Assembly: GCF_000016065.1 (NCBI RefSeq)
Contig: NC_009092.1
Coordinates: forward strand, 2,604,001 to 2,668,000
DNA: 64,000 bases
From: Shewanella loihica PV-4
GTDB taxonomy: Bacteria; Pseudomonadota; Gammaproteobacteria; Enterobacterales; Shewanellaceae
Direction of reading: 5' to 3'
Numbering within the stretch: the stretch's first letter is position 1; the number at the start of each line of letters is the position of its first letter. Made by a program: the position numbers and the translations under genes. Positions 1 to 64,000 of this stretch are shown here, one piece after another. The notes under the pieces were generated by a model, which saw only the letters and a program-made list of their open reading frames with translations, did not search any database and had not been told where the DNA came from.

Positions 1-1120
1 GATAGGTGTTAGAGGCAAGGTCGTGCAGCAGCGCCGCCAGCGCTCCATCACCCGCGCCATTGGTGTTACGTATGATCTCAGGACCGCCCATGTATGGCGA
101 GATATGCGCAAATACCTTAATAGGGGTCTGACAGTCACGCTTTAGCTTAGGTCTTGAGAACTCATAGCGGTTAAACTCTGGAATTGCGCCAGGTAGCAGC
201 GTATGACTGGTTTCGCGCTTCTCTGAGTCCTCGGTATAACCCGCTGTGTAGAGCCCCAGCGGGCCTGCCGTGGTGAGCACCATATCACACCACTCAAGCG
301 CCGCGTTGCTGGCACTCAAGGGGTCTTTAAATCCTGTCAGGGCTTCGCCCTCATCTTCGTTCATTGCCAGTATGGTGACATTTTCCTTAATGAAATCGAT
401 CCACCACTGTGGATCTTCCTCAATAAGGAAGCGTGTTCCCAGGGTCAGTACCACAGGCACATCTGCCGCCTTGGCGTACTCTATGGCTTTTAACGCCGCA
501 TCTGTGATCTTATCGCCACCGCTTGCGCGCATCAAATAAGCGGTAAGCACTAGCGCCGACGAGGTCTGCACTATCTCTTGGTCGATATATTCCGGCGTAA
601 GCTTATCCATCGAGCCCTTGCTGATGGCAAAGGTACGTTCACCGCACTCTGAGATCAGGGTGAAACAACGACCGATAGGCCCATCGACCGGCTGCAGAAA
701 ATTAAGATCTACCTTAGAAGAGGTGTTGCACAGATAACGATAGGCGTAGCTGCCCACCTCGATGTGGTTGCTCATCACCCCAAACAGCACTGAGCGATCG
801 TCGGCGAGAATAGAGTAGTTGTGTACCGTGTTACCTATGGTGCCACCGGCAAATTCATCGCTGATCAGCTCAGAAGACTTCAGTTCGGTGTAAAGCTGGT
901 GCGCCTTCTCGTCATCGATCAGCGTCGAGTTTCCTTTCGGCAGGGCGTAACGGCTAAGCAGATCGTCCCCCACTTTGGCCTCGATGTCGACCAACGTCTG
1001 ATCAATCCCGCTGATATGGGTGGAAATATGCTGCGGCTGCAGGGTTAACTGCGCCAATAATGGATCGCGATTCTTAACTGGAAAGTAATGTTTCGACTTA
1101 CGTTGACCGGGAAACTTCAT
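1..1120 (-). CDS. gsk: Inosine-guanosine kinase (3' end outside window)
   Basis: PfkB-family kinase that phosphorylates inosine and guanosine to IMP and GMP in cytoplasmic purine salvage. Reading the minus strand from ATG at 1120 gives an uninterrupted frame to the window edge, about 373 residues of an enzyme that is about 434 in E. coli. The start MKFPGQRKSKHYFP is typical of Gsk. Near the visible end lies NTNGAGDGALAALLHD, the PfkB motif whose GAGD aspartate is the catalytic base, so only the last tens of residues are missing. It lies downstream of hemH on the same strand with a 197-base gap. Confidence 0.93.
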   Translation of the reverse strand, partial: MKFPGQRKSKHYFPVKNRDPLLAQLTLQPQHISTHISGIDQTLVDIEAKVGDDLLSRYALPKGNSTLIDDEKAHQLYTELKSSELISDEFAGGTIGNTVHNYSILADDRSVLFGVMSNHIEVGSYAYRYLCNTSSKVDLNFLQPVDGPIGRCFTLISECGERTFAISKGSMDKLTPEYIDQEIVQTSSALVLTAYLMRASGGDKITDAALKAIEYAKAADVPVVLTLGTRFLIEEDPQWWIDFIKENVTILAMNEDEGEALTGFKDPLSASNAALEWCDMVLTTAGPLGLYTAGYTEDSEKRETSHTLLPGAIPEFNRYEFSRPKLKRDCQTPIKVFAHISPYMGGPEIIRNTNGAGDGALAALLHDLASNTY

Positions 1121-1317
1121 ACAGAACTCACTCTAATGCATCCATGCAGAATCAAATAAGAATAAACAGCACACTAGACCCCCTTAGTCTGCTGTCTACC
1201 AGGCCGCGTTATGGTTAATGCCACGCGGACGCCATCGCCTCAAAAAAACGGCGGCAGATCGTACCATATAAAATAGCATCGGGCAGTGATTTATGCCGTT
1301 TACCTAAGATTCTTTGC

Positions 1318-2331
1318 TTAAGATTTAAGCCAGCCCGCCGCCTGTTGATCGACCAAGTCCGCGAGCAGCTGCATATGCGCTTCATCCTCGTTCAAACAAG
1401 GGATGAAATGATAGTCCTCACCGCCGGCCTCGATAAAGCTCTCCTTGCCGCCAATGGAGATCTCTTCAAGCGTCTCCAAACAATCCACGGCAAAGGCCGG
1501 ACAGAGAATATCCACGCGCTTAACCCCCTTACCCGGCAAACTCTCGAGCAGCGCATCCGTTGCCGGCGTCAGCCACTCCTCCTTACCAAATTTCGATTGA
1601 AAACACAGGCGCCACTGAGACTCTGTAAGCCCCAAGGCCGCGGCCAGCAGCTCGGCAGTACGTTGACACTGACGCTGATAGGGGTCACCCTCGGTCACAT
1701 AACGCAGGGGCACGCCATGAAAGGACATCAAGAGGCAATCGCCCTGGCCCTTATCTTGCCAATGACGCCGCACAGAACCTGCCAGCGCCGCGATATAGGC
1801 CGGGTGCTCGAAATACTCTTTACTGAAGCGGGTCTCAGGATAGTTGCGTCTGCCCTTATAGTCACTGGCGATGGCATCGAATACCGGTGCCACGGTGGAG
1901 CAGGAATACTGAGGATATAGCGGCAGCACCACCAGGCGCTCAACACCCTGAGCCACCAGCTTGTCTATCCCCGACGACAGTGAGGGATTGCCATAACTCA
2001 TCCCCAACTCCACCGGAATATCGCTACCATGACGCGCTTTTAGAATCGCACTCAGCGCTTCACGTTGGCGCTCACTGATCACCATCAGAGGCGAGCCCTC
2101 GGGCCACCAGATAGACTCATAGAGCTTGGCTACGGCCTTGGGGCGCGTATTTAATATGATGCCATTGAGTATGGGTTTCCAGATCCAGGGATTTAGATCG
2201 ACCACGCGCGGGTCGCTGAGAAACTGTTTTAAGAACTGCTTTACATCTTTAGGCGTTGGTGTATCGGGTGTGCCGAGATTAACCAGCAAGACACCAAGCT
2301 TAGCGGGAGATAAGTTGTCGACTTTATTCAA
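1318..2331 (-). CDS. hemH: Ferrochelatase
   Basis: Inserts Fe2+ into protoporphyrin IX, the last step of haem synthesis. The 337 residues match the family length. The N-terminus has KLGVLLVNLGTPDTPTPKDV, followed by the LSDPRVVD block and, near residue 200, LLMSFHGVP containing the conserved metal-handling histidine (SFHG). The start codon is TTG at 2331: the nearby upstream ATG is in another frame and runs into a stop, and the family N-terminus begins here. It lies between adk and gsk on the same strand and is separated from adk by a symmetrical terminator hairpin. Confidence 0.95.
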   Translation of the reverse strand: MNKVDNLSPAKLGVLLVNLGTPDTPTPKDVKQFLKQFLSDPRVVDLNPWIWKPILNGIILNTRPKAVAKLYESIWWPEGSPLMVISERQREALSAILKARHGSDIPVELGMSYGNPSLSSGIDKLVAQGVERLVVLPLYPQYSCSTVAPVFDAIASDYKGRRNYPETRFSKEYFEHPAYIAALAGSVRRHWQDKGQGDCLLMSFHGVPLRYVTEGDPYQRQCQRTAELLAAALGLTESQWRLCFQSKFGKEEWLTPATDALLESLPGKGVKRVDILCPAFAVDCLETLEEISIGGKESFIEAGGEDYHFIPCLNEDEAHMQLLADLVDQQAAGWLKS

Positions 2332-2392
2332 GAATTACTCTACTCATATTCTCTGGCAAGGATAGCGCTAGGCTAGCACCCACCCTTGCATA

Positions 2393-2419
2393 AAAAAAGC
2401 CCACCTAGGTGGGCTTTTT
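2393..2419 (-). terminator. Terminator downstream of adk
   Basis: A near-perfect palindrome, A-run then GCCCACC-TA-GGTGGGC then T-run. It can act in both directions, but both flanking genes are on the minus strand, so it most likely ends adk transcription before hemH. Confidence 0.85.
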
Positions 2420-2467
2420 CAAATATGAGAAGCAGCTCATATAGCGCTTCACTTTATAGCAGCGGAA

Positions 2468-3124
<657 letters not shown>

Positions 3125-3310
3125 TTATTTCGCATAAATTTGATTATTAGTTTTATCTGGGCGGCGATCTTCGCACAAATGGGCGCCTATTTGAAGGGCC
3201 GCATGGCCAGTTTTAATTCGACTTTAGGCTGATACCACAGATACCACCTTATAAAGCGACCAGGTCAGCATATATCACTGGTATGACGACCCGATGCAGA
3301 GACTCATTAG

Positions 3311-3656
3311 GGGCTGTTGTACTTTCAAGTTTAATTTTCGTTCAATCTAAACGCGTTTTGCACGAGGCGAGAGTCATGAAGCATAGTTACTCTATGTGAA
3401 TGGCGAACAACCAAGAAATCGTCTGGAACGATTTCTAACAGCATTGCTGACCGCCCACGGTGAAAGGCAGGAAGCCTTTCATAAAGTGCAGTGCGTGTTT
3501 AGATGAACCCATTGGGCAGTGTTTGTAGGCCATTTTTACAGCGTTATCGCCCGTTTGTGTAACTCTGGTTTATAAAAACACTACACGCACAGGCTATGCC
3601 TTGTATAAATCACCTACAAACTGCTGCAAAAACAAACAGCAAAGATCAACAGGCCC
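3311..3656. mobile_element. MITE-like element of about 346 bp
   Basis: A non-coding block bounded by imperfect inverted repeats: GGGGCTGTTG at the left end, and CAACAGGCCC at the right end, whose complement is GGGCCTGTTG (9 of 10 match). TAG is present directly outside both ends (3308-3310 and 3657-3659), consistent with a 3-bp target duplication. No transposase frame is present, so it would need an enzyme supplied in trans. It fills most of the adk-cnoX gap, and its right end supplies a base of the cnoX stop codon. Parent element family not identified; the ends suggest an IS5-like group. Confidence 0.6.
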
Positions 3657-4495
3657 TAGTAGAGCAAGGTGTATAATTTGCGGCGATATTGATTGGCCAC
3701 GGCATGTCCCTGACCTAATGCGGTGAGGATCTCCATGAAAAGCTGCTTGATCTCACCTTGCTGGGCCTGCAGATCTGTCTTTAATACCAGATAGAGACGC
3801 TCGAGCGCTTCTTCATCGCGCTTGGCGCCATGAAGCGCCTTGGCAAGGGACAAGAGCTTGGCATAATCGCTGGGGTCTTGTTCGACATCATCCAGCAGAC
3901 TTCTAATCTCCGGCGTATCGGCGGCGTCCAGCGCCAGGGAGAGCTTGGCCTTGAGGCTCTGATAGTAGGCGTCTTGATCGGCAAGGCCGACACCATCGAG
4001 CAGCACCTTAGCCTGGTTGATATCGGCAACGGCCAGCAGCGCGTCGGCATACACTAAAGATACCTCGGCCGTCTGGCACTCCTGATAGGCTTGCTTGAGC
4101 AGCGGCAGCGCCCCTTCGGCATCGCCCTCGGCCAGTTGCGCCTTGGCCTGATTAAGCGCGACTTGCCAGGCCTTAGGCAGATGCTGGTCGAGTAAGGCCT
4201 CGATTTGCGCCGCCTCTTGCAGGCCGGCAAAGCCATCGACCGGCTTACCCTCTTTTAGCACCAAAGTAGTTGGCAGACTCTGGATCTGAAAATAGTTGGC
4301 TATCTCCATCTCCTGATCGCAGTTGACCTTAGCCAGCAGGAAACGTCCCTGGGCGGCGATCTGGGTCAGCATCTGCATCAGCTGCAGGCTCTCTGGGCTC
4401 TGCTGGCTCCAAAACGTCATGACCACTACCTGCTGCATGGAGGCGTCGACCACTTGCTGAATGTTCTCTTTGGTTAAATCCAATACTGAATCCAT
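3656..4495 (-). CDS. cnoX: Thioredoxin-fold co-chaperone (YbbN/CnoX)
   Basis: Soluble thioredoxin-like holdase that in E. coli works with GroEL and DnaK to protect oxidised proteins. The thioredoxin domain covers about residues 1-110; the position of the usual CxxC reads SQQS (FWSQQSPESLQL), so the redox-active cysteines are absent, as in many YbbN homologues. Residues 115-279 form the helical TPR-type region. At 279 residues it is close to the E. coli protein (about 284). The stop codon lies at the edge of a MITE-like insertion, so the last residues may have been clipped. Upstream neighbour is htpG, another chaperone. Confidence 0.88.
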   Translation of the reverse strand: MDSVLDLTKENIQQVVDASMQQVVVMTFWSQQSPESLQLMQMLTQIAAQGRFLLAKVNCDQEMEIANYFQIQSLPTTLVLKEGKPVDGFAGLQEAAQIEALLDQHLPKAWQVALNQAKAQLAEGDAEGALPLLKQAYQECQTAEVSLVYADALLAVADINQAKVLLDGVGLADQDAYYQSLKAKLSLALDAADTPEIRSLLDDVEQDPSDYAKLLSLAKALHGAKRDEEALERLYLVLKTDLQAQQGEIKQLFMEILTALGQGHAVANQYRRKLYTLLY

Positions 4496-4574
4496 AATAT
4501 CTCTTTTATCGAGAGCATCTCTTTGTTTGAGAGAGCTTGTCTCTGTTAATGAGTTAGCGATAAGTAGATAGCAT

Positions 4575-4597
4575 AAGAGGCAGTCAAACTGCCTCTT
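4575..4597 (-). terminator. Hairpin downstream of htpG
   Basis: Perfect inverted repeat AAGAGGCAG-TTTGA-CTGCCTCTT on the minus strand, 19 bases after the htpG stop codon. The T-run after it is weak, so it could be an intrinsic terminator or an mRNA-stabilising hairpin ahead of cnoX. Confidence 0.55.
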
Positions 4598-4615
4598 ACT
4601 AACTCTAGCTTAGAT

Positions 4616-6535
4616 TTACTTAACGCTGGCTAACAACATCTTGTTCATCAGTTTGATGAAGGCTGATGGGTCGGCCAGGCTACCTTTCTCAGACAGCTGC
4701 GCCTGTTGCAGCAAGAGCTCGGCCCACTGACCAAACACCTCTTCATCCTGCTCTGTGTCCAGACGTTTCACCAGCGGGTGCTCGGGGTTAAGCTCAAACA
4801 CAGGCTTGCTCTCCGTCACGGCCTGGCCGGCGGCCTGCATCAATTTAATCATCTGCGACGACATCTCACCGGCGCCGGCGACGACACAGGCTGGGGTGTC
4901 GGTTAGACGACTGGTTACCTTCACCTCGGCCACCTTATCGCCCAGCACCTCTTTGACGCGTTTCACCAGGCCTTCAGACTCGGTTTCCAGCTTCTCCTGA
5001 GCCTCTTTCTCGGCGGCGTCTTCCAGCTCGCCCAGTTCGAGATCACCACGGGTCACCGAGTGCAGCTGCTTGCCGTCAAACTCGGAGAGATGGTTGATCA
5101 ACCACTCGTCGATACGCTCTGACATCAAGAGCACCTCGATACCCTTCTTACGCAGTAGCTCTAGGTGTGGGCTGTTGGCCGCCGCTTCATGACTGTCGGC
5201 AACGATATAGTAGATCTTGCTCTGACCTTCCTTCATGCGCTCAACATAGTCACTCAGTGAAACGGTATGAGCCGCCTCGTTGGTGTGCGTCGAGGCAAAG
5301 CGCAGCAAGCCGGCGATCTTCTCCTTGTTGGCGAAATCTTCCGCCGGACCTTCTTTCAATACCTGACCAAACTCGGCCCAGAAGGTTTGATACTTCTCAG
5401 GATCGTTCTTAGCCAGCTTCTCTAGCATGCCAAGCACGCGTTTGGTCACCGCAGTACGCAGCGCCGTGGTGATCTTGTTGTCCTGCAAGATTTCACGCGA
5501 GACGTTCAGCGGCAAATCGTTTGAGTCGATAAGACCCTGCACGAAACGCAGGTAGCTCGGCATAAACTGCTCGGCATCGTCCATCACGAACACGCGCTGC
5601 ACGAAGAGTTTCAGGCCATGTTTACGGTCGCGATTCCACAGATCCCATGGGGCTTTCGATGGAATGTATAGTAGGCTGGTGTACTCCTGCTTACCCTCGA
5701 CGCGGTTGTGGCTCCACAGTAACGGGTCGGCAAAATCATGGGAGATATGCTTGTAGAACTCTTGATACTCTTCGTCGGTGACATCGCTCTTGTTACGAGT
5801 CCACAGGGCAGTCGCCTTGTTCATCGCCTTCCAGTGACCTTCGGTAGCAGGAATGGCTTCACCGCCCTCCTCGGTCGCTTCCTGGGCTGGCGTGCCTTCT
5901 TGCCACATCTCTACCGGTACCGAGATATGATCTGAGTATTTGGTGATGATAGAGCGCAGACGGTAATCGCTCGCAAACTCTTTCTCTTCTTCGCGAAGGT
6001 GCAAGATGATCTCTGTACCACGACTCTCTTTGACGATGTTTTCGACAGTGAACTCGCCTTCACCGGCTGATTCCCACTGCACCGCCTCATCTGCCGCGTG
6101 ACCGGCGGCGCGAGTGCGTACGGTCACCTTGTCGGCAACGATGAAGGCCGAGTAGAAGCCCACACCAAACTGACCGATCAGCTGTGAGTCTTTAGACTCA
6201 TCGCCCGATAGATTCTTGAAAAACTCTGCGGTGCCCGACTTGGCGATGGTACCCAGATGCTCTATCACGCCATCGCGGGTCATACCGATACCATTATCTT
6301 CAATGGTCACTGTACCTTTCTCGCTATCGGCACTGACGCGTACGCGCAGCTCACCGTCGCCTTCGTAAAGCTCATCTTTAGTCAAGGCTTCGTAACGAAG
6401 TTTATCGGCCGCATCGGCGGCGTTAGAGACCAATTCACGCAAGAAAATCTCTTTATTGGAGTATAAAGAGTGGATCATCAAATTGAGTAGTTGTTTGACT
6501 TCTGTTTGAAAGCCATGGGTTTCTTGATGTGACAT
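4616..6535 (-). CDS. htpG: Chaperone HtpG (bacterial Hsp90)
   Basis: ATP-dependent cytoplasmic Hsp90 that remodels client proteins with DnaK. The 639 residues match the family. The N-terminal GHKL ATPase domain shows [14 protein letters not shown] (catalytic Glu, Mg-binding Asn), DNGIGMT and [11 protein letters not shown]; the middle domain includes NVSREILQ; the C-terminal dimerisation domain ends at residue 639. The start [17 protein letters not shown] is the family N-terminus. A consensus sigma-32 promoter lies 44 bases upstream, so heat induction is expected. Confidence 0.97.
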
Positions 6536-6578
6536 GGATGTTTCCTTCTCTATTTCACAAAAACGCTTATGGCTTTAG

Positions 6579-6606
6579 AGATGGGGCTGGATTTTCGCTT
6601 TTCAAG
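6579..6606 (-). promoter_or_regulatory. Sigma-32 heat-shock promoter of htpG
   Basis: On the minus strand: CTTGAAA (6606-6600), 13 bases, then CCCCATCT (6586-6579). This fits the RpoH consensus CTTGAA-N13-17-CCCCATnT essentially perfectly and lies directly upstream of htpG. Confidence 0.9.
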
Positions 6607-6637
6607 CCAAAAACAGACAAAGGGTTTTAATTGGTCA

Positions 6638-6670
6638 AAAAAAATCCAGCTCAAGATGAACTGGATTTTA
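6638..6670 (-). terminator. Terminator after recR
   Basis: On the minus strand a stem of AAAATCCAGTTC against GAGCTGGATTTT is followed by a T-run, 20 bases past the recR stop. It separates the dnaX-ybaB-recR unit from htpG. Confidence 0.8.
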
Positions 6671-6690
6671 TTGTAGGACTTAAAAGAGCC

Positions 6691-7290
6691 TTATAACGGA
6701 ATGCGTCCATTAAAGGAGAGCGCCAGCGTGGTGCTGTCGACATACTCCAGCTCGCCGCCCACGGGCACACCATGAGCGATTCGGCTCACATTGACCTCAT
6801 GCTGCTTGGCCATATCGGCGATAAAGTGCGCTGTCGCGTCCCCTTCTACCGTCGGGTTGGTGGCCAGGATAAGTTCGCTTACCTCACCACTGGCCAGGTG
6901 AGTCTCGAGCAGACTCAAGCCCAGCTCGTCCGGCCCCACACCATCGAGCGGTGACAGATGCCCTAAGAGCACAAAATAACGCCCCGAGAAATGACCACCG
7001 GCTTCGATCGCCAATACATCGGCGGGCGTCTCGACCACACAGATCAAATCTGAGTTACCACGACGACTACTGGCGCAGATAGGACACAGGCTCTCTTCGG
7101 TGAAGGTACGACAGCTGCTGCAGTGCCCCACATCACTCATGGCGCTCGACAGCGCCTGGGCCAGCTTATGACCCGCCTTGCGATCGCGCTCTAGCAGTTG
7201 AAACGCCATGCGCTGCGCCGATTTGGGGCCAACCCCGGGCAGGCAGCGTAGCGACTGGATCAACTCGTCGACCAGGGGACTAAATTTCAT
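6691..7290 (-). CDS. recR: Recombination mediator RecR
   Basis: RecFOR-pathway protein that helps load RecA on gapped DNA. The product from ATG at 7290 is 199 residues, the usual length, beginning [21 protein letters not shown] with the helix-hairpin-helix. A C4 zinc finger ([16 protein letters not shown]) covers about residues 57-72 and a TOPRIM domain follows ([13 protein letters not shown]). A longer in-frame extension upstream overlaps ybaB and is not family-like. The ATG lies 2 bases after the ybaB stop, indicating translational coupling. Confidence 0.95.
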
Positions 7291-7292
7291 CT

Positions 7293-7622
7293 TTAGAAAG
7301 GCATCTTCATGCCAGGTGGCAACTGCATGCCGCCTGTGACTTCTGCCATCTTCTCTTTCTGACTCTCTTCGACACGACGCGCCGCATCGTTGCAAGCTGC
7401 CGCGATCAGATCTTCAAGCATCTCTTTGTCATCTTCTAGCAGGCTTGGGTCGATCTCGACCTTACGTACACTGTGAGAGCCTGTCATAGTGACTTTAACA
7501 AGACCCGCACCGGCTTCACCGGTGACTTCCATACGTGCGATCTCTTCTTGCACCTTAGCCATCTTGTCTTGCATCATCTGGGCCTGTTTCATCAGGTTGC
7601 CCATACCGCCTTTTCCAAACAT
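7293..7622 (-). CDS. ybaB: Nucleoid-associated protein YbaB/EbfC
   Basis: Small dimeric DNA-binding protein of 109 residues, the standard size. [29 protein letters not shown] is followed by the conserved V(T)[14 protein letters not shown] core and a C-terminal amphipathic helix, ending PPGMKMPF. It lies in the conserved dnaX-ybaB-recR order. There is a gap of about 220 bases after dnaX and 2 bases before recR, so ybaB and recR are very likely co-transcribed. Confidence 0.95.
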
Positions 7623-7844
7623 ATCGAGTTCTCTTCAATATTAAAAAAACTGGCTAATCTTACTGAATTAGCACCAATAAGCAATCAAAGCTGATCACCA
7701 ATCTTAAAACTTATGACCTGCGAGCCCTTTCGCACCGCTAAACCAATTCATTCCATCGAGCTCACTGCGTTTGCTGAGGACATTAGCAAGTCGTACTAAC
7801 AACTGACTCAAGCTATCGCTCATGTAAGCGATAACTCGCGTGAG

Positions 7845-10800
7845 TTAAGACTCCTCTGTCGCCACAAAGTTCGACTTATCGATAAGTGCTATCGTCTGGC
7901 CCCGCTTACCCAGCAGCTCCGGCAGATAACTTAAGCTGTCTGGCTCCATCTCTGCCTGCATCACCTGTGTCAGCCATTGAATGTTTTCATCTTGCAATAA
8001 CCCCTGATGCGCCTGCTCGAGCAGTTCGCGATGGAATCGCTGACGGATCTCTAGCGGTGTCTCACGCTCAGGCTCGACCCCGACGCTAAACGCCACCTGG
8101 CAGCTGCCGCCTAACGCCTTAGACAAGGCATCTTCGAGCTGACTGATGGCGCCTGGCGCCGCCAGGTGCTTCTGATTGGGCTTAAGCACCAAAGGCAGAG
8201 GCTCACTAAAGGCCTTACATACGGCGTTGACCGCCAGCTGTCTTACCCGGCCGCCGATCTCCAGCGCCGACATCAAGCGATACCATTTAAGATCCGTATC
8301 GTGCCCTGTGATCTCATCGGCCACAAAGGCCACTTGTGTCGTCTGGCTGACGGGCTCAGTGACGGCTGAAGGTGCCGACACTTCCTGCGCTGCAGGACTC
8401 TGGACGGGATGATTGCCGAAAGCACCGCTTTCATTTGAGCCTTGGTCATCCGAGTTGAGGTCCTCCGAGCTTTGGTCATCCAAGCTTTGGTCATCCAAGC
8501 TTTGGTCATCCAAGCTTTGGTCCTCCAAGCTGAGTTCATCCAAGCCTTGTTCTATCTGAGCAGCTGCATCGGCGCGGGCGTGTGACTCAGATTGAGTATC
8601 GACTTGCCCAGCAAGATTAGGCACTTCATCACTTGGTGCGGTAACTGCCTGCAGGCTCGGCTCTGGCGACACCCAAGGCGGCCTGTCTTCATCATTTAGG
8701 TACGCATTAGGCTGCTGCGCAGAATAATTGTGCTGCGTCTCAGGCGCTTTCGTCCCATGCTCAGTCTTCCCAGCCTCGTTCGTCACAGCCGTGTTCGAGA
8801 CAGCTTCGACGATCAAGGCATTATCTTGAGCGTTCTGGGCTGTCTCACCAAAGCTCTGAGAAGTTGCTTCTCCGCTCGGGGCTGTTTCTACGCTCAGGGC
8901 TGCTTGCTCTGGCCGTTTGGGCGGCACATAAGGCTCTGCGCCAGACTTATTCTCTTCGCCCGCCTGCTGTTCGCTACTCGCTTGAGCCTGGTTAGCCCCA
9001 GGCTTCTTAGCGCCGACTAGGGGCTTTTTTGATGCGCTCTCCTTAGCCGCGTCCTCCTTAGCCGCATCTTCCTCAAGATCGCTAAGCAGGCTCTGACGCG
9101 CATTCAATACGGCGTCGAGCAGATCATCTTCTAACAGGTTGGGCGTGGTGTCTTCACTTGCCAATCCAGTATCGGGAGTCAAACCGCCAAGTGGTGCATT
9201 TTCATTTACCGGAGCGCTACTAACCTGGGCACTGTTGTCAACAGGCCTTGTCGCCGCAGAGGAAGAGATATCGCCAGATGCCTGACTATCCTGTCCCTGC
9301 TGATAGGCTAGGTAGGCTTCATAGTCGCTTGGGTCGCCAGACTCATCGTCATCTGAACTGAAATAGAGGTCATCGTAAAAACTGCCACTCTCGTCTGCTG
9401 ACGAACTGGCTTGCTCGGCTATTGAAGCTGTTTGCTCGACGCTTTCTGCCGGCATTTTTGGCTCGGTTGACAGAGCCGCTTCACCGCCCTGTGCTGTCGC
9501 AGCACTCGTCGACGCATCCACTTTAGACTCGGCAGATGCTTCGCTTACGGGACTTTTATTTGCCGAGCTTGTTTCTTGCGGGCTCGGCTCAGGGCTAGAT
9601 TCAGGCTCAGGGCTAGGCTCAGGACTATGGTTAGTGCTAAGCTCAGCGCTAAGCTCAGGGCTGTGCCCTTTGCTTTGGGCCTGGCTCAAGATCAGCTGCT
9701 GCTCGGCAAACAGATCGAGTGCACCCTCATCCTCTTCAAGCGCATCCTTTTCTGTCGAATCAGCTTCAACTAAATCCACTGCAACTAAATTCGCTTCAAA
9801 TGGGCCGTCAGTATCGCTTAACTTGTTCGTCTGCTCAGCAGTGGACGCTTGCGCATCGGACAACATTGCCACACTTGCTTCATTGCTGGCCTCGACCTTA
9901 GCTTTTTCTTCAACCTCGGCCTTGTCTTCAACCTCGGCTTCCGCCTGACTGTTTAGCACAGACTCAGCAGGTTTCACCGGCTTAACTGTTCCATCTGGCC
10001 TAGCAGAGGTTGGCGCAACATCTTCACCCTTGCCCAGTTCTGGTAAGGGAGTGTCAGGCAAGAGGATCTCGCTGCCGGCCTCGCCCATCCAGCGTTGCAC
10101 AGGCGCCTCGGGCACGAAAGCGATGGCGCGCAGCAGCGCCATCTCCAGGCCTGACTTAGGGTCGGGCGCATGGGGCAGATCCTGCCGACCGTTTAGCAAT
10201 AGTTGATAATAGAGCTGTACCTGCTCGGGCCTTAGCTGTTTGGCGAAGGCCTTGATCTGCTCGGCATATTGCGACAGCTGAGCGGCGCTGGGTGCAAACT
10301 GGGTCAAGGTGATCTGATGCAGCAATTCCAGCAGGCTGCGCAGCACCTCATGGGGATCGGCGCCGAAGGATAAAACATCCCCAGTCACCTTCATGAGCAG
10401 ATCCACGTCGCCATCGCACAGGGCTTTGAGCAAGACAATCACATGATGCTCATCTATGGTGCCCAGCATGGTCTGCACCTGAGTGAGCCTGACTTGACCT
10501 GCGCCGAAGGCTATAGCCTGATCCGTTAGACTCAAGGCGTCACGCATACTGCCGTTGGCCGCCTTGGCGAGTAGTTTTACCGCGCCATCATCATACCCCA
10601 CCTGCTCCTGAGCCAGGATGTGGCCAAGCTGCACGCAGATCTCGTCAAGTGTCAGACTCTTAAGGTTAAATTGCAGACAGCGGGAGAGTACGGTGACGGG
10701 CAGGCGCTGGGGATCTGTGGTCGCCAGCAAGAACTTAACATGCTCTGGGGGCTCTTCCAGCGTCTTCAACAGCGCATTGAAGCTGCTGCGCGAGAGCATG

Positions 10801-11186
10801 TGCACCTCATCGATAAGATACACCTTGAAGCGGCCGCGCGTGGGGCGATACTGAACGTTGTCCAGCAACTCGCGGGTATCGTCAACCTTGGTGCGCGACG
10901 CGGCATCCACCTCGATAAGATCGACAAATCGCCCCTGGGCGATCTCGACACAGCTGGCACACTGGCCACAGGGCGTGGCCGTTACCCCTTGCTCACAGTT
11001 CAGTCCCTTGGCAAATAGCCTAGCCAGACTCGTCTTACCTACCCCTCGGGTACCGGTAAACAGATAGGCATGATGTAGACGGTTTTGCGATAAGGCATTG
11101 GTTAGGGCATGCAGCACATGTGACTGACCGACAACTTGCTCAAATGTTGCAGGGCGCCATTTTCTGGCTAACACCTGATATGACAT
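7845..11186 (-). CDS. dnaX: DNA polymerase III subunits tau/gamma
   Basis: Clamp-loader ATPase. Start chosen at ATG 11186 (MSYQVLARKWRPATFEQVVG) behind GGGGAG; a TTG four codons earlier is less likely. Walker A GTRGVGKTS (about 45-53), zinc module of four cysteines (CEQG...PCGQCASC), Walker B LIDEVHML and sensor ATTDPQRLPVTVLSRC fill domains I-III to about residue 365. Then comes an unusually long acidic Ser/Glu/Asp/Ala-rich linker (about 370-1000), and a C-terminal tau domain from MSALEIGGRVRQLAV. At 1113 residues it is far longer than E. coli tau (643). A full -1 frameshift signal lies at codons 719-721 and would give a gamma-like product of about 726 residues. Confidence 0.95.
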   Translation of the reverse strand: MSYQVLARKWRPATFEQVVGQSHVLHALTNALSQNRLHHAYLFTGTRGVGKTSLARLFAKGLNCEQGVTATPCGQCASCVEIAQGRFVDLIEVDAASRTKVDDTRELLDNVQYRPTRGRFKVYLIDEVHMLSRSSFNALLKTLEEPPEHVKFLLATTDPQRLPVTVLSRCLQFNLKSLTLDEICVQLGHILAQEQVGYDDGAVKLLAKAANGSMRDALSLTDQAIAFGAGQVRLTQVQTMLGTIDEHHVIVLLKALCDGDVDLLMKVTGDVLSFGADPHEVLRSLLELLHQITLTQFAPSAAQLSQYAEQIKAFAKQLRPEQVQLYYQLLLNGRQDLPHAPDPKSGLEMALLRAIAFVPEAPVQRWMGEAGSEILLPDTPLPELGKGEDVAPTSARPDGTVKPVKPAESVLNSQAEAEVEDKAEVEEKAKVEASNEASVAMLSDAQASTAEQTNKLSDTDGPFEANLVAVDLVEADSTEKDALEEDEGALDLFAEQQLILSQAQSKGHSPELSAELSTNHSPEPSPEPESSPEPSPQETSSANKSPVSEASAESKVDASTSAATAQGGEAALSTEPKMPAESVEQTASIAEQASSSADESGSFYDDLYFSSDDDESGDPSDYEAYLAYQQGQDSQASGDISSSAATRPVDNSAQVSSAPVNENAPLGGLTPDTGLASEDTTPNLLEDDLLDAVLNARQSLLSDLEEDAAKEDAAKESASKKPLVGAKKPGANQAQASSEQQAGEENKSGAEPYVPPKRPEQAALSVETAPSGEATSQSFGETAQNAQDNALIVEAVSNTAVTNEAGKTEHGTKAPETQHNYSAQQPNAYLNDEDRPPWVSPEPSLQAVTAPSDEVPNLAGQVDTQSESHARADAAAQIEQGLDELSLEDQSLDDQSLDDQSLDDQSSEDLNSDDQGSNESGAFGNHPVQSPAAQEVSAPSAVTEPVSQTTQVAFVADEITGHDTDLKWYRLMSALEIGGRVRQLAVNAVCKAFSEPLPLVLKPNQKHLAAPGAISQLEDALSKALGGSCQVAFSVGVEPERETPLEIRQRFHRELLEQAHQGLLQDENIQWLTQVMQAEMEPDSLSYLPELLGKRGQTIALIDKSNFVATEES
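8445..8550 (-). repeat. 15-bp tandem repeat in the dnaX linker
   Basis: Several head-to-tail copies of a 15-bp unit encode pentads such as LDDQS (SLEDQ-SLDDQ-SLDDQ-SLDDQ-SSEDL). Three central copies are identical in DNA and the outer copies are diverged. It lies in the tau-only part of the disordered linker and keeps the reading frame. Confidence 0.9.
9007..9044 (-). promoter_or_regulatory. Programmed -1 ribosomal frameshift signal in dnaX
   Basis: On the minus strand: Shine-Dalgarno-like AAGGAG (9044-9039), 8 bases, then the slippery heptamer A-AAA-AAG (9030-9024) in phase TCA-AAA-AAG. After slippage the frame reads GCC CCT AGT CGG CGC TAA, stopping at 9009-9007. A stem AGCCCC...GGGGCT with an internal GGC/GCC pair starts at the end of the heptamer. 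The same three elements make the gamma subunit in E. coli. Confidence 0.88.
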
Positions 11187-11510
11187 GGAACTCCCCAAGG
11201 TTGGTAACTAGTACGAAGCACACTTCATTAATCAGCAAACAATAACATGCCAAGGTCCATCTCGCTAGCAAGCTAAGCGCTTAGCGCGCCTTAATTTATC
11301 TTTGTTAAGCCAGCTTGCTTCATGTTTAACCTATCACCCGCTTTGCCCGCCCAGATGAGGCCTAATGCTAAGCCATCATGAGCCACTCTTTAGCCAGTCT
11401 TTAGCGAGTTGACAAGGCAATGTTAGCCATCGCCCTCACCCATCAGCCGCATGGGACAGACAGCAGGCTCACATATCTCATCGCCTAACATCACAGATGC
11501 CCAGATAGCA

Positions 11511-11535
11511 AAATGCCGCGGCATAGCCACGGCAC
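11511..11535 (-). terminator. Terminator after apt
   Basis: On the minus strand TGCCGTGGC-TA-TGCCGCGGCA, a strong stem with one mismatch, is followed by TTTT. It lies 36 bases after the apt stop. The rest of 11187-11570 shows no open frame or other signal. Confidence 0.8.
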
Positions 11536-11570
11536 TTATATAATCGACATGAGCGATCAATTAGACGGAA

Positions 11571-12116
11571 TTACTCGCCTTCAAACTCACACAGGGTCAT
11601 CAGAGAAAGACCCATCTCGGCTAGACGATGCTCGCCGCCAAGCTCTGGCAGAGAGATCACAAATGCCGCATGCTCAACCTCGCCGCCCAACTGACGGATA
11701 AGCTTTACTGTCGCTTCGATAGTGCCGCCTGTAGCCAGCAGATCGTCGACAACTAATACCTTGTCGCCCGGCTTAATGGCATCCGTGTGGATCTCCAGCA
11801 TGTCATGGCCATATTCCAGCTCATAACTCTCAGAAATGGTTTCGCGGGGCAGTTTACCCGGCTTACGCACAGGCACGAAACCTACGCCCAACTCTAACGC
11901 CAGCGGCGCGCCGAAAAGGAAGCCACGCGCCTCTGTGCCCACCACTTTGGTCACGCCAAGATCTTTATAGCGCTCAACAAACAGGGCAATCGTCGCCTGA
12001 TAGGCCGCTGGGTCTTCCATTAAACTGGTTACATCGCGAAACATGATCCCTGGTTTCGGATAATCTGGAATTGTCTTAATGCTCTGCTTGATCAAGGCTA
12101 ACTTGTCTGTATTCAT
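11571..12116 (-). CDS. apt: Adenine phosphoribosyltransferase
   Basis: Converts adenine + PRPP to AMP in purine salvage. From ATG at 12116 the product is 181 residues (E. coli 183) and begins [24 protein letters not shown], aligning with the family start. The PRPP-binding loop [13 protein letters not shown] lies near residue 125 and the [14 protein letters not shown] motif near 60. An in-frame ATG three codons upstream and a longer extension are possible, but neither start has a strong ribosome-binding site. Upstream of dnaX on the same strand, with its own terminator. Confidence 0.93.
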
Positions 12117-12284
12117 TACTACCATCTTTTTCGTTTGAGCCCTTAAAAAGGACAAACTGGCCATAGGGCCAGTTTTGACTAGAATTTTCGGCTAAAGCTT
12201 AAGCTCCTTTGATATGGGTTGCAACAGCGAATGTCACAAAGCTTAACCAAACTCACCGCCAAGGTTCACAACCTAAGTTCACAA

Positions 12285-12653
12285 TCAGTCGTCTAATTCG
12301 GGAATTTGCCTGAGATAAAGCAGCAAGCCTGTTAACATGGCCAGTAGCATCAACTTCACCCAAAGCAGCGGCACCAAGATGATACTCACGCTAAAACTTA
12401 AACAGGTGGCGATATAGGCCTTGCGCTTCAAGCCACGGCGAATGGCGCGCTCGCTATGCCAGTTCTGCAGCGCATCGGCAAACCAAGGGTGGGTCATCAG
12501 CCAGTCATGCAGGCGCGAACTCGAGCGGGCAAAACAAAAGGCCGCCAGCAAGATAAAAGGCACGGTCGGCAGTAGCGGAAGGGCAATGCCAAGCAGGCCG
12601 AGAAACAGACTGCTAAGGCCTAGGAGTAGATAGAAGCCCCGCTTGATAACCAT
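12285..12653 (-). CDS. ybaN: YbaN-like inner-membrane protein (DUF454)
   Basis: A 122-residue membrane protein of unknown function. Start at ATG 12653, preceded by GAGGAA (MVIKRGFYLLLG); the frame extends 8 codons further without a better signal. Two hydrophobic regions are visible: residues about 7-40, containing the conserved PLLPTVPFILLAAFCFARSS block of DUF454, and about 85-115. The cytoplasmic loop has HSERAIRRGLKRKAY. ybaN also neighbours apt and dnaX in E. coli, so the position fits. Confidence 0.9.
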   Translation of the reverse strand: MVIKRGFYLLLGLSSLFLGLLGIALPLLPTVPFILLAAFCFARSSSRLHDWLMTHPWFADALQNWHSERAIRRGLKRKAYIATCLSFSVSIILVPLLWVKLMLLAMLTGLLLYLRQIPELDD

Positions 12654-12747
12654 GAATTCCTCGCATAAAAAAACCACTCAAGAATGAGTGGTTAGTATAC
12701 CCGACTTAGCCCGCTAAGCTAGTTGCTTAACCGCTTAAGGCTAATGC

Positions 12748-12870
12748 TTAAGAGATCAGGTTTAGGTGTTTCAACCATGACAGGGTAGCTGGCAGCGTAG
12801 GCAACATCATTACCAGCAAGAAACCAAGAAAATAAACAAAATTAAACGGGTCTTTAAACGGCTGACTCAT
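12748..12870 (-). CDS. 40-residue hydrophobic peptide
   Basis: Short frame starting at ATG 12868-12870 with GAGGAA 4 bases upstream; an ATG five codons earlier is also in frame. The product starts MSQPFKDPFNFVYFLGFLL and ends LSWLKHLNLIS, with one transmembrane span at about residues 11-31. No family recognised. A consensus Fnr/EtrA box lies 31 bases upstream of the start codon, suggesting oxygen-responsive expression. It lies between ybaN and hvfC on the same strand. Good ribosome-binding site, plausible membrane topology and a placed regulator site support a real gene; comparative evidence is lacking. Confidence 0.6.
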   Translation of the reverse strand: MSQPFKDPFNFVYFLGFLLVMMLPTLPATLSWLKHLNLIS

Positions 12871-12900
12871 ACTTTCCTCACTCATGATTGACAACTTTTA

Positions 12901-12914
12901 TTGATCTAGATCAA
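12901..12914 (-). promoter_or_regulatory. Fnr/EtrA-type binding site
   Basis: TTGAT-CTAG-ATCAA, a perfect match to the Fnr consensus TTGAT-N4-ATCAA and fully palindromic. It lies 31 bases upstream of the small membrane peptide and 59 bases past the end of hvfC, so it most likely controls the peptide and perhaps ybaN. At that distance it could overlap the core promoter; activation or repression cannot be told. Confidence 0.75.
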
Positions 12915-12972
12915 TTTTTGCCGCCATTATAGTGACAAGCCAGCACGATAGAAAGGCCTAATTGGACAAATT

Positions 12973-13716
12973 TTATCTCGCGGCGACCACTATGCCCCGC
13001 TGAGCCATATCCAGCAGCAACTGCCGACAACCCTCTACTATCTGAGGCCTCGGCATCTGCTGATAAAGGGCTGCAATCCAGTCACATAGCGCAGCAAACT
13101 CCACACCATCTTGCTGCTCGATATAGGCCAGCACCTGTGCCGTAAGCGGATTAAGCTGCAAGAAACAGACTTCATCGTCAGCATCCCGGTAGATACAGAA
13201 AAAGTTTGGCTGCTCGCTAGGCGCCTCGGGGCGATAGTCGGGGCTAATGCGCTGCACCTCAAAATGGTATTGGGCCACCCTGGCGGCCAAGCTTAACCCC
13301 AGGGGCTGGGTTTCCAGGCTTTGCTCGTCAATACTTTGCGATTGTCTGTCATCGGGCGCCGTAGCCACCACCAGCTCCAACCATTCGTAGTGAGCCAGCT
13401 CTAGCATGAAGGCGGGATCTTGCTCGCTCAGCTGATACTCGTTTTGCAAGAACAGCAAAAACTCCTGGGCGATTTCGATAAAGATCGGCGTCTGACAATC
13501 ATGGGTCACAAAAAACTGCTGCACCAGCGCCTGCCAGTCATCTTCTTCATACAAGGAGCAGAGCACGGGAAAACCACTGGCGACAAACCCCTTCACATTA
13601 TTAAAAAACAATTCGCGATAGATCCCCATACGCCTTTCGTCCGTCCCCTGAGGCAGGGGCGATGAAGGGTCTTTGATGTAATCGATAAACGACTGCTGGA
13701 CTTGGGTAAAACTCAT
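12973..13716 (-). CDS. hvfC: HvfC-type partner protein (DUF2063)
   Basis: 247-residue protein of the DUF2063 family, the partner that presents the precursor to the DUF692 iron enzyme in HvfBC, BufBC and MbnBC-type systems. The N-terminal helical domain (MSFTQVQQSFIDYI, YRELFFNNVKGFVASGFPVL) is the annotated DUF2063 part; the C-terminal half, with YHFEVQRISPDY and DDEVCFLQLNPLTAQVLAYI, resembles a winged-helix/RRE-like fold. The ATG directly follows the hvfB stop codon (no intervening base), showing tight coupling. No DoxX-like HvfD gene follows. Confidence 0.85.
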   Translation of the reverse strand: MSFTQVQQSFIDYIKDPSSPLPQGTDERRMGIYRELFFNNVKGFVASGFPVLCSLYEEDDWQALVQQFFVTHDCQTPIFIEIAQEFLLFLQNEYQLSEQDPAFMLELAHYEWLELVVATAPDDRQSQSIDEQSLETQPLGLSLAARVAQYHFEVQRISPDYRPEAPSEQPNFFCIYRDADDEVCFLQLNPLTAQVLAYIEQQDGVEFAALCDWIAALYQQMPRPQIVEGCRQLLLDMAQRGIVVAAR

Positions 13717-14550
13717 CTAGGCGCTCCGATGGCTGGGCTGTAATGCCTTGGTCTGATAGCCATGTATCTTGTTGATCTCTTTGAGCAACTCATGGGTGGC
13801 AGGAATATTAAAGTCACGCTCGAGCAAGGTTGGAAACACACCATGGGTCTGATAACAGATCGCTAACAAACGCCAGACGGGGTCGATCACCTCGCTGCCA
13901 TGGGTATCGACCTTAAGATCTTCCGCCTCATCGTAATGACCGGCAATATGCAGGTAGGCGATACGCTCGCTGGGCATGGCCCTTAAGAAGGCTTCGGCGT
14001 CATATTGATGATTGATCGAGTTAACATAGATGTTGTTCACATCCAGCAGCAGGCGACAATCTGCCTCTTCAAGCACGGCGCTGACAAACTCACACTCGCT
14101 CATCTCGCTCGCGGGCGAGGCGTAAAAGGATACGTTTTCCAGAATAAAGGGACGCTCTAAGATATCCTGTACCTGCTCAATACGCCTTGCCACGTGGCGC
14201 ACCGCCTCATCAGTAAAGGGGATTGGCATCAAGTCATACAGATGGCCCTTGCCCGAACAGTAACTTAAGTGCTCCGAATAGATCTCTATGTCGTGATGGT
14301 CTAGAAAGGTTTTAATCTGCTTAACGAAACGCGTATCTAGGGGCTCTGGGCCACCGATAGAGAGCGACAGTCCGTGGCAGAAAAACTTGTGCTTCTCGGT
14401 TAACTGCCTAAATTGACGGCCAAACTTACCACCAAGTGTCATCCAGTTCTCGGGCGCCACCTCGAAAAAATCGATGGCACCGGGGACAGACTGGCAAAAC
14501 TCATCTAGCATCTCGCGGCGCAGGCCGAGCCCCACCTTAGCTTGTGTCAT
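13717..14550 (-). CDS. hvfB: HvfB-type multinuclear iron oxygenase (DUF692)
   Basis: DUF692 TIM-barrel enzyme of the MNIO family. In Haemophilus the homologue HvfB converts cysteines of EGKCG motifs into copper-binding oxazolone/thioamide groups. Start set at ATG 14550 (MTQAKVGLGLRREML), 5 bases after GGAG; the adjacent ATG is possible. Candidate metal ligands typical of the family are present: HGLSLSIGG, SEHLSY, ENVSFY, LDVNNIYVN, LHIAGHYD and DTHGSEV, then LLERDFNIP. 277 residues. It lies between precursor hvfA and partner hvfC. Confidence 0.9.
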   Translation of the reverse strand: MTQAKVGLGLRREMLDEFCQSVPGAIDFFEVAPENWMTLGGKFGRQFRQLTEKHKFFCHGLSLSIGGPEPLDTRFVKQIKTFLDHHDIEIYSEHLSYCSGKGHLYDLMPIPFTDEAVRHVARRIEQVQDILERPFILENVSFYASPASEMSECEFVSAVLEEADCRLLLDVNNIYVNSINHQYDAEAFLRAMPSERIAYLHIAGHYDEAEDLKVDTHGSEVIDPVWRLLAICYQTHGVFPTLLERDFNIPATHELLKEINKIHGYQTKALQPSHRSA

Positions 14551-14602
14551 CATCACTCCACCTCTAGTGAACAAATTGACGCATTTACCTTATGTAAAAA
14601 GA

Positions 14603-14628
14603 ATTAGGCCAGTATTCACTGGCCTAAT
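14603..14628 (-). terminator. Intra-operon hairpin between hvfA and hvfB
   Basis: Perfect inverted repeat ATTAGGCCAGT-GAAT-ACTGGCCTAAT on the minus strand, followed by TCTTTTT, 27 bases after the hvfA stop. It looks like a partial intrinsic terminator that would let the abundant precursor be made in excess of the enzymes, or protect the hvfA mRNA 3' end. Confidence 0.75.
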
Positions 14629-14655
14629 CGACATGGGCAATTGCCTTAAGGCCTA

Positions 14656-15096
14656 TTACTTATGGCCGCCACACTTGCCTTCTTTGCCCTTCTTCATATC
14701 TTCGCCGCACTTGCCCTCTTTGGCCTTCATGTTCTCGCCACACTTACCTTCTTTGGCTTTCATGTTTTCGCCGCACTTACCCTCTTTATGGGCCTTCATC
14801 TGGGCGCCGCATTTACCTTCGCCACACTTACCTTCTTTGGCGCCTTTCTTCATGCCTTCGCCACATTTACCCTCTTTGGCTTTCATGTTCTCGCCGCACT
14901 TACCTTCTTTGGCGCCTTTCTTCATGTTCTCGCCGCACTTGCCTTCGCCACACTTACCTTCGCCATCGGCGATCTGGTAACCAGCTTGCATTTCACTGTA
15001 ACCAAACGGATTAGCTTGAGCCTGCGCCGCAAACGCGCTACCAACAAACACAGTGCCTAACGCTACAGCAACAGCAGTATTCTTAACTAATTTCAT
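14656..15096 (-). CDS. hvfA: HvfA-type RiPP precursor with ten EGKCG motifs
   Basis: 146-residue exported precursor. A Sec signal peptide covers about residues 1-28 (hydrophobic core AVAVALGTVFVGSAFA, cleavage near AQA). The rest is Lys/Gly/Glu/Cys-rich and holds ten EGKCG motifs, spaced by ENMKAK, ENMKKGAK, AQMKAHK and similar, ending GGHK. All ten cysteines lie in these motifs. In characterised HvfA the EGKCG cysteine is modified by HvfBC to bind copper. Start ATG 15096 with GGAAGAG upstream. The DNA is strongly repetitive, so motif number may vary between strains. An opposite-strand frame here is an artefact of the repeats. Confidence 0.9.
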   Translation of the reverse strand: MKLVKNTAVAVALGTVFVGSAFAAQAQANPFGYSEMQAGYQIADGEGKCGEGKCGENMKKGAKEGKCGENMKAKEGKCGEGMKKGAKEGKCGEGKCGAQMKAHKEGKCGENMKAKEGKCGENMKAKEGKCGEDMKKGKEGKCGGHK

Positions 15097-15537
15097 AATC
15101 TCTTCCTTTGTTGATCTCTTATATGCAATGGTTTGCCAACATCAGTGCGTTGCTGGCTCGGATAATATGACCCGGCCCCCTAGATTTTTATTTCAAAAAA
15201 CTTATCAGGCATCACATTTATGACCCAAATTATGTGTTAGTGCAAGCATCTAAACAGCAGTAATCGATTGATCTCAAGTCTTTATTGACTAGAAATCGAT
15301 AAGCCAGTCATAGACAACAAAAGATACTCGCATCTGACTCATAAGTTTGGCTGGGCAGAGCCGTTATCCCCACACCTTCCCGCACGCACACAGGCTTTGT
15401 ATCTGCCAGGCGCTTGACGTAGAATAAGCGCCCTTTTACCCTGCCTGGCAATGCAGTACTCAAGCAGTACGTACACCATGGCCGACAGGTTCACCTTTTT
15501 AGGCTCTGCGCCTTGAATTAATGAGAAAACGAGAATC
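15097..15537. other. Divergent intergenic region between hvfA and dusC
   Basis: 441 bases without a convincing gene; a 69-residue minus-strand frame here has no family features. It must hold the hvfA and dusC promoters. On the minus strand TTGCAC, 17 bases, CATAAA (about 15230-15200) is a tentative sigma-70 promoter for hvfA. No clear ECF-type or metal-regulator site was recognised. Confidence 0.4.
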
Positions 15538-16467
15538 ATGCGTGTCATCTTAGCCCCGATGGAAGGCGTTGCCGACGCCCCGATGCGAGCCCTGCTAACC
15601 AGCGTTGGTGGCTATGACATGGTGATCAGCGAATTTATTCGTGTCGTCGATCAATTACTGCCGGAAAAAGTCTTCTACCGACTCTGCGCCGAGCTTAAGT
15701 ACCAATGCAGAACCGCCTCGGGCACTCCGGTGCGCCTGCAATTGCTGGGGCAGGAGCCTAACTGGATGGCCGAGAATGCCATTCGCGCCGTCGAGCTCGG
15801 TTCTCGCGGCGTCGACCTTAACTATGGCTGCCCTGCCCCTATGGTTAATCGCAGCAAGGGCGGCGCGGCGCTGTTAAAAGAGCCCGAAACCATCTACCGG
15901 GTAACCCAGGCCGTGAGGCAGGCGGTGCCCAAGGACAAGCCAGTGTCGGCCAAGATCCGCCTGGGGTGGGATGACAAGAGCCGCTGCACAGAAATCGCCC
16001 AGGCTATCGAGGCGGCCGGCGCCACCGAACTGACGGTGCACGCCCGCACCAAAGAGGAAGCCTACCGACCGCCGGCGCACTGGGAATATATCGCGCAGAT
16101 AAAATCTGTCACTCGCCTGCCCATCATCGCCAACGGCGAGATCTGGGGCAGAGAAGATTACCTCAAATGCCGCGAGGCCAGCGGCTGTGATGATGTCATG
16201 CTCGGCCGCGGTGCCCTGACCATCCCCAACCTGGCCCACGTAGTAAAAGGCGAGCAGACGCCCATGCCCTGGCCCGAGGTGCTGGCGCTGCTGCTGCAAT
16301 ATTCAGAATTTGAGATAGTCAGCGAGAAAGAGAAGTACTATCCGGCGCGCATCAAACAGTGGCTGAGGTTTATCGCCCGCCACTATGAGGAGGGCGAAGC
16401 CCTGTTCCGCCAGGTACGCGTACTGAAAGATACCCAGAGCATCTTGTCCCTGCTACGCAGTTGCTAG
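15538..16467 (+). CDS. dusC: tRNA-dihydrouridine(16) synthase DusC
   Basis: FMN-dependent reductase that makes dihydrouridine in tRNA. 309 residues starting MRVILAPMEGVADAPMRALL, the phosphate/FMN-binding start of the Dus TIM barrel. The catalytic cysteine is in DLNYGCPAPMVNRSKGGAALL near residue 98, HARTKEEAY near 170 and the FMN-binding ANGEIW and MLGRGAL near 200-225. LRCAL-type C-terminal helical domain follows. The short-spaced N-terminus and sequence style favour DusC over DusA/DusB. Monocistronic, divergent from hvfA. Confidence 0.92.
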   Translation: MRVILAPMEGVADAPMRALLTSVGGYDMVISEFIRVVDQLLPEKVFYRLCAELKYQCRTASGTPVRLQLLGQEPNWMAENAIRAVELGSRGVDLNYGCPAPMVNRSKGGAALLKEPETIYRVTQAVRQAVPKDKPVSAKIRLGWDDKSRCTEIAQAIEAAGATELTVHARTKEEAYRPPAHWEYIAQIKSVTRLPIIANGEIWGREDYLKCREASGCDDVMLGRGALTIPNLAHVVKGEQTPMPWPEVLALLLQYSEFEIVSEKEKYYPARIKQWLRFIARHYEEGEALFRQVRVLKDTQSILSLLRSC

Positions 16468-16719
16468 CAAGATACTTGTGCCTGACGGTAGCATCTGTAG
16501 GCTCTATGATGCTTCAGGGCATCAGGCACTGCTAACCTTCAAGCCTTCCCTATCTCAAGGCGCGACAAATAGCCAGTCTGGTCGCGCCTTAACTGGTCTG
16601 ATCTTCACATCCCTCAACGCGATTCACCATAAAAGTCACCGACTTTTGATCTTAGTCATAGCCAATACGCCCAAGCGGTTTAGACTGATTATCTAAGAAT
16701 ATCAACTAGGCAATGATTT

Positions 16720-17076
16720 GTGAGCAGATCCCATATCAGACATGAACTGTCGGTGCTTGAAGCGAATCTCAGGAAAGAGTTAGGTACCCTGCTGGCATTA
16801 CATCAAATAACACTCGATACCCAGCAACTCTCGCTGACCTCCCTCATCGACGAGATGACCGCGGCCAAACTGGCCGACGAGCCCTTATTTATCAAACTGA
16901 CCCAACTCGATGCGGCGCTGTGCCAGCTGGATCTGGGTCTCTACGGCTTGTGCTCAGACTGTGAGGCCGATATCGAAGCCGAGCGGCTCAACGCCAATCC
17001 GCTCGAGCAGCGCTGCACCCAATGCGCCGCCGATTACGCCCACGAACACAGGCACGAGCTCAGGCTCACACACTAA
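16720..17076 (+). CDS. DksA/TraR-type C4 zinc-finger protein
   Basis: 118-residue protein starting at GTG 16720. The N-terminal part is a probable coiled coil (VLEANLRKELGTLLALHQ...), and the C-terminus carries a four-cysteine finger, CSDCEADI...RCTQC, typical of the DksA/TraR family. Such proteins enter the RNA polymerase secondary channel; without the acidic tip motif checked by alignment, activity on polymerase is not certain. It stands alone between dusC and the TonB receptor. Confidence 0.8.
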   Translation: MSRSHIRHELSVLEANLRKELGTLLALHQITLDTQQLSLTSLIDEMTAAKLADEPLFIKLTQLDAALCQLDLGLYGLCSDCEADIEAERLNANPLEQRCTQCAADYAHEHRHELRLTH

Positions 17077-17235
17077 GCACACATCCCTAAGCGGGCTGCT
17101 TGCTAATCGAGCAGTTCGCTCAATCGCGCCAATTGAATTAGTGAGCTTGTCGCGTCAGCCGAATTAATCACGCCAGTCACGATAGCCGCGCCAGTCGACA
17201 ACTAATTTAAAAGACAGTCCACTTAATAACCCCCA

Positions 17236-17266
17236 TAAAAAAGCCTCCTGAATCAGGAGGCTTTTA
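17236..17266. terminator. Bidirectional terminator
   Basis: A-run, GCCTCCTGA-AT-CAGGAGGC, T-run. It lies between the converging dksA-like gene and the TonB receptor gene and can serve both. Confidence 0.88.
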
Positions 17267-17297
17267 TCGTTAAGTCACAGGGAGGGTGAATAACGAT

Positions 17298-19976
17298 TTA
17301 GAACTTCTGGTTAATACGCAGATAGAAGGTACGACCCAATACATCGTATAGGTTGGTGTTCACATCGCGATAACCCGCATAGTCATACCAAGTCGGTGCT
17401 TTTTCGTCGAACAGGTTGTTCACACCCACTGTGATAGTACCGTTCCAATCATGGGTATAACCCACCTGGAAGTTATGCTTGAAGTAGCTTGGTGTGTCGA
17501 TGATGTAGTCGTAACCAAGGTCGCGCCACATTGCACCTGACTGACTACCGATATACACGGTTGTCCAAGCCGCGCTGAAATCGTTGTAGTACCAAGCCGC
17601 GGCGAAGTTACCACGCCAATCAGGATAGTCTTGCGTACCTGAGTAATCGATCTTCTCAGATTCGGCATCGGCCTGCTCTTTAAAGTCGAGGATGTGAGTA
17701 ACATCTAGCTTAAGGTTGAAGTCACCGAAGCCTGTCTCGAAGTTGTATGAAGAAGCAAAGTCAAAACCAGACGTTTCCAGCGATGCCTTGTTCACATAAC
17801 CACTTTCAAGGTACTCAATCTTACCGTCTGGGCCACGAGTCACGAAGTCAGAGCCACCGTTGATCTTCTCATCACGGATCACGTCTGATGCGCTAACGGC
17901 TTCAATTTTGTTGTCATAAGTGATTGAGTAATATGATAGTTCAACACTCCACGCATCGGTCACGTTCCAGACGCCACCCAATGTCAGTGAGTTACCCTCT
18001 TCCGCTTCTAGATTCGGGTTACCACCAAACCAAGTCTTGTGCTGGTTACCTGTAGCACAGTAGTTGGCGTCAGAATTGTTGTTGGCTTCACACCAAACCG
18101 AATCGTAGGCTTTCTCGAAACTCAGAGATTGCGACGAGAACATCTCACCCATATTTGGTGCGCGGAATGAATCACCGTAGCTAGCACGAAGCAGCAACGA
18201 ATCGACAGGGCGCCAGCTCAAACCAAACTTAGGTACAACGGCATCGAATGTAGAAGAGTTAGTCACCTGACCTTCTGCACCCGTCAAGGTACCTTCCTGC
18301 TCATAACGCTCATAACGTAGCGCCGCTGACAGTTCGAAGTTGGCAGGCAGTGCCATCTGGATTTCGGTATAGGCAGACTGACGTGTACGCTCAGCATCAA
18401 CATCGTCACCACCCGAACCACCAGAGATAATGCCAGAAGCCGACTCTGGATCAGAGGTTTGCTTGAAGTTGATCATCTCATACTCTAAACCACCTACGAT
18501 GGCCAATGAGAAATCACCTTGTTCATACAGCATGGTGCTGGCAAGGCCGTCGATCTGCGTGCTGTCGAACTTACCTTGGTATACACCAGTGTGGTTTGCG
18601 GCAGAATAGAGTGCAGTCATCTGCTGCTCCCACTCTGCATAGCTCATACCCGAGGTATTGAAGACATCATAGTTGCCAGTATCGATCTCGCTCTGAATGA
18701 TGTTGTCGTTGATCAGGTTGTAGTTAAAGGCGTTAGTGGTCGACGCAGAGTGCTGTGCGTTCAGCTCCCAATCGATACCATTACCCACGTCGGCATAGCC
18801 TACGAAGCCACCTAGAATGTCGAAACTGTTTGTTTCTGTTAGGGTGTCACGCTCACCAATCTGAACAGAGCGCATGTACAGCGTCATGTCCTTACCCGTT
18901 GGGTTATATTGGTTATCCGCGCTCATCACAGGATAGTTAGTCGATACAGGTGTACCGGCATAACGTGTGTTGGTTTCGCTCAAAGATGCGGTACCACGAC
19001 CACGGAAGCGAATGTTATCCGTGATGTCATAGTTAAAGTTGGTCATGAAAGAGTTGCGGGTCATGTCGCCAAATAGCTTGGTTACCGCGCCATAGCTGTA
19101 TAGACAGCGACCATTGTTCTGACCATCTGTGGTATCGGCAACGTTATCGGTATCGGCACACATCTCAGAGTTTGAGTAGAATGCATAGATATCATCGCCA
19201 TCGGCATCTTTCTCGCCGGTGTTATAATAGCCATTCGGCACAGAGCTAAAAGAGCTGTAGTCACCATAGCTAGGATCATCCATGTTCCAGATGTCACGGT
19301 CCATCACAGCCTTAGTGTCATAGTACTCATAGGTAAAAGTCACATTACCTTTCTCAGAGTTGAAGCCAGCCGCAATAGAGAAACGATTGGCATCACCGCC
19401 TTCTACGCTAGGCTGCTCTGTGCTGAAGTCGACTTGGAATCCATCAAACTCTTTCTTGGTAATGATGTTAATTACACCTGCTACGGCGTCTGAGCCATAA
19501 ACTGCAGATGCACCATCACGTAGGATCTCGATACGTTCAACGATTGCTAGTGGAATCTGAGATGTATCTGCCTCGGCACCCGAGCTAGAGCTGGTACCAG
19601 GCATACGACGGCCATCAAGCAATACCAAGGTAGCCTGAGAACCTAAACCACGCATGTTGACTGTTGAAGTCGCACTCGCACCCGAACCATAACCCGAAGT
19701 ACCACGCCAAGAACCAAAGGCGTTGATAGAAGAGTTATTCAATACGTCGGCAACAGTTTTTTCACCGGTCAACGCGATATCTGCCGCACTTAATACAGTC
19801 ACAGGAGACGAAGTCTCCATATCAACTTGCTTAATACGCGAACCAGTTACTTCGATGCGTTCAACTTTATCGCTTTGCTCTTCAGCAATTGCGATACCAG
19901 AAAATGCAATGCTAGATGTCGCGGCGGCAAATAAGCCTACGCGAACCGCTTTTGCTGTTAAGGTCAAAGAGTTCAT
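17298..19976 (-). CDS. TonB-dependent outer-membrane receptor
   Basis: 892-residue outer-membrane transporter. Signal peptide at residues 1-31 (ending GIAIA-EEQ). The plug domain starts with a VERIEVTGSRI TonB-box-like segment and has VNMRGLGSQATLVLLDGRRM and RIEILRDGASAVYGSDAVAGVINIITKK near 120-170. A long 22-stranded-type barrel follows and ends in the terminal aromatic YLRINQKF. The plug style, with SSPVTVLSAADI, belongs to the large group used for oligosaccharide, peptide or other nutrient uptake; substrate unknown. No Fur-like site was recognised upstream. Confidence 0.93.
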   Translation of the reverse strand: MNSLTLTAKAVRVGLFAAATSSIAFSGIAIAEEQSDKVERIEVTGSRIKQVDMETSSPVTVLSAADIALTGEKTVADVLNNSSINAFGSWRGTSGYGSGASATSTVNMRGLGSQATLVLLDGRRMPGTSSSSGAEADTSQIPLAIVERIEILRDGASAVYGSDAVAGVINIITKKEFDGFQVDFSTEQPSVEGGDANRFSIAAGFNSEKGNVTFTYEYYDTKAVMDRDIWNMDDPSYGDYSSFSSVPNGYYNTGEKDADGDDIYAFYSNSEMCADTDNVADTTDGQNNGRCLYSYGAVTKLFGDMTRNSFMTNFNYDITDNIRFRGRGTASLSETNTRYAGTPVSTNYPVMSADNQYNPTGKDMTLYMRSVQIGERDTLTETNSFDILGGFVGYADVGNGIDWELNAQHSASTTNAFNYNLINDNIIQSEIDTGNYDVFNTSGMSYAEWEQQMTALYSAANHTGVYQGKFDSTQIDGLASTMLYEQGDFSLAIVGGLEYEMINFKQTSDPESASGIISGGSGGDDVDAERTRQSAYTEIQMALPANFELSAALRYERYEQEGTLTGAEGQVTNSSTFDAVVPKFGLSWRPVDSLLLRASYGDSFRAPNMGEMFSSQSLSFEKAYDSVWCEANNNSDANYCATGNQHKTWFGGNPNLEAEEGNSLTLGGVWNVTDAWSVELSYYSITYDNKIEAVSASDVIRDEKINGGSDFVTRGPDGKIEYLESGYVNKASLETSGFDFASSYNFETGFGDFNLKLDVTHILDFKEQADAESEKIDYSGTQDYPDWRGNFAAAWYYNDFSAAWTTVYIGSQSGAMWRDLGYDYIIDTPSYFKHNFQVGYTHDWNGTITVGVNNLFDEKAPTWYDYAGYRDVNTNLYDVLGRTFYLRINQKF

Positions 19977-20566
19977 ATGTTTCCCTCACAATACGAAACC
20001 AGACAATCTGAGTTTCGATCATTAATTTATTTTTTATTTTTAAAATAAGAAGAATGTCCTTCGGTGAAGATATTGTGAAAAAAGATAAAATAAGTCAACG
20101 CAGTTAACATGAAAATAACCACAATGATAAACATTGATACAACTCGATAATAAAAACCGATAACCCTCAACCGCCAAAAACAACACACACACTTGATTTA
20201 CAACGAGTTTTCATAACAGCCAGGATTATCAGAAAATGTAAAAATGAAAAAACAATCAGACGATACAAATTAATACGTCTGTACCAAATATGTTTAATAG
20301 TTTAACGAAAGATCAATTAAATATAAAAAACAACCACAAAAGTAACAATGTAAAATAATGTATCTCGATAGTAAGAAATGGTAAACAACAATTTTAACAA
20401 CAAAAACATTAAAATTTATCTATTACGCACCTTAACCTTTACCTTAAAAATAAATTAAAAATCCACAGAATTAGAAAGAATTGACATTCAGGATATTTGA
20501 CTAAACAAAATGCGAAAATACAGAAGTGATAAAGACCAAATGATGTCTCACTCGGTCTTAAATAGG
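19977..20566. other. AT-rich intergenic region
   Basis: 590 bases, markedly more AT-rich than the surroundings, between the receptor promoter region and the 3' end of the beta-propeller gene. No gene, clear terminator or repeat seen. It carries the receptor's promoter and possibly regulator sites I cannot identify. Confidence 0.5.
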
Positions 20567-21481
20567 TTAAAGGGCAATTTTAGCGAAATAAATGGCGCAG
20601 TCGCCTTCGTGGGAGGAGTAATAACTGACCATCAAGATATTGTCACTGAGCACGACACCGGCATAACTGGTGTCGCCGCCCGAAGGCAGGGTGAGCAACT
20701 CCGCTATTTGCGCGCTTTGTCTGTCGATCGCCACCAGAGCGGTACGCACACGACCATCATAGAGGCGCACCACGCCATAAAGCTGACCTTGATAGAGAAA
20801 GGTTACGGGTCCCCCTACGCGGCAATTCGCCGTTTGCCAATGCCACTGGGTATATGGAGGCGCTGACTCGCCCAGCAATGCACGCTCATCGGTCAGCCAC
20901 AGTGGATCCCGGCGCAGCAGACAGATGGCTTTGTCTTCCTCGTCGAACACTAAACCAGACTCATTGACATAACCGGCCTGACTAAGCTTCTCCACCAGGG
21001 GATAAAAATCGGTATTAGCGTCACTCTTATACAGCGCCGCATAGCCATCATGTTCATGACAATAATAGGCTATGCCATAGAAGTAGCCCTTGTGGGGCGT
21101 GATGCGCCACAGCCACTCTCTCTCTTTCACCAGCGCCCTTGGCGCAGACCAATGTATCCCATCATCAGACTGCCAGCAGTAAGAGCGCATGCCCTCACCC
21201 TTGCCCTCATGCATAGCGGCGCCGCCAAACAGAAACAGGCTATCCCCCTCGATCACCAGTTTACCGTCCCTAAGGTCGGCAAAATCGGCCTCGATGAGGG
21301 CAACACTATGCCAGTCTTGTCCATCATTATCGGTGCATAGGATCCGCAGCGCGCCATCAGGTGACACATGGGCACTGGCTTCCCTGAATACGCAATAGAG
21401 CTTGCCGCGATAGAGAGCAAGATCGGTAAAGGCATTGTGAGCCGACTTATCCCATATTTTGGTGACTGAGCATAATTTCAT
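20567..21481 (-). CDS. Sialidase-fold beta-propeller protein
   Basis: 304 residues from ATG 21481 (MKLCSVTKIWDKSAHNAF), chosen because AGGAAG lies 7 bases upstream; the frame continues 19 codons further. Two Asp-box-like motifs, TDNDGQDWHS and QSDDGIHWSAP, indicate a BNR/sialidase-type propeller. RDGKLVIEGDSLFLFGG, YVNESGLVFDEEDKAICLLRRD and VGGPVTFLYQGQLYGVVRLYDG look like successive blades. No signal peptide, so probably cytoplasmic. A glycoside-acting role is possible, but the substrate is unknown. A MITE lies 73 bases upstream. Confidence 0.72.
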   Translation of the reverse strand: MKLCSVTKIWDKSAHNAFTDLALYRGKLYCVFREASAHVSPDGALRILCTDNDGQDWHSVALIEADFADLRDGKLVIEGDSLFLFGGAAMHEGKGEGMRSYCWQSDDGIHWSAPRALVKEREWLWRITPHKGYFYGIAYYCHEHDGYAALYKSDANTDFYPLVEKLSQAGYVNESGLVFDEEDKAICLLRRDPLWLTDERALLGESAPPYTQWHWQTANCRVGGPVTFLYQGQLYGVVRLYDGRVRTALVAIDRQSAQIAELLTLPSGGDTSYAGVVLSDNILMVSYYSSHEGDCAIYFAKIAL

Positions 21482-21553
21482 CTTGCGCTTCCTGAAGCTA
21501 ATAAGCTTCATCATGGCTGACGACGACAGATGACTCAAGTCTGTGAGGCTTAG

Positions 21554-21720
21554 GGAAGGTGCGAATAAGTCCCGTGCTTGCTCTGCGTGTGCTTAAAGTG
21601 GGTAGATGCAAGGCACAGTTTGCAGCGAATGGTCCTAGTCCTTCGCAAGAACTGTAACGCAGTAAATACCACTGTAAGCCTCGCCCTGCGGGGCTTTGCG
21701 ACGACTTGTTCGCACCTTCC
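21554..21720. mobile_element. IS5-derived MITE, 167 bp
   Basis: Terminal inverted repeats GGAAGGTGCGAATAAGTC and, at the right end as its complement, GGAAGGTGCGAACAAGTC (17 of 18 match). These match the known ends of IS5. TTAG occurs directly outside both ends (21550-21553 and 21721-21724), a 4-bp duplication of the YTAR type used by IS5. The interior is too short for a transposase. It lies between the rluB terminator and the propeller gene. Confidence 0.85.
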
Positions 21721-21743
21721 TTAGGCAACACTAGAAAAAGGCA

Positions 21744-21770
21744 TAAAAAAAGCCGCACGAGGCGGCTTTT
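21744..21770 (-). terminator. Terminator after rluB
   Basis: A-run, GCCGC-ACGA-GGCGGC, TTTT on the plus strand; on the minus strand it lies 13 bases after the rluB stop and ends in seven Ts. Confidence 0.85.
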
Positions 21771-21783
21771 ACTACACACTTTT

Positions 21784-22650
21784 TTAGCTGCGTTGACGCG
21801 GCGTTTTACCCGCTGTGGTCTTGTGCTTACGCACGGCGCGGCGGATCTTGGCGCTTTTCACCTTGGCGCGGGCCACACTGTGTTTGTCTGTACCCAGCAG
21901 GGTGCGCGTCTCCTCATCCATGCCGGCCAGCTTACGCAGATAGTTCACCTGCTCAATTGGCAGCTCGACCCAACCACCTCGAGGCAGGGATTTAGGCAGA
22001 TCTATCATGCCGTAGCGAATACGGATCAGGCGGCTCACCTGCACTTCCTGTGATTCCCACAGGCGGCGAACCTCACGGTTACGGCCTTCGGCCAGCGACA
22101 CATGCCACCATTTATTCATGCCCTCGCCACCGGCTGGCTTTATCTTATCGAAATGCGCCGGGCCATCTTCCAAGGTTACGCCGCTGCGCAGACGCTGAAT
22201 GCAGGCATCGGTCACCTCTCCAAAGGTGCGCACGGCGTATTCACGCTCCACCTCATGAGACGGGTGCATCAGGCGGTTGGCCAGCTCACCGTCAGAGGTA
22301 AACAGCAACAAGCCTGAGGTGTTGATATCCAGACGACCTACCGCAACCCAGCGAGAATCTCGGGTCTTAGGCAGACGGTCGAATACCGTCGGGCGCCCTT
22401 CGGGATCTTTGCGGCTGCAGATCTCCCCTTCAGGCTTGTGATAGGCGATCACACGGCACACCAAGTCGTCTTCCGACTTAATAGATACCGTACGACCATC
22501 GATACGCACCTTGGCATCGGCCTCGATACGATCACCAAGTTTGGCAATTTCACCGTCTATACTAACTCGACCTGCAGCAATCCATGCCTCCATCTCACGA
22601 CGGGAGCCATGGCCTGCACGGGCCAAGACTTTCTGCAATTTTTCACTCAT
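21784..22650 (-). CDS. rluB: 23S rRNA pseudouridine(2605) synthase
   Basis: RluB modifies U2605 of 23S rRNA. From ATG 22650 it has 288 residues. The N-terminal S4 domain reads [31 protein letters not shown]; the catalytic aspartate lies in [37 protein letters not shown]. The C-terminus is basic ([20 protein letters not shown]), as in E. coli. Upstream in-frame codons overlap scpB and are discounted. The start lies just inside the scpB 3' end (8-bp overlap). Confidence 0.95.
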
Positions 22651-23275
22651 TAGTAGACTCTTCATCGGTTTGAGGCGCTGTGTTGTCAGGGGTCGAGTCG
22701 ACCGCCTGGGTTTGTCCAAACAGCGCCGCTAGTGACTCGGCATCGGATAAGGGAGGAAGGTCCGCTATCCTGTCCAAGCCAAAATAGGCTAAAAATTCAT
22801 TTGTGGTCGCATAGAGCGCGGGCCTGCCCGGTACCTCTTTATGACCGATTATCTTAATCCAATGTCTATCGGATAGACTCTTTATGATGTGGCTTCCCAC
22901 CGCCACACCACGAACAAACTCAATATCGGCACGAGTAACCGGCTGACGATAGGCGATCACCGCCAGCGTTTCCAGCGTCGCTCGCGAATAGCGCGGCGCC
23001 TTCTCCTGCCACAGAGGCTGCAAATAAGGGCTCAAGGTCTCGATGGACTGAAAACGATATCCGCCCGCCACCTTGACTAACTCTATGCCGCGCCCCTGAT
23101 AATCCTGCTGCAACTCCTCAATGGCCGCCTTCACTTTGGCGCGGGAGACGCTAAAGTTGGCCAGCACACTCTCATTTAGGTGCTTGATAGAGACAGTCCT
23201 AGCCATCACAAACAGACTGGCTTCAATCAGCTGTTTGAGCTGATCCGGATTTATTTGCAGTTTCTTACTCGACAA
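22643..23275 (-). CDS. scpB: Segregation and condensation protein B
   Basis: Winged-helix kite protein of the SMC-ScpAB complex for chromosome organisation. 210 residues. The core shows [34 protein letters not shown] and [25 protein letters not shown], the most conserved ScpB block, at about 95-125. The acidic tail [16 protein letters not shown] segment is variable. It directly abuts scpA upstream (stop and start adjacent) and overlaps rluB downstream. Confidence 0.94.
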
Positions 23276-24064
23276 TCAATAGGCCCTAACATGTATGGTC
23301 GACAGCGGCTGCGCCTGGATCAGATCGACCAAAAGCTCTTTCACCAGCTCCATCAGCGCAAGAAAGCTCACCACCACGCCAGCTCGCCCCTCAGAAACAT
23401 CAAATAGCTGCTCAAAAGGCACATAGGACTTGCCTTCTAGCATAGCCAATATTTGCGTCATGCGTTCCCGTGTCGACAGATGCTCACGCTGCACATGGTG
23501 ATGCTCTGTGGCCTCGACCCGCTTTAACACGGCGGCAAAGGCACCGGCCAACTCCACTAGAGAAACAGACGGCGGCACTAACACAGGCTTGATATCAGGC
23601 GCCGGCAACACCTTAGCCTGAAACACATCTCGCTCGAGTCGCGGCAAGGCATCTAGCCTTTGCTGCGCGTCTTTAATCACCTCGTAGGCCTTAAGCTGTC
23701 TGATCAGCTGGGCACGGGGATCGGCCTCATCTTCCTCTGCAAGTTCGGGTCTTGGCAGCAAGAGGCGCGACTTGATCTCGGCCAGGGTGGCGGCCATCAC
23801 CAGATAGTCGGCGGCTAGTTCCACCCTGGCCCCCTGCAACAGCTCGATATACTCAAGATATTGATCCGTCACCGGCGCAATGGCCATCTCGACCACATCC
23901 AGTTTCTGCTTACGGATCAGATAGAGCAGCAGATCCAGCGGGCCTTCGAAAGACTCGAGAAACACCTCTAGCGCCTCGGGCGGAATAAAGAGATCCGCCG
24001 GCAGCTCCTTAACGGGCTCGCCCCTGACCACGGCCAAAGGTAAACTTTGCTGAGTCCCCTGCAT
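23276..24064 (-). CDS. scpA: Segregation and condensation protein A
   Basis: Kleisin subunit of the SMC-ScpAB complex. 262 residues; the N-terminal SMC-neck-binding region has FEGPLDLLLYLIRKQKLDVVEMAIAPVTDQYLEYIE, the ScpA signature, at about 38-75; LAADYLVMAATLAEIKSRLLLP follows. A C-terminal winged helix (VVSFLALMELVKELLVDL) binds SMC heads. First gene of scpA-scpB-rluB. The presence of ScpAB (rather than MukBEF alone) fits Shewanella-like species. Confidence 0.95.
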   Translation of the reverse strand: MQGTQQSLPLAVVRGEPVKELPADLFIPPEALEVFLESFEGPLDLLLYLIRKQKLDVVEMAIAPVTDQYLEYIELLQGARVELAADYLVMAATLAEIKSRLLLPRPELAEEDEADPRAQLIRQLKAYEVIKDAQQRLDALPRLERDVFQAKVLPAPDIKPVLVPPSVSLVELAGAFAAVLKRVEATEHHHVQREHLSTRERMTQILAMLEGKSYVPFEQLFDVSEGRAGVVVSFLALMELVKELLVDLIQAQPLSTIHVRAY

Positions 24065-24227
24065 CCGCTCTCCAAGTCAGCAGACAGGCATTTGCCTGCC
24101 ACAGGCTAAAGGTTAGATAATAACGATAAATTACCGCCATTTAGGGCGAATAATCACCGGTTTCTGGCGAGGCTAATCGACACCAAACGCGCGATTATAC
24201 CTGCAAATTTGACCAATAGACAGGGCT

Positions 24228-24848
24228 TTAGCCAAACTGGCTAACATCACCTGCACCTTCACGTAAGATCTCGATATCGCCCTCTGAGAGATCGATAACC
24301 GTAGTCGGTTTCTCACCCAGATAACCGCCATGAATAATCACGTCTACCTGATGCTCGAGGATGTCACGGATATGCTCGGGATCTGACTCGGTAAACTCTT
24401 CACCCGGCAGGATAAGACTGGTAGACATCAGCGGTGCATCGAGCGCCTCAAGCAGCGCCAGGGCAATCACATTGTCTGGCACGCGAATACCAATAGTCTT
24501 CTTCTTCGGGTTCTGTAGGCGCTTAGGCACCTCTTTGGTGGCCTTGAAGATGAAGGTAAAAGGACCAGGGGTGTTGTGCTTAAGCACGCGGTAAGCCTGG
24601 TTATCCACCCTGGCATAGGTTGCCAGCTCAGACTGATCACGCACCATCAGCGAGAAGTTATGGTCGTTCTCAATCTGACGAATACGCACTATGCGGGTCA
24701 TCGCATCTTTCTCACCCAGCAGACAACCTAGGGCATAGCCAGAGTCTGTGGGATAGACCACGACTCCGCCCTGCTTGATCACATTGACCGCCTGATTAAT
24801 CAGACGAACCTGAGGATTTTCCTCATGTACATAAAAAAATTGACTCAT
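24228..24848 (-). CDS. yciO: YciO, YrdC/Sua5-family protein
   Basis: 206-residue member of the YrdC/Sua5 family, which in other members makes threonylcarbamoyl-AMP for tRNA t6A; YciO itself is a distinct, less-defined branch. Start at ATG 24848 (MSQFFYVHEENPQVRLINQA). Conserved features: VVYPTDSGYALGCLLG, the KxR-like RIRQIENDHNFSLMVRD, NTPGPFTFIFKA and GIRVPDN. The ATG overlaps the yciV stop by three bases (ATGA), so the pair is coupled. Confidence 0.92.
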   Translation of the reverse strand: MSQFFYVHEENPQVRLINQAVNVIKQGGVVVYPTDSGYALGCLLGEKDAMTRIVRIRQIENDHNFSLMVRDQSELATYARVDNQAYRVLKHNTPGPFTFIFKATKEVPKRLQNPKKKTIGIRVPDNVIALALLEALDAPLMSTSLILPGEEFTESDPEHIRDILEHQVDVIIHGGYLGEKPTTVIDLSEGDIEILREGAGDVSQFG

Positions 24849-25705
24849 GGGTTTCCCATCCAATTATCCATTTGCCACACCCAATCGACACCTTGGGGTT
24901 GGAACATATTTCTACCTAACTCGAGCCAGCTACCGGGAAAATGAAAATCGCTTCCCAGCGAGGCATGCAGTTCATTTAGCCGACTCAAGGCTATTAAGTT
25001 GTTACGATCGTCCAGGGTCTGCTGCCCCAGCACCACTTCCATGGCATCGCCACCGGCGGCCTTAAATTCACGCACCAAACGCTTTAACCATTTGGCCGAC
25101 AACTTGTAGCCGCTAGGATGTGCCAGCACGGCGACGCCGCCCGCCTCATGAATGATGGCGATAGCGGTTTCCATGTCAGACCAATTGTTTGGCACATAGC
25201 CTGTCTTGCCCCGGGCCAGGTATTTCTTGAACACGGCGGCAGCATTGGTAGCATAGCCGTTGTCCGCCAGCCAGCGTGCATAATGGCCACGACTCAGCGC
25301 AGCACCTTCGGCTAACGCCTTAGCCCCTTCATAGGCGCCGCTGATGCCCGCCTTCTCCAGGCGCACGCCTATCTCCATCGCCCGCGCCTCACGCAAGGCC
25401 CTCTGCTGGGTCAGGAAGGTATCCAGCCCCTGATGTTCAGGGTCAATATTCAAGGCGACGATATGAATATCGAAGTTATTCCAGCGGGTAGAGATCTCGC
25501 AGCCGTTAATCAGAGTTAGAGGCTCTGCTTGACTGTCGTTGAAGCTGTGGGCTTCCTTAAGACCGGCTAAGGTATCGTGATCGGTAATGGCCAGCATCTG
25601 CACCCCATTATCCAGGGCACGGGCCACTAATTCTGACGGGGTTAACTGGCCGTCGGATGCCGTGGTGTGGCTGTGAAGATCGATTAAACGCGTTTCATCT
25701 GTCAT
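24845..25705 (-). CDS. yciV: PHP-domain phosphoesterase YciV (RNase AM)
   Basis: 286-residue PHP-fold metal-dependent phosphoesterase; the E. coli orthologue hydrolyses 3',5'-nucleotide bisphosphates and trims RNA 5' ends. Metal-binding residues are visible: DLHSHTTASDGQLTP (H-x-H), ITDHDTL, NGCEIS, VAVLAHPSGY and GSDFHFPG. Divergent from the trp operon, as in E. coli, and coupled to yciO. Confidence 0.93.
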   Translation of the reverse strand: MTDETRLIDLHSHTTASDGQLTPSELVARALDNGVQMLAITDHDTLAGLKEAHSFNDSQAEPLTLINGCEISTRWNNFDIHIVALNIDPEHQGLDTFLTQQRALREARAMEIGVRLEKAGISGAYEGAKALAEGAALSRGHYARWLADNGYATNAAAVFKKYLARGKTGYVPNNWSDMETAIAIIHEAGGVAVLAHPSGYKLSAKWLKRLVREFKAAGGDAMEVVLGQQTLDDRNNLIALSRLNELHASLGSDFHFPGSWLELGRNMFQPQGVDWVWQMDNWMGNP

Positions 25706-25852
25706 CCCTTTATTCTACTCGACTTTGTTATTAGAAACATCTAATTGGATGAAAATGGACGAAATTGCATGAGATTCGTTAAATCTCCTCGGTAATCACT
25801 ACAGATTGTGATCTTAAAGTGCTAAATAACAGCCAAATAGAAAAATATTCAA

Positions 25853-25882
25853 TTGACAAGGCTGCGGGGGGGATGTTTTTAT
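25853..25882 (+). promoter_or_regulatory. Probable trp operon promoter
   Basis: TTGACA at 25853-25858, then 18 bases to TTTTAT (25877-25882), with TATATA just beyond as an alternative. It lies about 45-75 bases before trpL. The -10 is not consensus and no clear TrpR palindrome was found. Confidence 0.45.
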
Positions 25883-25927
25883 ATAGCCATCAACAAGATT
25901 TTACCTTTACATGAGATAGACACTGAA

Positions 25928-25981
25928 ATGACGACGCAGCTATTCAACAACATCAACTGGTGGTGGCACTTCCCAACATAG
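25928..25981 (+). CDS. trpL: trp leader peptide
   Basis: 17-residue peptide MTTQLFNNINWWWHFPT with three consecutive Trp codons at positions 11-13, followed by TAG. Ribosome stalling at these codons when charged tRNA-Trp is scarce would favour the antiterminator: GCGGG at 25981-25985 can pair with CCCGC of the terminator stem. Confidence 0.92.
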   Translation: MTTQLFNNINWWWHFPT

Positions 25982-26029
25982 CGGGTGGTGTGAATTTCTG
26001 TGCTCATGTAAAAGAGACAAGATTTAAAC

Positions 26030-26058
26030 AAAAAGCCCGCACTCGATGCGGGCTTTTT
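26030..26058 (+). terminator. trp attenuator terminator
   Basis: A-run, AGCCCGCA-CTCGA-TGCGGGCT, T-run, 95 bases before trpE. Its left arm is the segment that can alternatively pair with GCGGG at 25981-25985. Confidence 0.9.
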
Positions 26059-26152
26059 GCATTTAATCGCCTAATTTTATTAATAGATTTATAAACGACT
26101 AACCCAAATATATAAACAAGTTAGTCCAATATCGGCAAGTAGGAGCGCAAAT

Positions 26153-27706
26153 ATGGGGCAAGAGTTTCTGGCCAGCGTCAACACGATAAAGGAGCGGATC
26201 ACCTATCATGATGATCCTCTCCAGCTGTATCAGCACCTGACGCAGGATGCGGCACATACCATGTTGCTGGAGTCGGCTGAAATCGACAGTAAGGACCACC
26301 TTAAAAGCATCATCATGACCCACGCCGCCCTGGCCATACGTTGTGAAGGTTACCAACTCAGCTTCACCGCGCTGAGCGACAATGGTCAGGCGCTGCTGGT
26401 CCCCATCGCCTGCTTCTTCGGCGAAGATGAAAACTTAGTCGATGGCAAGGCGTTGACCTTAGGCCTGCAAAAAGACACCTCCCTCCTGGATGAAGATGCC
26501 AGATTAAAATCTACCTCACCGCTCGATGGCCTGCGCAGCCTGATAAAGCATATCGACATGGGCGATGATGCCCAGTTTGAGAGCCTGTTCCTCGGCGGCG
26601 TGCTGGCGTTCGATCTTATCGACACGGTAGAGCCGCTCCCCAAGGTGAGTCAGAGCGCCAATACCTGCCCTGATTACCTCTTCTATCTGGCCGAAACCCT
26701 GATCCTGGTCGATCACCAAGCGCGCAGCGCCGATATCATCAGCCATAACTTTACCCAACAGGCAGAAGTTAAGGCGGCATTGGCCGAGCGAGTCACCCAG
26801 CTGCACCAGGCCTGTAGCAGCCTTCCCGATATCGCCCCGCTCTGCCCTGTGGATGCCGAGACCCAGGTTAATGTGTCAGATGATGAGTTTAAGAACATAG
26901 TGACAGATCTTAAGTCTCATATCGTCGCCGGCGATATCTTTCAGGTGGTGCCATCGCGCAGCTTCAGCCTGCCTTGCCCGAATGCCCTGGGCGCCTACCG
27001 CGCCCTGAGACTGACCAATCCCAGCCCCTACATGTTCTACTTCAGAGGTGATGACTTTACCCTGTTTGGTGCCTCACCCGAGAGCGCCCTCAAATATGAG
27101 GCCAGCACCAACCAGGTGGAGATCTACCCCATCGCCGGTACCCGCAAGCGCGGCAAGACTGCGAGCGGCGAGATCGATTTCGATCTCGACAGCCGCATCG
27201 AGCTGGAACTGCGTCTGGACAAGAAAGAGCTGTCCGAACATTTGATGTTGGTGGACTTGGCCCGCAACGATGTGGCCCGCATCAGCCAGAGCGGCACCCG
27301 CAAGGTGGCCGAGCTGCTGAAAGTGGATCGCTACTCCCATGTGATGCACCTGGTCAGTAGGGTCACCGGCCAGCTTAGATCCGACCTCGATGCCCTGCAC
27401 GCCTATCAGGCCTGCATGAATATGGGCACCCTTACCGGTGCGCCCAAGGTGAGCGCGGCCCAGCTTATTCGCGGCGCCGAAAAGACACGCCGCGGCAGCT
27501 ATGGCGGCGCGGTGGGCTATCTCAACGGCCTTGGTGACATGGACACCTGCATAGTGATCCGCTCCGCCTTCGTTAAAGAGGGTACGGCGCATATTCAAGC
27601 TGGCGCGGGCGTGGTGTATGACTCAGATCCCCAGGCCGAAGCCGACGAGACCCGCCAGAAGGCCCAGGCGGTCATATCAGCCATCAAGATGGGAGGCGGA
27701 CAATGA
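26153..27706 (+). CDS. trpE: Anthranilate synthase component I
   Basis: Makes anthranilate from chorismate with TrpG. 517 residues. The N-terminal part has LLESAEIDSKD, the Trp feedback-inhibition element. The catalytic domain includes DIFQVVPSRSFSLPCP, GASPESALKYE, YPIAGTRKRG, LVDLARNDVARIS, VMHLVSRVTG and MNMGTLTGAPKVSAAQLI. First structural gene of the trp operon, overlapping trpG by 4 bp; controlled by the attenuator upstream. Confidence 0.97.
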   Translation: MGQEFLASVNTIKERITYHDDPLQLYQHLTQDAAHTMLLESAEIDSKDHLKSIIMTHAALAIRCEGYQLSFTALSDNGQALLVPIACFFGEDENLVDGKALTLGLQKDTSLLDEDARLKSTSPLDGLRSLIKHIDMGDDAQFESLFLGGVLAFDLIDTVEPLPKVSQSANTCPDYLFYLAETLILVDHQARSADIISHNFTQQAEVKAALAERVTQLHQACSSLPDIAPLCPVDAETQVNVSDDEFKNIVTDLKSHIVAGDIFQVVPSRSFSLPCPNALGAYRALRLTNPSPYMFYFRGDDFTLFGASPESALKYEASTNQVEIYPIAGTRKRGKTASGEIDFDLDSRIELELRLDKKELSEHLMLVDLARNDVARISQSGTRKVAELLKVDRYSHVMHLVSRVTGQLRSDLDALHAYQACMNMGTLTGAPKVSAAQLIRGAEKTRRGSYGGAVGYLNGLGDMDTCIVIRSAFVKEGTAHIQAGAGVVYDSDPQAEADETRQKAQAVISAIKMGGGQ

Positions 27707-28311
27707 AGCTCTACCTACTGGATAATTTCGACTCTTTTACCTACAACCTGGTGGATCAGTTCCGCAGCTTGGGCTTCGAGGTGGTGATCTACCGCAACGA
27801 CTTAGATGCCCAGTTTATCGCCGACAAGCTACTGCAAGAGCAAGGCAAGGCGGCGCTGGTATTATCCCCCGGCCCGGGAGCGCCCCATGAGGCGGGCTGC
27901 CTGATGGCGCTCATCGGCCTGTTAGCTGGCAAGGTGCCTATGCTGGGGATCTGTTTGGGCCACCAGGCGATGATCGAACACTTCGGCGGCAAGGTGGAGC
28001 GCGCCAAGCAGGTGGTCCATGGCAAGGCCAGCCCGACTATTCACAACTGCCAGGGGATCTTTGCCGGCCTGCCCTCGCCGCTCCCCGTCGCCCGCTACCA
28101 CAGCCTGGTGGCAACGCAGGTGCCCGACTGCCTCGAGGTGATCGCCACCACGGAGGAGATGCCCATGGCCATCTCCCACAAGAGCGTCAAGGCGGTAGGC
28201 TTTCAGTTCCACCCAGAGTCTATCTTGACCACGCTCGGCAGCCAGTTGCTGACCCAGACATTGACCTACCTGACCCAAGATGCCCAATTAAGCAGCGGCC
28301 AAGGAGTATAG
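27703..28311 (+). CDS. trpG: Anthranilate synthase glutamine amidotransferase
   Basis: Class I glutaminase that supplies ammonia to TrpE. 202 residues; catalytic Cys in MLGICLGHQAM (about 84), His and Glu in GFQFHPESILT (about 170). Oxyanion strand SPGPGAP at about 53. It is a separate gene here, unlike the TrpGD fusion of E. coli. Overlaps trpE by 4 bp; 2 bases before trpD. Confidence 0.96.
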   Translation: MKLYLLDNFDSFTYNLVDQFRSLGFEVVIYRNDLDAQFIADKLLQEQGKAALVLSPGPGAPHEAGCLMALIGLLAGKVPMLGICLGHQAMIEHFGGKVERAKQVVHGKASPTIHNCQGIFAGLPSPLPVARYHSLVATQVPDCLEVIATTEEMPMAISHKSVKAVGFQFHPESILTTLGSQLLTQTLTYLTQDAQLSSGQGV

Positions 28312-28313
28312 TA

Positions 28314-29363
28314 ATGAGTGAACTACAGCCGATTTTCGACAGGCTTTATCAGGGGCAAACCATCAGCCGCGAGGAGACCAAGGCGCTGTTTAGCGAGATA
28401 GTCGAGGGCAAGATGGATCCCGTCGCCATGGCCGGTATGTTGGTCGCGATGAAGATGCGCGGCGAGACCATAGATGAGATCTCCGGCGCCGCCGACGCCC
28501 TGCTGCAAGCCGCCAAGGCGTTTCCCGCCCCCAGTGAGGCGACACGCACCCAGGGCATAGTGGATATTGTTGGCACAGGTGGAGACGGTCACAACACCAT
28601 CAACATCTCGACCACCTCAGCCTTCGTGGCCGCCGCGGCGGGCGCTAAGGTGGCCAAGCACGGCAATCGCAGCGTATCGAGCAAGTCTGGCTCGTCTGAT
28701 CTGCTGGCGCAGTTTGGTATCGATCTCACCATGGCGCCCGAGACCGCAAGAGACTGTCTCGACGACTTGGGGCTCTGTTTCCTGTTCGCGCCCCACTATC
28801 ACGGCGGCGTGCGCCACGCAGTGCCGGTACGTCAGGCGCTGAAGACCCGCACCCTGTTTAACGTCTTAGGTCCATTGATCAATCCGGCCAGACCCGACTA
28901 CATGCTACTGGGGGTCTATGATCCTATGCTGGTGCGCCCTATCTGTGACGTGCTTAAGGCGCTGGATGTCAAACGCGCCATGGTGGTTCACGGCAGCGGC
29001 CTGGATGAGGTAGCGGTACACGGCGAGACCTTAGTCTGTGAGCTGAAACAGGGTGAAATCGTCGAATATTACCTCTCACCCGAGGCCCTGGGGCTCAGCC
29101 GCGCCGCGATAAGCGATCTCGCCGGTGCAGGCCCTGCAGAAAACGCCGAAATCACCCGCGCCATATTGCAAGGCCATGGCGAGTTGGCGCACACTGAGGC
29201 GGTAGCTGCCAATGCGGGCTGCGCCCTCTATGTATCCGGCTGCTGTGACAGTCCACAGCAAGGCACGGCGCTGGCGCTACAGACCCTCGCCAGCGGCAAG
29301 GCATACATCCTACTCCAGCAGCTTGCTAGCGCGAGCCAAAGTGACAACCTAGGAACAAACTGA
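28314..29363 (+). CDS. trpD: Anthranilate phosphoribosyltransferase
   Basis: Transfers phosphoribosyl from PRPP to anthranilate. 349 residues. DIVGTGGDGHNTINIST is the PRPP diphosphate-binding motif (about 84-100), followed by KHGNRSVSSKSGSSDLL and the NVLGPLINPARP anthranilate-site loop. GSGLDEVAVHGET matches the family C-terminal block. Its stop codon overlaps the trpC(F) start by one base. Confidence 0.97.
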   Translation: MSELQPIFDRLYQGQTISREETKALFSEIVEGKMDPVAMAGMLVAMKMRGETIDEISGAADALLQAAKAFPAPSEATRTQGIVDIVGTGGDGHNTINISTTSAFVAAAAGAKVAKHGNRSVSSKSGSSDLLAQFGIDLTMAPETARDCLDDLGLCFLFAPHYHGGVRHAVPVRQALKTRTLFNVLGPLINPARPDYMLLGVYDPMLVRPICDVLKALDVKRAMVVHGSGLDEVAVHGETLVCELKQGEIVEYYLSPEALGLSRAAISDLAGAGPAENAEITRAILQGHGELAHTEAVAANAGCALYVSGCCDSPQQGTALALQTLASGKAYILLQQLASASQSDNLGTN

Positions 29364-30814
29364 TGCAAGCGAGTGTAAACAGTCAAACAGGCCCGTCGAA
29401 CACAAGCAGCAATGTGCTGACCCGTATCGTCGACACTAAACCGGCTCACATCGCCGCGCTGAAACAGCGCTTCCCCGAGGCTTCGCTAGCACCCAAGGTG
29501 TCGGATCGCAGCCTGTATCAGGCACTCAAGGCGCCCAATGCCGGCTTCATCTTCGAGTGCAAGAAGGCCAGCCCCTCTAAGGGCCTTATCAGGCAAGCGT
29601 TCGATGTCGAGGCTATCGCCGATGTCTACAATCATTATGCCGCGGCCATCTCGGTACTGACCGACGAGCAGTTTTTTCAGGGTGACATGGATTACCTGCC
29701 CAAGGTACGCGCCCGGGTGAGCCAGCCCATCTTATGCAAAGATTTCTTCGTCGATCCCTATCAGGTGAAACTGGCGGCCCACCAAGGCGCAGATGCCATA
29801 CTGCTGATGTTGTCGGTACTGGATGATGACCATTATCGCCAGCTGGCAAGCCTGGCAGCCCAGTACCAGCTGGATGTGCTGACCGAGGTCAGCAATGAAG
29901 AGGAGCTCAAGCGCGCCATCGCACTTGACGCCGCCATCATAGGGATCAATAACCGCAACCTGAGGGATCTCACCACAGATCTGGCAACCACAGAGGCGCT
30001 TGCCCCGCATATCCCGGCAGACCGCGTGGTAGTGAGCGAATCAGGCATCTACACTCAGCAGCAGGTGAGACGCCTGAGCCCCCTGGTAGATGGCTTCCTG
30101 GTAGGCAGCTCGCTGATGGCCGAAGCCGATCTGGATCTTGCCTGCCGCGCCCTGACCCTTGGCCATAACAAGGTGTGCGGCCTGACCCGCAGCGAAGATG
30201 TGCGCGCCGTCATTGACGCCGGCGCCCTCTACGGCGGACTAATCTTTGCCAAGAAATCGCCTCGCTACGTGAGCCCAGAGCAGGCACTAGACTTAGTCGA
30301 GCAGCAGCGAAGCAGTGGTAAGGGGCTGAATTTTGTCGGCGTCTTCGTCAACGAAGAGCTCTCCACCATCGCCGAGCTGGCCAAACGTTTAAACCTGTTT
30401 GCGGTGCAACTTCACGGCAGCGAGAGCGAATACGATATCGATCAGCTCAGATTTAAGCTAAATGAACTTGATTGCCAGACCCAGATCTGGAAGGCGGTAG
30501 CCGTCAGCGTCGATAGCGACGATTGCCAGGCCCCCTCTACGCCAGCCAATGCCGATCGCCTGCTCTACGACAGCAAGACAAAGGCGACAGACGGCGTGCA
30601 GTTTGGTGGCACGGGCCATGCCTTTAACTGGCAGCAGCAACTGCCGAACAAGGCTGATGCCATGTTGGCCGGAGGGCTTAACGCAGGCAACGCCTTCGAC
30701 GCCGCCCGGCAGGGCTTCTTCGGCCTGGACTTTAACTCGGGCCTCGAGTCGGCTCCCGGCGTCAAGGATGCGGAGCTGATCAAGCAAGCCTTTACCGCCC
30801 TTAGAGAATATTAA
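29363..30814 (+). CDS. trpCF: Bifunctional indoleglycerol-phosphate synthase / phosphoribosylanthranilate isomerase
   Basis: Fused TrpC-TrpF of 483 residues, as in enterics. TrpC (about 20-270): FIFECKKASPSKGLIR, ILCKDFFVDPYQV, INNRNLRDLTTDL, VVSESGIYT. TrpF (about 272-483): KVCGLTRSEDV, FVGVFVNEEL, AVQLHGSESE and MLAGGLNAGNAFDAA. Catalyses the third and fourth steps of the pathway. Translation is coupled to trpD by a one-base stop/start overlap. Confidence 0.97.
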   Translation: MQASVNSQTGPSNTSSNVLTRIVDTKPAHIAALKQRFPEASLAPKVSDRSLYQALKAPNAGFIFECKKASPSKGLIRQAFDVEAIADVYNHYAAAISVLTDEQFFQGDMDYLPKVRARVSQPILCKDFFVDPYQVKLAAHQGADAILLMLSVLDDDHYRQLASLAAQYQLDVLTEVSNEEELKRAIALDAAIIGINNRNLRDLTTDLATTEALAPHIPADRVVVSESGIYTQQQVRRLSPLVDGFLVGSSLMAEADLDLACRALTLGHNKVCGLTRSEDVRAVIDAGALYGGLIFAKKSPRYVSPEQALDLVEQQRSSGKGLNFVGVFVNEELSTIAELAKRLNLFAVQLHGSESEYDIDQLRFKLNELDCQTQIWKAVAVSVDSDDCQAPSTPANADRLLYDSKTKATDGVQFGGTGHAFNWQQQLPNKADAMLAGGLNAGNAFDAARQGFFGLDFNSGLESAPGVKDAELIKQAFTALREY

Positions 30815-30865
30815 CGTTTTGCGGCGCACCTTAACGGCGCCGCCCCATACAGAGAGAGCTTTATG

Positions 30866-32074
30866 ATGACTAAGCTGGACCCTTATTTCGGCGAATATGG
30901 CGGTATGTTTGTACCGCAGATTTTGATGCCCGCCCTCAAGCAGCTCGAAGCCGCCTTCGTCGATGCGCAGAACGATCCGAGCTTTCAAGCCGAATTTACC
31001 GATCTGCTGAAAAACTACGCCGGCAGACCGACCGCCTTGACGTTGACCCGTAACCTTAGCCCTAACCCTCTGGTGAAGATCTACCTCAAGCGTGAAGATC
31101 TGCTCCATGGTGGCGCCCATAAGACCAACCAGGTATTGGGTCAGGCCCTGCTGGCCAAGCGTATGGGCAAGAAAGAGATCATCGCCGAAACCGGCGCCGG
31201 ACAGCACGGCGTCGCCACGGCCCTGGCCTGCGCACTATTAGGCCTCAAGTGTAAGGTCTACATGGGCGCCAAAGATGTCGAGCGTCAATCGCCCAACGTG
31301 TTCCGTATGCGCCTGATGGGCGCCGAGGTGATCCCGGTCACCTCAGGCTCAGCCACCTTGAAAGATGCCTGTAACGAGGCGATGCGCGACTGGTCTGCCA
31401 GTTATGACAAGGCTCACTACCTGCTAGGCACCGCCGCCGGTCCACATCCCTTCCCCACCATAGTGCGCGAATTCCAGCGCATGATTGGCGAAGAGACCAA
31501 GGCGCAGATCCTAGAGCGTGAGGGTCGTCTGCCCGACGCGGTGATCGCCTGTGTTGGCGGCGGTTCAAATGCCATCGGTATGTTTGCCGACTTTATCGAC
31601 GAGCCTTCGGTAAAGCTTATCGGTGTCGAGCCCGCAGGACTCGGCATAGATACCCCTAAACATGGCGCGCCGCTCAAGCACGGCAAGACGGGGATCTTCT
31701 TCGGCATGAAGGCGCCGCTAATGCAAGATAAAGAGGGCCAAATTGAGGAGTCTTACTCCATCTCGGCAGGCTTGGACTTCCCGTCAGTGGGGCCACAGCA
31801 CGCCCATCTGGCGGCGACCGGTCGCGCCACCTATGAGTCGGCCACAGATGACGAGGCCTTAGCGGCCTTCCAGCTGCTGGCCCGCAGCGAGGGGATCATC
31901 CCGGCACTGGAGTCGGCCCATGCCCTAGCCTATGCCATCAAGCTGGCCGAGGCCGCTACCGAGGAGACGCTATTGGTGGTCAACCTCTCAGGCCGCGGCG
32001 ACAAGGATATCTTCACCGTCGCCGACATCTTAGAAAAACAACAAGCAAACAACGAGGAGAGCGGCAATGAGTAA
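30866..32074 (+). CDS. trpB: Tryptophan synthase beta chain
   Basis: PLP enzyme joining indole and serine. 402 residues from ATG 30866; the ATG one codon earlier is equally possible. [17 protein letters not shown] start, PLP lysine in [20 protein letters not shown] (about 87), [10 protein letters not shown], phosphate-binding [14 protein letters not shown] (about 233) and [10 protein letters not shown] near the end. Overlaps trpA by 8 bp; 50-base gap after trpCF. Confidence 0.98.
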
Positions 32075-32870
32075 CCGTTATCAGGCAGCATTTGCCGCAC
32101 TTAACGCAAGCGGGCGTGGCGCCTTCGTGCCTTTCGTCACCATAGGCGATCCCAACAGAGAATTGTCGCTGAAGATCATCGAGACCTTAGTAGAAAACGG
32201 CGCCGATGCCTTGGAGCTGGGCTTTCCCTTCTCCGATCCCCTCGCCGACGGCCCGGTGATCCAGGGCGCTAACCTGCGCGCCTTAGCCGCGGGCACTACG
32301 CCGGGTGGCTGTTTCGAGATCATCACTGCGGTGCGCGCCAAATACCCAGAGCTGCCCATCGGCTTGCTGCTGTACGCCAACCTAGTGTATGCCAACGGCG
32401 TCGAAGCCTTCTACGCCAAGGCCAAGGCCGCCGGCGTGGATTCTGTGCTTATCGCCGACGTGCCAGTGGAAGAGGCAGCGCCCTTTATCGCCGCAGCCAA
32501 GGCCCACGAGGTAGCGCCTATCTTTATCGCGCCGCCCAATGGCGATGCCGAGACACTGCGCCAGGTCGCCGAGCAGGGCCAGGGCTACACCTACCTACTA
32601 TCACGCGCCGGCGTCACGGGCACAGAGTCGAAGGCAGGCATGCCGCTGGATGATATCCTGGCCCAGCTCAAGGCCTTCGACGCGCCGCCGCCCCTACTGG
32701 GCTTTGGCATCGCAGAGCCAGATCAGGTCAAGGCCGCCATCGACTCGGGCGCAGCGGGCGCCATCTCGGGCTCTGCCGTGGTGAAGATCATCGAGACCCA
32801 CCAAGACGATGAGCAGGCCCTGCTCAGCGCCCTGGGTCAGTTTACCCGTGAGATGAAGGCGGCAACCTAA
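32067..32870 (+). CDS. trpA: Tryptophan synthase alpha chain
   Basis: Cleaves indole-3-glycerol phosphate and channels indole to TrpB. 267 residues. Catalytic Glu in [19 protein letters not shown] (about 49) and Asp in [13 protein letters not shown] (about 60 residues further on); LLSRAGVTG and the phosphate-binding GFGIAEPDQ and GAISGSAVV follow. Last gene of the trp operon, ended by a strong terminator. Confidence 0.97.
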
Positions 32871-32907
32871 GCCTTAACGCCTACCCCCCCTTCTCATCCA
32901 ATCTAAA

Positions 32908-32938
32908 ATCCCCGCACCAGCGGGGATTTTTTTTATCC
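32908..32938 (+). terminator. trp operon terminator
   Basis: AATCCCCGC-ACCA-GCGGGGATT followed by six further Ts, 38 bases after the trpA stop. Confidence 0.92.
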
Positions 32939-33165
32939 ACGACTCCCCATTGCTGATCCATTAGTCGCCGGGCGCCGTATCACCTCAATCAAACCAAATG
33001 AGAGCTGGCGCTTGAAACGCTCGCTAATGTCAGCCCTGACAGGAGTGACAGGCGGCTACTGGCTATACTTATAGCTATTAAGCCAGCGACTTTTTTAACA
33101 TCGGCCTTCTTAACAGCAGCCTTCTTAACAACAACCTTCGCCTTCAATCTAGATAAGGACACGCC

Positions 33166-33789
33166 ATGCAGAGCTTTAATAACTTGTTTAAGGGAGTGAT
33201 CTTCGACCTCGACGGCACCTTAGTGAGCAGCTCCCTCGACTTTAAGGCCCTCAAGCAGGCAGTTGGCTGCCCGTTAGACCAGGATATTCTCGCCTTCGTG
33301 CAGCAGCTGCCAACAGAGCGTGCCAAGAAGGCCCATAAGATCATCACCCAGGCCGAGCACTTAGATGCCCTAAGCGCCAGGGCGATGAGTGGCGCCTTAG
33401 CCCTGCTGGACTTTCTGCTACTGCAACAGATCCCAACGGCAATCGTCACCCGCAACAGCCGCCAGGCGGCCGAATTAAAGATAGAGCGCTGCGCTCTGCC
33501 GATCGATCTCATTCTCAGCCGCGACGATGGCCCGGCCAAGCCAGATCCCAGCTGTCTGCTAGCCCTAGCAAAGTTGTGGCAGCTGCCGCCATCGCAGATA
33601 GCCTATGTGGGCGACCATCACTATGATATCCAGGCCGCCAAACGGGCAGGCATGCCATCTGTGCTGCTCAGCGAGCAGAGAGCTCATGGCGAGCAGAAAA
33701 CCTATGGCGAGCAGCATGGCGCCAGCTACATCTTCAGGGATCTCATGGCGCTGCACAGGGCCTTGCCCTCCATCTCTCTGTGCGCCTGA
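33166..33789 (+). CDS. HAD-superfamily phosphatase
   Basis: 207-residue haloacid-dehalogenase hydrolase of the Gph/YqaB style. Motif I FDLDGTLVSSSLDF (Asp nucleophile, about residue 11), motif II AIVTRNSR (about 86), motif III KPDPSCLLALAK (about 124) and motif IV VGDHHYDIQAAKRAG (about 145). A small helical cap lies between motifs I and II. Substrate unknown, probably a small phosphorylated metabolite. A short duplicated segment (HGEQKTYGEQHG) near residue 180 is unusual. Followed 24 bases later by the CIA30 gene. Confidence 0.88.
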   Translation: MQSFNNLFKGVIFDLDGTLVSSSLDFKALKQAVGCPLDQDILAFVQQLPTERAKKAHKIITQAEHLDALSARAMSGALALLDFLLLQQIPTAIVTRNSRQAAELKIERCALPIDLILSRDDGPAKPDPSCLLALAKLWQLPPSQIAYVGDHHYDIQAAKRAGMPSVLLSEQRAHGEQKTYGEQHGASYIFRDLMALHRALPSISLCA

Positions 33790-33813
33790 GCTTGCAAACA
33801 ATAAGCAGCGCAC

Positions 33814-34413
33814 ATGAAGATGCTACTTGGCTTGACCTTGCTAGGCCCTTACCTTCTCACTGTCCAAGGAGTCGATACTAAGATGGAAACATTAGCCTTA
33901 CTGACTCACCCAGGTCACTGGCAAATCGTCAACGATGGGGTAATGGGAGGCCGCTCCCAGAGCGAGCTGAGTGAGTTCCTCAACGCCAATCAGCAATATC
34001 GCCTGCGCTTTAGCGGCAATGTCTCCCTCGAGAACAACGGCGGCTTCGCCTCTGTGTCGCGCACCCTGAGCCAGGAGGAGCAGCAGATTTTACAACAGGC
34101 TCATCCTGGCGGCATTCGCCTCACCACCTTAGGCGATGGCAAGCACTACCAACTCAGGCTCAAAGTGCTTAAACAGGGCGAACTGGTCAGCTACAAGGCA
34201 AACTTCGATACCCAGGCGGGCAGGCTCGAGCAGTGGACATTTGCCCCAGGGGAGTTTATCGAGACCTTTCGCGGCGCGGATTATCCAACGCGACCCTACC
34301 CAGACCTGACGCAACTGGTCGCCGTTGGTCTCTTGATTGGTAATGGCCAAGCGGGAGATTTTGAGCTGCAACTCGCCGAGCTGGCCATTCAATACACACC
34401 GGCCTCTCAGTAA
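33814..34413 (+). CDS. CIA30-domain protein
   Basis: 199-residue protein with an NADH:ubiquinone oxidoreductase intermediate-associated protein 30 (CIA30) beta-sandwich, recognised from WQIVNDGVMGGRSQSEL, FSGNVSLENNGGFASV and FIETFRGADYPTRPYPDL. A weak N-terminal hydrophobic segment (MLLGLTLLGPYLLTVQG) may be a signal peptide or anchor; a start at METLALLTHPGHW would give a cytoplasmic form. Bacterial role unknown. Same direction as the HAD gene. Confidence 0.78.
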   Translation: MKMLLGLTLLGPYLLTVQGVDTKMETLALLTHPGHWQIVNDGVMGGRSQSELSEFLNANQQYRLRFSGNVSLENNGGFASVSRTLSQEEQQILQQAHPGGIRLTTLGDGKHYQLRLKVLKQGELVSYKANFDTQAGRLEQWTFAPGEFIETFRGADYPTRPYPDLTQLVAVGLLIGNGQAGDFELQLAELAIQYTPASQ

Positions 34414-34572
34414 GCAGGGCAATCTGAGTAATCCGAGCAATCTAAATCATCCCGGCAATCTCAATGATCCCGGAAAGCCCAATTAACTCAGGTCGTTAAA
34501 GGGCTAGGGGTTAAATGAGCTAAGGGCTAAAAAAGCTAAGGCGTTAATAAGCTAGCGCTCGTCCAATAAACG

Positions 34573-35775
34573 CTAGCCCTCGTGGGAGAGAAACTCGATG
34601 ATCTCATCCATGTCGAGGTCGAAATCATCGGCGCGCACATTCTTGACTATGATGTCGTCACGCATCGCCGCCAGATCGATATTGGCGGAGATCTCGAAAT
34701 GATTGGGATTCAGGCTGTAGAAGGGCTTCACCTTGGGGCGGATAGGGTCTTGATGGTTATGACTCTCGACGATCGCCAGACGGTTAGATTCCAGCTGCAC
34801 CAGAGAGCCCACGGGATAGACCCCCATGCACTTGATGAAATGATCCACTAACTCGGCGTCCAGCTCGTTATTCTCCCCTAGGGCGCGCAGTATGCTAAAG
34901 GCCTTCACCTGAGGATAACCCGCCTTATAACAACGATTGGCGGTTAAGGCGTCGAAGATGTCGCAGATGGCGATCATTCGGCCAAAACGGGAGATCGCTT
35001 CGGCACTGACGCCAAAAGGATAACCCTTGCCGTTGAGCTTCTCATGATGCAGCCTGGCGACCTCAAGGCTCAGCGGGCTGATGTTGGGCGTATTCTCTAT
35101 GATGCGGATGGAGTGATTGGCATGGGTCTTCATCACCTCGAACTCCTCGGTCGTCAACCGACCCGGCTTGTCGAGAATGCTTGGGGGGATCATGATCTTA
35201 CCCACATCGTGCAGGAAGGCGCCTATCGCCAGCTCACTCACTATCTCTTTATCTATCTTGAGATAGCAGGCAAAAATCGTCATCAGCACAGAGACGGCCA
35301 CCGAGTGTTCCAGCAGATATTGATCTTTATGGCGTATGTTGATCACACAGGCCAGCGCATCGGGATTATCGAATATCGCCTCGATAGACTGATCCGTGAC
35401 CCGTCTCACCGGCTCCAGCGTCAGGGGCACACCAGCTTGGGCATCGTCAAACAAGCGTCTCTGTATCGCCTTAGACTCGTTGAACAGCTGCTTGGCCTGG
35501 CTCAGTCGCTGTTTAAATAGTCCAGGCGTTTTTGTTAGCTGGGCAGCTTGTTTATCCATGGTAGCTTGATTGACCTTGGCAGGCTCACTAGGCTGTGGGC
35601 GTCGCTTGCTGCTGTCGACTAACAGCTTCTCAATGCCTTTACGCTTAAAGCCATCGATCACCTGCTGTTTAGTGATCCATCCCTGCTCCGCCAGTTGAAA
35701 CTTGTTCTTGGGCTGAGTGATCTCAACCACATACATGCCAACGGCCAGTTCAGAAACATCCAGTTCCACTTTCAT
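34573..35775 (-). CDS. HD-GYP cyclic-di-GMP phosphodiesterase
   Basis: 400 residues. N-terminal DUF3391-type domain (VELDVSELAVGMYVVEITQP) to about 125, then an HD-GYP domain with AFLHDVGKIMIPPSILDKPGRLT, MKTHANHSIRII and LHHEKLNGKGYPFG (HD and GYP residues intact), so c-di-GMP hydrolysis to GMP is likely. No membrane segment. Monocistronic; convergent with the CIA30 gene. A GCTAGCG/CGCTAGC hairpin lies just past its stop. Confidence 0.92.
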   Translation of the reverse strand: MKVELDVSELAVGMYVVEITQPKNKFQLAEQGWITKQQVIDGFKRKGIEKLLVDSSKRRPQPSEPAKVNQATMDKQAAQLTKTPGLFKQRLSQAKQLFNESKAIQRRLFDDAQAGVPLTLEPVRRVTDQSIEAIFDNPDALACVINIRHKDQYLLEHSVAVSVLMTIFACYLKIDKEIVSELAIGAFLHDVGKIMIPPSILDKPGRLTTEEFEVMKTHANHSIRIIENTPNISPLSLEVARLHHEKLNGKGYPFGVSAEAISRFGRMIAICDIFDALTANRCYKAGYPQVKAFSILRALGENNELDAELVDHFIKCMGVYPVGSLVQLESNRLAIVESHNHQDPIRPKVKPFYSLNPNHFEISANIDLAAMRDDIIVKNVRADDFDLDMDEIIEFLSHEG

Positions 35776-36161
35776 ATGCTGTACGCCTGCCCCCAGGAGG
35801 AAATTCGCTGCTTGCTCTGAGACACCAAGGTTTTCAAAAACCTACTTGGCATCACCTGCAAAAATGTAACACAAGCTTAAACAAAAAACTGCGCCTCAAT
35901 AGCATCAAGATTTGAGACAAATCAAAAATCTCACCAATAATCATTAACATACAAACAACAAATATCCACTAAGGCTAGCCTGACTGCGCAAAAGAGCAAC
36001 AGCCTGGTCACTTAATTATCAAACACCAGATGTGCGCTAGCCCAGATTAAAGGAATTTCATCCCAATTGCGCCGCTTTCACCGCGCCCCAACGTTTGCCC
36101 CACTCAAGAGGCATGTTACACTGCCAGCCATCTATATCCCTTGTTTGGTGAACTAGCCTAC
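35776..36161. other. Intergenic region between divergent genes
   Basis: 386 bases between the HD-GYP gene (minus) and yciB (plus), fairly AT-rich. No gene, repeat or recognised regulator site. It must hold both promoters. Confidence 0.5.
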
Positions 36162-36707
36162 ATGAAACAACTGCTCGACTTTTTACCTCTGGTGATCTTT
36201 TTCGCCGTCTATAAATTTTTCGACATCTATATCGCCAGCGGCGCCCTGATCGTGGCCACCGCACTGCAGTTGGTAGTCACCTATCTGCTCTATAAGAAGA
36301 TAGAGAAGATGCACCTGATCACCTTCGCCATGGTGAGCTTCTTCGGCACCCTCACCTTGGTCTTTCACGACGATGCCTTTATCAAATGGAAGGTCACTGT
36401 AGTCTATGCCCTGTTCGCCCTGGCGCTGGCCCTGAGCCAATATCTGAAGAAGCCGATCCTCAAGGGGATGCTAGGTAAGGAGCTTATCGTCGCCGACAAG
36501 ATATGGTCGCGGGTCACCTGGTATTGGGTCACCTTCTTCCTCGCCTGTGGCCTGGTTAACATCTATGTCGCCTTTAACCTGTCTCAGGAAACCTGGGTCA
36601 ATTTCAAGGTGTTTGGCCTCACGGCCCTGACACTGATCAACACAGTGATCACTGTGGTATACCTCTACAAACACATGCCTGAAGAACATAAAAAGGAACT
36701 CAAATAA
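36162..36707 (+). CDS. yciB: YciB inner-membrane protein (intracellular septation protein A family)
   Basis: 181-residue polytopic membrane protein; in E. coli YciB affects cell envelope synthesis and septation. Start at ATG 36162 ([23 protein letters not shown]), the conserved family start; an upstream TTG adds 7 codons without support. Five hydrophobic segments. [27 protein letters not shown] and [14 protein letters not shown] are family blocks. Overlaps the yciI start by one base. Confidence 0.94.
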
Positions 36708-37006
36708 TGTGGTACATGATCTCATCTCAAGATGTTGAAAACAGCTTAGAAAAACGCCTTCAAGCCCGTCCTGACCACCTAGCACGCCTGCAGGAGCTCT
36801 CTGACGAGGGTCGCCTGATGATCGCAGGTCCACACCCAGCTATCGACAGCGACAACCCAGGTGAAGCCGGCTTCACAGGTTCACTGGTAGTAGCCGAGTT
36901 CGACTCACTGGAAGCGGCGCAGGCCTGGGCAGACCAAGACCCATACGTGGCCGCCGGCGTTTACCAGAGCGTCATCGTAAAACCCTTTAAGCGCGTACTC
37001 CCTTAA
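36707..37006 (+). CDS. yciI: YciI-family protein
   Basis: 99-residue ferredoxin-like alpha+beta barrel protein. [19 protein letters not shown] start, then [11 protein letters not shown] (conserved R-x-x-H), [22 protein letters not shown] and [26 protein letters not shown], with the His/Asp pair suggested as active-site residues in the family. Function unknown. Coupled to yciB by TAATG. Confidence 0.94.
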
Positions 37007-37029
37007 CCCAAATCGCAGGAAGCAAGCAC

Positions 37030-37839
37030 TTGAAAATAGTTTCATTTAACATCAATGGTCTCAGAGCCAGACTGCACCAGCTACAGGCGCTGATCGACAG
37101 CCATAGCCCGGATATCATCGGCCTGCAGGAGACCAAGGTTCACGACGAGGCCTTCCCCCTTGCCGAGGTCGAGGCCATGGGCTATCAGGTGCACTACCAT
37201 GGTGGCAAGGCTCACTATGGCGTCGCCATGCTCTCCAAACTGCCACCGGTCAAGGTACAGAAGGGGTTCCCCACAGATGATGACGAGGCCCAGCGCCGAA
37301 TGATCATGGGCACCTTTACCCAAGCCAACGGCCGTCAACTGACGGTGCTCAACGGTTACTTCCCCCAGGGCGAGAACATCAGTCATGAAACCAAGTACCC
37401 GGCCAAGCGCAAGTTCTACCAAGATCTGATGCACTATCTGCAGCAGCACCATAGCCCAGATGAAGATATCGCCATCATAGGCGACATCAACATCTCGCCA
37501 ATCGATTTGGATATCGGCATAGGTGAAGTCAACGCCAAGCGTTGGTTGAAGACGGGTAAATGCAGCTTCCAGCCCGAAGAACGTGAGTGGCTACAGACGC
37601 TGCTGGATTGGGGATTAGTCGACACCTTCCGTCAGCTGCATCCAACACGCAGTGAGCGCTACTCCTGGTTCGACTATCGCAGCAAGGGTTTCGATGATAA
37701 CCGCGGCCTGCGCATCGACGTGATCCTGGCAACGCCGTCACTGGCTGAACGTCTGACCGAATCTGACGTAGATTATGATCTGCGCGGTATCGACAAGCCT
37801 TCCGATCATGCACCCATCTGGAGCTGCTTCAAAGATTAG
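37030..37839 (+). CDS. xthA: Exodeoxyribonuclease III
   Basis: AP endonuclease and 3'-5' exonuclease of base-excision repair. 269 residues starting at TTG 37030 behind AGGAAG. Active-site blocks: [13 protein letters not shown] (Asn), [15 protein letters not shown] (Glu), [23 protein letters not shown] (Asp, Asn), [23 protein letters not shown] and the C-terminal KPSDHAPIW (Asp-His). E. coli length is 268. Ends at a strong terminator; probably in the yciB-yciI-xthA unit. Confidence 0.95.
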
Positions 37840-37853
37840 AGCGTGATGGATCG

Positions 37854-37880
37854 AAAAAGGCGCCGAGGGCGCCTTTTTTA
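37854..37880. terminator. Bidirectional terminator
   Basis: A-run, GGCGCC-GAG-GGCGCC, T-run, between the converging xthA and chemoreceptor genes. Confidence 0.88.
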
Positions 37881-37914
37881 TTGAGTCACTTTTATAGACT
37901 ATTAATTCACCTAG

Positions 37915-39363
37915 CTACTGCAAGCGGTATTGCGACAGAATGCCATCCAGCTCAGTGGAAGATTGCTGCAGCTCGCTCGCCAAGACCACAGAACGCTCGG
38001 CGGTCTCCTTGATGGTCTGCGACTGGTCACGGATCTCATTGAGCTGCGAGGCGATATCCCGCGCCGACACGCTCTGCTCCTCCGCCGAAGCGGCGATCTG
38101 CGAGCTCATGTCGAACACCTGATCGATAGAATCGGCCATGGTATCCACATCGCTGCCCACTGACTCTATGGCCGCACGGCCAAGCTCGGCCTGCTCGACA
38201 ATCTCATGGGTAATATCCGCCAGCTGACCCGAGCCCGACTGCAGCCCCTCGATCATCGACTGTATCTCCACCGTCGCCTGCTGGGTGCGTCCCGCCAGGG
38301 TTCGAACCTCGTCGGCCACCACGGCAAAGCCACGGCCCTGCTCACCGGCACGCGCCGCCTCGATGGCCGCATTCAGCGCCAGCAGATTGGTCTGCTCGGA
38401 AATACCGTTGATGGTGGTCACCACGGCACCAATCTCTGTGGCGTTGCCCGACAGCTGATCCACCGCGCTGGATGCCGCATCTATCTGGCCAGTCAACTGG
38501 CCGATACGGCGCACCGCCTCGGCGATACGCTGCTTGCTGTCGGCCGCGGCCGTCGCATTATGCTTGGTATGATCTGAGGTGTTGGCCGCGTTATGGGACA
38601 CCTCTTCGATGGCGGCGGTCATCTGATCCATCGCCACGGCGACGGTATCGAGAAACTGATGCTGGAACTGCGCCAGCTCATCGTTCTGTTTCGCCTGCAG
38701 ATTAAACTCATCGGAGGCATTAGCGAGCGTCCTGGCATTGTTGCCTATGGCTTTGACCATCTCGCTCATGTTGTCCGCGTTTCGGTCGATCTCCCGGGCG
38801 ATAAGACTGAAGTCATCCTTACCGAAGAAATTGAGTCTGAAGGAGAGATCGCCATCGGCCAGCCGCTTGATAGCGATATACATGTCCCACAGACCGCCGC
38901 CCAGGGAGGTGGAGATCCAGTAACTCAGCTGATACAGCGGATAGAGGGCGATAAGGGCGACCCACAGCATCCACCAGGCATCGCTCTTGCCTTCGGCTTC
39001 CCAGGCGGCAACGTCCTGGCTCAGCTGCAGATATTGACCGGCGACCGGCGCGCTAGCGGTCACGCTATCACCGCGGCGCGACTGCTCATCACGAGATGCC
39101 AGCCTCAGGCTGTTGTCCTGGGCAAAACGCGCCAGCGCCTCACCACTTAAGCCCATCTGGCTCGCCACCTTGGCATAGGCATCGACGCTCGCCTGTACCC
39201 GGGCCGCCGAGCCGGCGTGCAATTGATTGTTGGCGGCATTTAAGTTCAACAAGGCGATGGTCAGGGTAATGGCCGTCACCATAGAGCAGACCACCCAAAA
39301 TTTACCGTTAAGACTGAGTTTGATCAGCAAGGCATCTATCTTTCTAAACTGGATAGCTTTCAT
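37915..39363 (-). CDS. Methyl-accepting chemotaxis protein
   Basis: 482-residue transmembrane chemoreceptor. TM1 at about 20-42 ([18 protein letters not shown]), a short periplasmic domain of about 85 residues, TM2 at about 127-150, a HAMP-like region ([21 protein letters not shown]), then the signalling domain with the hairpin tip [39 protein letters not shown]. The sensory domain resembles no family I recognise. No C-terminal NWETF-like pentapeptide. Monocistronic. Confidence 0.94.
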
Positions 39364-39434
39364 GGAAACCCACTTGTTTATCAGGCTAAATTGACAATTT
39401 CTTTCGACCTACAGCATCAAGTTAAGCACAATTT

Positions 39435-39929
39435 TTATTGTTGAGCCTTGATTAGACGTAACTTTATGGCAGGTATAGTCTTGGCGGTAAAAGCCACCAT
39501 CTGTCCCGTTAGGAGTGTCATGGCATAACCCAACAGCGCACCTATCACGAGTGGCGGCAGTATGCTTGCCATATCGCCACCGAGGGCGAAGGTGATGCAG
39601 CAGCCGATGAAAGCGCCGGGAATAAAGGTGAGTCTTTGATAGCTGGCTTGCAGGCACATCAGGCTGGTAACGATACCCGTCAGCAGATAACCCACAAGCG
39701 GCGTATCGAAATAGCTACCACCGGAGATCACCACCCAGGCCCAGAACACGCCAGAGAGATTAGTGAACCAAGTCATTAACACCCCTTGAAAACCCTCCTT
39801 TGGCTGAGCGAAGAAAGTGCTACACGCGAGAAAGCCAACCCAAGTGACTAAGTGAAATGCATCGGCGACCCCTGCCCAAACGGCAGCAAGCAGCCCTGCA
39901 GATAATGCGACCTGCATACGATTTTCCAT
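39435..39929 (-). CDS. DUF1097 membrane protein
   Basis: 164-residue polytopic inner-membrane protein with about five hydrophobic segments and the DUF1097 features WTFTNLSGVFWAWVVISGG-like and FIPGAFIGCCITFALGGD. Function unknown. The 234 bases upstream (39930-40163) hold the iorB terminator but no recognised regulator site. Confidence 0.8.
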   Translation of the reverse strand: MENRMQVALSAGLLAAVWAGVADAFHLVTWVGFLACSTFFAQPKEGFQGVLMTWFTNLSGVFWAWVVISGGSYFDTPLVGYLLTGIVTSLMCLQASYQRLTFIPGAFIGCCITFALGGDMASILPPLVIGALLGYAMTLLTGQMVAFTAKTIPAIKLRLIKAQQ

Positions 39930-40102
39930 GTATGACCCCTCATTACATTGGAATATTATTTTTGGTTAAATTACTCCAAATTGAATGACAAAAACAGGAT
40001 CTAGGCCAAATAAACCGGATTAAATGTTATTGAATTGAAAAACCGGCACCATTTGTAGTAAAAGAACCAAAAATCGTGTCACAAATGCATAAGAACGGCG
40101 AG

Positions 40103-40135
40103 AAAAAAGCCAGTCGATATAACGACTGGCTTTAA
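40103..40135 (-). terminator. Terminator after iorB
   Basis: On the minus strand TTAAAGCCAGTCG-TTATAT-CGACTGGC followed by TTTTTT, 28 bases after the iorB stop. Confidence 0.88.
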
Positions 40136-40163
40136 TGGTCTACAGCCTATCTATGGATAGCGG

Positions 40164-42407
40164 CTAGATCTTGAAATGATCGCTCAGGGGCAGATCGCGA
40201 ATGCGCGTGCCACTGGCCGCATAGATGGCGTTAACGATACTGGGCGCGATGGGCGGTACGCCCGGCTCGCCCACCCCGGCGGGCGGCGCCATAGATGGCA
40301 CTAGGATGGTCTCTATCTCGGGGCATTGACTCATGCGCAGCAGCGGATAGTCATGAAAGTTAGACTGCTCTACACGTCCATCCTTAAAGCTAATGCGCCC
40401 CATCAGGGCGATGCTCAGACCAAACATCACGGCGCCTTCGAGCTGAGAGGCCACCCGGTCGGGGTTGACCAGGGTGCCGGCGTCTATGGCGATAACCGTC
40501 TTAAGCACCTTAAGCTGCTTATCCTGAGTCACCTCAACTAGGCTCGCGGCCGCCACATAGGCGGTAAAGCTGCGGTGCACCGCAAAGCCCCACCCCTGGC
40601 CTGCTTCAGGCTTAGCCATCTGCTTCACCTCCTGCTCCACCGCTGAGATCACCCCTTTATAACGGGCGGTGTCCACAGGGTGACGCTCTAGTGTCTCGCC
40701 ATAGTTGCCATAGTTGAACTGCTGATCGCTAAAGGTCTCCTGCCTGTCCTTACCCAGCAACTCGCGCCACATGGTATAGGTATCCAGGCCGCGTTTGTTC
40801 GCCAGCTCATCGACAAACACCCCTATGCCGAAGCCATGCTGAATGTTGCACACAGAGCGCATCCAGCCGATACGGGTATGGGCGCTGGCTTTTACCGACT
40901 CACAGCGCAGGCTATCGATGGCCAGAGGCACATCCACGAAGCCCAGATCCAGCTCGGAGGCGCTGGGTTCATCCACACCCTCGGCGAAGGTAGAACTGAT
41001 ACTGGGGAAGCCAGTGCGCTGCAATATGGCCTCGACCGCCTTGTCGCCGACTCTGGCCTTGAAATACTGGGCGCTGATGGCATGCAGGTAACCATTTTGC
41101 AGCTCATCTTCCCGGCTCCAGCACACCTTGACCGGCCGCCCTGTTTTTTGGGACAACAGCGCCGCCTCGACGCAGAAATCTGGCTTAGACTTGCGACCAA
41201 AGCCGCCCCCCAGCAGGGTCACATGCACTGTCACCTGCTCGGCCTGCAGCCCCAAGGCTGCGGCAACTGTGCCCTGGGCACTCTGAGGCGTCTGGGTCGA
41301 TGCCCAGATCTCGGCAGTCTTATCGGTCACGCTGGCGGCCGCCGCCGGTGGCTCCATCATGGCATGGGCCAGATAGGGCACGCTATAGACCGCCTCTATG
41401 GTCTTGTCCGCCGGCCAGCTCTGGCTCTGCTCGCCGAGCTGCCTGACGGGCTTGCCGCTCTTCTGCACCGCGCGCTTCAGCTGCGCCAGATAGGCGCTAG
41501 AATCGTGCCCATCGTTTGGCGAGTCACTCCAGCTAACCTTAAGCGCCTTGCGCCCCTGGGCCGCACTCCAGGAGTTAGTGGCCAGCACGGCCACGCCGCC
41601 CAGCGGCTGAAAGCTTGGCGCGCCCTGATGTCCCGGCAGGGGAATAACATCCACCACTCCGGCGACGGCGCGGGCCGCCTTATCATCGAGCTTGTCCACC
41701 TTACTGCCCAGCACCGGCGGGCGTACTATGCTGGCATAGAGCATGTTTTCCAGATGGATGTCGTAACCATACTCGGCGCTGCCGTCTAAAATCGCCTCCA
41801 TATCCACTATGGTGTGGCCCTTGCCGATATGGGTAAAGGCCTTCGCTGACTTGAGCTTAAGGCCGGTCACCTCAGGCAGCGGCAGCTTGGCGGCTGCCAT
41901 GGCCAGCTCACCGAAGCTGAGGCTGCGGCCGGAGGCCGAGTGAGTGACCTTGTTATCGGCTGTGCTCAGCTCGGCAACCGGCACCTTCAGACGTTCGGCC
42001 GCGGCCTGCTCCAGCATGGTACGCGCCATGGCGCCCATCTCGCGCATCTTGTCGAACCCCTTGCGTATGCTGCGAGAACCATCAGTATTCTGACTGCCGT
42101 AGCGTTTGTCGGCCAGCCCCTGCACCACCACGACCTTGTCCCAGTCCGCGCCCAGCTCGTCCGCCAGCACCTGAGGGATGCCGGTGCGGATCCCCTGCCC
42201 CATCTCAGAGCGGTGACAGGTAAGGTAGACCCTGTCATCCTCGCCGATGGCGATGAACAGGTTGAGGCGCGCCTCGCCGTTTTGGGCCAGCGCCATCGGG
42301 CTCCAGGCAAGGCCACTGGCTCCCAGGGCCAGACCGCCACCGGCCGCGCCGAACAGCTTTAACACATCCCGGCGACTGAAATTTTGTACCGCGCTGAACT
42401 GACTCAT
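40164..42407 (-). CDS. Molybdenum hydroxylase large subunit (IorB-like), Tat-exported
   Basis: 747-residue molybdopterin-binding subunit of the xanthine dehydrogenase family, isoquinoline-oxidoreductase (IorB) type with tandem MoCo-binding repeats. A Tat signal is visible: [24 protein letters not shown], with export near residue 40. Motifs: [53 protein letters not shown] and the catalytic glutamate in [18 protein letters not shown]. Substrate unknown, probably an aldehyde or N-heterocycle oxidised in the periplasm. Its partner iorA overlaps by 4 bp, and xdhC and mocA precede it. Confidence 0.9.
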
Positions 42408-42910
42408 GCCTCAATCTCCCTTAAGCTCTGCTCCCTTTCATTCAGATCAAGCTGAGCCGATGTGCCGCTCGCCTGTTTGATCGCCGCCTTGATGCGGGTA
42501 TAGGTGCCGCAGCGACACAGGTTGCCCACCATGGCCTCCTCTATCTGAGCATCGTTTGGCTGAGGATATTGACTCAGCAGCGCCGCCGCCGACATCAACT
42601 GCCCCGCCTGACAGTAGCCGCACTGGGGCACATTATTGTCGCGCCAGGCCTGCTTGAGGCCATCGGCCGCCAGCCCCTCTATGGTGGTCACCTGCTTGCC
42701 CTGCACCTGCTTTAGGCTGGTCAGACAGGCCCTGGCGGGCTCGCCATCGACATGTATGGTGCAGGCGCCACAGAGACCGGCGCCGCAGCCATACTTGGTG
42801 CCCGTCAGCCCCAGGAGATCTCTGATAGCCCAGAGCACGGGCATATTGGGATCGGCATCTAAGGTGTAATCTTTTCCGTTTATCTTGAGTCCGAGTTTCG
42901 ATTGGGACAT
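42404..42910 (-). CDS. Molybdenum hydroxylase [2Fe-2S] subunit (IorA-like)
   Basis: 168-residue iron-sulphur subunit. Start at ATG 42910 ([21 protein letters not shown]) with AAGGAG upstream. Plant-type cluster [15 protein letters not shown]...ARAC and the second cluster [10 protein letters not shown]...GNLCRCGTY, both complete. It has no signal peptide and would be exported bound to the large subunit's Tat signal. No FAD subunit gene nearby, so electrons probably pass to a cytochrome. Confidence 0.93.
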
Positions 42911-42989
42911 CAGTTTCTCCTTGTTGACCAATAGGCTATGGTTAACGGCCTTGCTTTAATTTGAATAGCTTTAATTCGAGTCGGTTGTG

Positions 42990-43736
42990 TCATTGGGCGC
43001 CCGCCTTGCTCCTCGCTAGGTACGCCATTAGCTGAGATCGGGTATCGATATCGACGCTAGCATCCTCCATCGCCATGGCGATGAGGCTGCCCTCCTGGTA
43101 GCGCCGGGACAAGAGGGCCTTGGCGCCGCGATCGCCGCTCAGATTAGACAGCGCCTCAAAATCGTCGAAATGAAACAGCGCTGGCGCCCCCAGAGTTAAC
43201 TCATAATAGGCACAAACCCGGGTGTTTGCCCGGGCGCGGGCGCGAAACAGCCCGAGGTAATCATCGGTCTCCAGCAGCAGCTGATCCCCAAGGGCGATCA
43301 ATAGCGTCTCGGCCAGCAGCGCCCTGGCCTCCTTGGCCGCCACCGCGATGGAGTGACCAAGCCCCCCTTGCCAATCTGGGTTATGCACTAGCTTAGCCGA
43401 TGGCGGCAGACAACTGGCCACCGCCTCATGGTGGGCACCGGTGATCACACAAAGACTCGCGCCCAATCTGGCTGCCACCTCGCTGAGCGCGCTATATTGA
43501 TGACCTATCAGGGTCGTCGGGGATGGACCGGCAACGAAATGAGCCACTATGTTTTTAGATTCAGTGGGCTTAGGTTCTGACGAAGCGCTTGCTAGGTCAT
43601 TAGCGATTAAATCATCACTCGCCAAGTCATCATTTGTTAGGAACTGCGCCAGCTTCACGCCGCCGAAACGTCGGCTCTCCCCCGCCGCCAGCAGGGCGAT
43701 CATCACCTTACCTTGGATACAGGTATCAGGCTTCAC
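42990..43736 (-). CDS. MocA-like molybdenum cofactor nucleotidyltransferase
   Basis: 248-residue NTP-transferase that probably makes molybdopterin cytosine dinucleotide for the IorAB hydroxylase. Starts with MIALLAAGESRRFGGVKLAQ (GxxxRFGxxK nucleotide loop); HNPDWQGGLGHSIAVA, IALGDQLLLETDDY and DRGAKALLSR follow. Between KLAQ and TTLIGHQ there is an insertion of about 45 residues with NDDLA/SDDLI/ANDLA pentads, absent in typical family members. Overlaps xdhC by 4 bp. Confidence 0.85.
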   Translation of the reverse strand: MKPDTCIQGKVMIALLAAGESRRFGGVKLAQFLTNDDLASDDLIANDLASASSEPKPTESKNIVAHFVAGPSPTTLIGHQYSALSEVAARLGASLCVITGAHHEAVASCLPPSAKLVHNPDWQGGLGHSIAVAAKEARALLAETLLIALGDQLLLETDDYLGLFRARARANTRVCAYYELTLGAPALFHFDDFEALSNLSGDRGAKALLSRRYQEGSLIAMAMEDASVDIDTRSQLMAYLARSKAGAQ

Positions 43737-44830
43737 GCCATCACCTCTTTAAGGGCGACCCGCTTGGCGCCGTGCAGCACGCCGTGACATTCGGACAATA
43801 TGGAGAGGGCTATCGAGGATGGCAGCTCGCCCCCTAACGCCAGGCCGGCCGGCGCCGAGAAATAGGCACCAAAGCTTGCGACCTCGAGCCCGGCAAGGGC
43901 CAGCACCCTGTCACGCCTATGGCCAGGGCCCAACAGCGCCAGGTAGCTAAGCTGCTTTGCGTGTTGATGAATTGCCGCCAGGGCCTTGGCATCCAACTCC
44001 AGGTTGTGTTGCATGACGATGGCGCCATCGAGACGGGTCCAGAAATTCTTGGGCAGCTCACTAACCGGCAGCTTGATGATGTTGGCGCCGACAAAATCAT
44101 ACTCCCTTGCATAGCTGGTGCGACGGTCGACCACATCCACTCGCCAACCCAGCTGCTGGGCAATCTGACACACGGGCTGGGCATCCAGGCCGCCGCCGAA
44201 GATAGCGATGCGATGATGCTCACGCAGGGGAACGACTAAACTCGCAGACTCACCTTGCACCGACTCATCTTGCAAAGATTGGCCTCGCACCGTTTCGCCC
44301 TGCATTGACTGGCCCTGTAAGATGCCCGGGCGGGGAAAATCGCTCAGTTGCCAGCCCGCCTTGGCATCATCCAGGGCCTGCTGGCTGGTCCACACCTTAG
44401 CGCCAAGGGAACCGGGCGATAATGATTCATCGGTGAGCATTAACTGATAATGGCATCGCCCCTGGCTGGCGAGCGCAGCCTTGAGCGCCTGAAAGTGCAG
44501 ATAGTGATTGGCGGCGCACAGGGGCAGCAGCATGAGATGAACGAGTCCGCCACAGCCCAGCTGATAGCTGGCATCGGCCTCGTCGGTGGCATCGTAACAG
44601 ACGCTGGCGGCCTGCCCGGTCTGGATCACCTTCTGGGCCCGGCGGCGCAGGTCGGCCTCCAAGCAGCCGCCGCTCACCAGGCCGACACTCTTACCCATAC
44701 CGTGGATCAGCATCATGGCGCCCACCTTGCGATAGGCCGAGCCCTCCACATGGGTCACCACGGCCAGCACCCAATCATCTTGGGGCGCCGCCGACCAGGC
44801 GTTGAGCAGATCTTCGATGTGATGTGACAT
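43733..44830 (-). CDS. XdhC/CoxI-family maturation factor
   Basis: 365 residues from ATG 44830 (MSHHIEDLLNAWSAAPQDDWVLA). N-terminal XdhC domain with VEGSAYRKVGAMMLIHGMGKSVGLVSGGCLEADL; C-terminal Rossmann domain with HHRIAIFGGGLDAQPV and LGPGHRRDRVL. XdhC-type proteins bind and insert the sulphurated molybdenum cofactor. Between the domains are five 15-bp repeats coding QGQSM-QGETV-RGQSL-QDESV-QGESA. First gene of the xdhC-mocA-iorA-iorB operon. Confidence 0.87.
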   Translation of the reverse strand: MSHHIEDLLNAWSAAPQDDWVLAVVTHVEGSAYRKVGAMMLIHGMGKSVGLVSGGCLEADLRRRAQKVIQTGQAASVCYDATDEADASYQLGCGGLVHLMLLPLCAANHYLHFQALKAALASQGRCHYQLMLTDESLSPGSLGAKVWTSQQALDDAKAGWQLSDFPRPGILQGQSMQGETVRGQSLQDESVQGESASLVVPLREHHRIAIFGGGLDAQPVCQIAQQLGWRVDVVDRRTSYAREYDFVGANIIKLPVSELPKNFWTRLDGAIVMQHNLELDAKALAAIHQHAKQLSYLALLGPGHRRDRVLALAGLEVASFGAYFSAPAGLALGGELPSSIALSILSECHGVLHGAKRVALKEVMA

Positions 44831-44929
44831 ATCCCTGTGTCTCTTAGGCAAAATTAAGGACTAATGCCTTAACCTAGCAGACACAGAAATAAAAAACAGA
44901 CTCAAAGCGTTGCAAAAGATTTCACAACG

Positions 44930-44961
44930 AAAAAACGGCGATTCGAATGAACCGCCGTCTT
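44930..44961 (-). terminator. Terminator after the metallo-beta-lactamase gene
   Basis: On the minus strand GACGGCG-GTTCATTCGAAT-CGCCGT then six Ts, 46 bases after the hydrolase stop. Confidence 0.8.
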
Positions 44962-45006
44962 AAAACAAGCATTTAGAATCCTGATTATCAAGATTAGTTA
45001 GTGAGA

Positions 45007-45651
45007 TCAGTTCAGCAGTTGATCCGCTACGAAGGGGTTTTGCTGCCGCTCGGCGCCGAAGGTCGAGATGGGGCCATGGCCGGGAATAAAGCTAACCTCA
45101 CGGCCCAAAGGCCAGAGCACCTGAGTGATGGAATTTATCAGATCCGTATGACTCGACTGGGGGAAATCAGTACGGCCGATAGAGCCCTTAAACAGCACAT
45201 CACCCACCCAGGCCAGCTTGTCGGCCTCACTGTAGAACACGATATGGCCCGGCGTATGCCCAGGGCAATGCAGGACTTCCAAGGTCTGCTCGCCCACTGT
45301 GACACGATCGCCCGAAATAAGATACTGGGCCGGCTCGAAGGCGGCAACGGGCAGAAACCCAAAGTGCTTGCTCTGTTGCGGCAGGGTCTCCAGCCAGAAG
45401 GCATCGTCCTTATGGGGGCCTATGATGGGCACACCCGCCGCGTCGGCCAGCGCCTTAGCGCCACCCACATGGTCGATATGCCCATGGGTGAGCAAGATCT
45501 TCTCCAGGGTCAGGCCATGATGGGCCAGCTGCTGCTGGATCCGCTCTATGTCGCCACCCGGGTCGACCACGGCCGCCTGTTTGGTTTTTTCACACCAGAT
45601 GATGCTGCAATTTTGCTGAAATGGCGTCACAGGCACAATTTGATACTTCAT
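45007..45651 (-). CDS. Metallo-beta-lactamase-fold hydrolase (glyoxalase II-like, YcbL group)
   Basis: 214 residues from ATG 45651 (MKYQIVPVTPFQQNCSIIWCEK). The metal-binding THGHIDHVGGA, CPGHTPGHI and GDVLFKGSIGRTDFP motifs and the C-terminal GHGP histidine are present. Length and sequence resemble the YcbL/GloC group, which hydrolyses S-D-lactoylglutathione or similar thioesters with modest activity. Alone on the minus strand, divergent from the iminopeptidase. Confidence 0.9.
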   Translation of the reverse strand: MKYQIVPVTPFQQNCSIIWCEKTKQAAVVDPGGDIERIQQQLAHHGLTLEKILLTHGHIDHVGGAKALADAAGVPIIGPHKDDAFWLETLPQQSKHFGFLPVAAFEPAQYLISGDRVTVGEQTLEVLHCPGHTPGHIVFYSEADKLAWVGDVLFKGSIGRTDFPQSSHTDLINSITQVLWPLGREVSFIPGHGPISTFGAERQQNPFVADQLLN

Positions 45652-45837
45652 CTTATTCTTTCCACTTTCATCCACCCCGGCATAGGTTAAATCATCGGGT
45701 TGGGATTCTCTAACGGCACTGACAAAAAGATTGATCTAGGATAACCTATCCGCGTCATTTAGTACCCTATTGCCTGACATTAGCGCACATTTATTCATCA
45801 AAAAGCATTACCAACAAGAATCAATTAAAGGCTCATC

Positions 45838-47127
45838 ATGTCCGATCTACAACGCCTCGCCGGCATCCATTGCCGCAAACACTTTTTTTCGCTGCCATTG
45901 GATCACCAAGCCCCAGATGGCGAGTGCATCACTGTCTTCGCCCGGGAGTTAGTGGCGCCTGAACACACAGATAGCAATCTGCCTTATCTGGTCTACTTCC
46001 AGGGTGGTCCGGGCTTTGGCGCCATCAGACCCGCGGCCAACGGCGGCTGGATAAAGCGCGCCCTGCAGGAATATCGCGTCTTGCTGCTGGATCAGCGCGG
46101 CACAGGCCTCTCTAGCCCGATCAACTATGCCTCACTGGCCCATCTGGACTCACAAGCCCAGGCCGACTACCTCAGCCATTTTCGCGCCGACAGCATCATC
46201 CAGGATGCCGAGCTTATCAGGGCACAGCTGATTGGCGATGAGAAGTGGAGCATACTCGGTCAAAGCTTCGGCGGCTTCTGCGTGCTGAAATACCTAAACG
46301 ATGCGCCCCATGGCCTGCATGAAGCCTATATCACGGGCGGCATCCCTTCGCTGACCCGCAGCGCCGATGAGGTCTATCAGGCCACCTACAAGCGAGCGCT
46401 GGCCAAGAACCAGGACTTCTTCGCCCGTTTCCCCGACGCGCAAGCTCTGGTTAAACGCCTGGCCGCCTACCTGCAACAGAACGAGGTGCGCATCGCCACC
46501 GGCGAGCGCCTCACTGTGGAGATGCTGCAGCTTCTGGGGATCAATATCGGCATGGAGCAAGGCGGCGAGCCCGTCTATTACCTGCTGGAACAGGCGTTGA
46601 TAGAGACGGCCAAGGGCACTCAAGTCAACCCACTGTTTTTGGCTCACTTCTGCCAGCTATTGGACTTTAACACCAACCCCATCTTCGCTCTGCTACACGA
46701 GAGCATCTACTGTCAGCAAGAGGCGTCGAGCTGGGCGGCCCATAGGGTAAGACAGACCTATGAAAAGTTTAACTACCAGGCGGACAAGCCCTTCCTGTTT
46801 ACCGGCGAGATGGTCTACCCCTGGTTCTTCGATCAGTTCACCAACCTCAAGCCGCTGAAACACGCGGCGCACCTGCTGGCAGACAAGGCCGACTGGCCCA
46901 TGCTGTACGATCCCGCCAAACTGGCCGACAATCAGGTGCCGGTAGCGGCGGCCATCTACAGCGAAGATATGTTCGTGGAGATGAATTACAGCCTGGAGAC
47001 GGCGGCTCAGGTGGGTAACCTGAAGTACTGGCTCACCTCTGAATATGAGCATAATGGCATCCGTATGGATGGGGAGCATATTTTGGATAGGTTGATTGGG
47101 ATTAATCGAGGGGAGAGACTCAGGTAA
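45838..47127 (+). CDS. Proline iminopeptidase (peptidase S33)
   Basis: 429-residue alpha/beta hydrolase that removes N-terminal proline from peptides. YFQGGPGFGAIRP contains the oxyanion HGGPG-like motif, LLDQRGTGLSSP is typical of prolyl aminopeptidases, the nucleophile Ser is in ILGQSFGGFC (about 140) and the likely catalytic His in SEYEHNGIRMDG (about 405). No signal peptide. It is the last core gene before the accessory region and ends at a terminator. Confidence 0.9.
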   Translation: MSDLQRLAGIHCRKHFFSLPLDHQAPDGECITVFARELVAPEHTDSNLPYLVYFQGGPGFGAIRPAANGGWIKRALQEYRVLLLDQRGTGLSSPINYASLAHLDSQAQADYLSHFRADSIIQDAELIRAQLIGDEKWSILGQSFGGFCVLKYLNDAPHGLHEAYITGGIPSLTRSADEVYQATYKRALAKNQDFFARFPDAQALVKRLAAYLQQNEVRIATGERLTVEMLQLLGINIGMEQGGEPVYYLLEQALIETAKGTQVNPLFLAHFCQLLDFNTNPIFALLHESIYCQQEASSWAAHRVRQTYEKFNYQADKPFLFTGEMVYPWFFDQFTNLKPLKHAAHLLADKADWPMLYDPAKLADNQVPVAAAIYSEDMFVEMNYSLETAAQVGNLKYWLTSEYEHNGIRMDGEHILDRLIGINRGERLR

Positions 47128-47135
47128 ATCTTCTC

Positions 47136-47158
47136 GGGGCGTATCGCTCGCCCCTTTT
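47136..47158 (+). terminator. Terminator after the iminopeptidase
   Basis: GGGGCG-TATCGCT-CGCCCC followed by TTTT, 9 bases past the stop codon. Confidence 0.75.
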
Positions 47159-47324
47159 CCCCTGCTCTATCTCTTGATCATTTGCTGTTTCATTCGGCGG
47201 CTCGAACATCGAGGCTATTTCGCATGTCTAGCATAATTATTTTAGCCGTTGGTGGTGTTGGCTTTTGTTAGGGTGTTTTGAAGGTCGTACCTTCATTGCT
47301 GTTAATTGCCTGCGGCAGGCTTAT

Positions 47325-47414
47325 GTGCAGATACGCCTGTGAGACGCCGTGAATAAATCCCTTTAGGCTCTACCGAAACATCCCTGTTTCGGAAGCTCAC
47401 CGGCGTATCTACAC
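47325..47414. repeat. Nested hairpin module 1
   Basis: Outer arms GTGCAGATACGCCTGTGAG (47325-47343) and CTCACCGGCGTATCTACAC (47396-47414) pair at 17 of 19 positions. Inside is a perfect 8-bp stem CCGAAACA-TCCC-TGTTTCGG (47373-47392). Confidence 0.85.
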
Positions 47415-47538
47415 TCGGTATCCAACATCTCTTCGATTTGGCTTCATTTGTTACGAGAAGTAATTGTAACTGTTCATCTGTTAAGTGAGTTGGGAGTTGT
47501 ACCTTCATGGCAATCTAACGCCTGCTCCGGCGGGTGCT

Positions 47539-47730
47539 GTACATGGAAGTACAAATGTCGTGATCACATGGATGTGAAGGAGCGACGGATGTGCAGATAC
47601 GCCTGTGACACGCTGTGCGCCTTCTGACCTACATGGATGTAGGGAATGCCAAAAAATGTAGGGAACATTTTTGGCCTTGGCCGCTCTACGGTTTCATCCC
47701 TGAAACCGAAGGTCACTTGCGTATCTGCAC
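47539..47730. repeat. Nested hairpin module 2
   Basis: Outer arms at 47591-47609 and 47712-47730 pair at 17 of 19. Inner stems: CCTACAT-GG-ATGTAGG (47628-47643), GCCAAAAAATGT/ACATTTTTGGC (47648-47674) and CGGTTTCA-TCCC-TGAAACCG (47689-47708). Before it lie CACAT-GG-ATGTG (47565-47576) and a weaker GTACATGGAAGTAC hairpin (47539-47552). The loops GG and TCCC recur between modules. Confidence 0.85.
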
Positions 47731-48098
47731 TCAGTATCTAACGTCTCTTCGATTTAGCTTCATCTGTTACTCGTAGATCCAAGCTATTATTTTTAAAGAA
47801 AAAGTGCATTAAAGTATGACGAGGCATGTTGAATACCAACTACAAGGTAGACTAAAATATCACCAGTCAAGGACAGAGCTAGGCCAACTCGATTCAAACA
47901 TCGACTACGCCATACAGGGAATGAAAAAACCAACAAGCACCAATCAAATCCCTCAATAAGTTAACTCTGACCCTATTTAATTGGGAAAACAGCCGGAATC
48001 ACGCGATCGTACTTTATGGAAATCTTGGCACCAGGTCTGGACAGATGGACAAGTCATAGACTAGGCGATTGTTGGAATGCTGAAATGGAGTGTTGGCA

Positions 48099-49775
48099 AT
48101 GAAACTCATTAATTTGATTCTCACCTTGATACTGTTTATTTTGACAGGTGCATCTATGGCGGCGGATGTCGCCACACCATTCCAACAACTGCGAATAAAT
48201 AAATTCGCTGCCATTCAAAATGGACAGTTCGTCGCATCGTTTAAAGTTCCGAGAAGTGCCGGCTTTACCCTGATCATTCCGAATGCGGACGATTTCTTAA
48301 CCAACAATATTTCGATCATGACTCCCGATAATAAGGTGTTAGATGCAAGCAACTTTGCTGCATTCGGGGTTGAGTTCAGTCAATTTTCACCTGATAATGA
48401 GCTCACCGCCTTCTTGGCGACAGGCAACAGCTGGATCATTAAATTCTCGGACGTCATTCCTGGCTCTTATACCGTCAGAGGGGTGACCTCATCCGCAAAG
48501 TCGCATCTTCCCATCAGGGTCTTAGTTAAAAATTCGGATATTGCTCTCCATCTGGTAATAGGCTCTCCCTCCAATATACCTATGGTAAATCATCATCTTC
48601 CCATTTCAGTGTTAATGGTTGACGGTGACCTTCCATACATTAATGGGAATGTATCCTTCGAAATTTTTAAGGATGGGGAAGCGCTGCAGCACGCCAACAT
48701 ACGCGATGACGGTGTATATCCGGATTATCAGGCAAATGACGGCACTTATTCGACGCTTTTTATGCCGTTATCCGCTGGAGTTTATGATGTGCTTATCAAT
48801 ATTTCCGGCAGGAATAAGAATGGTGACAAATTTGAGGCGCAGATATTCAGATCTTTCAAGGTACTTCAGGATAACGTTTATCTTACCGGCAAGCATAGCG
48901 AAGTGCTTATCGATGAGGATGGCGACGGCTACAATGATGCATTAATGCTTGAGTTTGAAACCGGCGGAGTGTTTCAAGAAGAGGGAGTGTATTATATCAC
49001 GGTGAACTTGGAGACGAATGATGGAAGAACTTTGGTGGCTCATCAACGCATAGAATCACCAGAGAAGAAATTTTACGTTAAGTTTGATGGGAAGTATCTC
49101 GGAACTCTGGATTATTCAGGGGCATTCAAGTTTTTTAGCATCGTAATTGAATACAATGACAGCATTATTCATCTGAATCAGTCTTTTGGCAGTACCTCAT
49201 ACTATGACCATGACTCTTGGGAACGTGACGACTTACTTTACTTAGGTAATGTGACATTCGAGCCCATTTACAGCGCGGATGGGCGTTTCATCGAAATGAT
49301 AGACGTCTCTTTTGAGGTGGATACGCTTCCAACGGCAGCAAGGTTTGGCTATTCGGCCACAATAACCACTGTCGGTAATGAGCATGTCGGAGTCTATGGC
49401 AATCCTGACATCGAACTGAAGAAAGGGATTAACAGAATTACATTCTCCATTCCTGCAGCTGATTTTGCAAAACTACAATCAAACACGGCATTGAAAATAA
49501 GCCAATTAACCATGTATCCCTTGATAAAGGGTGGCAATGTTATATCTAAAAGGAATGTGGCAACCAGTGAATTATATTCCTGCTGGGACTTTCGAGGCTG
49601 TTCAACGGCCGAGAATGCCATTCCCGTTGCGGTAGACGATGAGGTCACTTCTACTGGAAAAGCCATGTATATACATGTAGCCCAAAATGACTATGACGGT
49701 GATTTGCTCAAGGTTAGCGATCAAAAGAAAGATAATTTTGGCACATTAACACAGTGGAGCATTCAGTTTGATTAA
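48099..49775 (+). CDS. Secreted protein of unknown function
   Basis: 558 residues from ATG 48099 with GGAG 8 bases upstream. Signal peptide at 1-23 (LINLILTLILFILTGASMA). The mature part is beta-rich; DDGVYPDYQANDGTYSTLFMPLSAGVYDV resembles the choice-of-anchor X type extracellular domain, and DEDGDGYND looks like a calcium-binding loop. Near the end is a CWDFRGC cysteine pair, then a Cadherin/VCBS-like piece (AVDDEVTSTGKAMYIHVAQNDYDGD). No enzyme motif seen. AT-richer than neighbours and set between repeat units, so probably acquired. Next gene begins 20 bases later. Confidence 0.72.
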   Translation: MKLINLILTLILFILTGASMAADVATPFQQLRINKFAAIQNGQFVASFKVPRSAGFTLIIPNADDFLTNNISIMTPDNKVLDASNFAAFGVEFSQFSPDNELTAFLATGNSWIIKFSDVIPGSYTVRGVTSSAKSHLPIRVLVKNSDIALHLVIGSPSNIPMVNHHLPISVLMVDGDLPYINGNVSFEIFKDGEALQHANIRDDGVYPDYQANDGTYSTLFMPLSAGVYDVLINISGRNKNGDKFEAQIFRSFKVLQDNVYLTGKHSEVLIDEDGDGYNDALMLEFETGGVFQEEGVYYITVNLETNDGRTLVAHQRIESPEKKFYVKFDGKYLGTLDYSGAFKFFSIVIEYNDSIIHLNQSFGSTSYYDHDSWERDDLLYLGNVTFEPIYSADGRFIEMIDVSFEVDTLPTAARFGYSATITTVGNEHVGVYGNPDIELKKGINRITFSIPAADFAKLQSNTALKISQLTMYPLIKGGNVISKRNVATSELYSCWDFRGCSTAENAIPVAVDDEVTSTGKAMYIHVAQNDYDGDLLKVSDQKKDNFGTLTQWSIQFD

Positions 49776-49795
49776 GTTAAGAATATTTAGAGGCG

Positions 49796-50341
49796 TTGTG
49801 TTCGCTATTATTCGGCGCTGCACTGTTTTACAGTGCAGCGCCCGGGGATACTGGTGTCTCTTTTTTCCCTATGTTGCTGGATTTAGAGCCGCTCTACATA
49901 TGCTTTGCTATCTGGCTGATATTGTCCGGTCTTATCGCTTGGTATTTCGGGCCTGTTAAATGGCCGAATATGTTGGTTTTTGGAACCATAGGCATGTTGG
50001 TTGTTGTCTTGTTATATCCTGTTGAAAAAAGAGTCTCTCAGCCCCCAAGCAAGATAGTTTCCGCGGCGAAACAGTATTTGGATGACGACAATGTCTTATA
50101 TAGCGATTTTAGTGTAGTTGCACGGACTAGAAGCTTGTTTGATCCATTTAGACCTCATTATTGGACTATTAGTGTTTACGCCAATAATAAATTTCCCAGT
50201 GAAGTAGAAACTGATGTTTCTTGGGATCTAGAAAAGCATGGGCGGTTTGCGGTGTATGTTAGAGAATCATTTTGGGGAACTCTGGATATTAAAAATGGAA
50301 CATGGTCATCCGATCCCTCATTTTTTTGGCATAAGAAATAA
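49796..50341 (+). CDS. Membrane protein of unknown function
   Basis: 181 residues starting at TTG 49796 behind AGAGG; an in-frame stop lies 16 bases upstream. Hydrophobic segments at about 3-14, 31-50 and 57-75, followed by a soluble C-terminal domain of about 105 residues (SAAKQYLDDDNVLYSDFSVVAR ... FFWHKK). No family recognised. It follows the secreted protein closely, so the two are probably co-expressed and may form one module. AT-rich. Confidence 0.62.
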   Translation: MCSLLFGAALFYSAAPGDTGVSFFPMLLDLEPLYICFAIWLILSGLIAWYFGPVKWPNMLVFGTIGMLVVVLLYPVEKRVSQPPSKIVSAAKQYLDDDNVLYSDFSVVARTRSLFDPFRPHYWTISVYANNKFPSEVETDVSWDLEKHGRFAVYVRESFWGTLDIKNGTWSSDPSFFWHKK

Positions 50342-50524
50342 GTCGCATAAAATATGGATACCATCCAACAACACTTCAACATCATTCAAGCCCGTCACTA
50401 GAGCGCAAAAGAAATTAATCGGGCTAGCCATATGATATGTGGAGTCAGTGATATGTGGGGTCAGAGTATACTTTATTTGATTACCATATTTTTCCTCACC
50501 CCCAGCTTTAGAGTTCATGCTCTA

Positions 50525-50720
50525 TCGCATTTCTAGCATGATTACTTTCGCCGTTAATGGGATTGGCGTTTGTTAAGGTGATTTGAAGGTCGTACCTTCA
50601 TTGCTATCTAACGCCTGCCCGGCGAGGGATGTGCAAGCACTCTTTTGGCACGGTGAGTGAAACAAAGCTTCGAGCTTACGAACGAGAGGCATGGATGCCG
50701 AACTGGCAGTTAAACACGGA
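50525..50720. repeat. Structured repeat unit, copy 2, left part
   Basis: Head 50525-50605 resembles 47221-47300 (about 80%), followed by ATCTAACGCCTGC and a third hairpin module: outer arm GTGCAAGCACTCTTTTGGC (50631-50649), AAGCT-TCG-AGCTT (50666-50678), GGCAT-GG-ATGCC (50688-50699) and ACACGGA (50714-50720). The matching right arms lie beyond the IS element. The preceding 50342-50524 holds no gene. Confidence 0.75.
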
Positions 50721-50748
50721 AGTTGTTGGAGCACATATATGGACACCT

Positions 50749-50977
50749 CGGATAGATCAAACATTTTGTGAGTAACAGAAAGTAATACTGCGTACGTATA
50801 TCCGACCTGTTTGTGAGCATCATTGTGCTCTGGCCTTAATGAGAACCGCGCCTTCGCTGCTTATCGTCCGTTCGGTGTTACAACACCTTGTGCTCTCTCA
50901 GCATTTACGAAGGCCGGTATTACCTGTTACTTCATTAATTGTGTTCGGTTTTTAGGGTATGTAATTGTTCTTGTTGT
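50749..50977 (-). ncRNA. Candidate bridge RNA region of the IS110/IS1111 element
   Basis: 229 non-coding bases between the transposase stop and the subterminal repeat; only about 70 bases lie on the other side. IS1111-type elements encode their bridge RNA on the side downstream of the transposase. Stems are visible: GAGCA-TCATTG-TGCTC, GGTGT-TACA-ACACC, and GCGCCTTCG pairing with CGAAGGCC. The RNA itself, its ends and guide loops are inferred, not shown. Confidence 0.45.
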
Positions 50978-51991
50978 TTAGCTAGGTCTGTACTCCGTTT
51001 TGTAGTAAAGCATCGCCCAAATTATCCTGGCGAGTTTGTTGGCCACAGCTACCGCCGCTTTCTGTTTGCCTCTTCGTTCAATGACCTTTCTTGCCCAGAC
51101 AGATAACCTGTCGTCATTATTCTTTGCATAGCGTATGACAGACCAAGCACCTTGAATCAGCTGTCGTCTTAGATAGCTGTTTCCCCGCTTGGTGATAGCT
51201 CCTAATTTCTGTTTTCCACCACTTGAGAATTCTTTCGGTACCAGCCCCAAATTTGCCGAGAAATGTCGCCCATTTTGATACCCAGAACCATCACCAGCGA
51301 ACGATACCGACGCCGTAGCAATAATTTCAGCGACACCTCGTATGGCGGTTAACCGCTTGGTATCTTCATGATTTCTTGCCTGTAGTCGAATCTCTTTTTC
51401 CAGTGCTTTAATCGAAGCATTGATGGCATATAGCTCATCAAGTAACTCTCTGATATACCTGCGGGCGGTGGTGGTTAGTGAGTTATCGGCATCTTCGAGT
51501 AACTCAGGTAGAGCAAGGTTGAGCGGGTCGCGGCCTTTGGGAATAACAATGCCGTATTCACTCAACAATCCACGTATTTGATTGGTCAACGCGGTTCTGA
51601 CACGAATACGACGCTCGCGAATTCGATGGGAAATAATGATATCGACCTGCGCTAAGGTTCTTGGCTTAACGAAGATAATGTTGGGGCGCATCGCAGCCTC
51701 ACAGATTGCAAAGGCATCATTGCGGTCATTTTTATTGCCTTTCACGAAGGGCTTCACATGCTGTGGTGGGATAAGTTTTACCTCAAATCCACGCGACAAC
51801 AGCTCTCGGCCCCAATAATTTGAGCCACTACAGGCTTCCATGGCAATCACTGCATCTGGATACTGAACGAGCGTTTTCAACAGTTGAGTGCGTTTAACGG
51901 TGCGATTAAAGAGCGTTTTACCGACTTGATTGACACCGCAAACCTGAAGAACATTTTTTGCCAAATCGATACCAATTAGAGTAACTTTCAT
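50978..51991 (-). CDS. IS110-family transposase (DEDD recombinase)
   Basis: 337 residues from ATG 51991; a GTG three codons earlier is possible. RuvC-like N-terminal domain with GIDLAKN (Asp), VIAMEACSGSNYW (Glu) and NDRNDAFAICEA (Asp pair); C-terminal Transposase_20 domain with LTAIRGVAEI, FSANLGLVPKEFSSGGKQKLGAITKRGNSYLRRQLI, which includes the region of the catalytic serine. Intact length, so the element may be active. It interrupts the third hairpin module. Confidence 0.95.
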   Translation of the reverse strand: MKVTLIGIDLAKNVLQVCGVNQVGKTLFNRTVKRTQLLKTLVQYPDAVIAMEACSGSNYWGRELLSRGFEVKLIPPQHVKPFVKGNKNDRNDAFAICEAAMRPNIIFVKPRTLAQVDIIISHRIRERRIRVRTALTNQIRGLLSEYGIVIPKGRDPLNLALPELLEDADNSLTTTARRYIRELLDELYAINASIKALEKEIRLQARNHEDTKRLTAIRGVAEIIATASVSFAGDGSGYQNGRHFSANLGLVPKEFSSGGKQKLGAITKRGNSYLRRQLIQGAWSVIRYAKNNDDRLSVWARKVIERRGKQKAAVAVANKLARIIWAMLYYKTEYRPS

Positions 51992-52070
51992 AGTGGACAC
52001 CTTTTGTTGACATTGAACCTTGTAAATTCAATATGGCGCTTTTGACGCCGACTTCACAAGAGGTGTCCAT

Positions 52071-52384
52071 CTCATCATCCGTGTGGGCTTCACGGCGGCG
52101 TCCATGCCGCCGAGAGCCAAAAGCGTGCTTACACCTGTATCTAAACGTTTCTTCGATTTAGCTTCATTTGTTTCTCGTTGATACAAGCTATTATTTTTAA
52201 GACAGAAAGCGCATTAAAATGTGACGTGGCATGTTGAATACCAGCTACAAGATAGATTAAAGTATCACCAATCAAGGACAGAGCCAGGCCAACTCGATTC
52301 AAACATCGACTTCGCCATTCAGGGAATGAATAAACCAACATGCACCAATTAAATCCCTCAAAAGTTAACTCTGACCCTATTTAT
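52071..52384. repeat. Structured repeat unit, copy 2, right part
   Basis: Continues the module split by the IS: TCCGTGT (52078-52084), GGCGGC-GTCCAT-GCCGCC (52094-52111) and outer arm GCCAAAAGCGTGCTTACAC (52116-52134), which pairs at 17 of 19 with 50631-50649. The tail 52137-52384 repeats 47734-47979 and again ends AGTTAACTCTGACCCTATTTA, 49 bases before the ATPase gene. Confidence 0.75.
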
Positions 52385-52432
52385 TAATAAGCATTTAAGA
52401 TACAACAATTTAACGAATTGATAGGGAAAATC

Positions 52433-54226
52433 TTGGACAAATTAACAATTAATGAAATTGAGCTGCATCGCTTCAAACGTTATAGACAAAAAACTATAAA
52501 GACACCTGATGGTTTTTGCCTACTTGCTGGTTCAAATAACTCCGGAAAATCTACATTCATGCAAGCTTTTGCTCTATGGGAGTTTTGTAAGTCAGTTATC
52601 CAATTGGAACAAGGTGACGACGCACTAATCGATGAAAATATAGGAAAAAAACAAGGTGTAGGAGTAAATGGAGAAGATTTTCTTCCAATAAGCATCCCCT
52701 CTTTAAAACACCTTTGGACAAACCTCAGGGTTACAAGAGAAAAAGACAATAAGGGAAGCAAAGAACCAGATGGATATACACTTTGGATAGAGGTTAAATG
52801 GAAAAATGAGACAATCAATCAAGATCGTCATTTACGATTCTCCTTATCACTAGCAAATGAGCGTCTCTTTATTAAAACCACAAAATCCAATGTAACAGCC
52901 TCTGAATCAATACCTAAAATTGCTTATATTCCGCCTTTTGCCGGGATACTAAACCGCGAGCCATACCATACAAAAGCGGTAAGAGCCAAATTAATTGGAC
53001 AAGGATTGAGCGGTTCTGTCATGAGAAATACGCTCCTAGAACTCTATCAAGTAAATCAAAAGGAAAGAGAAAGATTAAAGGGTGATTTAGAAAGAATATC
53101 TAAGCTAGATCTATCAAATCTCCGTAAAAATGATCGGTGGGAGCATTTACTTGATGTCATGAGAGAACTTTTCCAAGTTGAGCTTATAGTTCACGACTTT
53201 AACGAAGATTACCACAGCTCAATTAAAGCAGAATATTGGAAAGGTCGATACAATGAAAAACGAACGAAATTCATAAAACACCCAGGATTCAATCGGCGAG
53301 ATATTATGGTGGAAGGTAGCGGATTACTCCAACTTCTCAATGTTTTATCTCTATCACTTGATCCTTCATACCAAATTGTTTTTCTTGATGAGCCTGATGC
53401 TCACCTACATCCAACTTTACAATTCGCACTTTTAAAAGAGTTGAATGTCTTAGCAGAAAAATATGAAAAACAAATTTTGTTTGCGACTCATTCTACGGAG
53501 CTTATTGCTTCTCAATCTCCTGATAAAATTCTAAAGTTTGAAGCTAGCAAAGTAACGCTGCTATCTGAAGAACATCAAAAAATTGGGCTCATCACTGGTC
53601 TTGGTTCTGAATTTTCTCCTCAGCTTCACCAACTACAACGAAATAAAAAAGTAGTCTTTGTTGAAAATGAGTCTGACTCGAACACATTAAAGATGATTGC
53701 GAGAACATTAGGAACACCTATTTCAAATAATATTGTAATTTGGCCATGGCCTGGCAAACATGTTGAACGACTGCAATTATTTAATCAGCTAAAGCGTGAA
53801 ATTAGCGGTTTAAAAGGTTTAAGTATTCGAGACAGAGATAATCAAGACTACAATACTATTACGAATACACTAATAGACAAAAACAATACAGGTTGTGATA
53901 AAGATGGTCTTCAGGCGAGAACATGGAGATACCGTTATATAGAAACCTACTTGTTATGCCCCATTTCAATTGCAAGTGCAGCAAATATACCCACAGGAGA
54001 GGTAATTAGAGATGCTCGAGGTTTTGGTATAGACCTAACACCATTTTGCACACAAAATATCATACCTGGATTAAAAGATTTTACGTCAAAAGAGCTTCTT
54101 ACTGAAGGAGAAAATTGTCTTACCAAACGGTACGGGATTAATAAATATGACGTAATTAATAGAATGAAAAAAGAAAATATTCATATCGATTTAGTAGAGT
54201 TAATCCAACAAATTAATAGTTTATAA
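52433..54226 (+). CDS. OLD-like ATPase with C-terminal TOPRIM-like domain
   Basis: 597 residues from TTG 52433 with AGGGA upstream; a TTG 5 codons earlier is also possible. ABC/AAA ATPase: Walker A AGSNNSGKST (about 30), signature-like VEGSGLLQLLNVLSL, Walker B QIVFLDEPDAHLHPTLQ and FATHSTELI. A TOPRIM-like domain follows: VVFVENESDSNTL (Glu, Asp) and LSIRDRDNQD (DxD). This layout is that of OLD-family nucleases, many of which defend against phage. Strongly AT-rich, adjacent to a repeat unit, without a UvrD-like partner, so not a complete Gabija. A standalone defence or mobile-element gene is likely but unproven. Confidence 0.8.
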   Translation: MDKLTINEIELHRFKRYRQKTIKTPDGFCLLAGSNNSGKSTFMQAFALWEFCKSVIQLEQGDDALIDENIGKKQGVGVNGEDFLPISIPSLKHLWTNLRVTREKDNKGSKEPDGYTLWIEVKWKNETINQDRHLRFSLSLANERLFIKTTKSNVTASESIPKIAYIPPFAGILNREPYHTKAVRAKLIGQGLSGSVMRNTLLELYQVNQKERERLKGDLERISKLDLSNLRKNDRWEHLLDVMRELFQVELIVHDFNEDYHSSIKAEYWKGRYNEKRTKFIKHPGFNRRDIMVEGSGLLQLLNVLSLSLDPSYQIVFLDEPDAHLHPTLQFALLKELNVLAEKYEKQILFATHSTELIASQSPDKILKFEASKVTLLSEEHQKIGLITGLGSEFSPQLHQLQRNKKVVFVENESDSNTLKMIARTLGTPISNNIVIWPWPGKHVERLQLFNQLKREISGLKGLSIRDRDNQDYNTITNTLIDKNNTGCDKDGLQARTWRYRYIETYLLCPISIASAANIPTGEVIRDARGFGIDLTPFCTQNIIPGLKDFTSKELLTEGENCLTKRYGINKYDVINRMKKENIHIDLVELIQQINSL

Positions 54227-54260
54227 ACTCCCCCCTCCGGGGAAGGGGGCACTCCAATAG

Positions 54261-55184
54261 TCACTCGAGCCAGGCGTAGGTGTAGAGGGCGAGGATTTGT
54301 AGTTCGATGCTTTGGTGTAGTCGTAGTGGGGGCTTGGTGGCCTCATTAACCCCTTCGCCCTGTCCTGCGCCTAGGGCGACGTAGAAGGGCATCAGGTGTT
54401 CTATGCTGGGGTGGTTGAATCTGGCGTGTGGGGCCTGGCGCTCGACATCCAGCAGTGCGGGCAGATCCCCTTGGGTCAGCTTATCGGCGATCCAATTGAC
54501 GAAGCTCTGCATCTTCTCTACCTTTTGCGGGTCGCCGGGGCGGCGAAACAGCTCGCCCAGGTTGTGGCTGATGCCACCCGAGCCCAGTACCAATACGCCG
54601 TCAGTGCGCAGGGATTTTATCGCCTGGCCCAGACGGTAGTGATAGCTGGCGCCCTGGCGGCTATCGATAGAGACCAGCACCAGAGGGATATCCGCCGCGG
54701 GATAGAGACGGCACAGCGGCGTCCAGAGGCCGTGATCCCAGCCAAGCTGCTCATCTAACTCGGCGTCAAACCCGGCGGTTTGCAGAAGATCCGCGACCTC
54801 GGTGGCCAGCTTAGGCGCGCCAGGGGCCGGATAGTTAACTTGGTAGAGGGCGTCGGGAAAGCCGTAGAAGTCGTGCACTGTGCGCGGGGCCTCGCTAGAT
54901 GCGATACGCACCTTGCCGCCCATATCTGTGTGGGCCGAGAACACCAATATCGCCTTGGGTCTTGGCAGCACCTGACCCAGCTCGGCGAGAAACGCGGCGT
55001 TGTCGCTGTCATCCAGGGCCAACATGGGCGAGCCGTGGGAGACGAACAGGCTGGGCATTACACCTGCACTGGTTGCAGTCTTTAGCTGCTCACTCACCTC
55101 AGGGGAGATCTGTCTTAAGCTCTTACTTCCGCTCATATTTGTACTCATGCTTTGACTCGCTTTTAAACTCTTTACTGAACTCAT
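54261..55184 (-). CDS. ygiD: LigB-type extradiol dioxygenase (YgiD/4,5-DOPA dioxygenase-like)
   Basis: 307 residues. Class III extradiol ring-cleavage fold: SLFVSHGSPMLALDD and VFSAHTDMGG give the metal histidines, then DEQLGWDHGLWTPLCRLYPAADIPLVLVSID, GSGGISHNLGELF and ARFNHPSIEHLMPFYVALGA. The N-terminus (about 40 residues, MSSVKSLKASQSMSTNMSG...) extends beyond the usual start; a start closer to MPSLFVSHG is possible. Overlaps the yqjG stop (ATGA), so coupled. Substrate is a catechol-type compound. Confidence 0.87.
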   Translation of the reverse strand: MSSVKSLKASQSMSTNMSGSKSLRQISPEVSEQLKTATSAGVMPSLFVSHGSPMLALDDSDNAAFLAELGQVLPRPKAILVFSAHTDMGGKVRIASSEAPRTVHDFYGFPDALYQVNYPAPGAPKLATEVADLLQTAGFDAELDEQLGWDHGLWTPLCRLYPAADIPLVLVSIDSRQGASYHYRLGQAIKSLRTDGVLVLGSGGISHNLGELFRRPGDPQKVEKMQSFVNWIADKLTQGDLPALLDVERQAPHARFNHPSIEHLMPFYVALGAGQGEGVNEATKPPLRLHQSIELQILALYTYAWLE

Positions 55185-56155
55185 AAGCTAACCTGTGGGC
55201 CGACAGGCACTATGCCTGTTGGGTTAAGGGCCTTGATCGAATAGTAACCCTGCTTGATATGCTCGATATTGACCGTGGCTCCGATGCCATCGAGGGCATA
55301 GATGCGCTGCAGATAGGCCTGTAGCTGCGGCTTCTGGGCGATCAGCTCACGGTTGCACTTGAACAGGCCATAGTAGGCGACATCGAAGCGCACCAGGGTC
55401 ACGAAGGCGCGAATATCCGACTCGGTCAGTTGCTCGCCGAGCAGGTAGGATCGACCATCGCTCAGGGTCAACTCTAATTCATCGAGCAGGCTAAAGACGC
55501 CCTGATAGGCCTCTTCGTAGGCAAACTGACTGGTGGCAAAGCCCGCCTTGTAGACGCCATTATTTAACTCATGATAGAGACGCTCATTCAGGCTATCGAT
55601 AGCTTGATGCAGCCCCTGTGGATAGAGGTCCAATGCCGGATTTAATGCCGAGTCGGTAAGGTGATCGAAGGCGGTGTTTAACATGCGTATGATGTCTGCC
55701 GATTCGTTATTCACTATCACCTGGCGCTGCTTATCCCAGAGCACGGGCACGGTCGCCCTGCCGGTAAAGTGTGGATCCACCTGGGTATAGAGCTGATGTA
55801 GATACTTGTGGCCATTGAGGATGTCGCTGTCTCCAACTACCTTGCTATCAGGCGCGCCGCCAAACTGCCAACCCTGCTCCGAAAGCACGGGGTTGACCAC
55901 GCTGACGCTGATATGCTCATTAAGGCCCTTGAGCGCCCGCACCATCAGGGTACGTGAGGCCCAGGGGCAGATATAGGCGACATAGAGATGATAGCGACCA
56001 GACTCCGCCTTAAAACCGCCCTCACCCGTAGAGCCAGCCTCGCCTGTCGGCGTTATCCAGTTGCGAAAGCTAGAGATCTGACGCACGAAGCGCCCCTCAT
56101 CGTCCTTCGCCTGCACCGGCTGCCAATCTCCATTCCAACGACCCTCGACTAACAT
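55181..56155 (-). CDS. yqjG: Glutathionyl-hydroquinone reductase
   Basis: Xi-class glutathione transferase that removes glutathione from glutathionyl-hydroquinones. 324 residues; catalytic cysteine in VAYICPWASRTLMVRALKGL (about 63), NNESADIIRML in the thioredoxin-like half, and LYHELNNGVYKAGFATSQ plus EQLTESDIRAFVTLVRFDVAYYGLFKCN in the helical half. In line with the ring-cleaving dioxygenase downstream and doxX upstream, suggesting an aromatic/quinone stress unit. Confidence 0.93.
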   Translation of the reverse strand: MLVEGRWNGDWQPVQAKDDEGRFVRQISSFRNWITPTGEAGSTGEGGFKAESGRYHLYVAYICPWASRTLMVRALKGLNEHISVSVVNPVLSEQGWQFGGAPDSKVVGDSDILNGHKYLHQLYTQVDPHFTGRATVPVLWDKQRQVIVNNESADIIRMLNTAFDHLTDSALNPALDLYPQGLHQAIDSLNERLYHELNNGVYKAGFATSQFAYEEAYQGVFSLLDELELTLSDGRSYLLGEQLTESDIRAFVTLVRFDVAYYGLFKCNRELIAQKPQLQAYLQRIYALDGIGATVNIEHIKQGYYSIKALNPTGIVPVGPQVSL

Positions 56156-56233
56156 CTGCTTCTCCTTCTAAACCCGTAACAGGATGCGGGGCATAGTCTC
56201 CTACACCCGCCCCTACCGTAAAATTGGCTAACC

Positions 56234-56674
56234 TTAGAGACGACCGGTTAGTAGCTTGTCGACCGAGTAGCGTCCACCGCCCTGCACCGCCAGAGATAGC
56301 GAGGCCGCCAGCAATATCAAGGCAAACTCGTAGCCGTTGTTAGAGACAAACAGGCCGTTGCCTACATGCAGCGTCATAGCCACCGCCATGGTGAAGGCGG
56401 TCAGCGCCGCGGCGGGGCGAGTCAGCAGACCCAGCACCAGTGCCAGACCACCGAAGAACTCGGCGCTACCGGCCAGCAGGGCCATCAGGTAACCGGGTTC
56501 GAAGCCGACGCTGGCCATCCACTGCCCTGTGCCTTCCAGGCCATAGCCGCCAAACCAGCCGAACAGCTTCTGGGCGCCGTGGGCGGCGAAGATGAGTCCT
56601 AGGGGTAGACGCAGTACCAAGGGGGCCAGTCCTGCATCGCTGTTAAGTAGTTTGATTAATGTTTGCTTGTTCAT
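56234..56674 (-). CDS. DoxX-family membrane protein
   Basis: 146 residues with four hydrophobic segments and the DoxX pattern RLPLGLIFAAHGAQKLFGWFGGYG and SAEFFGGLALVLGLLTRPAAALTAFTMAVAM. DoxX proteins are linked to quinone or thiosulphate redox and, as HvfD, to RiPP operons, but this copy lies 41 kb from hvfABC and next to yqjG, so a role in quinone/aromatic stress is more likely. Confidence 0.9.
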   Translation of the reverse strand: MNKQTLIKLLNSDAGLAPLVLRLPLGLIFAAHGAQKLFGWFGGYGLEGTGQWMASVGFEPGYLMALLAGSAEFFGGLALVLGLLTRPAAALTAFTMAVAMTLHVGNGLFVSNNGYEFALILLAASLSLAVQGGGRYSVDKLLTGRL

Positions 56675-56865
56675 AGTGCTTTCCTCAAAGATGTTGGGGT
56701 TGCAGCCTTTGGCCTTTGACTTTGATTAGGTATAAGTCATTAGCCATTCGCTGCCGATGAGGTAAATGTAGCTCTCAACGTTAAATTGATAAACATCACT
56801 ATCATTTAATGATTAGCAACAAAATGACGACAATCAACCTAGATGGCAGATGAGCTTGGGCGCGG

Positions 56866-56935
56866 AAAGCTTGAGGACGAGAAAGCTGGTTAATGCGAGA
56901 AAGCTAGCTAGAGCGAGAAAGCTGATTAGCGCCAG
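56866..56935. repeat. Short degenerate tandem repeat
   Basis: About three copies of a roughly 20-bp unit with the core GCGAGAAAGCT, ending at the lysR stop codon. The rest of 56675-56935, upstream of doxX, shows nothing further. Confidence 0.6.
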
Positions 56936-57850
56936 CTAGTCGTCTAGCGCATCCCAGTAAGGGGTCTTGCCATAGTATTGGCTCAAAGCATCGACGAAAC
57001 AGCGCACCTTGCTGGCGAGAAACTTACGGTGCACATAGACGGCGTACAGGCCGAAAGGCTCTGGGGTATAGTCGGTGAGGATCGCTTTGAGCTTGCCACT
57101 ACGAAGGGCCTTGCTCACCAAGAAGGTAGGCTGCACCACTATGCCACGACCGGCGATGGCGGCCTCCACCAGCATGTCGCCGTTGTTACAGGCCAGATCG
57201 CTTGGGATCTTCAGCGCTGAGAAGTGCTCGCCGAAACGACCGAAGGCCGCGCCCAGATCCGAATAACTAAAATGCAGATAGTTGTGATGGATAAGATCCG
57301 CCGGGGTCTTGGGCTCACCGCGCTCGGCCAGATACTCGGGGGAGGCGCAGACAACCAGCTTGATCGGGGTTAGCTTCTTGGCGATAAGCGAAGAGCTTGT
57401 AAGCTGACCGATGCGCAGCGCCACATCGACGCCATCCTCCAGCAGATCCACCTTCTTGTCGGTCAGGGTGATATCCAGCCTGACATCCGGGTGTTGCTGC
57501 TGAAACTGCACCAGGGCACTGGGCAGATGGTGAATGCCGAAAGACATGGGGGCGCTGACCTTAAGCAGACCCGAGGCGGTCTCGCTGAGGTTGGTCAGGG
57601 CGTTGTCCATCTCCTCGATATCGATAAGCACCTGCTGACAGCGCTCGAAATAGGCCCTGCCCGCCTCGGTCACGTTGACCCGCCGCGTGGTGCGATTGAG
57701 CAGGCGCACCTTGAGATGCTCCTCGAGCTGAGACACATACTTGCTCACCAGCTGTGAGGAGAGCCCAAGCCTGTCTGCCGCCTTGGTGAAGGAACCCTCC
57801 TGCACCACGGCGGTAAAGGCCTTCATGGTATCGATTCTATCCAAGGCCAT
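56936..57850 (-). CDS. LysR-family transcriptional regulator
   Basis: 304 residues. N-terminal winged helix MKAFTAVVQEGSFTKAADRLGLSSQLVSKYVSQLEEHLKVRLLNRTTRRVNVTEAGRAYF (split here across 8-65) with typical LysR spacing; C-terminal effector domain with SAPMSFGIHHLPSALVQF and VDVALRIGQL. It belongs to the CrgA/YhjC-like group. Same strand and upstream of doxX-yqjG-ygiD, which it may control, though LysR genes usually regulate divergent targets. Confidence 0.93.
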   Translation of the reverse strand: MALDRIDTMKAFTAVVQEGSFTKAADRLGLSSQLVSKYVSQLEEHLKVRLLNRTTRRVNVTEAGRAYFERCQQVLIDIEEMDNALTNLSETASGLLKVSAPMSFGIHHLPSALVQFQQQHPDVRLDITLTDKKVDLLEDGVDVALRIGQLTSSSLIAKKLTPIKLVVCASPEYLAERGEPKTPADLIHHNYLHFSYSDLGAAFGRFGEHFSALKIPSDLACNNGDMLVEAAIAGRGIVVQPTFLVSKALRSGKLKAILTDYTPEPFGLYAVYVHRKFLASKVRCFVDALSQYYGKTPYWDALDD

Positions 57851-58063
57851 CTCCCCTATTCGCTCTTAATTAGTCGCCAAATTAGTCATCAGATGTTGAT
57901 AATCAAAGACAAATTAGCTTATTTAATCGAATAACTGAAGGTAATAGCTGGGAAATTGCGGGAAAGAGGTAAAGAAAAAGCAAAGAAAAAGGCCACAGCA
58001 GCGGGAGCGTGCGCTGTGGCCCTTGTCCCCAGACTCGGCACTGGGCGCCCTAGCCTAACTTGG

Positions 58064-58444
58064 CTAACGTTTCATCTTAGGGTACTTAAACTCATGACAC
58101 TGGTTACAGTACACCTTGCTCTCCTTGTGCTCCTGATGACAGTAGGTACAAGGAAGATCGCTGCCATAGTGCAGGCTGTCGTGGGGATTCGGCTCTACGC
58201 TGTGGCCTGCCCCCTCGGGGCGCTTGGTAAGCTCGGCCATCTCGGCCGCCGTGCCGTGGCAAGACTCGCAGGCACTCATCTTAGGTATGCTCTTGCGTTT
58301 CGCCTCGCCATGACAGGCGCTGCACTCCACCTTGCCCTGCTCGTTGGTCATGATCTCTTTATGATAATCTTTCAGCTTCATGGCCTGTGCACCCGGCGCG
58401 CTCAGTAGCGCCGCCAAACAGAGGGCCGATAATACTCTTAACAT
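58064..58444 (-). CDS. Tetraheme cytochrome c (flavocytochrome partner)
   Basis: 126 residues with a signal peptide at 1-21 (LCLAALLSAPGAQA). Four haem-binding motifs: CSACH, CESCH, CTYCH and CNQCH, plus extra histidines suited to bis-His ligation (DYHKEI, GHSVEPNPHDSLHYG). It matches the tetraheme domain of Shewanella flavocytochrome c, here as a separate periplasmic protein that would pass electrons to the flavoprotein encoded at 60207-61766. Last gene of the operon, 67 bases after the lyase gene. Confidence 0.93.
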   Translation of the reverse strand: MLRVLSALCLAALLSAPGAQAMKLKDYHKEIMTNEQGKVECSACHGEAKRKSIPKMSACESCHGTAAEMAELTKRPEGAGHSVEPNPHDSLHYGSDLPCTYCHQEHKESKVYCNQCHEFKYPKMKR

Positions 58445-58511
58445 CTTGAATCCTTAATGTGGGGCGACCAGCGCCCCAGCTAATAACTTGCTTAGGCTAA
58501 TGCCCAAGCCA

Positions 58512-60170
58512 TCAGTACTTGACGATGAAGTCGTGTGACGCCTGAATGTCTGGCGTAAACGGACGGTCAAGCTCGACGAAAGGCACCTGTTGACGATACG
58601 CCTGGTACATGGCCTGGGTCGCCTTACCTAGCTTAAGGTCGGCGTTGGCGGCCTTGCGCAGGTCGATCGCCTGGGTAGAGTGCAACAACTCCAGGCCATA
58701 CATGGTGTTGATGTTGTCGACTATTTGGATCAGGTTGTCGCTCGCCAGCTTAAGGTTGGTGAAGGTGTCTTCGATGTTACCGGCGATCTGAATGCCGTCG
58801 AATGACACTGGCGTCGCCAACATCTTGTTACGCACCTGCATGTCCACGAAGGTCTTCTGGATGGCGCCGAATGCGTGACCATTGTTACCCGGCGCGCTCA
58901 AAAAGCGTGGCAGATGGGTAAAGTGATCATCCGACAGGTGAATGGTACGCATGGCGCTGTTGTGAGACACATGAGTCAGGGCCACGCTCAGTTGCTGCAC
59001 CGCCAGAGCCACGGGGAGCGGCTCGAAGTTGGTGGTTGGGAACACACCGCCCTTGCCTTCTACCAGATACTTGGCCACCTGAGAGTTTTCGGCGTACTGC
59101 TTGCTCGCGCCCAGGATCACCCCAGGGTTATCGTCTGAGTGGTTGATCTGAATGTCGATCACCTGGCCCAGATCCGACAGCGCCTTCTGGGCACTCGCCA
59201 GGGTATAGGCGGTGGTGCGGTAGCTCAGCGGGTCTTGCAGCGGACGCTCGCTGTTGAGATCCCACAGGTAGCTGCCAGAGAGTGAGCCCAAGATATCCTC
59301 TGTGGTCGCCTTCAGATAAGGGAAAGGACGAATGTCATTGGTCTGTGGCAGGAATGGCGCCACGTTACCGTTTAGCCCTTCCAGGCTCAGGCCAAACACG
59401 GTTGGCGAGACCTCTAGCAGATGCTCGGCGTCCTGATAACCTTGCATGGCGTAGGCCACGGCGACCGAGTTGTTCGACAGGATAGAGAGCGCATCTTTAC
59501 CGATAGGCTTAAGCGGCTTCACGCCTGCCTTGCTCATCGCCTCGACACTGCTCATGCGCTTGCCTTGATAGAACACATCCCACTCGCCGATCATCGCCAG
59601 TCCCACGTGGGATGCCAGCAGAATGTCCGCCTCGCCTACTGTACCCAGCGATGGAATCACAGGGGTGATCCCTTGGTTCAGGTAGGCCTGATAGATCTCG
59701 GCCACATAGGGCTGCACGCCGGTGTGACCAGACAAGATGGTGTTCAGGCGAACCGCCAGGGCGACACGGGTGAGTCTTACCGGCATCGGCTCGCCAACGC
59801 CCGCGCTGTGTGCTCTTAGGGTGCTGTAGTTAAAGGATTTAGAGGCCGCCATCACTTCGGCGCTTAGCTCGCCATTGGCATCGAACAGCTTGTGGTCCTT
59901 GTTCAGGCCAACGCCTACTGTGAGACCATACACAGGCTTACCCAGACGCGCCGCTTCCATCAGCAGATCGTGAGCCTTCACCAAAGCGGAGGCCGCCTGA
60001 GGCGCGATATCTACCTTAGCGCCATCGGCGATTGCCCAGGCCTGAGCCTGAGTCAGATGCTGACCGTCGAGTACCACGGTATCGCTTGCCATAGCGGCGC
60101 CAGAGGTCATCGCCAAGGCGCTAGTTGCCAGGGCTGTAGTTGCCAACAGAGTATTTACTTTTTTCATCAT
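58512..60170 (-). CDS. Exported ammonia-lyase homologue without the MIO triad
   Basis: 552 residues of the histidine/phenylalanine ammonia-lyase fold, with a Sec signal (MMKKVNTLLATTALATSALA, cleavage near AMA-SD). Conserved: KPVYGLTVGVGLNKDH (the YG.NTGFG tyrosine region), ILSNNSVAVAYAM, LQDPLSYRTTAY and NHSDDNPG. At the MIO site, canonical G-ASG-DL reads VGEADILL, so Ala-Ser-Gly is Glu-Ala-Asp. Normal MIO catalysis is therefore not expected. Start set at the first of two ATGs behind AAGGA. It lies between the reductase (36 bases upstream) and the cytochrome. Possible roles: isomerase, binding protein or a novel lyase. Confidence 0.85.
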   Translation of the reverse strand: MMKKVNTLLATTALATSALAMTSGAAMASDTVVLDGQHLTQAQAWAIADGAKVDIAPQAASALVKAHDLLMEAARLGKPVYGLTVGVGLNKDHKLFDANGELSAEVMAASKSFNYSTLRAHSAGVGEPMPVRLTRVALAVRLNTILSGHTGVQPYVAEIYQAYLNQGITPVIPSLGTVGEADILLASHVGLAMIGEWDVFYQGKRMSSVEAMSKAGVKPLKPIGKDALSILSNNSVAVAYAMQGYQDAEHLLEVSPTVFGLSLEGLNGNVAPFLPQTNDIRPFPYLKATTEDILGSLSGSYLWDLNSERPLQDPLSYRTTAYTLASAQKALSDLGQVIDIQINHSDDNPGVILGASKQYAENSQVAKYLVEGKGGVFPTTNFEPLPVALAVQQLSVALTHVSHNSAMRTIHLSDDHFTHLPRFLSAPGNNGHAFGAIQKTFVDMQVRNKMLATPVSFDGIQIAGNIEDTFTNLKLASDNLIQIVDNINTMYGLELLHSTQAIDLRKAANADLKLGKATQAMYQAYRQQVPFVELDRPFTPDIQASHDFIVKY

Positions 60171-60206
60171 CAATTCCTTAATATTTTTCTCGGCTGCACA
60201 CCTGTG

Positions 60207-61766
60207 CTAAGCCTGTTTTAATTCGATTGCCGCGCTCGCCGCGCAGATACGACCGGCGTTTCTGCCCGTCACCACACCTTCTGCCACGGCGCAGGCGCCG
60301 AGACGGCTCGCCCCATGGATGCCACCCGTCGCCTCACCGGCGGCATACAGGCCGTCGATCGGCTCGTTGCTCACCAGGTGCAGCACCTGAGACTGAGTAT
60401 TCACCTTCACGCCGCCCATGCAGTAGTGCACCTTGGGCCACATACGCACGCCATACCAAGGGCCCTCTTCCAGCGCCATGGCCTTCTGCATGGGGCGACC
60501 AAACTCCTTGTCTTCGCCGGCTTTTACCGCGTCGTTCCAGCGCGCCACCTGGGCTTTCAATGCCTTGGCGGGGATCTGATACAGGGCCGCGAGTTCTTCT
60601 AATGTGTCCGCCTTCTGGATCACCTTGTACTTAAGACCCCACTCCAATGTCTGGGCCTGGGCCGCGCCCTTGGCATTGGTAAAGCCCACGGGATAGACGG
60701 GATTACCCTGGTCATCACGGCGGGTCATGATGGCGTCGGCGCGGGCCTTACGGTCAGCCAGCTCGTTGAAGAAACGCTCGCCGGTACGCACATCCACCAC
60801 TATGCCGCTGGGATAAGTAGCGATGGTGTTGAACTGAGAGGCGGTGCCGAAGCCCTTCTCGTCCGGTGATGCCCAGGGACCGAGCTGGATCTGATCCAGA
60901 TGGATCGGGTTGGCGCCGATCAACATCATCTGCTTGAGGGCCTCAGAGGTCGCGCCGGGATGGTTGGTCGAGTCGAGATCGCCATTTAATTCAGGCTGCT
61001 GCATCTGACGATACTCGAGATCGCGAGAGAAGCCGCCGGTGGCCATGATCACCCCTTTGCGCGCGCCGATAAGCCGCATTTTACCCGTGCGCTCCTGCGG
61101 GAAATAATAGCCATCGCGAACTTGGACACCGATCACGCGACCGGCCGGATCTTTCACGAAAGATTCGAGCTTGGTCTGATTTCGCATCTCGATACCATGT
61201 TGCTTAGCCGCCTTGATCAGGGGACGAATGATGCCGGCGCCAGAGCTCTGCACCGTCTGCAGCACACGTGGCAGCGAGTGACCACCGAAGTGCTGCACAA
61301 AAGGCTTCCACTCGACGCCATAGGCCTCCAGCCACTGACAGGACTCGGCGGTGCCGTTACACACCAGCTTGAGCATCTCGACATCGTTCATGCCGCGACC
61401 CGCCTTGAGCATGTCGGCCACCATGGTATCGACCGAATCCTTGATCCCCTCCTTGGCCTGCAACTTAGAACCGGCCACCGCCATGGCGCCGCCATTGATG
61501 GTGGAGTTGCCGCCAAACACGGGCATCTTGTCGATCACCATGACGCTGGCACCGGCCTCTTTGGCCTGCAGCGCCGCCGACATACCGGCGAAACCGCTGC
61601 CGATCACCAAGACATCGACTATCTCGTCAAAATGGGGCGGTTTATCGCCACTACACTCGGCCGCCTGGGCGCTCATGGCGCCCAGTCCCGCCACACTGAC
61701 GGCCATCGCGGCGCCGCCTTTTAACAGCTGGCGACGACCCGGGCTTATCAGATCTTTCTGTTTCAT
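60207..61766 (-). CDS. Tat-exported flavoprotein reductase (urocanate/fumarate reductase family)
   Basis: 519 residues from ATG 61766 with AAGGA upstream. Tat signal SPGRRQLLKGGAAMAVSVAG at about 8-27. FAD domain: VLVIGSGFAGMSAALQAKEAG and GGNSTINGGAMAV. Active-site comparison with Shewanella Fcc3: proton-donor Arg kept in ADRKARADAI, VHYCMGG keeps one His, and HGASRLGACAV keeps the substrate Arg. The fumarate-binding His in YIQAHPT reads QIQLGPW. So a non-fumarate 2-enoate, such as urocanate or a cinnamate, is likelier. No FMN-binding domain as in UrdA; the cytochrome is a separate gene. Confidence 0.88.
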   Translation of the reverse strand: MKQKDLISPGRRQLLKGGAAMAVSVAGLGAMSAQAAECSGDKPPHFDEIVDVLVIGSGFAGMSAALQAKEAGASVMVIDKMPVFGGNSTINGGAMAVAGSKLQAKEGIKDSVDTMVADMLKAGRGMNDVEMLKLVCNGTAESCQWLEAYGVEWKPFVQHFGGHSLPRVLQTVQSSGAGIIRPLIKAAKQHGIEMRNQTKLESFVKDPAGRVIGVQVRDGYYFPQERTGKMRLIGARKGVIMATGGFSRDLEYRQMQQPELNGDLDSTNHPGATSEALKQMMLIGANPIHLDQIQLGPWASPDEKGFGTASQFNTIATYPSGIVVDVRTGERFFNELADRKARADAIMTRRDDQGNPVYPVGFTNAKGAAQAQTLEWGLKYKVIQKADTLEELAALYQIPAKALKAQVARWNDAVKAGEDKEFGRPMQKAMALEEGPWYGVRMWPKVHYCMGGVKVNTQSQVLHLVSNEPIDGLYAAGEATGGIHGASRLGACAVAEGVVTGRNAGRICAASAAIELKQA

Positions 61767-61837
61767 TTTTAATTTTCCTTTCGACCATTTGAGCAAAGTA
61801 GAATCGGGGGAATTCGCCTCGATTTCATGCAGATAAG

Positions 61838-61856
61838 ATTGCACCCGGCATGCCAA
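61838..61856 (-). promoter_or_regulatory. Sigma-54 promoter of the reductase operon
   Basis: TTGGCATGCCGGGTGCAAT on the minus strand fits YTGGCACG-N4-TTGCW, with the GG and GC elements exactly 10 bases apart. It lies about 72 bases before the reductase start, opposite a sigma-54 activator gene. Confidence 0.85.
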
Positions 61857-61906
61857 CTACCTAAAAAGAGGGGGGATAAGGAACAATTTATGAAGGGGGG
61901 CACAGA

Positions 61907-61947
61907 ATCACGAAATATGATGATCTACAATCACGAAACTTCGTGAT
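61907..61947. promoter_or_regulatory. Tandem operator-like sites (probable activator UAS)
   Basis: A perfect inverted repeat ATCACGAA-AC-TTCGTGAT (61930-61947), and a degenerate second copy starting ATCACGAA at 61907, with centres 23 bp apart. They lie about 50-110 bases upstream of the sigma-54 promoter, as for enhancer sites, and end 16 bases before the regulator start, so autoregulation is possible. Confidence 0.75.
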
Positions 61948-61962
61948 CACCGTGACATTTCA

Positions 61963-63486
61963 ATGCAAAAACAATTCTATTTCGAAGCCACCCAGCGACT
62001 GTGCAGCAGCCTGGAGCTGGAGCAGTCCCTGCGGGCCTACTTCGAATATGTCAGGCAGCACCTGCCTATCGACGGCATCTACCTCAACATCTACCGCCCC
62101 GAATATGGTGACATCCAGTTTCTGGCCCATGTGGATGAGGCGCAGACCACGGCGCTGAATAAACAGGTGAAGATCTCCGCCGAGATGGAGGCCCTGCTGA
62201 GCCAGCCCGACCGTCCGGTGATCCGCATCATCAACGATCTCGAGCACGATCAGGTGACAGGCTTCGTGGCGCCTCAGGTGATCCCCAATATCCAGTCGGT
62301 GATTCTGCTGCGCATGCTGAGCGGTAACACCCATCTGGGGGTGGTGGGTTTCTATGCCAAGCAGAAGGCGCAGTTTTGTCATCGCCACGCCGAGCTTATC
62401 GAGCCCCACAAGGATACCCTGTCGCTAATCACCGCGTTTAATCTCAAGGGGCGTAACCTGCTCAGGGCCAATCAGGCGCTCACCCAACAAAACCGCCTAC
62501 TCAAACAGGCCTTCAACCCCTGCGGGGTGATAGGTGCTGACTCTGGCCTTAAGCGGGTGATGACCCAGGTGGAGGCGATCGCCAAGCTGCATACCAGCGT
62601 GTTGATCCTGGGGGAAACCGGCTGTGGTAAGGAGGTGATTGCCAACGCCGTTCACTGCAAGTCACAGCGGGCCGACAAGCCCTTCATCAAGGTCAACTGC
62701 GGCGCCATCCCAGAAAGCCTCATCGACTCTGAGCTGTTTGGCTATGAGAAAGGCGCCTTCACCGGCGCCGAGCATCGCAAGGCAGGTTTCTTCGAACAGG
62801 CCAACGGCGGCACCATCTTCTTAGACGAGATCGGCGAACTGCCCCTGTCGGTACAGGTGCGGCTGCTGCGGGTGCTGCAGAACGGCACCATCACCCGGGT
62901 GGGCGGTTTCGATGCCATCAACTTGGATATTCGGGTGATCGCGGCCACCCACAGAAACCTGCAGGCCATGGTGAAGAAGCAGACCTTTCGTGAAGATCTC
63001 TGGTACCGCCTGGCAGTCTTTCCTATCGAGATCCCTTCGCTGCGTCAACGCCGCTCGGATATTCCCCTGCTGGTGCAGCACTTTATCGAGGTGCTGGCGG
63101 CCAAGTTTAATCTGGACAAGCTCCCCAGGGTCAGCAGTGAACAACTTGACAGTCTGAATCACTACCATTGGCCGGGCAACGTGCGTGAGCTGATCAACGT
63201 GCTGGAGCGGGCGATGATCGAGGCCCCAGAGGGGCCGCTAAACTTCAACCTTACTCAGGTGGACAAGGTGGAGCCCGCGGCCAGCGGCAAACATGAGACC
63301 ATCATTATCGATCCCAGCCACGCCAGCGATAAACTGGTGCCCCTGGATGTGATGGTGAGTAAGTATATCGCCCATGCGATGCGGATCACCGGCGGTAAAC
63401 TCTATGGGCCGGGCGGCGCCGCCGAGATGCTGGACATCAACCCCAACACACTGCGCAGCAAGATGAAGAAGCTGGGGCTGTGCTAA
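61963..63486 (+). CDS. Sigma-54-dependent transcriptional activator
   Basis: 507-residue enhancer-binding protein. N-terminal GAF-like sensor (about 1-170), then an AAA+ domain at about 185-420: Walker A GETGCGKE, the sigma-54 contact loop GAFTGAEH, FLDEIGELPLSVQVRLLRVLQ, and RRSDIPLLVQHF, and HYHWPGNVRELINVLERAM. The C-terminus is a Fis-type helix-turn-helix (GGAAEMLDINPNTLRSKMKKLGL). No receiver domain, so a small-molecule ligand is likely the signal, plausibly the reductase substrate. Divergent from the operon it probably activates. No clear ribosome-binding site was seen at this ATG. Confidence 0.94.
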   Translation: MQKQFYFEATQRLCSSLELEQSLRAYFEYVRQHLPIDGIYLNIYRPEYGDIQFLAHVDEAQTTALNKQVKISAEMEALLSQPDRPVIRIINDLEHDQVTGFVAPQVIPNIQSVILLRMLSGNTHLGVVGFYAKQKAQFCHRHAELIEPHKDTLSLITAFNLKGRNLLRANQALTQQNRLLKQAFNPCGVIGADSGLKRVMTQVEAIAKLHTSVLILGETGCGKEVIANAVHCKSQRADKPFIKVNCGAIPESLIDSELFGYEKGAFTGAEHRKAGFFEQANGGTIFLDEIGELPLSVQVRLLRVLQNGTITRVGGFDAINLDIRVIAATHRNLQAMVKKQTFREDLWYRLAVFPIEIPSLRQRRSDIPLLVQHFIEVLAAKFNLDKLPRVSSEQLDSLNHYHWPGNVRELINVLERAMIEAPEGPLNFNLTQVDKVEPAASGKHETIIIDPSHASDKLVPLDVMVSKYIAHAMRITGGKLYGPGGAAEMLDINPNTLRSKMKKLGLC

Positions 63487-63575
63487 CTGCCAGTGTTAAA
63501 AGCTTGGTGCTTAATACTTGGTGTTAAGTGCTTAGCGTTAGAAACTGGCGCTAAGCCTTTAAATATCAGAGACCA

Positions 63576-63601
63576 AAAAAAGCACTCCGAGGAGTGCTTT
63601 G
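63576..63601. terminator. Bidirectional terminator
   Basis: A-run, AGCACTCC-GA-GGAGTGCTTT; on the minus strand the stem ends in a run of seven Ts. It lies 22 bases after the porin stop and can also end the activator gene. Confidence 0.85.
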
Positions 63602-63623
63602 AACCTTGCAGGGAACAATCAAA

Positions 63624-64000
63624 CTAGAAGAAGTAGCGGATACCGACGGCGTAGCTGTTGTCTTGTGCCGCCTCGAAACCTTTGTCATCCATGTCGCTGA
63701 AGTCGAACTTGGCTTCGGCAAACATCACGGTATCTCGGCTGTAGCGATAGTGCAGGCCTAGCACGGCAAACTGACGTGTCCAGTTACCCTTGATGGCCGT
63801 AGTCTCGTCGGTATCCAGATCCTGATAAGAGATCAGGAAGCTAGGCACGAAACCATTGTCATAGTGGTAGGCCACCAGGAACTCGGCGCCGGTAGAGTCA
63901 TAAAGCTGACCGGCCACCAATTCGTTTTGCTTGCTCTGATGGGCGTTGAAACCGACATAGAGGCCCTTGGCGTAGCGGCCAGGCGCATACTGGTAGAAGG
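63624..64000 (-). CDS. Outer-membrane porin, C-terminal part
   Basis: The frame runs off the window edge; about 125 C-terminal residues are present, with alternating beta-strand pattern (YAKGLYVGFNAHQSKQ, FLVAYHYDNGFVPSFLISYQ, FAVLGLHYRYSRDTVMFAEAKFDF) and the porin ending YAVGIRYFF with terminal Phe. This fits the Gram-negative general porin (OmpC/OmpU-like) family. Start lies outside the window. Confidence 0.88.
   Translation of the reverse strand, partial: FYQYAPGRYAKGLYVGFNAHQSKQNELVAGQLYDSTGAEFLVAYHYDNGFVPSFLISYQDLDTDETTAIKGNWTRQFAVLGLHYRYSRDTVMFAEAKFDFSDMDDKGFEAAQDNSYAVGIRYFF

Follow-up and report, generated by a model that had tools for sequence, protein, structure and literature searches.

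A putative sigma-54-controlled operon for ergothioneine respiration, with an exported MIO-free lyase-fold protein, in Shewanella loihica PV-4

The window, a 64,000-nucleotide stretch of the Shewanella loihica PV-4 chromosome (NC_009092.1, positions 2,604,001 to 2,668,000), contains three genes on one strand in an operon-like arrangement, together with the following neighboring features:

57986..58021, minus strand: terminator-like intrinsic stem-loop with a T-tract, 3' of the cytochrome gene
58064..58444, minus strand: small tetraheme cytochrome c (P0003), Sec-exported, with Cytochrom_c3_2 and four CXXCH motifs
58512..60173, minus strand: proposed periplasmic ergothionase (P0001), HAL/PAL fold, Sec-like leader, no MIO; start codon TTG at 60173, or ATG at 60170 or 60167
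60207..61766, minus strand: proposed thiourocanate reductase (P0002), a Tat-exported FAD flavoprotein with an RRQLLK twin-arginine motif
61840..61856, minus strand: sigma-54 (-24/-12) promoter-like element TTGGCATGCCGGGTGCA, lying 74-90 nt 5' of the first codon of the reductase
61907-61914: extra TTCGTGAT half-site
61930..61947, strandless: inverted repeat ATCACGAA-GT-TTCGTGAT, candidate activator binding site
61963..63486, plus strand: divergent sigma-54 activator, with an N-terminus of ~190 residues lacking a Pfam match, followed by an AAA+ domain
63624..63998, minus strand: outer-membrane porin gene adjoining the activator, of which the 3' part falls within the window

The leaders and heme motifs of the three proteins, read by eye from the translations, and the Pfam scores (Lyase_aromatic, 394.6 bits against a cut-off of 27.3, for P0001; FAD_binding_2, 263.6 bits, for P0002; Cytochrom_c3_2, 57 bits, for P0003) agree with an earlier note that placed a Tat-exported flavoprotein, a Sec-exported HAL-fold protein, and a tetraheme cytochrome in one operon. 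The stem-loop has a folding energy of -23.6 kcal/mol (z -5.0), and was missed by a simple terminator consensus scan with a loop limit of 8 nt. The porin fragment is 97% identical to L034:3437-4597, which itself matches Porin_1, and porin homologues are found at 78% identity or more in 21 of the 29 named Shewanella loci and at 28-32% in three others. The 386-residue gene that lies between the activator and the reductase in L050-L053 and L055 was rejected as a porin; none of these loci gave a BLAST match to the porin, and the L050 gene has no Pfam match.

In the HAL/PAL family, the expulsion of ammonia requires MIO; ergothionase is a MIO-free enzyme of the same fold that expels trimethylamine instead. 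The best PDB match of P0001 is the Treponema denticola ergothionase (6s7j/6s7q; 298.6 bits, compared with 170.1 bits for the best HutH chain), with 38% identity (196 of 521 aligned positions); the alignment with this solved chain begins at P0001 residue 31, past the leader. The ergothionase of Burkholderia sp. HME13 is another close known system, and the 38% figure is that of the T. denticola chain. In the tree, P0001 is far from the T. denticola enzyme, on a long branch and with weak deep branches (support 63-88); the careful tree leaves out L002, P0106, L092_1, and P0038, and L125, L127, and L131 seem to duplicate the genomes of L062, L095, and L054. P0001 scores 252.9 bits against the histidine ammonia-lyase model TIGR01225, below its curated cut-off of 539.15, and neither P0001 nor six relatives match any NCBIfam ergothionase model, so no curated model backs the putative assignment. 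The annotations in use for these lyases include HAL/PAL/TAL family, aromatic amino acid ammonia-lyase, or histidine ammonia-lyase.

The alignment confirms that P0001 has no Ala-Ser-Gly triad: it reads VG-EA-D where MIO enzymes have VG-ASG-D, with a one-residue deletion, and GE(A/G)D at this site is common to P0001 and ergothionase. The column of the MIO-site Asn (Asn196 in the genome's own HutH) holds Ser233 in P0001 and Ser194 in ergothionase, and the two Asn residues of SNNS, previously read as the retained catalytic Asn, lie one and two columns beyond it. Nor is the QDPLSYR block kept in the sense once proposed, as the QDPYS Tyr (Tyr281) is replaced by Leu316, and by Leu277 in ergothionase; this Asn and Tyr are active-site residues of MIO enzymes. 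The Tyr-loop is retained (Tyr82), as had been claimed, together with His122, Arg319, Asn349, and Glu468. Tyr53, Lys383, and Glu411 of ergothionase (chain numbering), which we take to be its catalytic residues, correspond to Tyr82, Lys440, and Glu468. In the deletion, Ser233, Leu316, and Lys440, P0001 resembles ergothionase and departs from the two MIO enzymes that its own genome encodes; it differs from ergothionase in its Sec-like leader and its respiratory operon. Judged by homology and residue identity, the MIO-less lyase-like protein is a relative of an enzyme that never needed MIO: ergothionase offers a known MIO-independent elimination, and the substrate and reaction of P0001 are putative. 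This match takes away the support for a lyase acting by an unknown mechanism, and a dead protein or unknown chemistry was rejected, since ergothionase explains the missing MIO.

P0002 exceeds the cut-off of TIGR01813, the flavocytochrome c flavoprotein superfamily (495.6 vs 285.45 bits), and scores 237 bits with UrdA and 247 bits with the FccA type. Its Arg339, His447, and Arg488 align with the catalytic Arg411, His520, and Arg560 of UrdA, and its ring pocket differs from those of both UrdA and FccA: UrdA Glu177, Asp388, and Tyr373 are replaced by Ala94, Gln311, and Gly296, the last also occupying the column of the FccA substrate His. The accessible part of PMC7921117 describes the roles of the UrdA pocket residues and Gln at position 388 in some gut UrdAs. 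P0002 has no CXXCH motif, and so no fused tetraheme domain as in FccA; ~50 residues precede its FAD domain, and there is no FMN domain. P0002 is thus a member of the flavocytochrome-c/UrdA/FccA superfamily and, from its sequence, a candidate thiourocanate reductase, and we infer that P0003 is its electron donor. UrdA of S. oneidensis (SO_4620) shares the FAD/clamp superfamily and the Arg/His/Arg set, as well as, under this proposal, an imidazole acrylate as periplasmic acceptor; in contrast, P0002 lacks the FMN domain at the N-terminus of UrdA and the residues of its urocanate pocket. The Mrd/Mcc methacrylate system of Geobacter sulfurreducens AM-1, compared by description, likewise pairs a flavin reductase with a separate tetraheme cytochrome, but has a different substrate, and no lyase is mentioned in the accessible part of PMC4427408.

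Among 129 genus genomes examined, 41 (the window's own counted) carry an intact lyase orthologue, one has a broken copy, and one a remnant; of the paralogue matches in this lyase survey, 7 of 11 in the 39-44% class and 6 of 9 in the 34-38% class were examined. Reductase orthologues (at least 76% identity) occur in 42 of the 129; these are the same genomes that carry a lyase orthologue, intact in 41 and broken in 1 (lists matched by eye), and no reductase orthologue was found in these genomes without one. Reductase paralogues of 44-49% identity are present in many lyase-free genomes, and some match at E <= 1e-130 occurs in 91 of 129, so there is no general link between this type of reductase and lyases; the reductase counts leave out L093_r2, which is misaligned, and L076_r1, an additional, unlike flavoprotein from another part of its locus. 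The lyase gene is under purifying selection (dN/dS 0.02-0.15 in the 5 of 10 comparisons with unsaturated dS), which rules out the decaying paralogue with relaxed constraint that had been raised against its function, as does the scarcity of broken copies. At E <= 1e-75, and apart from the window's own, 2 relatives were found in 369 class-level genomes and 0 in 398 phylum-level genomes, indicating a patchy distribution.

Gene neighbors were counted for 80 lyases, drawn from the 78 best loci among 333 relatives; Lys-type denotes a Lys at P0001 column 440. In these best 78 loci, 52 of the 53 Lys-type lyases of at least 50% identity have both a reductase and a multiheme cytochrome no more than three genes away, the organisms being Shewanella, Ferrimonas, Enterobacterales, and Sutterellaceae, whereas 17 of the 18 below 50% have no reductase, and 8 of these 17 lie in ergothioneine-catabolism (ert) clusters. 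The expectation that EAD-type proteins sit beside reductases thus holds at or above 50% identity and not below it, and the context supports the earlier suggestion that the exported lyase-fold protein, though free of MIO, supplies the reductase with an enoate in the periplasm. The Lys-type relatives in ert clusters, which have the residues that P0001 shares with ergothionase, come from Paracoccus, Agrobacterium, Pseudochrobactrum, and Burkholderia. Their neighbors pass NCBIfam cut-offs for thiourocanate hydratase and thiohydantoin desulfurase in Paracoccus, for the hydratase in Agrobacterium, and for ErtD and ErtE in Pseudochrobactrum, and the hydratase matches score 792-1117 bits, compared with 498 for the ordinary urocanase that the genome itself encodes next to HutH. 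All four proteins have homologues in 8 of the 18 Lys-type loci with less than 50% identity (best 78 of 333), four of which are near-identical Pseudochrobactrum-type loci; the Burkholderia arboris locus has three of the four, and none occurs in the examined reductase-paired loci of the same set. The ert clusters presumably share the first step with the window operon, and differ in that thiourocanate is hydrated and then degraded. Phe424 and Ala464 are found in all 40 Lys-type rows of a 62-row alignment, and also in the Burkholderia lyase. One Enterobacterales copy (L071) also encodes a heptaheme/cytochrome b561 protein, plausibly a quinol dehydrogenase. For the Lys-type operon of Escherichia sp. 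MOD1-EC7003 (L083), the E. coli collection contains no near match, so this operon does not account for an early report of ergothionase in E. coli to which PMC13405746 refers.

A sigma-54 activator homologue lies within four genes of the lyase in 50 of the 52 paired named loci, the other two being cut loci; outside Shewanella and Ferrimonas, similarity to the window's activator, whose HTH_8 match falls slightly under the cut-off, is only 26-45%. With at most one mismatch and no shuffled control, the sigma-54 pattern is found in the window, in 30 of 33 Shewanella rows, and in 3 of 6 Sutterellaceae rows; it is absent from all 7 Ferrimonas/Paraferrimonas-type rows and from the 2 Enterobacterales rows that have a listed intergenic region (L069, with an intergenic region of 3 nt, was left out). 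Of 41 orthologous intergenic regions, which in some cases reach ~1 kb, 33 contain TTCGTGA or TCACGAA, likewise without a shuffled control. The best reading of these elements is that the sigma-54 promoter and the activator may control the operon in Shewanella.

Ergothioneine is a histidine betaine with a thione, and serves as an antioxidant of mushrooms and cyanobacteria. From what is directly seen (gene order, leaders, homology, residue identity with ergothionase, conserved pairing, and the promoter-like element), we infer substrate, reaction, residue roles, and electron flow as follows. Ergothioneine would enter the periplasm, perhaps via the adjoining porin, where exported P0001 would convert it into trimethylamine and thiourocanate. 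If P0001 works as ergothionase does, Tyr82 would be the base, with Lys440 and Glu468 placed at the ring and the acid/base site. Tat-exported P0002 would then reduce the double bond of thiourocanate, the terminal electron acceptor, to yield thio-imidazole propionate, with electrons passing from the quinol pool through P0003 to P0002. The coupling of P0001 to the reductase is supported, and a thiourocanate-making periplasmic ergothionase paired with a respiratory reductase is the best reading for its putative substrate. We consider it probable (about 0.78) that the locus is an anaerobic ergothioneine-respiration operon, controlled by sigma-54 in Shewanella. Among the titles and abstract beginnings listed in literature searches, no paper on the P0001-P0003 operon was seen. 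Zhou et al. 2025, as described in the accessible part of PMC13405746, reported that thiourocanate supports growth and ATP synthesis of gut bacteria, passing from C. symbiosum to B. xylanisolvens; there, the steps are split between two organisms, while the window operon holds lyase and reductase together, with export signals.

An unlikely variant, which would leave the respiratory logic unchanged, is that the lyase acts on an ergothioneine relative, such as its sulfonate, its S-methyl form, or some other thio-imidazole betaine, with the reductase using the matching acrylate. The T. denticola enzyme reportedly also accepts ergothioneine sulfonate, separate S-methyl thiourocanate models exist in NCBIfam, and a bacterial sulfonate pathway appears in the reference list of PMC13405746, seen in part; however, the catabolic neighbors of Lys-type relatives, which are 47-48% identical to P0001, pass the plain thiourocanate cut-offs and miss the S-methyl ones. 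The superfamily membership of P0002 would also accommodate a lyase forming urocanate from hercynine or histidine for a UrdA-like reductase, but the three pocket replacements disfavor urocanate as the product here, lyases beside reductases with a full UrdA pocket lack Lys440 in 11 of 11 rows, and release of free ammonia would require MIO, making this reading very improbable. Least probable is a non-catalytic binding protein or isomerase, as the earlier note had considered, since the losses of MIO and of two MIO-enzyme active-site residues that suggest it are found equally in a structurally solved enzyme that is active; Tyr82, Lys440, Glu468, and Arg319 are kept, and the gene is under purifying selection.

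Ergothioneine respiration may itself be one case of a wider scheme, to which we give even odds: a modular respiration of aromatic betaines by exported MIO-free trimethylamine lyases with matched reductases, in which Lys-type lyases with P0002-type reductases would use ergothioneine, N- and D-type lyases with UrdA-pocket reductases would lead from hercynine through urocanate to imidazole propionate, and a third class in Shewanella, paired with a different kind of reductase, would use some other betaine. Two separate lyase lineages, the Shewanella N-type and the gut Sutterellaceae D-type, lack Lys440 and have partner reductases with the full UrdA urocanate pocket; Phe424, Lys440, and Ala464 are changed in both. 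Both changes at Lys440 follow partner type in the expected direction, and with two independent changes the sign test falls short of significance (p 0.5). No paper on a hercynine lyase was found among the titles and abstract beginnings listed. If the hercynine/UrdA pairing is true, gut Parasutterella and relatives could turn hercynine from the diet into imidazole propionate with no need of histidine ammonia-lyase, a second origin of this diabetes-linked compound.

A 2026 BLAST search placed ergothionase in few bacterial genera only, while allowing for divergent homologues (accessible part of PMC13405746). The present analysis predicts an exported respiratory form in 41 of 129 genus genomes, and in Ferrimonas, Enterobacterales, and Sutterellaceae. 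The sequence suggests that the operon exports an enzyme which releases trimethylamine from ergothioneine, and that the double bond left behind is respired; if this is true, a single operon makes a dietary and marine antioxidant both an electron acceptor and a source of trimethylamine.

The three-gene operon, located in a 4.6 Mb single-contig genome, runs on one strand in the order reductase, lyase, cytochrome, with a regulatory gene divergent from it:

60207..61766, minus strand, P0002, Tat-exported FAD flavoprotein reductase
58512..60173, minus strand, P0001, Sec-exported lyase of the HAL fold
58064..58444, minus strand, P0003, small tetraheme cytochrome c
61963..63486, plus strand, sigma-54 activator

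The gaps are 33 bases (P0002–P0001) and 67 bases (P0001–P0003), and the Tat and Sec export signals were judged by eye. The locus is near-identical to other Shewanella loci (98% to Shewanella insulae).

The earlier note described P0001 as an ammonia-lyase homologue devoid of the MIO triad. The loss of the triad is borne out by the alignment, in which the site reads VGEA-D, but the protein itself is accounted for: its best match among all solved structures is Treponema denticola ergothionase (298.6 bits, versus 170.1 for the best HutH; 38% identity), and the departures from MIO enzymes are common to both. When the two are compared with both MIO enzymes encoded by the same genome, they agree against these in VGEA-D, in Ser233 replacing the MIO-site Asn, in Leu316 replacing the Tyr of QDPYS, and in Lys440 replacing Val/Ile, while Tyr82 and Arg319 of P0001 are common to both MIO enzymes and Glu468 is common to HutH. 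The catalytic residues of the ergothionase chain, Tyr53, Lys383, and Glu411, align with P0001 Tyr82, Lys440, and Glu468, respectively. Trimethylamine, unlike ammonia, requires no electrophilic help as a leaving group, and because it departs unaided, the family would be able to dispense with MIO. PMC13405746 describes ergothionase as lacking MIO. The dN/dS of the lyase is 0.02–0.15 in 5 of 10 pairs, dS being saturated in the other five.

P0002 Arg339, His447, and Arg488 align with the catalytic Arg411, His520, and Arg560 of the urocanate reductase UrdA, whereas UrdA Glu177, Tyr373, and Asp388 are replaced by Ala, Gly, and Gln, and the substrate His of the fumarate reductase FccA is missing. According to PMC7921117, from which the UrdA residue roles are taken, position 388 is Gln or Asn in some UrdAs. 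With its catalytic set retained and these pocket residues altered, P0002 probably reduces an enoate held in a ring pocket of its own type, which is consistent with, but not proof of, thiourocanate as the substrate.

A scan of named genomes returned 333 relatives, and the analysis covered the top 78 loci among these, which hold 80 lyases. Within these 78, a P0002-type reductase and a multiheme cytochrome lie within three genes of 52 of the 53 lyases of at least 50% identity with Lys at position 440 (Lys-type), L092 being the sole exception, and a P0003 homologue itself accompanies 50 of those 52. Below 50% identity, a reductase accompanies a single one of the 18 Lys-type lyases, namely the second of the two in L068. 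The idea that such lyases sit beside flavocytochrome genes holds for all but one of the Lys-type lyases at 50% identity or more and fails for all but one of those below it. At or above 50% identity, the 78 loci also contain four lyases with Asp at 440 and a UrdA-type reductase, and three Enterococcus lyases with Val and no reductase; two Asp-type lyases below 50% make up the 80, one (L093) beside a UrdA-type reductase and the other (L089_1) closest to a P0002-type reductase whose proper partner is a Lys-type lyase also present in that locus. The L068 locus (Ferrimonas senticii) carries two unlike lyases (VGEAD and VGTAD) and one reductase in a single operon. Enterococcus and Escherichia homologues (L077, L079, L090, P0070, and P0092) have no visible leader and a hydrophobic residue at 440; the L077 neighbours are a CoA-transferase, an MFS transporter, and a nitronate-monooxygenase-like gene. 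The record names of L067 (Marinobacter nauticus) and L110 (Bacillus subtilis) are probably mislabelled or contaminated, since these loci resemble those of Ferrimonas balearica and Pseudochrobactrum, respectively.

Eight of the 17 reductase-less Lys-type lyases below 50% identity (L098, L099, L103, and L107–L111, four of them near-identical and Pseudochrobactrum-type) have homologues of thiourocanate hydratase, thiohydantoin desulfurase, ErtD, and ErtE all in the locus; the remaining nine, including five cyanobacterial loci and one from Microscilla, have neither the reductase nor this four-protein set. NCBIfam equivalog models, applied to selected loci, were passed wherever tested: hydratase in Paracoccus (1045.7) and Agrobacterium (1044; cut-off 930), desulfurase in Paracoccus (551.3; cut-off 440), and ErtD (742.4; cut-off 600) and ErtE (587.8; cut-off 520) in Pseudochrobactrum. 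The Burkholderia arboris lyase shares its neighbourhood with an ErtD homologue as well as a hydratase and a desulfurase; an ergothionase from the genus Burkholderia has been characterised, according to PMC13405746. These catabolic neighbours and the Burkholderia context point to lyases carrying this residue set as ergothionases by context, and P0001 is nested among them in a tree with weak deep-branch support and a long T. denticola branch. The cyanobacterial and Microscilla Lys-type lyases (L094, L096, L102, and L104–L106) have N-terminal extensions, and neither reductase nor ert genes were found in the fetched loci, though cyanobacteria make ergothioneine. A MIO-less lyase on Sinorhizobium meliloti pSymA (L137; Tyr424/Ala440/Ala464), labelled hutH or histidine ammonia-lyase in records of some strains, has no match to the four catabolic proteins within the 15.5 kb fetched; Sinorhizobium accounts for 26 of 32 plasmid records holding a relative.

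Two groups of lyases without Lys440 have a different partner. Comparison with UrdA at 11 positions of the pocket and catalytic site shows complete identity in 11/11 reductase rows of the Asn-bearing N-type loci of Shewanella (L112–L117, n=6) and the Asp-bearing D-type loci of Sutterellaceae (L084, L085, L088, L091, and L093, n=5). A further N-type locus, L118, has a reductase matching UrdA at 10/11 positions and a different reductase with a cytochrome. Lyase and reductase are at least four genes apart in L112 and L113 and divergent in L088, L091, and L093, so a shared transcript is not required. A Tsx-type outer-membrane channel gene occurs in L112 and L118. The P0002-type pocket is found in 57/58 reductase rows of Lys-type loci (the 57 include three duplicate genomes and one locus, L089, with a D-type lyase nearby as well), the exception, L076_r1, being an additional flavoprotein at a different place in the locus.

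The N- and D-type lyases do not form a single clade (p-AU 4.7e-62). At 77 positions, at least 39 of the 40 Lys-type lyases share one residue; every N-type row departs from it at nine of these positions and every D-type row at three (Phe424, Lys440, and Ala464), which are a subset of the nine; the chance probability is 84/73150, about 0.001, by post hoc arithmetic on rows that are non-independent inside each clade. A tree sign test of Lys440 against partner has two independent changes, with which significance is unreachable. The simplest reading of these residues is that Lys and the small Ala would accommodate and bind sulfur, and that lyases without them would convert hercynine to urocanate for UrdA-type reductases; the exported, MIO-less N- and D-type lyases of all 12 loci (L112–L118 and the five D-type) are predicted hercynine lyases. 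A third Shewanella class with Gln at 440 (L119–L124; motif SGANDL, EGANDL, MGLNDL, or MGINDL) has a reductase and a small cytochrome, each of a kind of its own, in 6/6. Its reductase pocket differs from those of UrdA, FccA, and P0002, and the class, with Gln at 440, suggests an additional substrate.

Across 129 Shewanella genomes, the lyase orthologue is intact in 41, broken in one, and reduced to a remnant in another. Reductase orthologues (at least 76% identity) occur in exactly the 42 with an intact or broken lyase, the lists being matched by eye, and 0 of the 129 have the orthologous reductase without the lyase; paralogues at 44–49% identity occur in many lyase-free genomes. A -24/-12-like element and an inverted repeat lie between the activator gene and P0002. 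The element is present in 30/33 Shewanella rows and was not found by the same pattern search in Ferrimonas or Enterobacterales rows, suggesting that sigma-54 control may be local. In L050–L053 and L055, a 378–403 aa gene of no known family stands between activator and reductase, with the element ahead of it; other Shewanella lack this insertion. Fold analysis places a strong stem-loop and T-tract 3′ of P0003, absent from the output of a simple terminator consensus scan. A porin gene beyond the activator, truncated by the window end, has homologues of at least 78% in 21/29 named Shewanella loci.

In the proposed mechanism, sigma-54 and the divergent activator would turn on the operon, and ergothioneine would cross the outer membrane, perhaps through the neighbouring porin. 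The periplasmic lyase would cleave it to thiourocanate and trimethylamine, and the flavoprotein would reduce thiourocanate with electrons passed from quinol through the tetraheme cytochrome; with the lyase outside the inner membrane, an uptake system would be unnecessary. Cyanobacteria, which produce ergothioneine and hercynine according to PMC3826126, are a plausible marine source of both.

Ergothionase is already known, as are enoate-reducing flavoprotein/cytochrome pairs (Mrd/Mcc; PMC4427408) and the feeding of anaerobic gut bacteria by thiourocanate (as cited in PMC13405746). Among titles and abstract openings, no paper was found on an ergothionase joined with a reductase and cytochrome in one exported operon, on the occurrence of such an operon across Shewanella, Ferrimonas, Enterobacterales, and Sutterellaceae, or on parallel UrdA-paired lyases. 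What is apparently new is this union of separately known components, its distribution over four groups, and the parallel pairing of related lyases with UrdA-type reductases.
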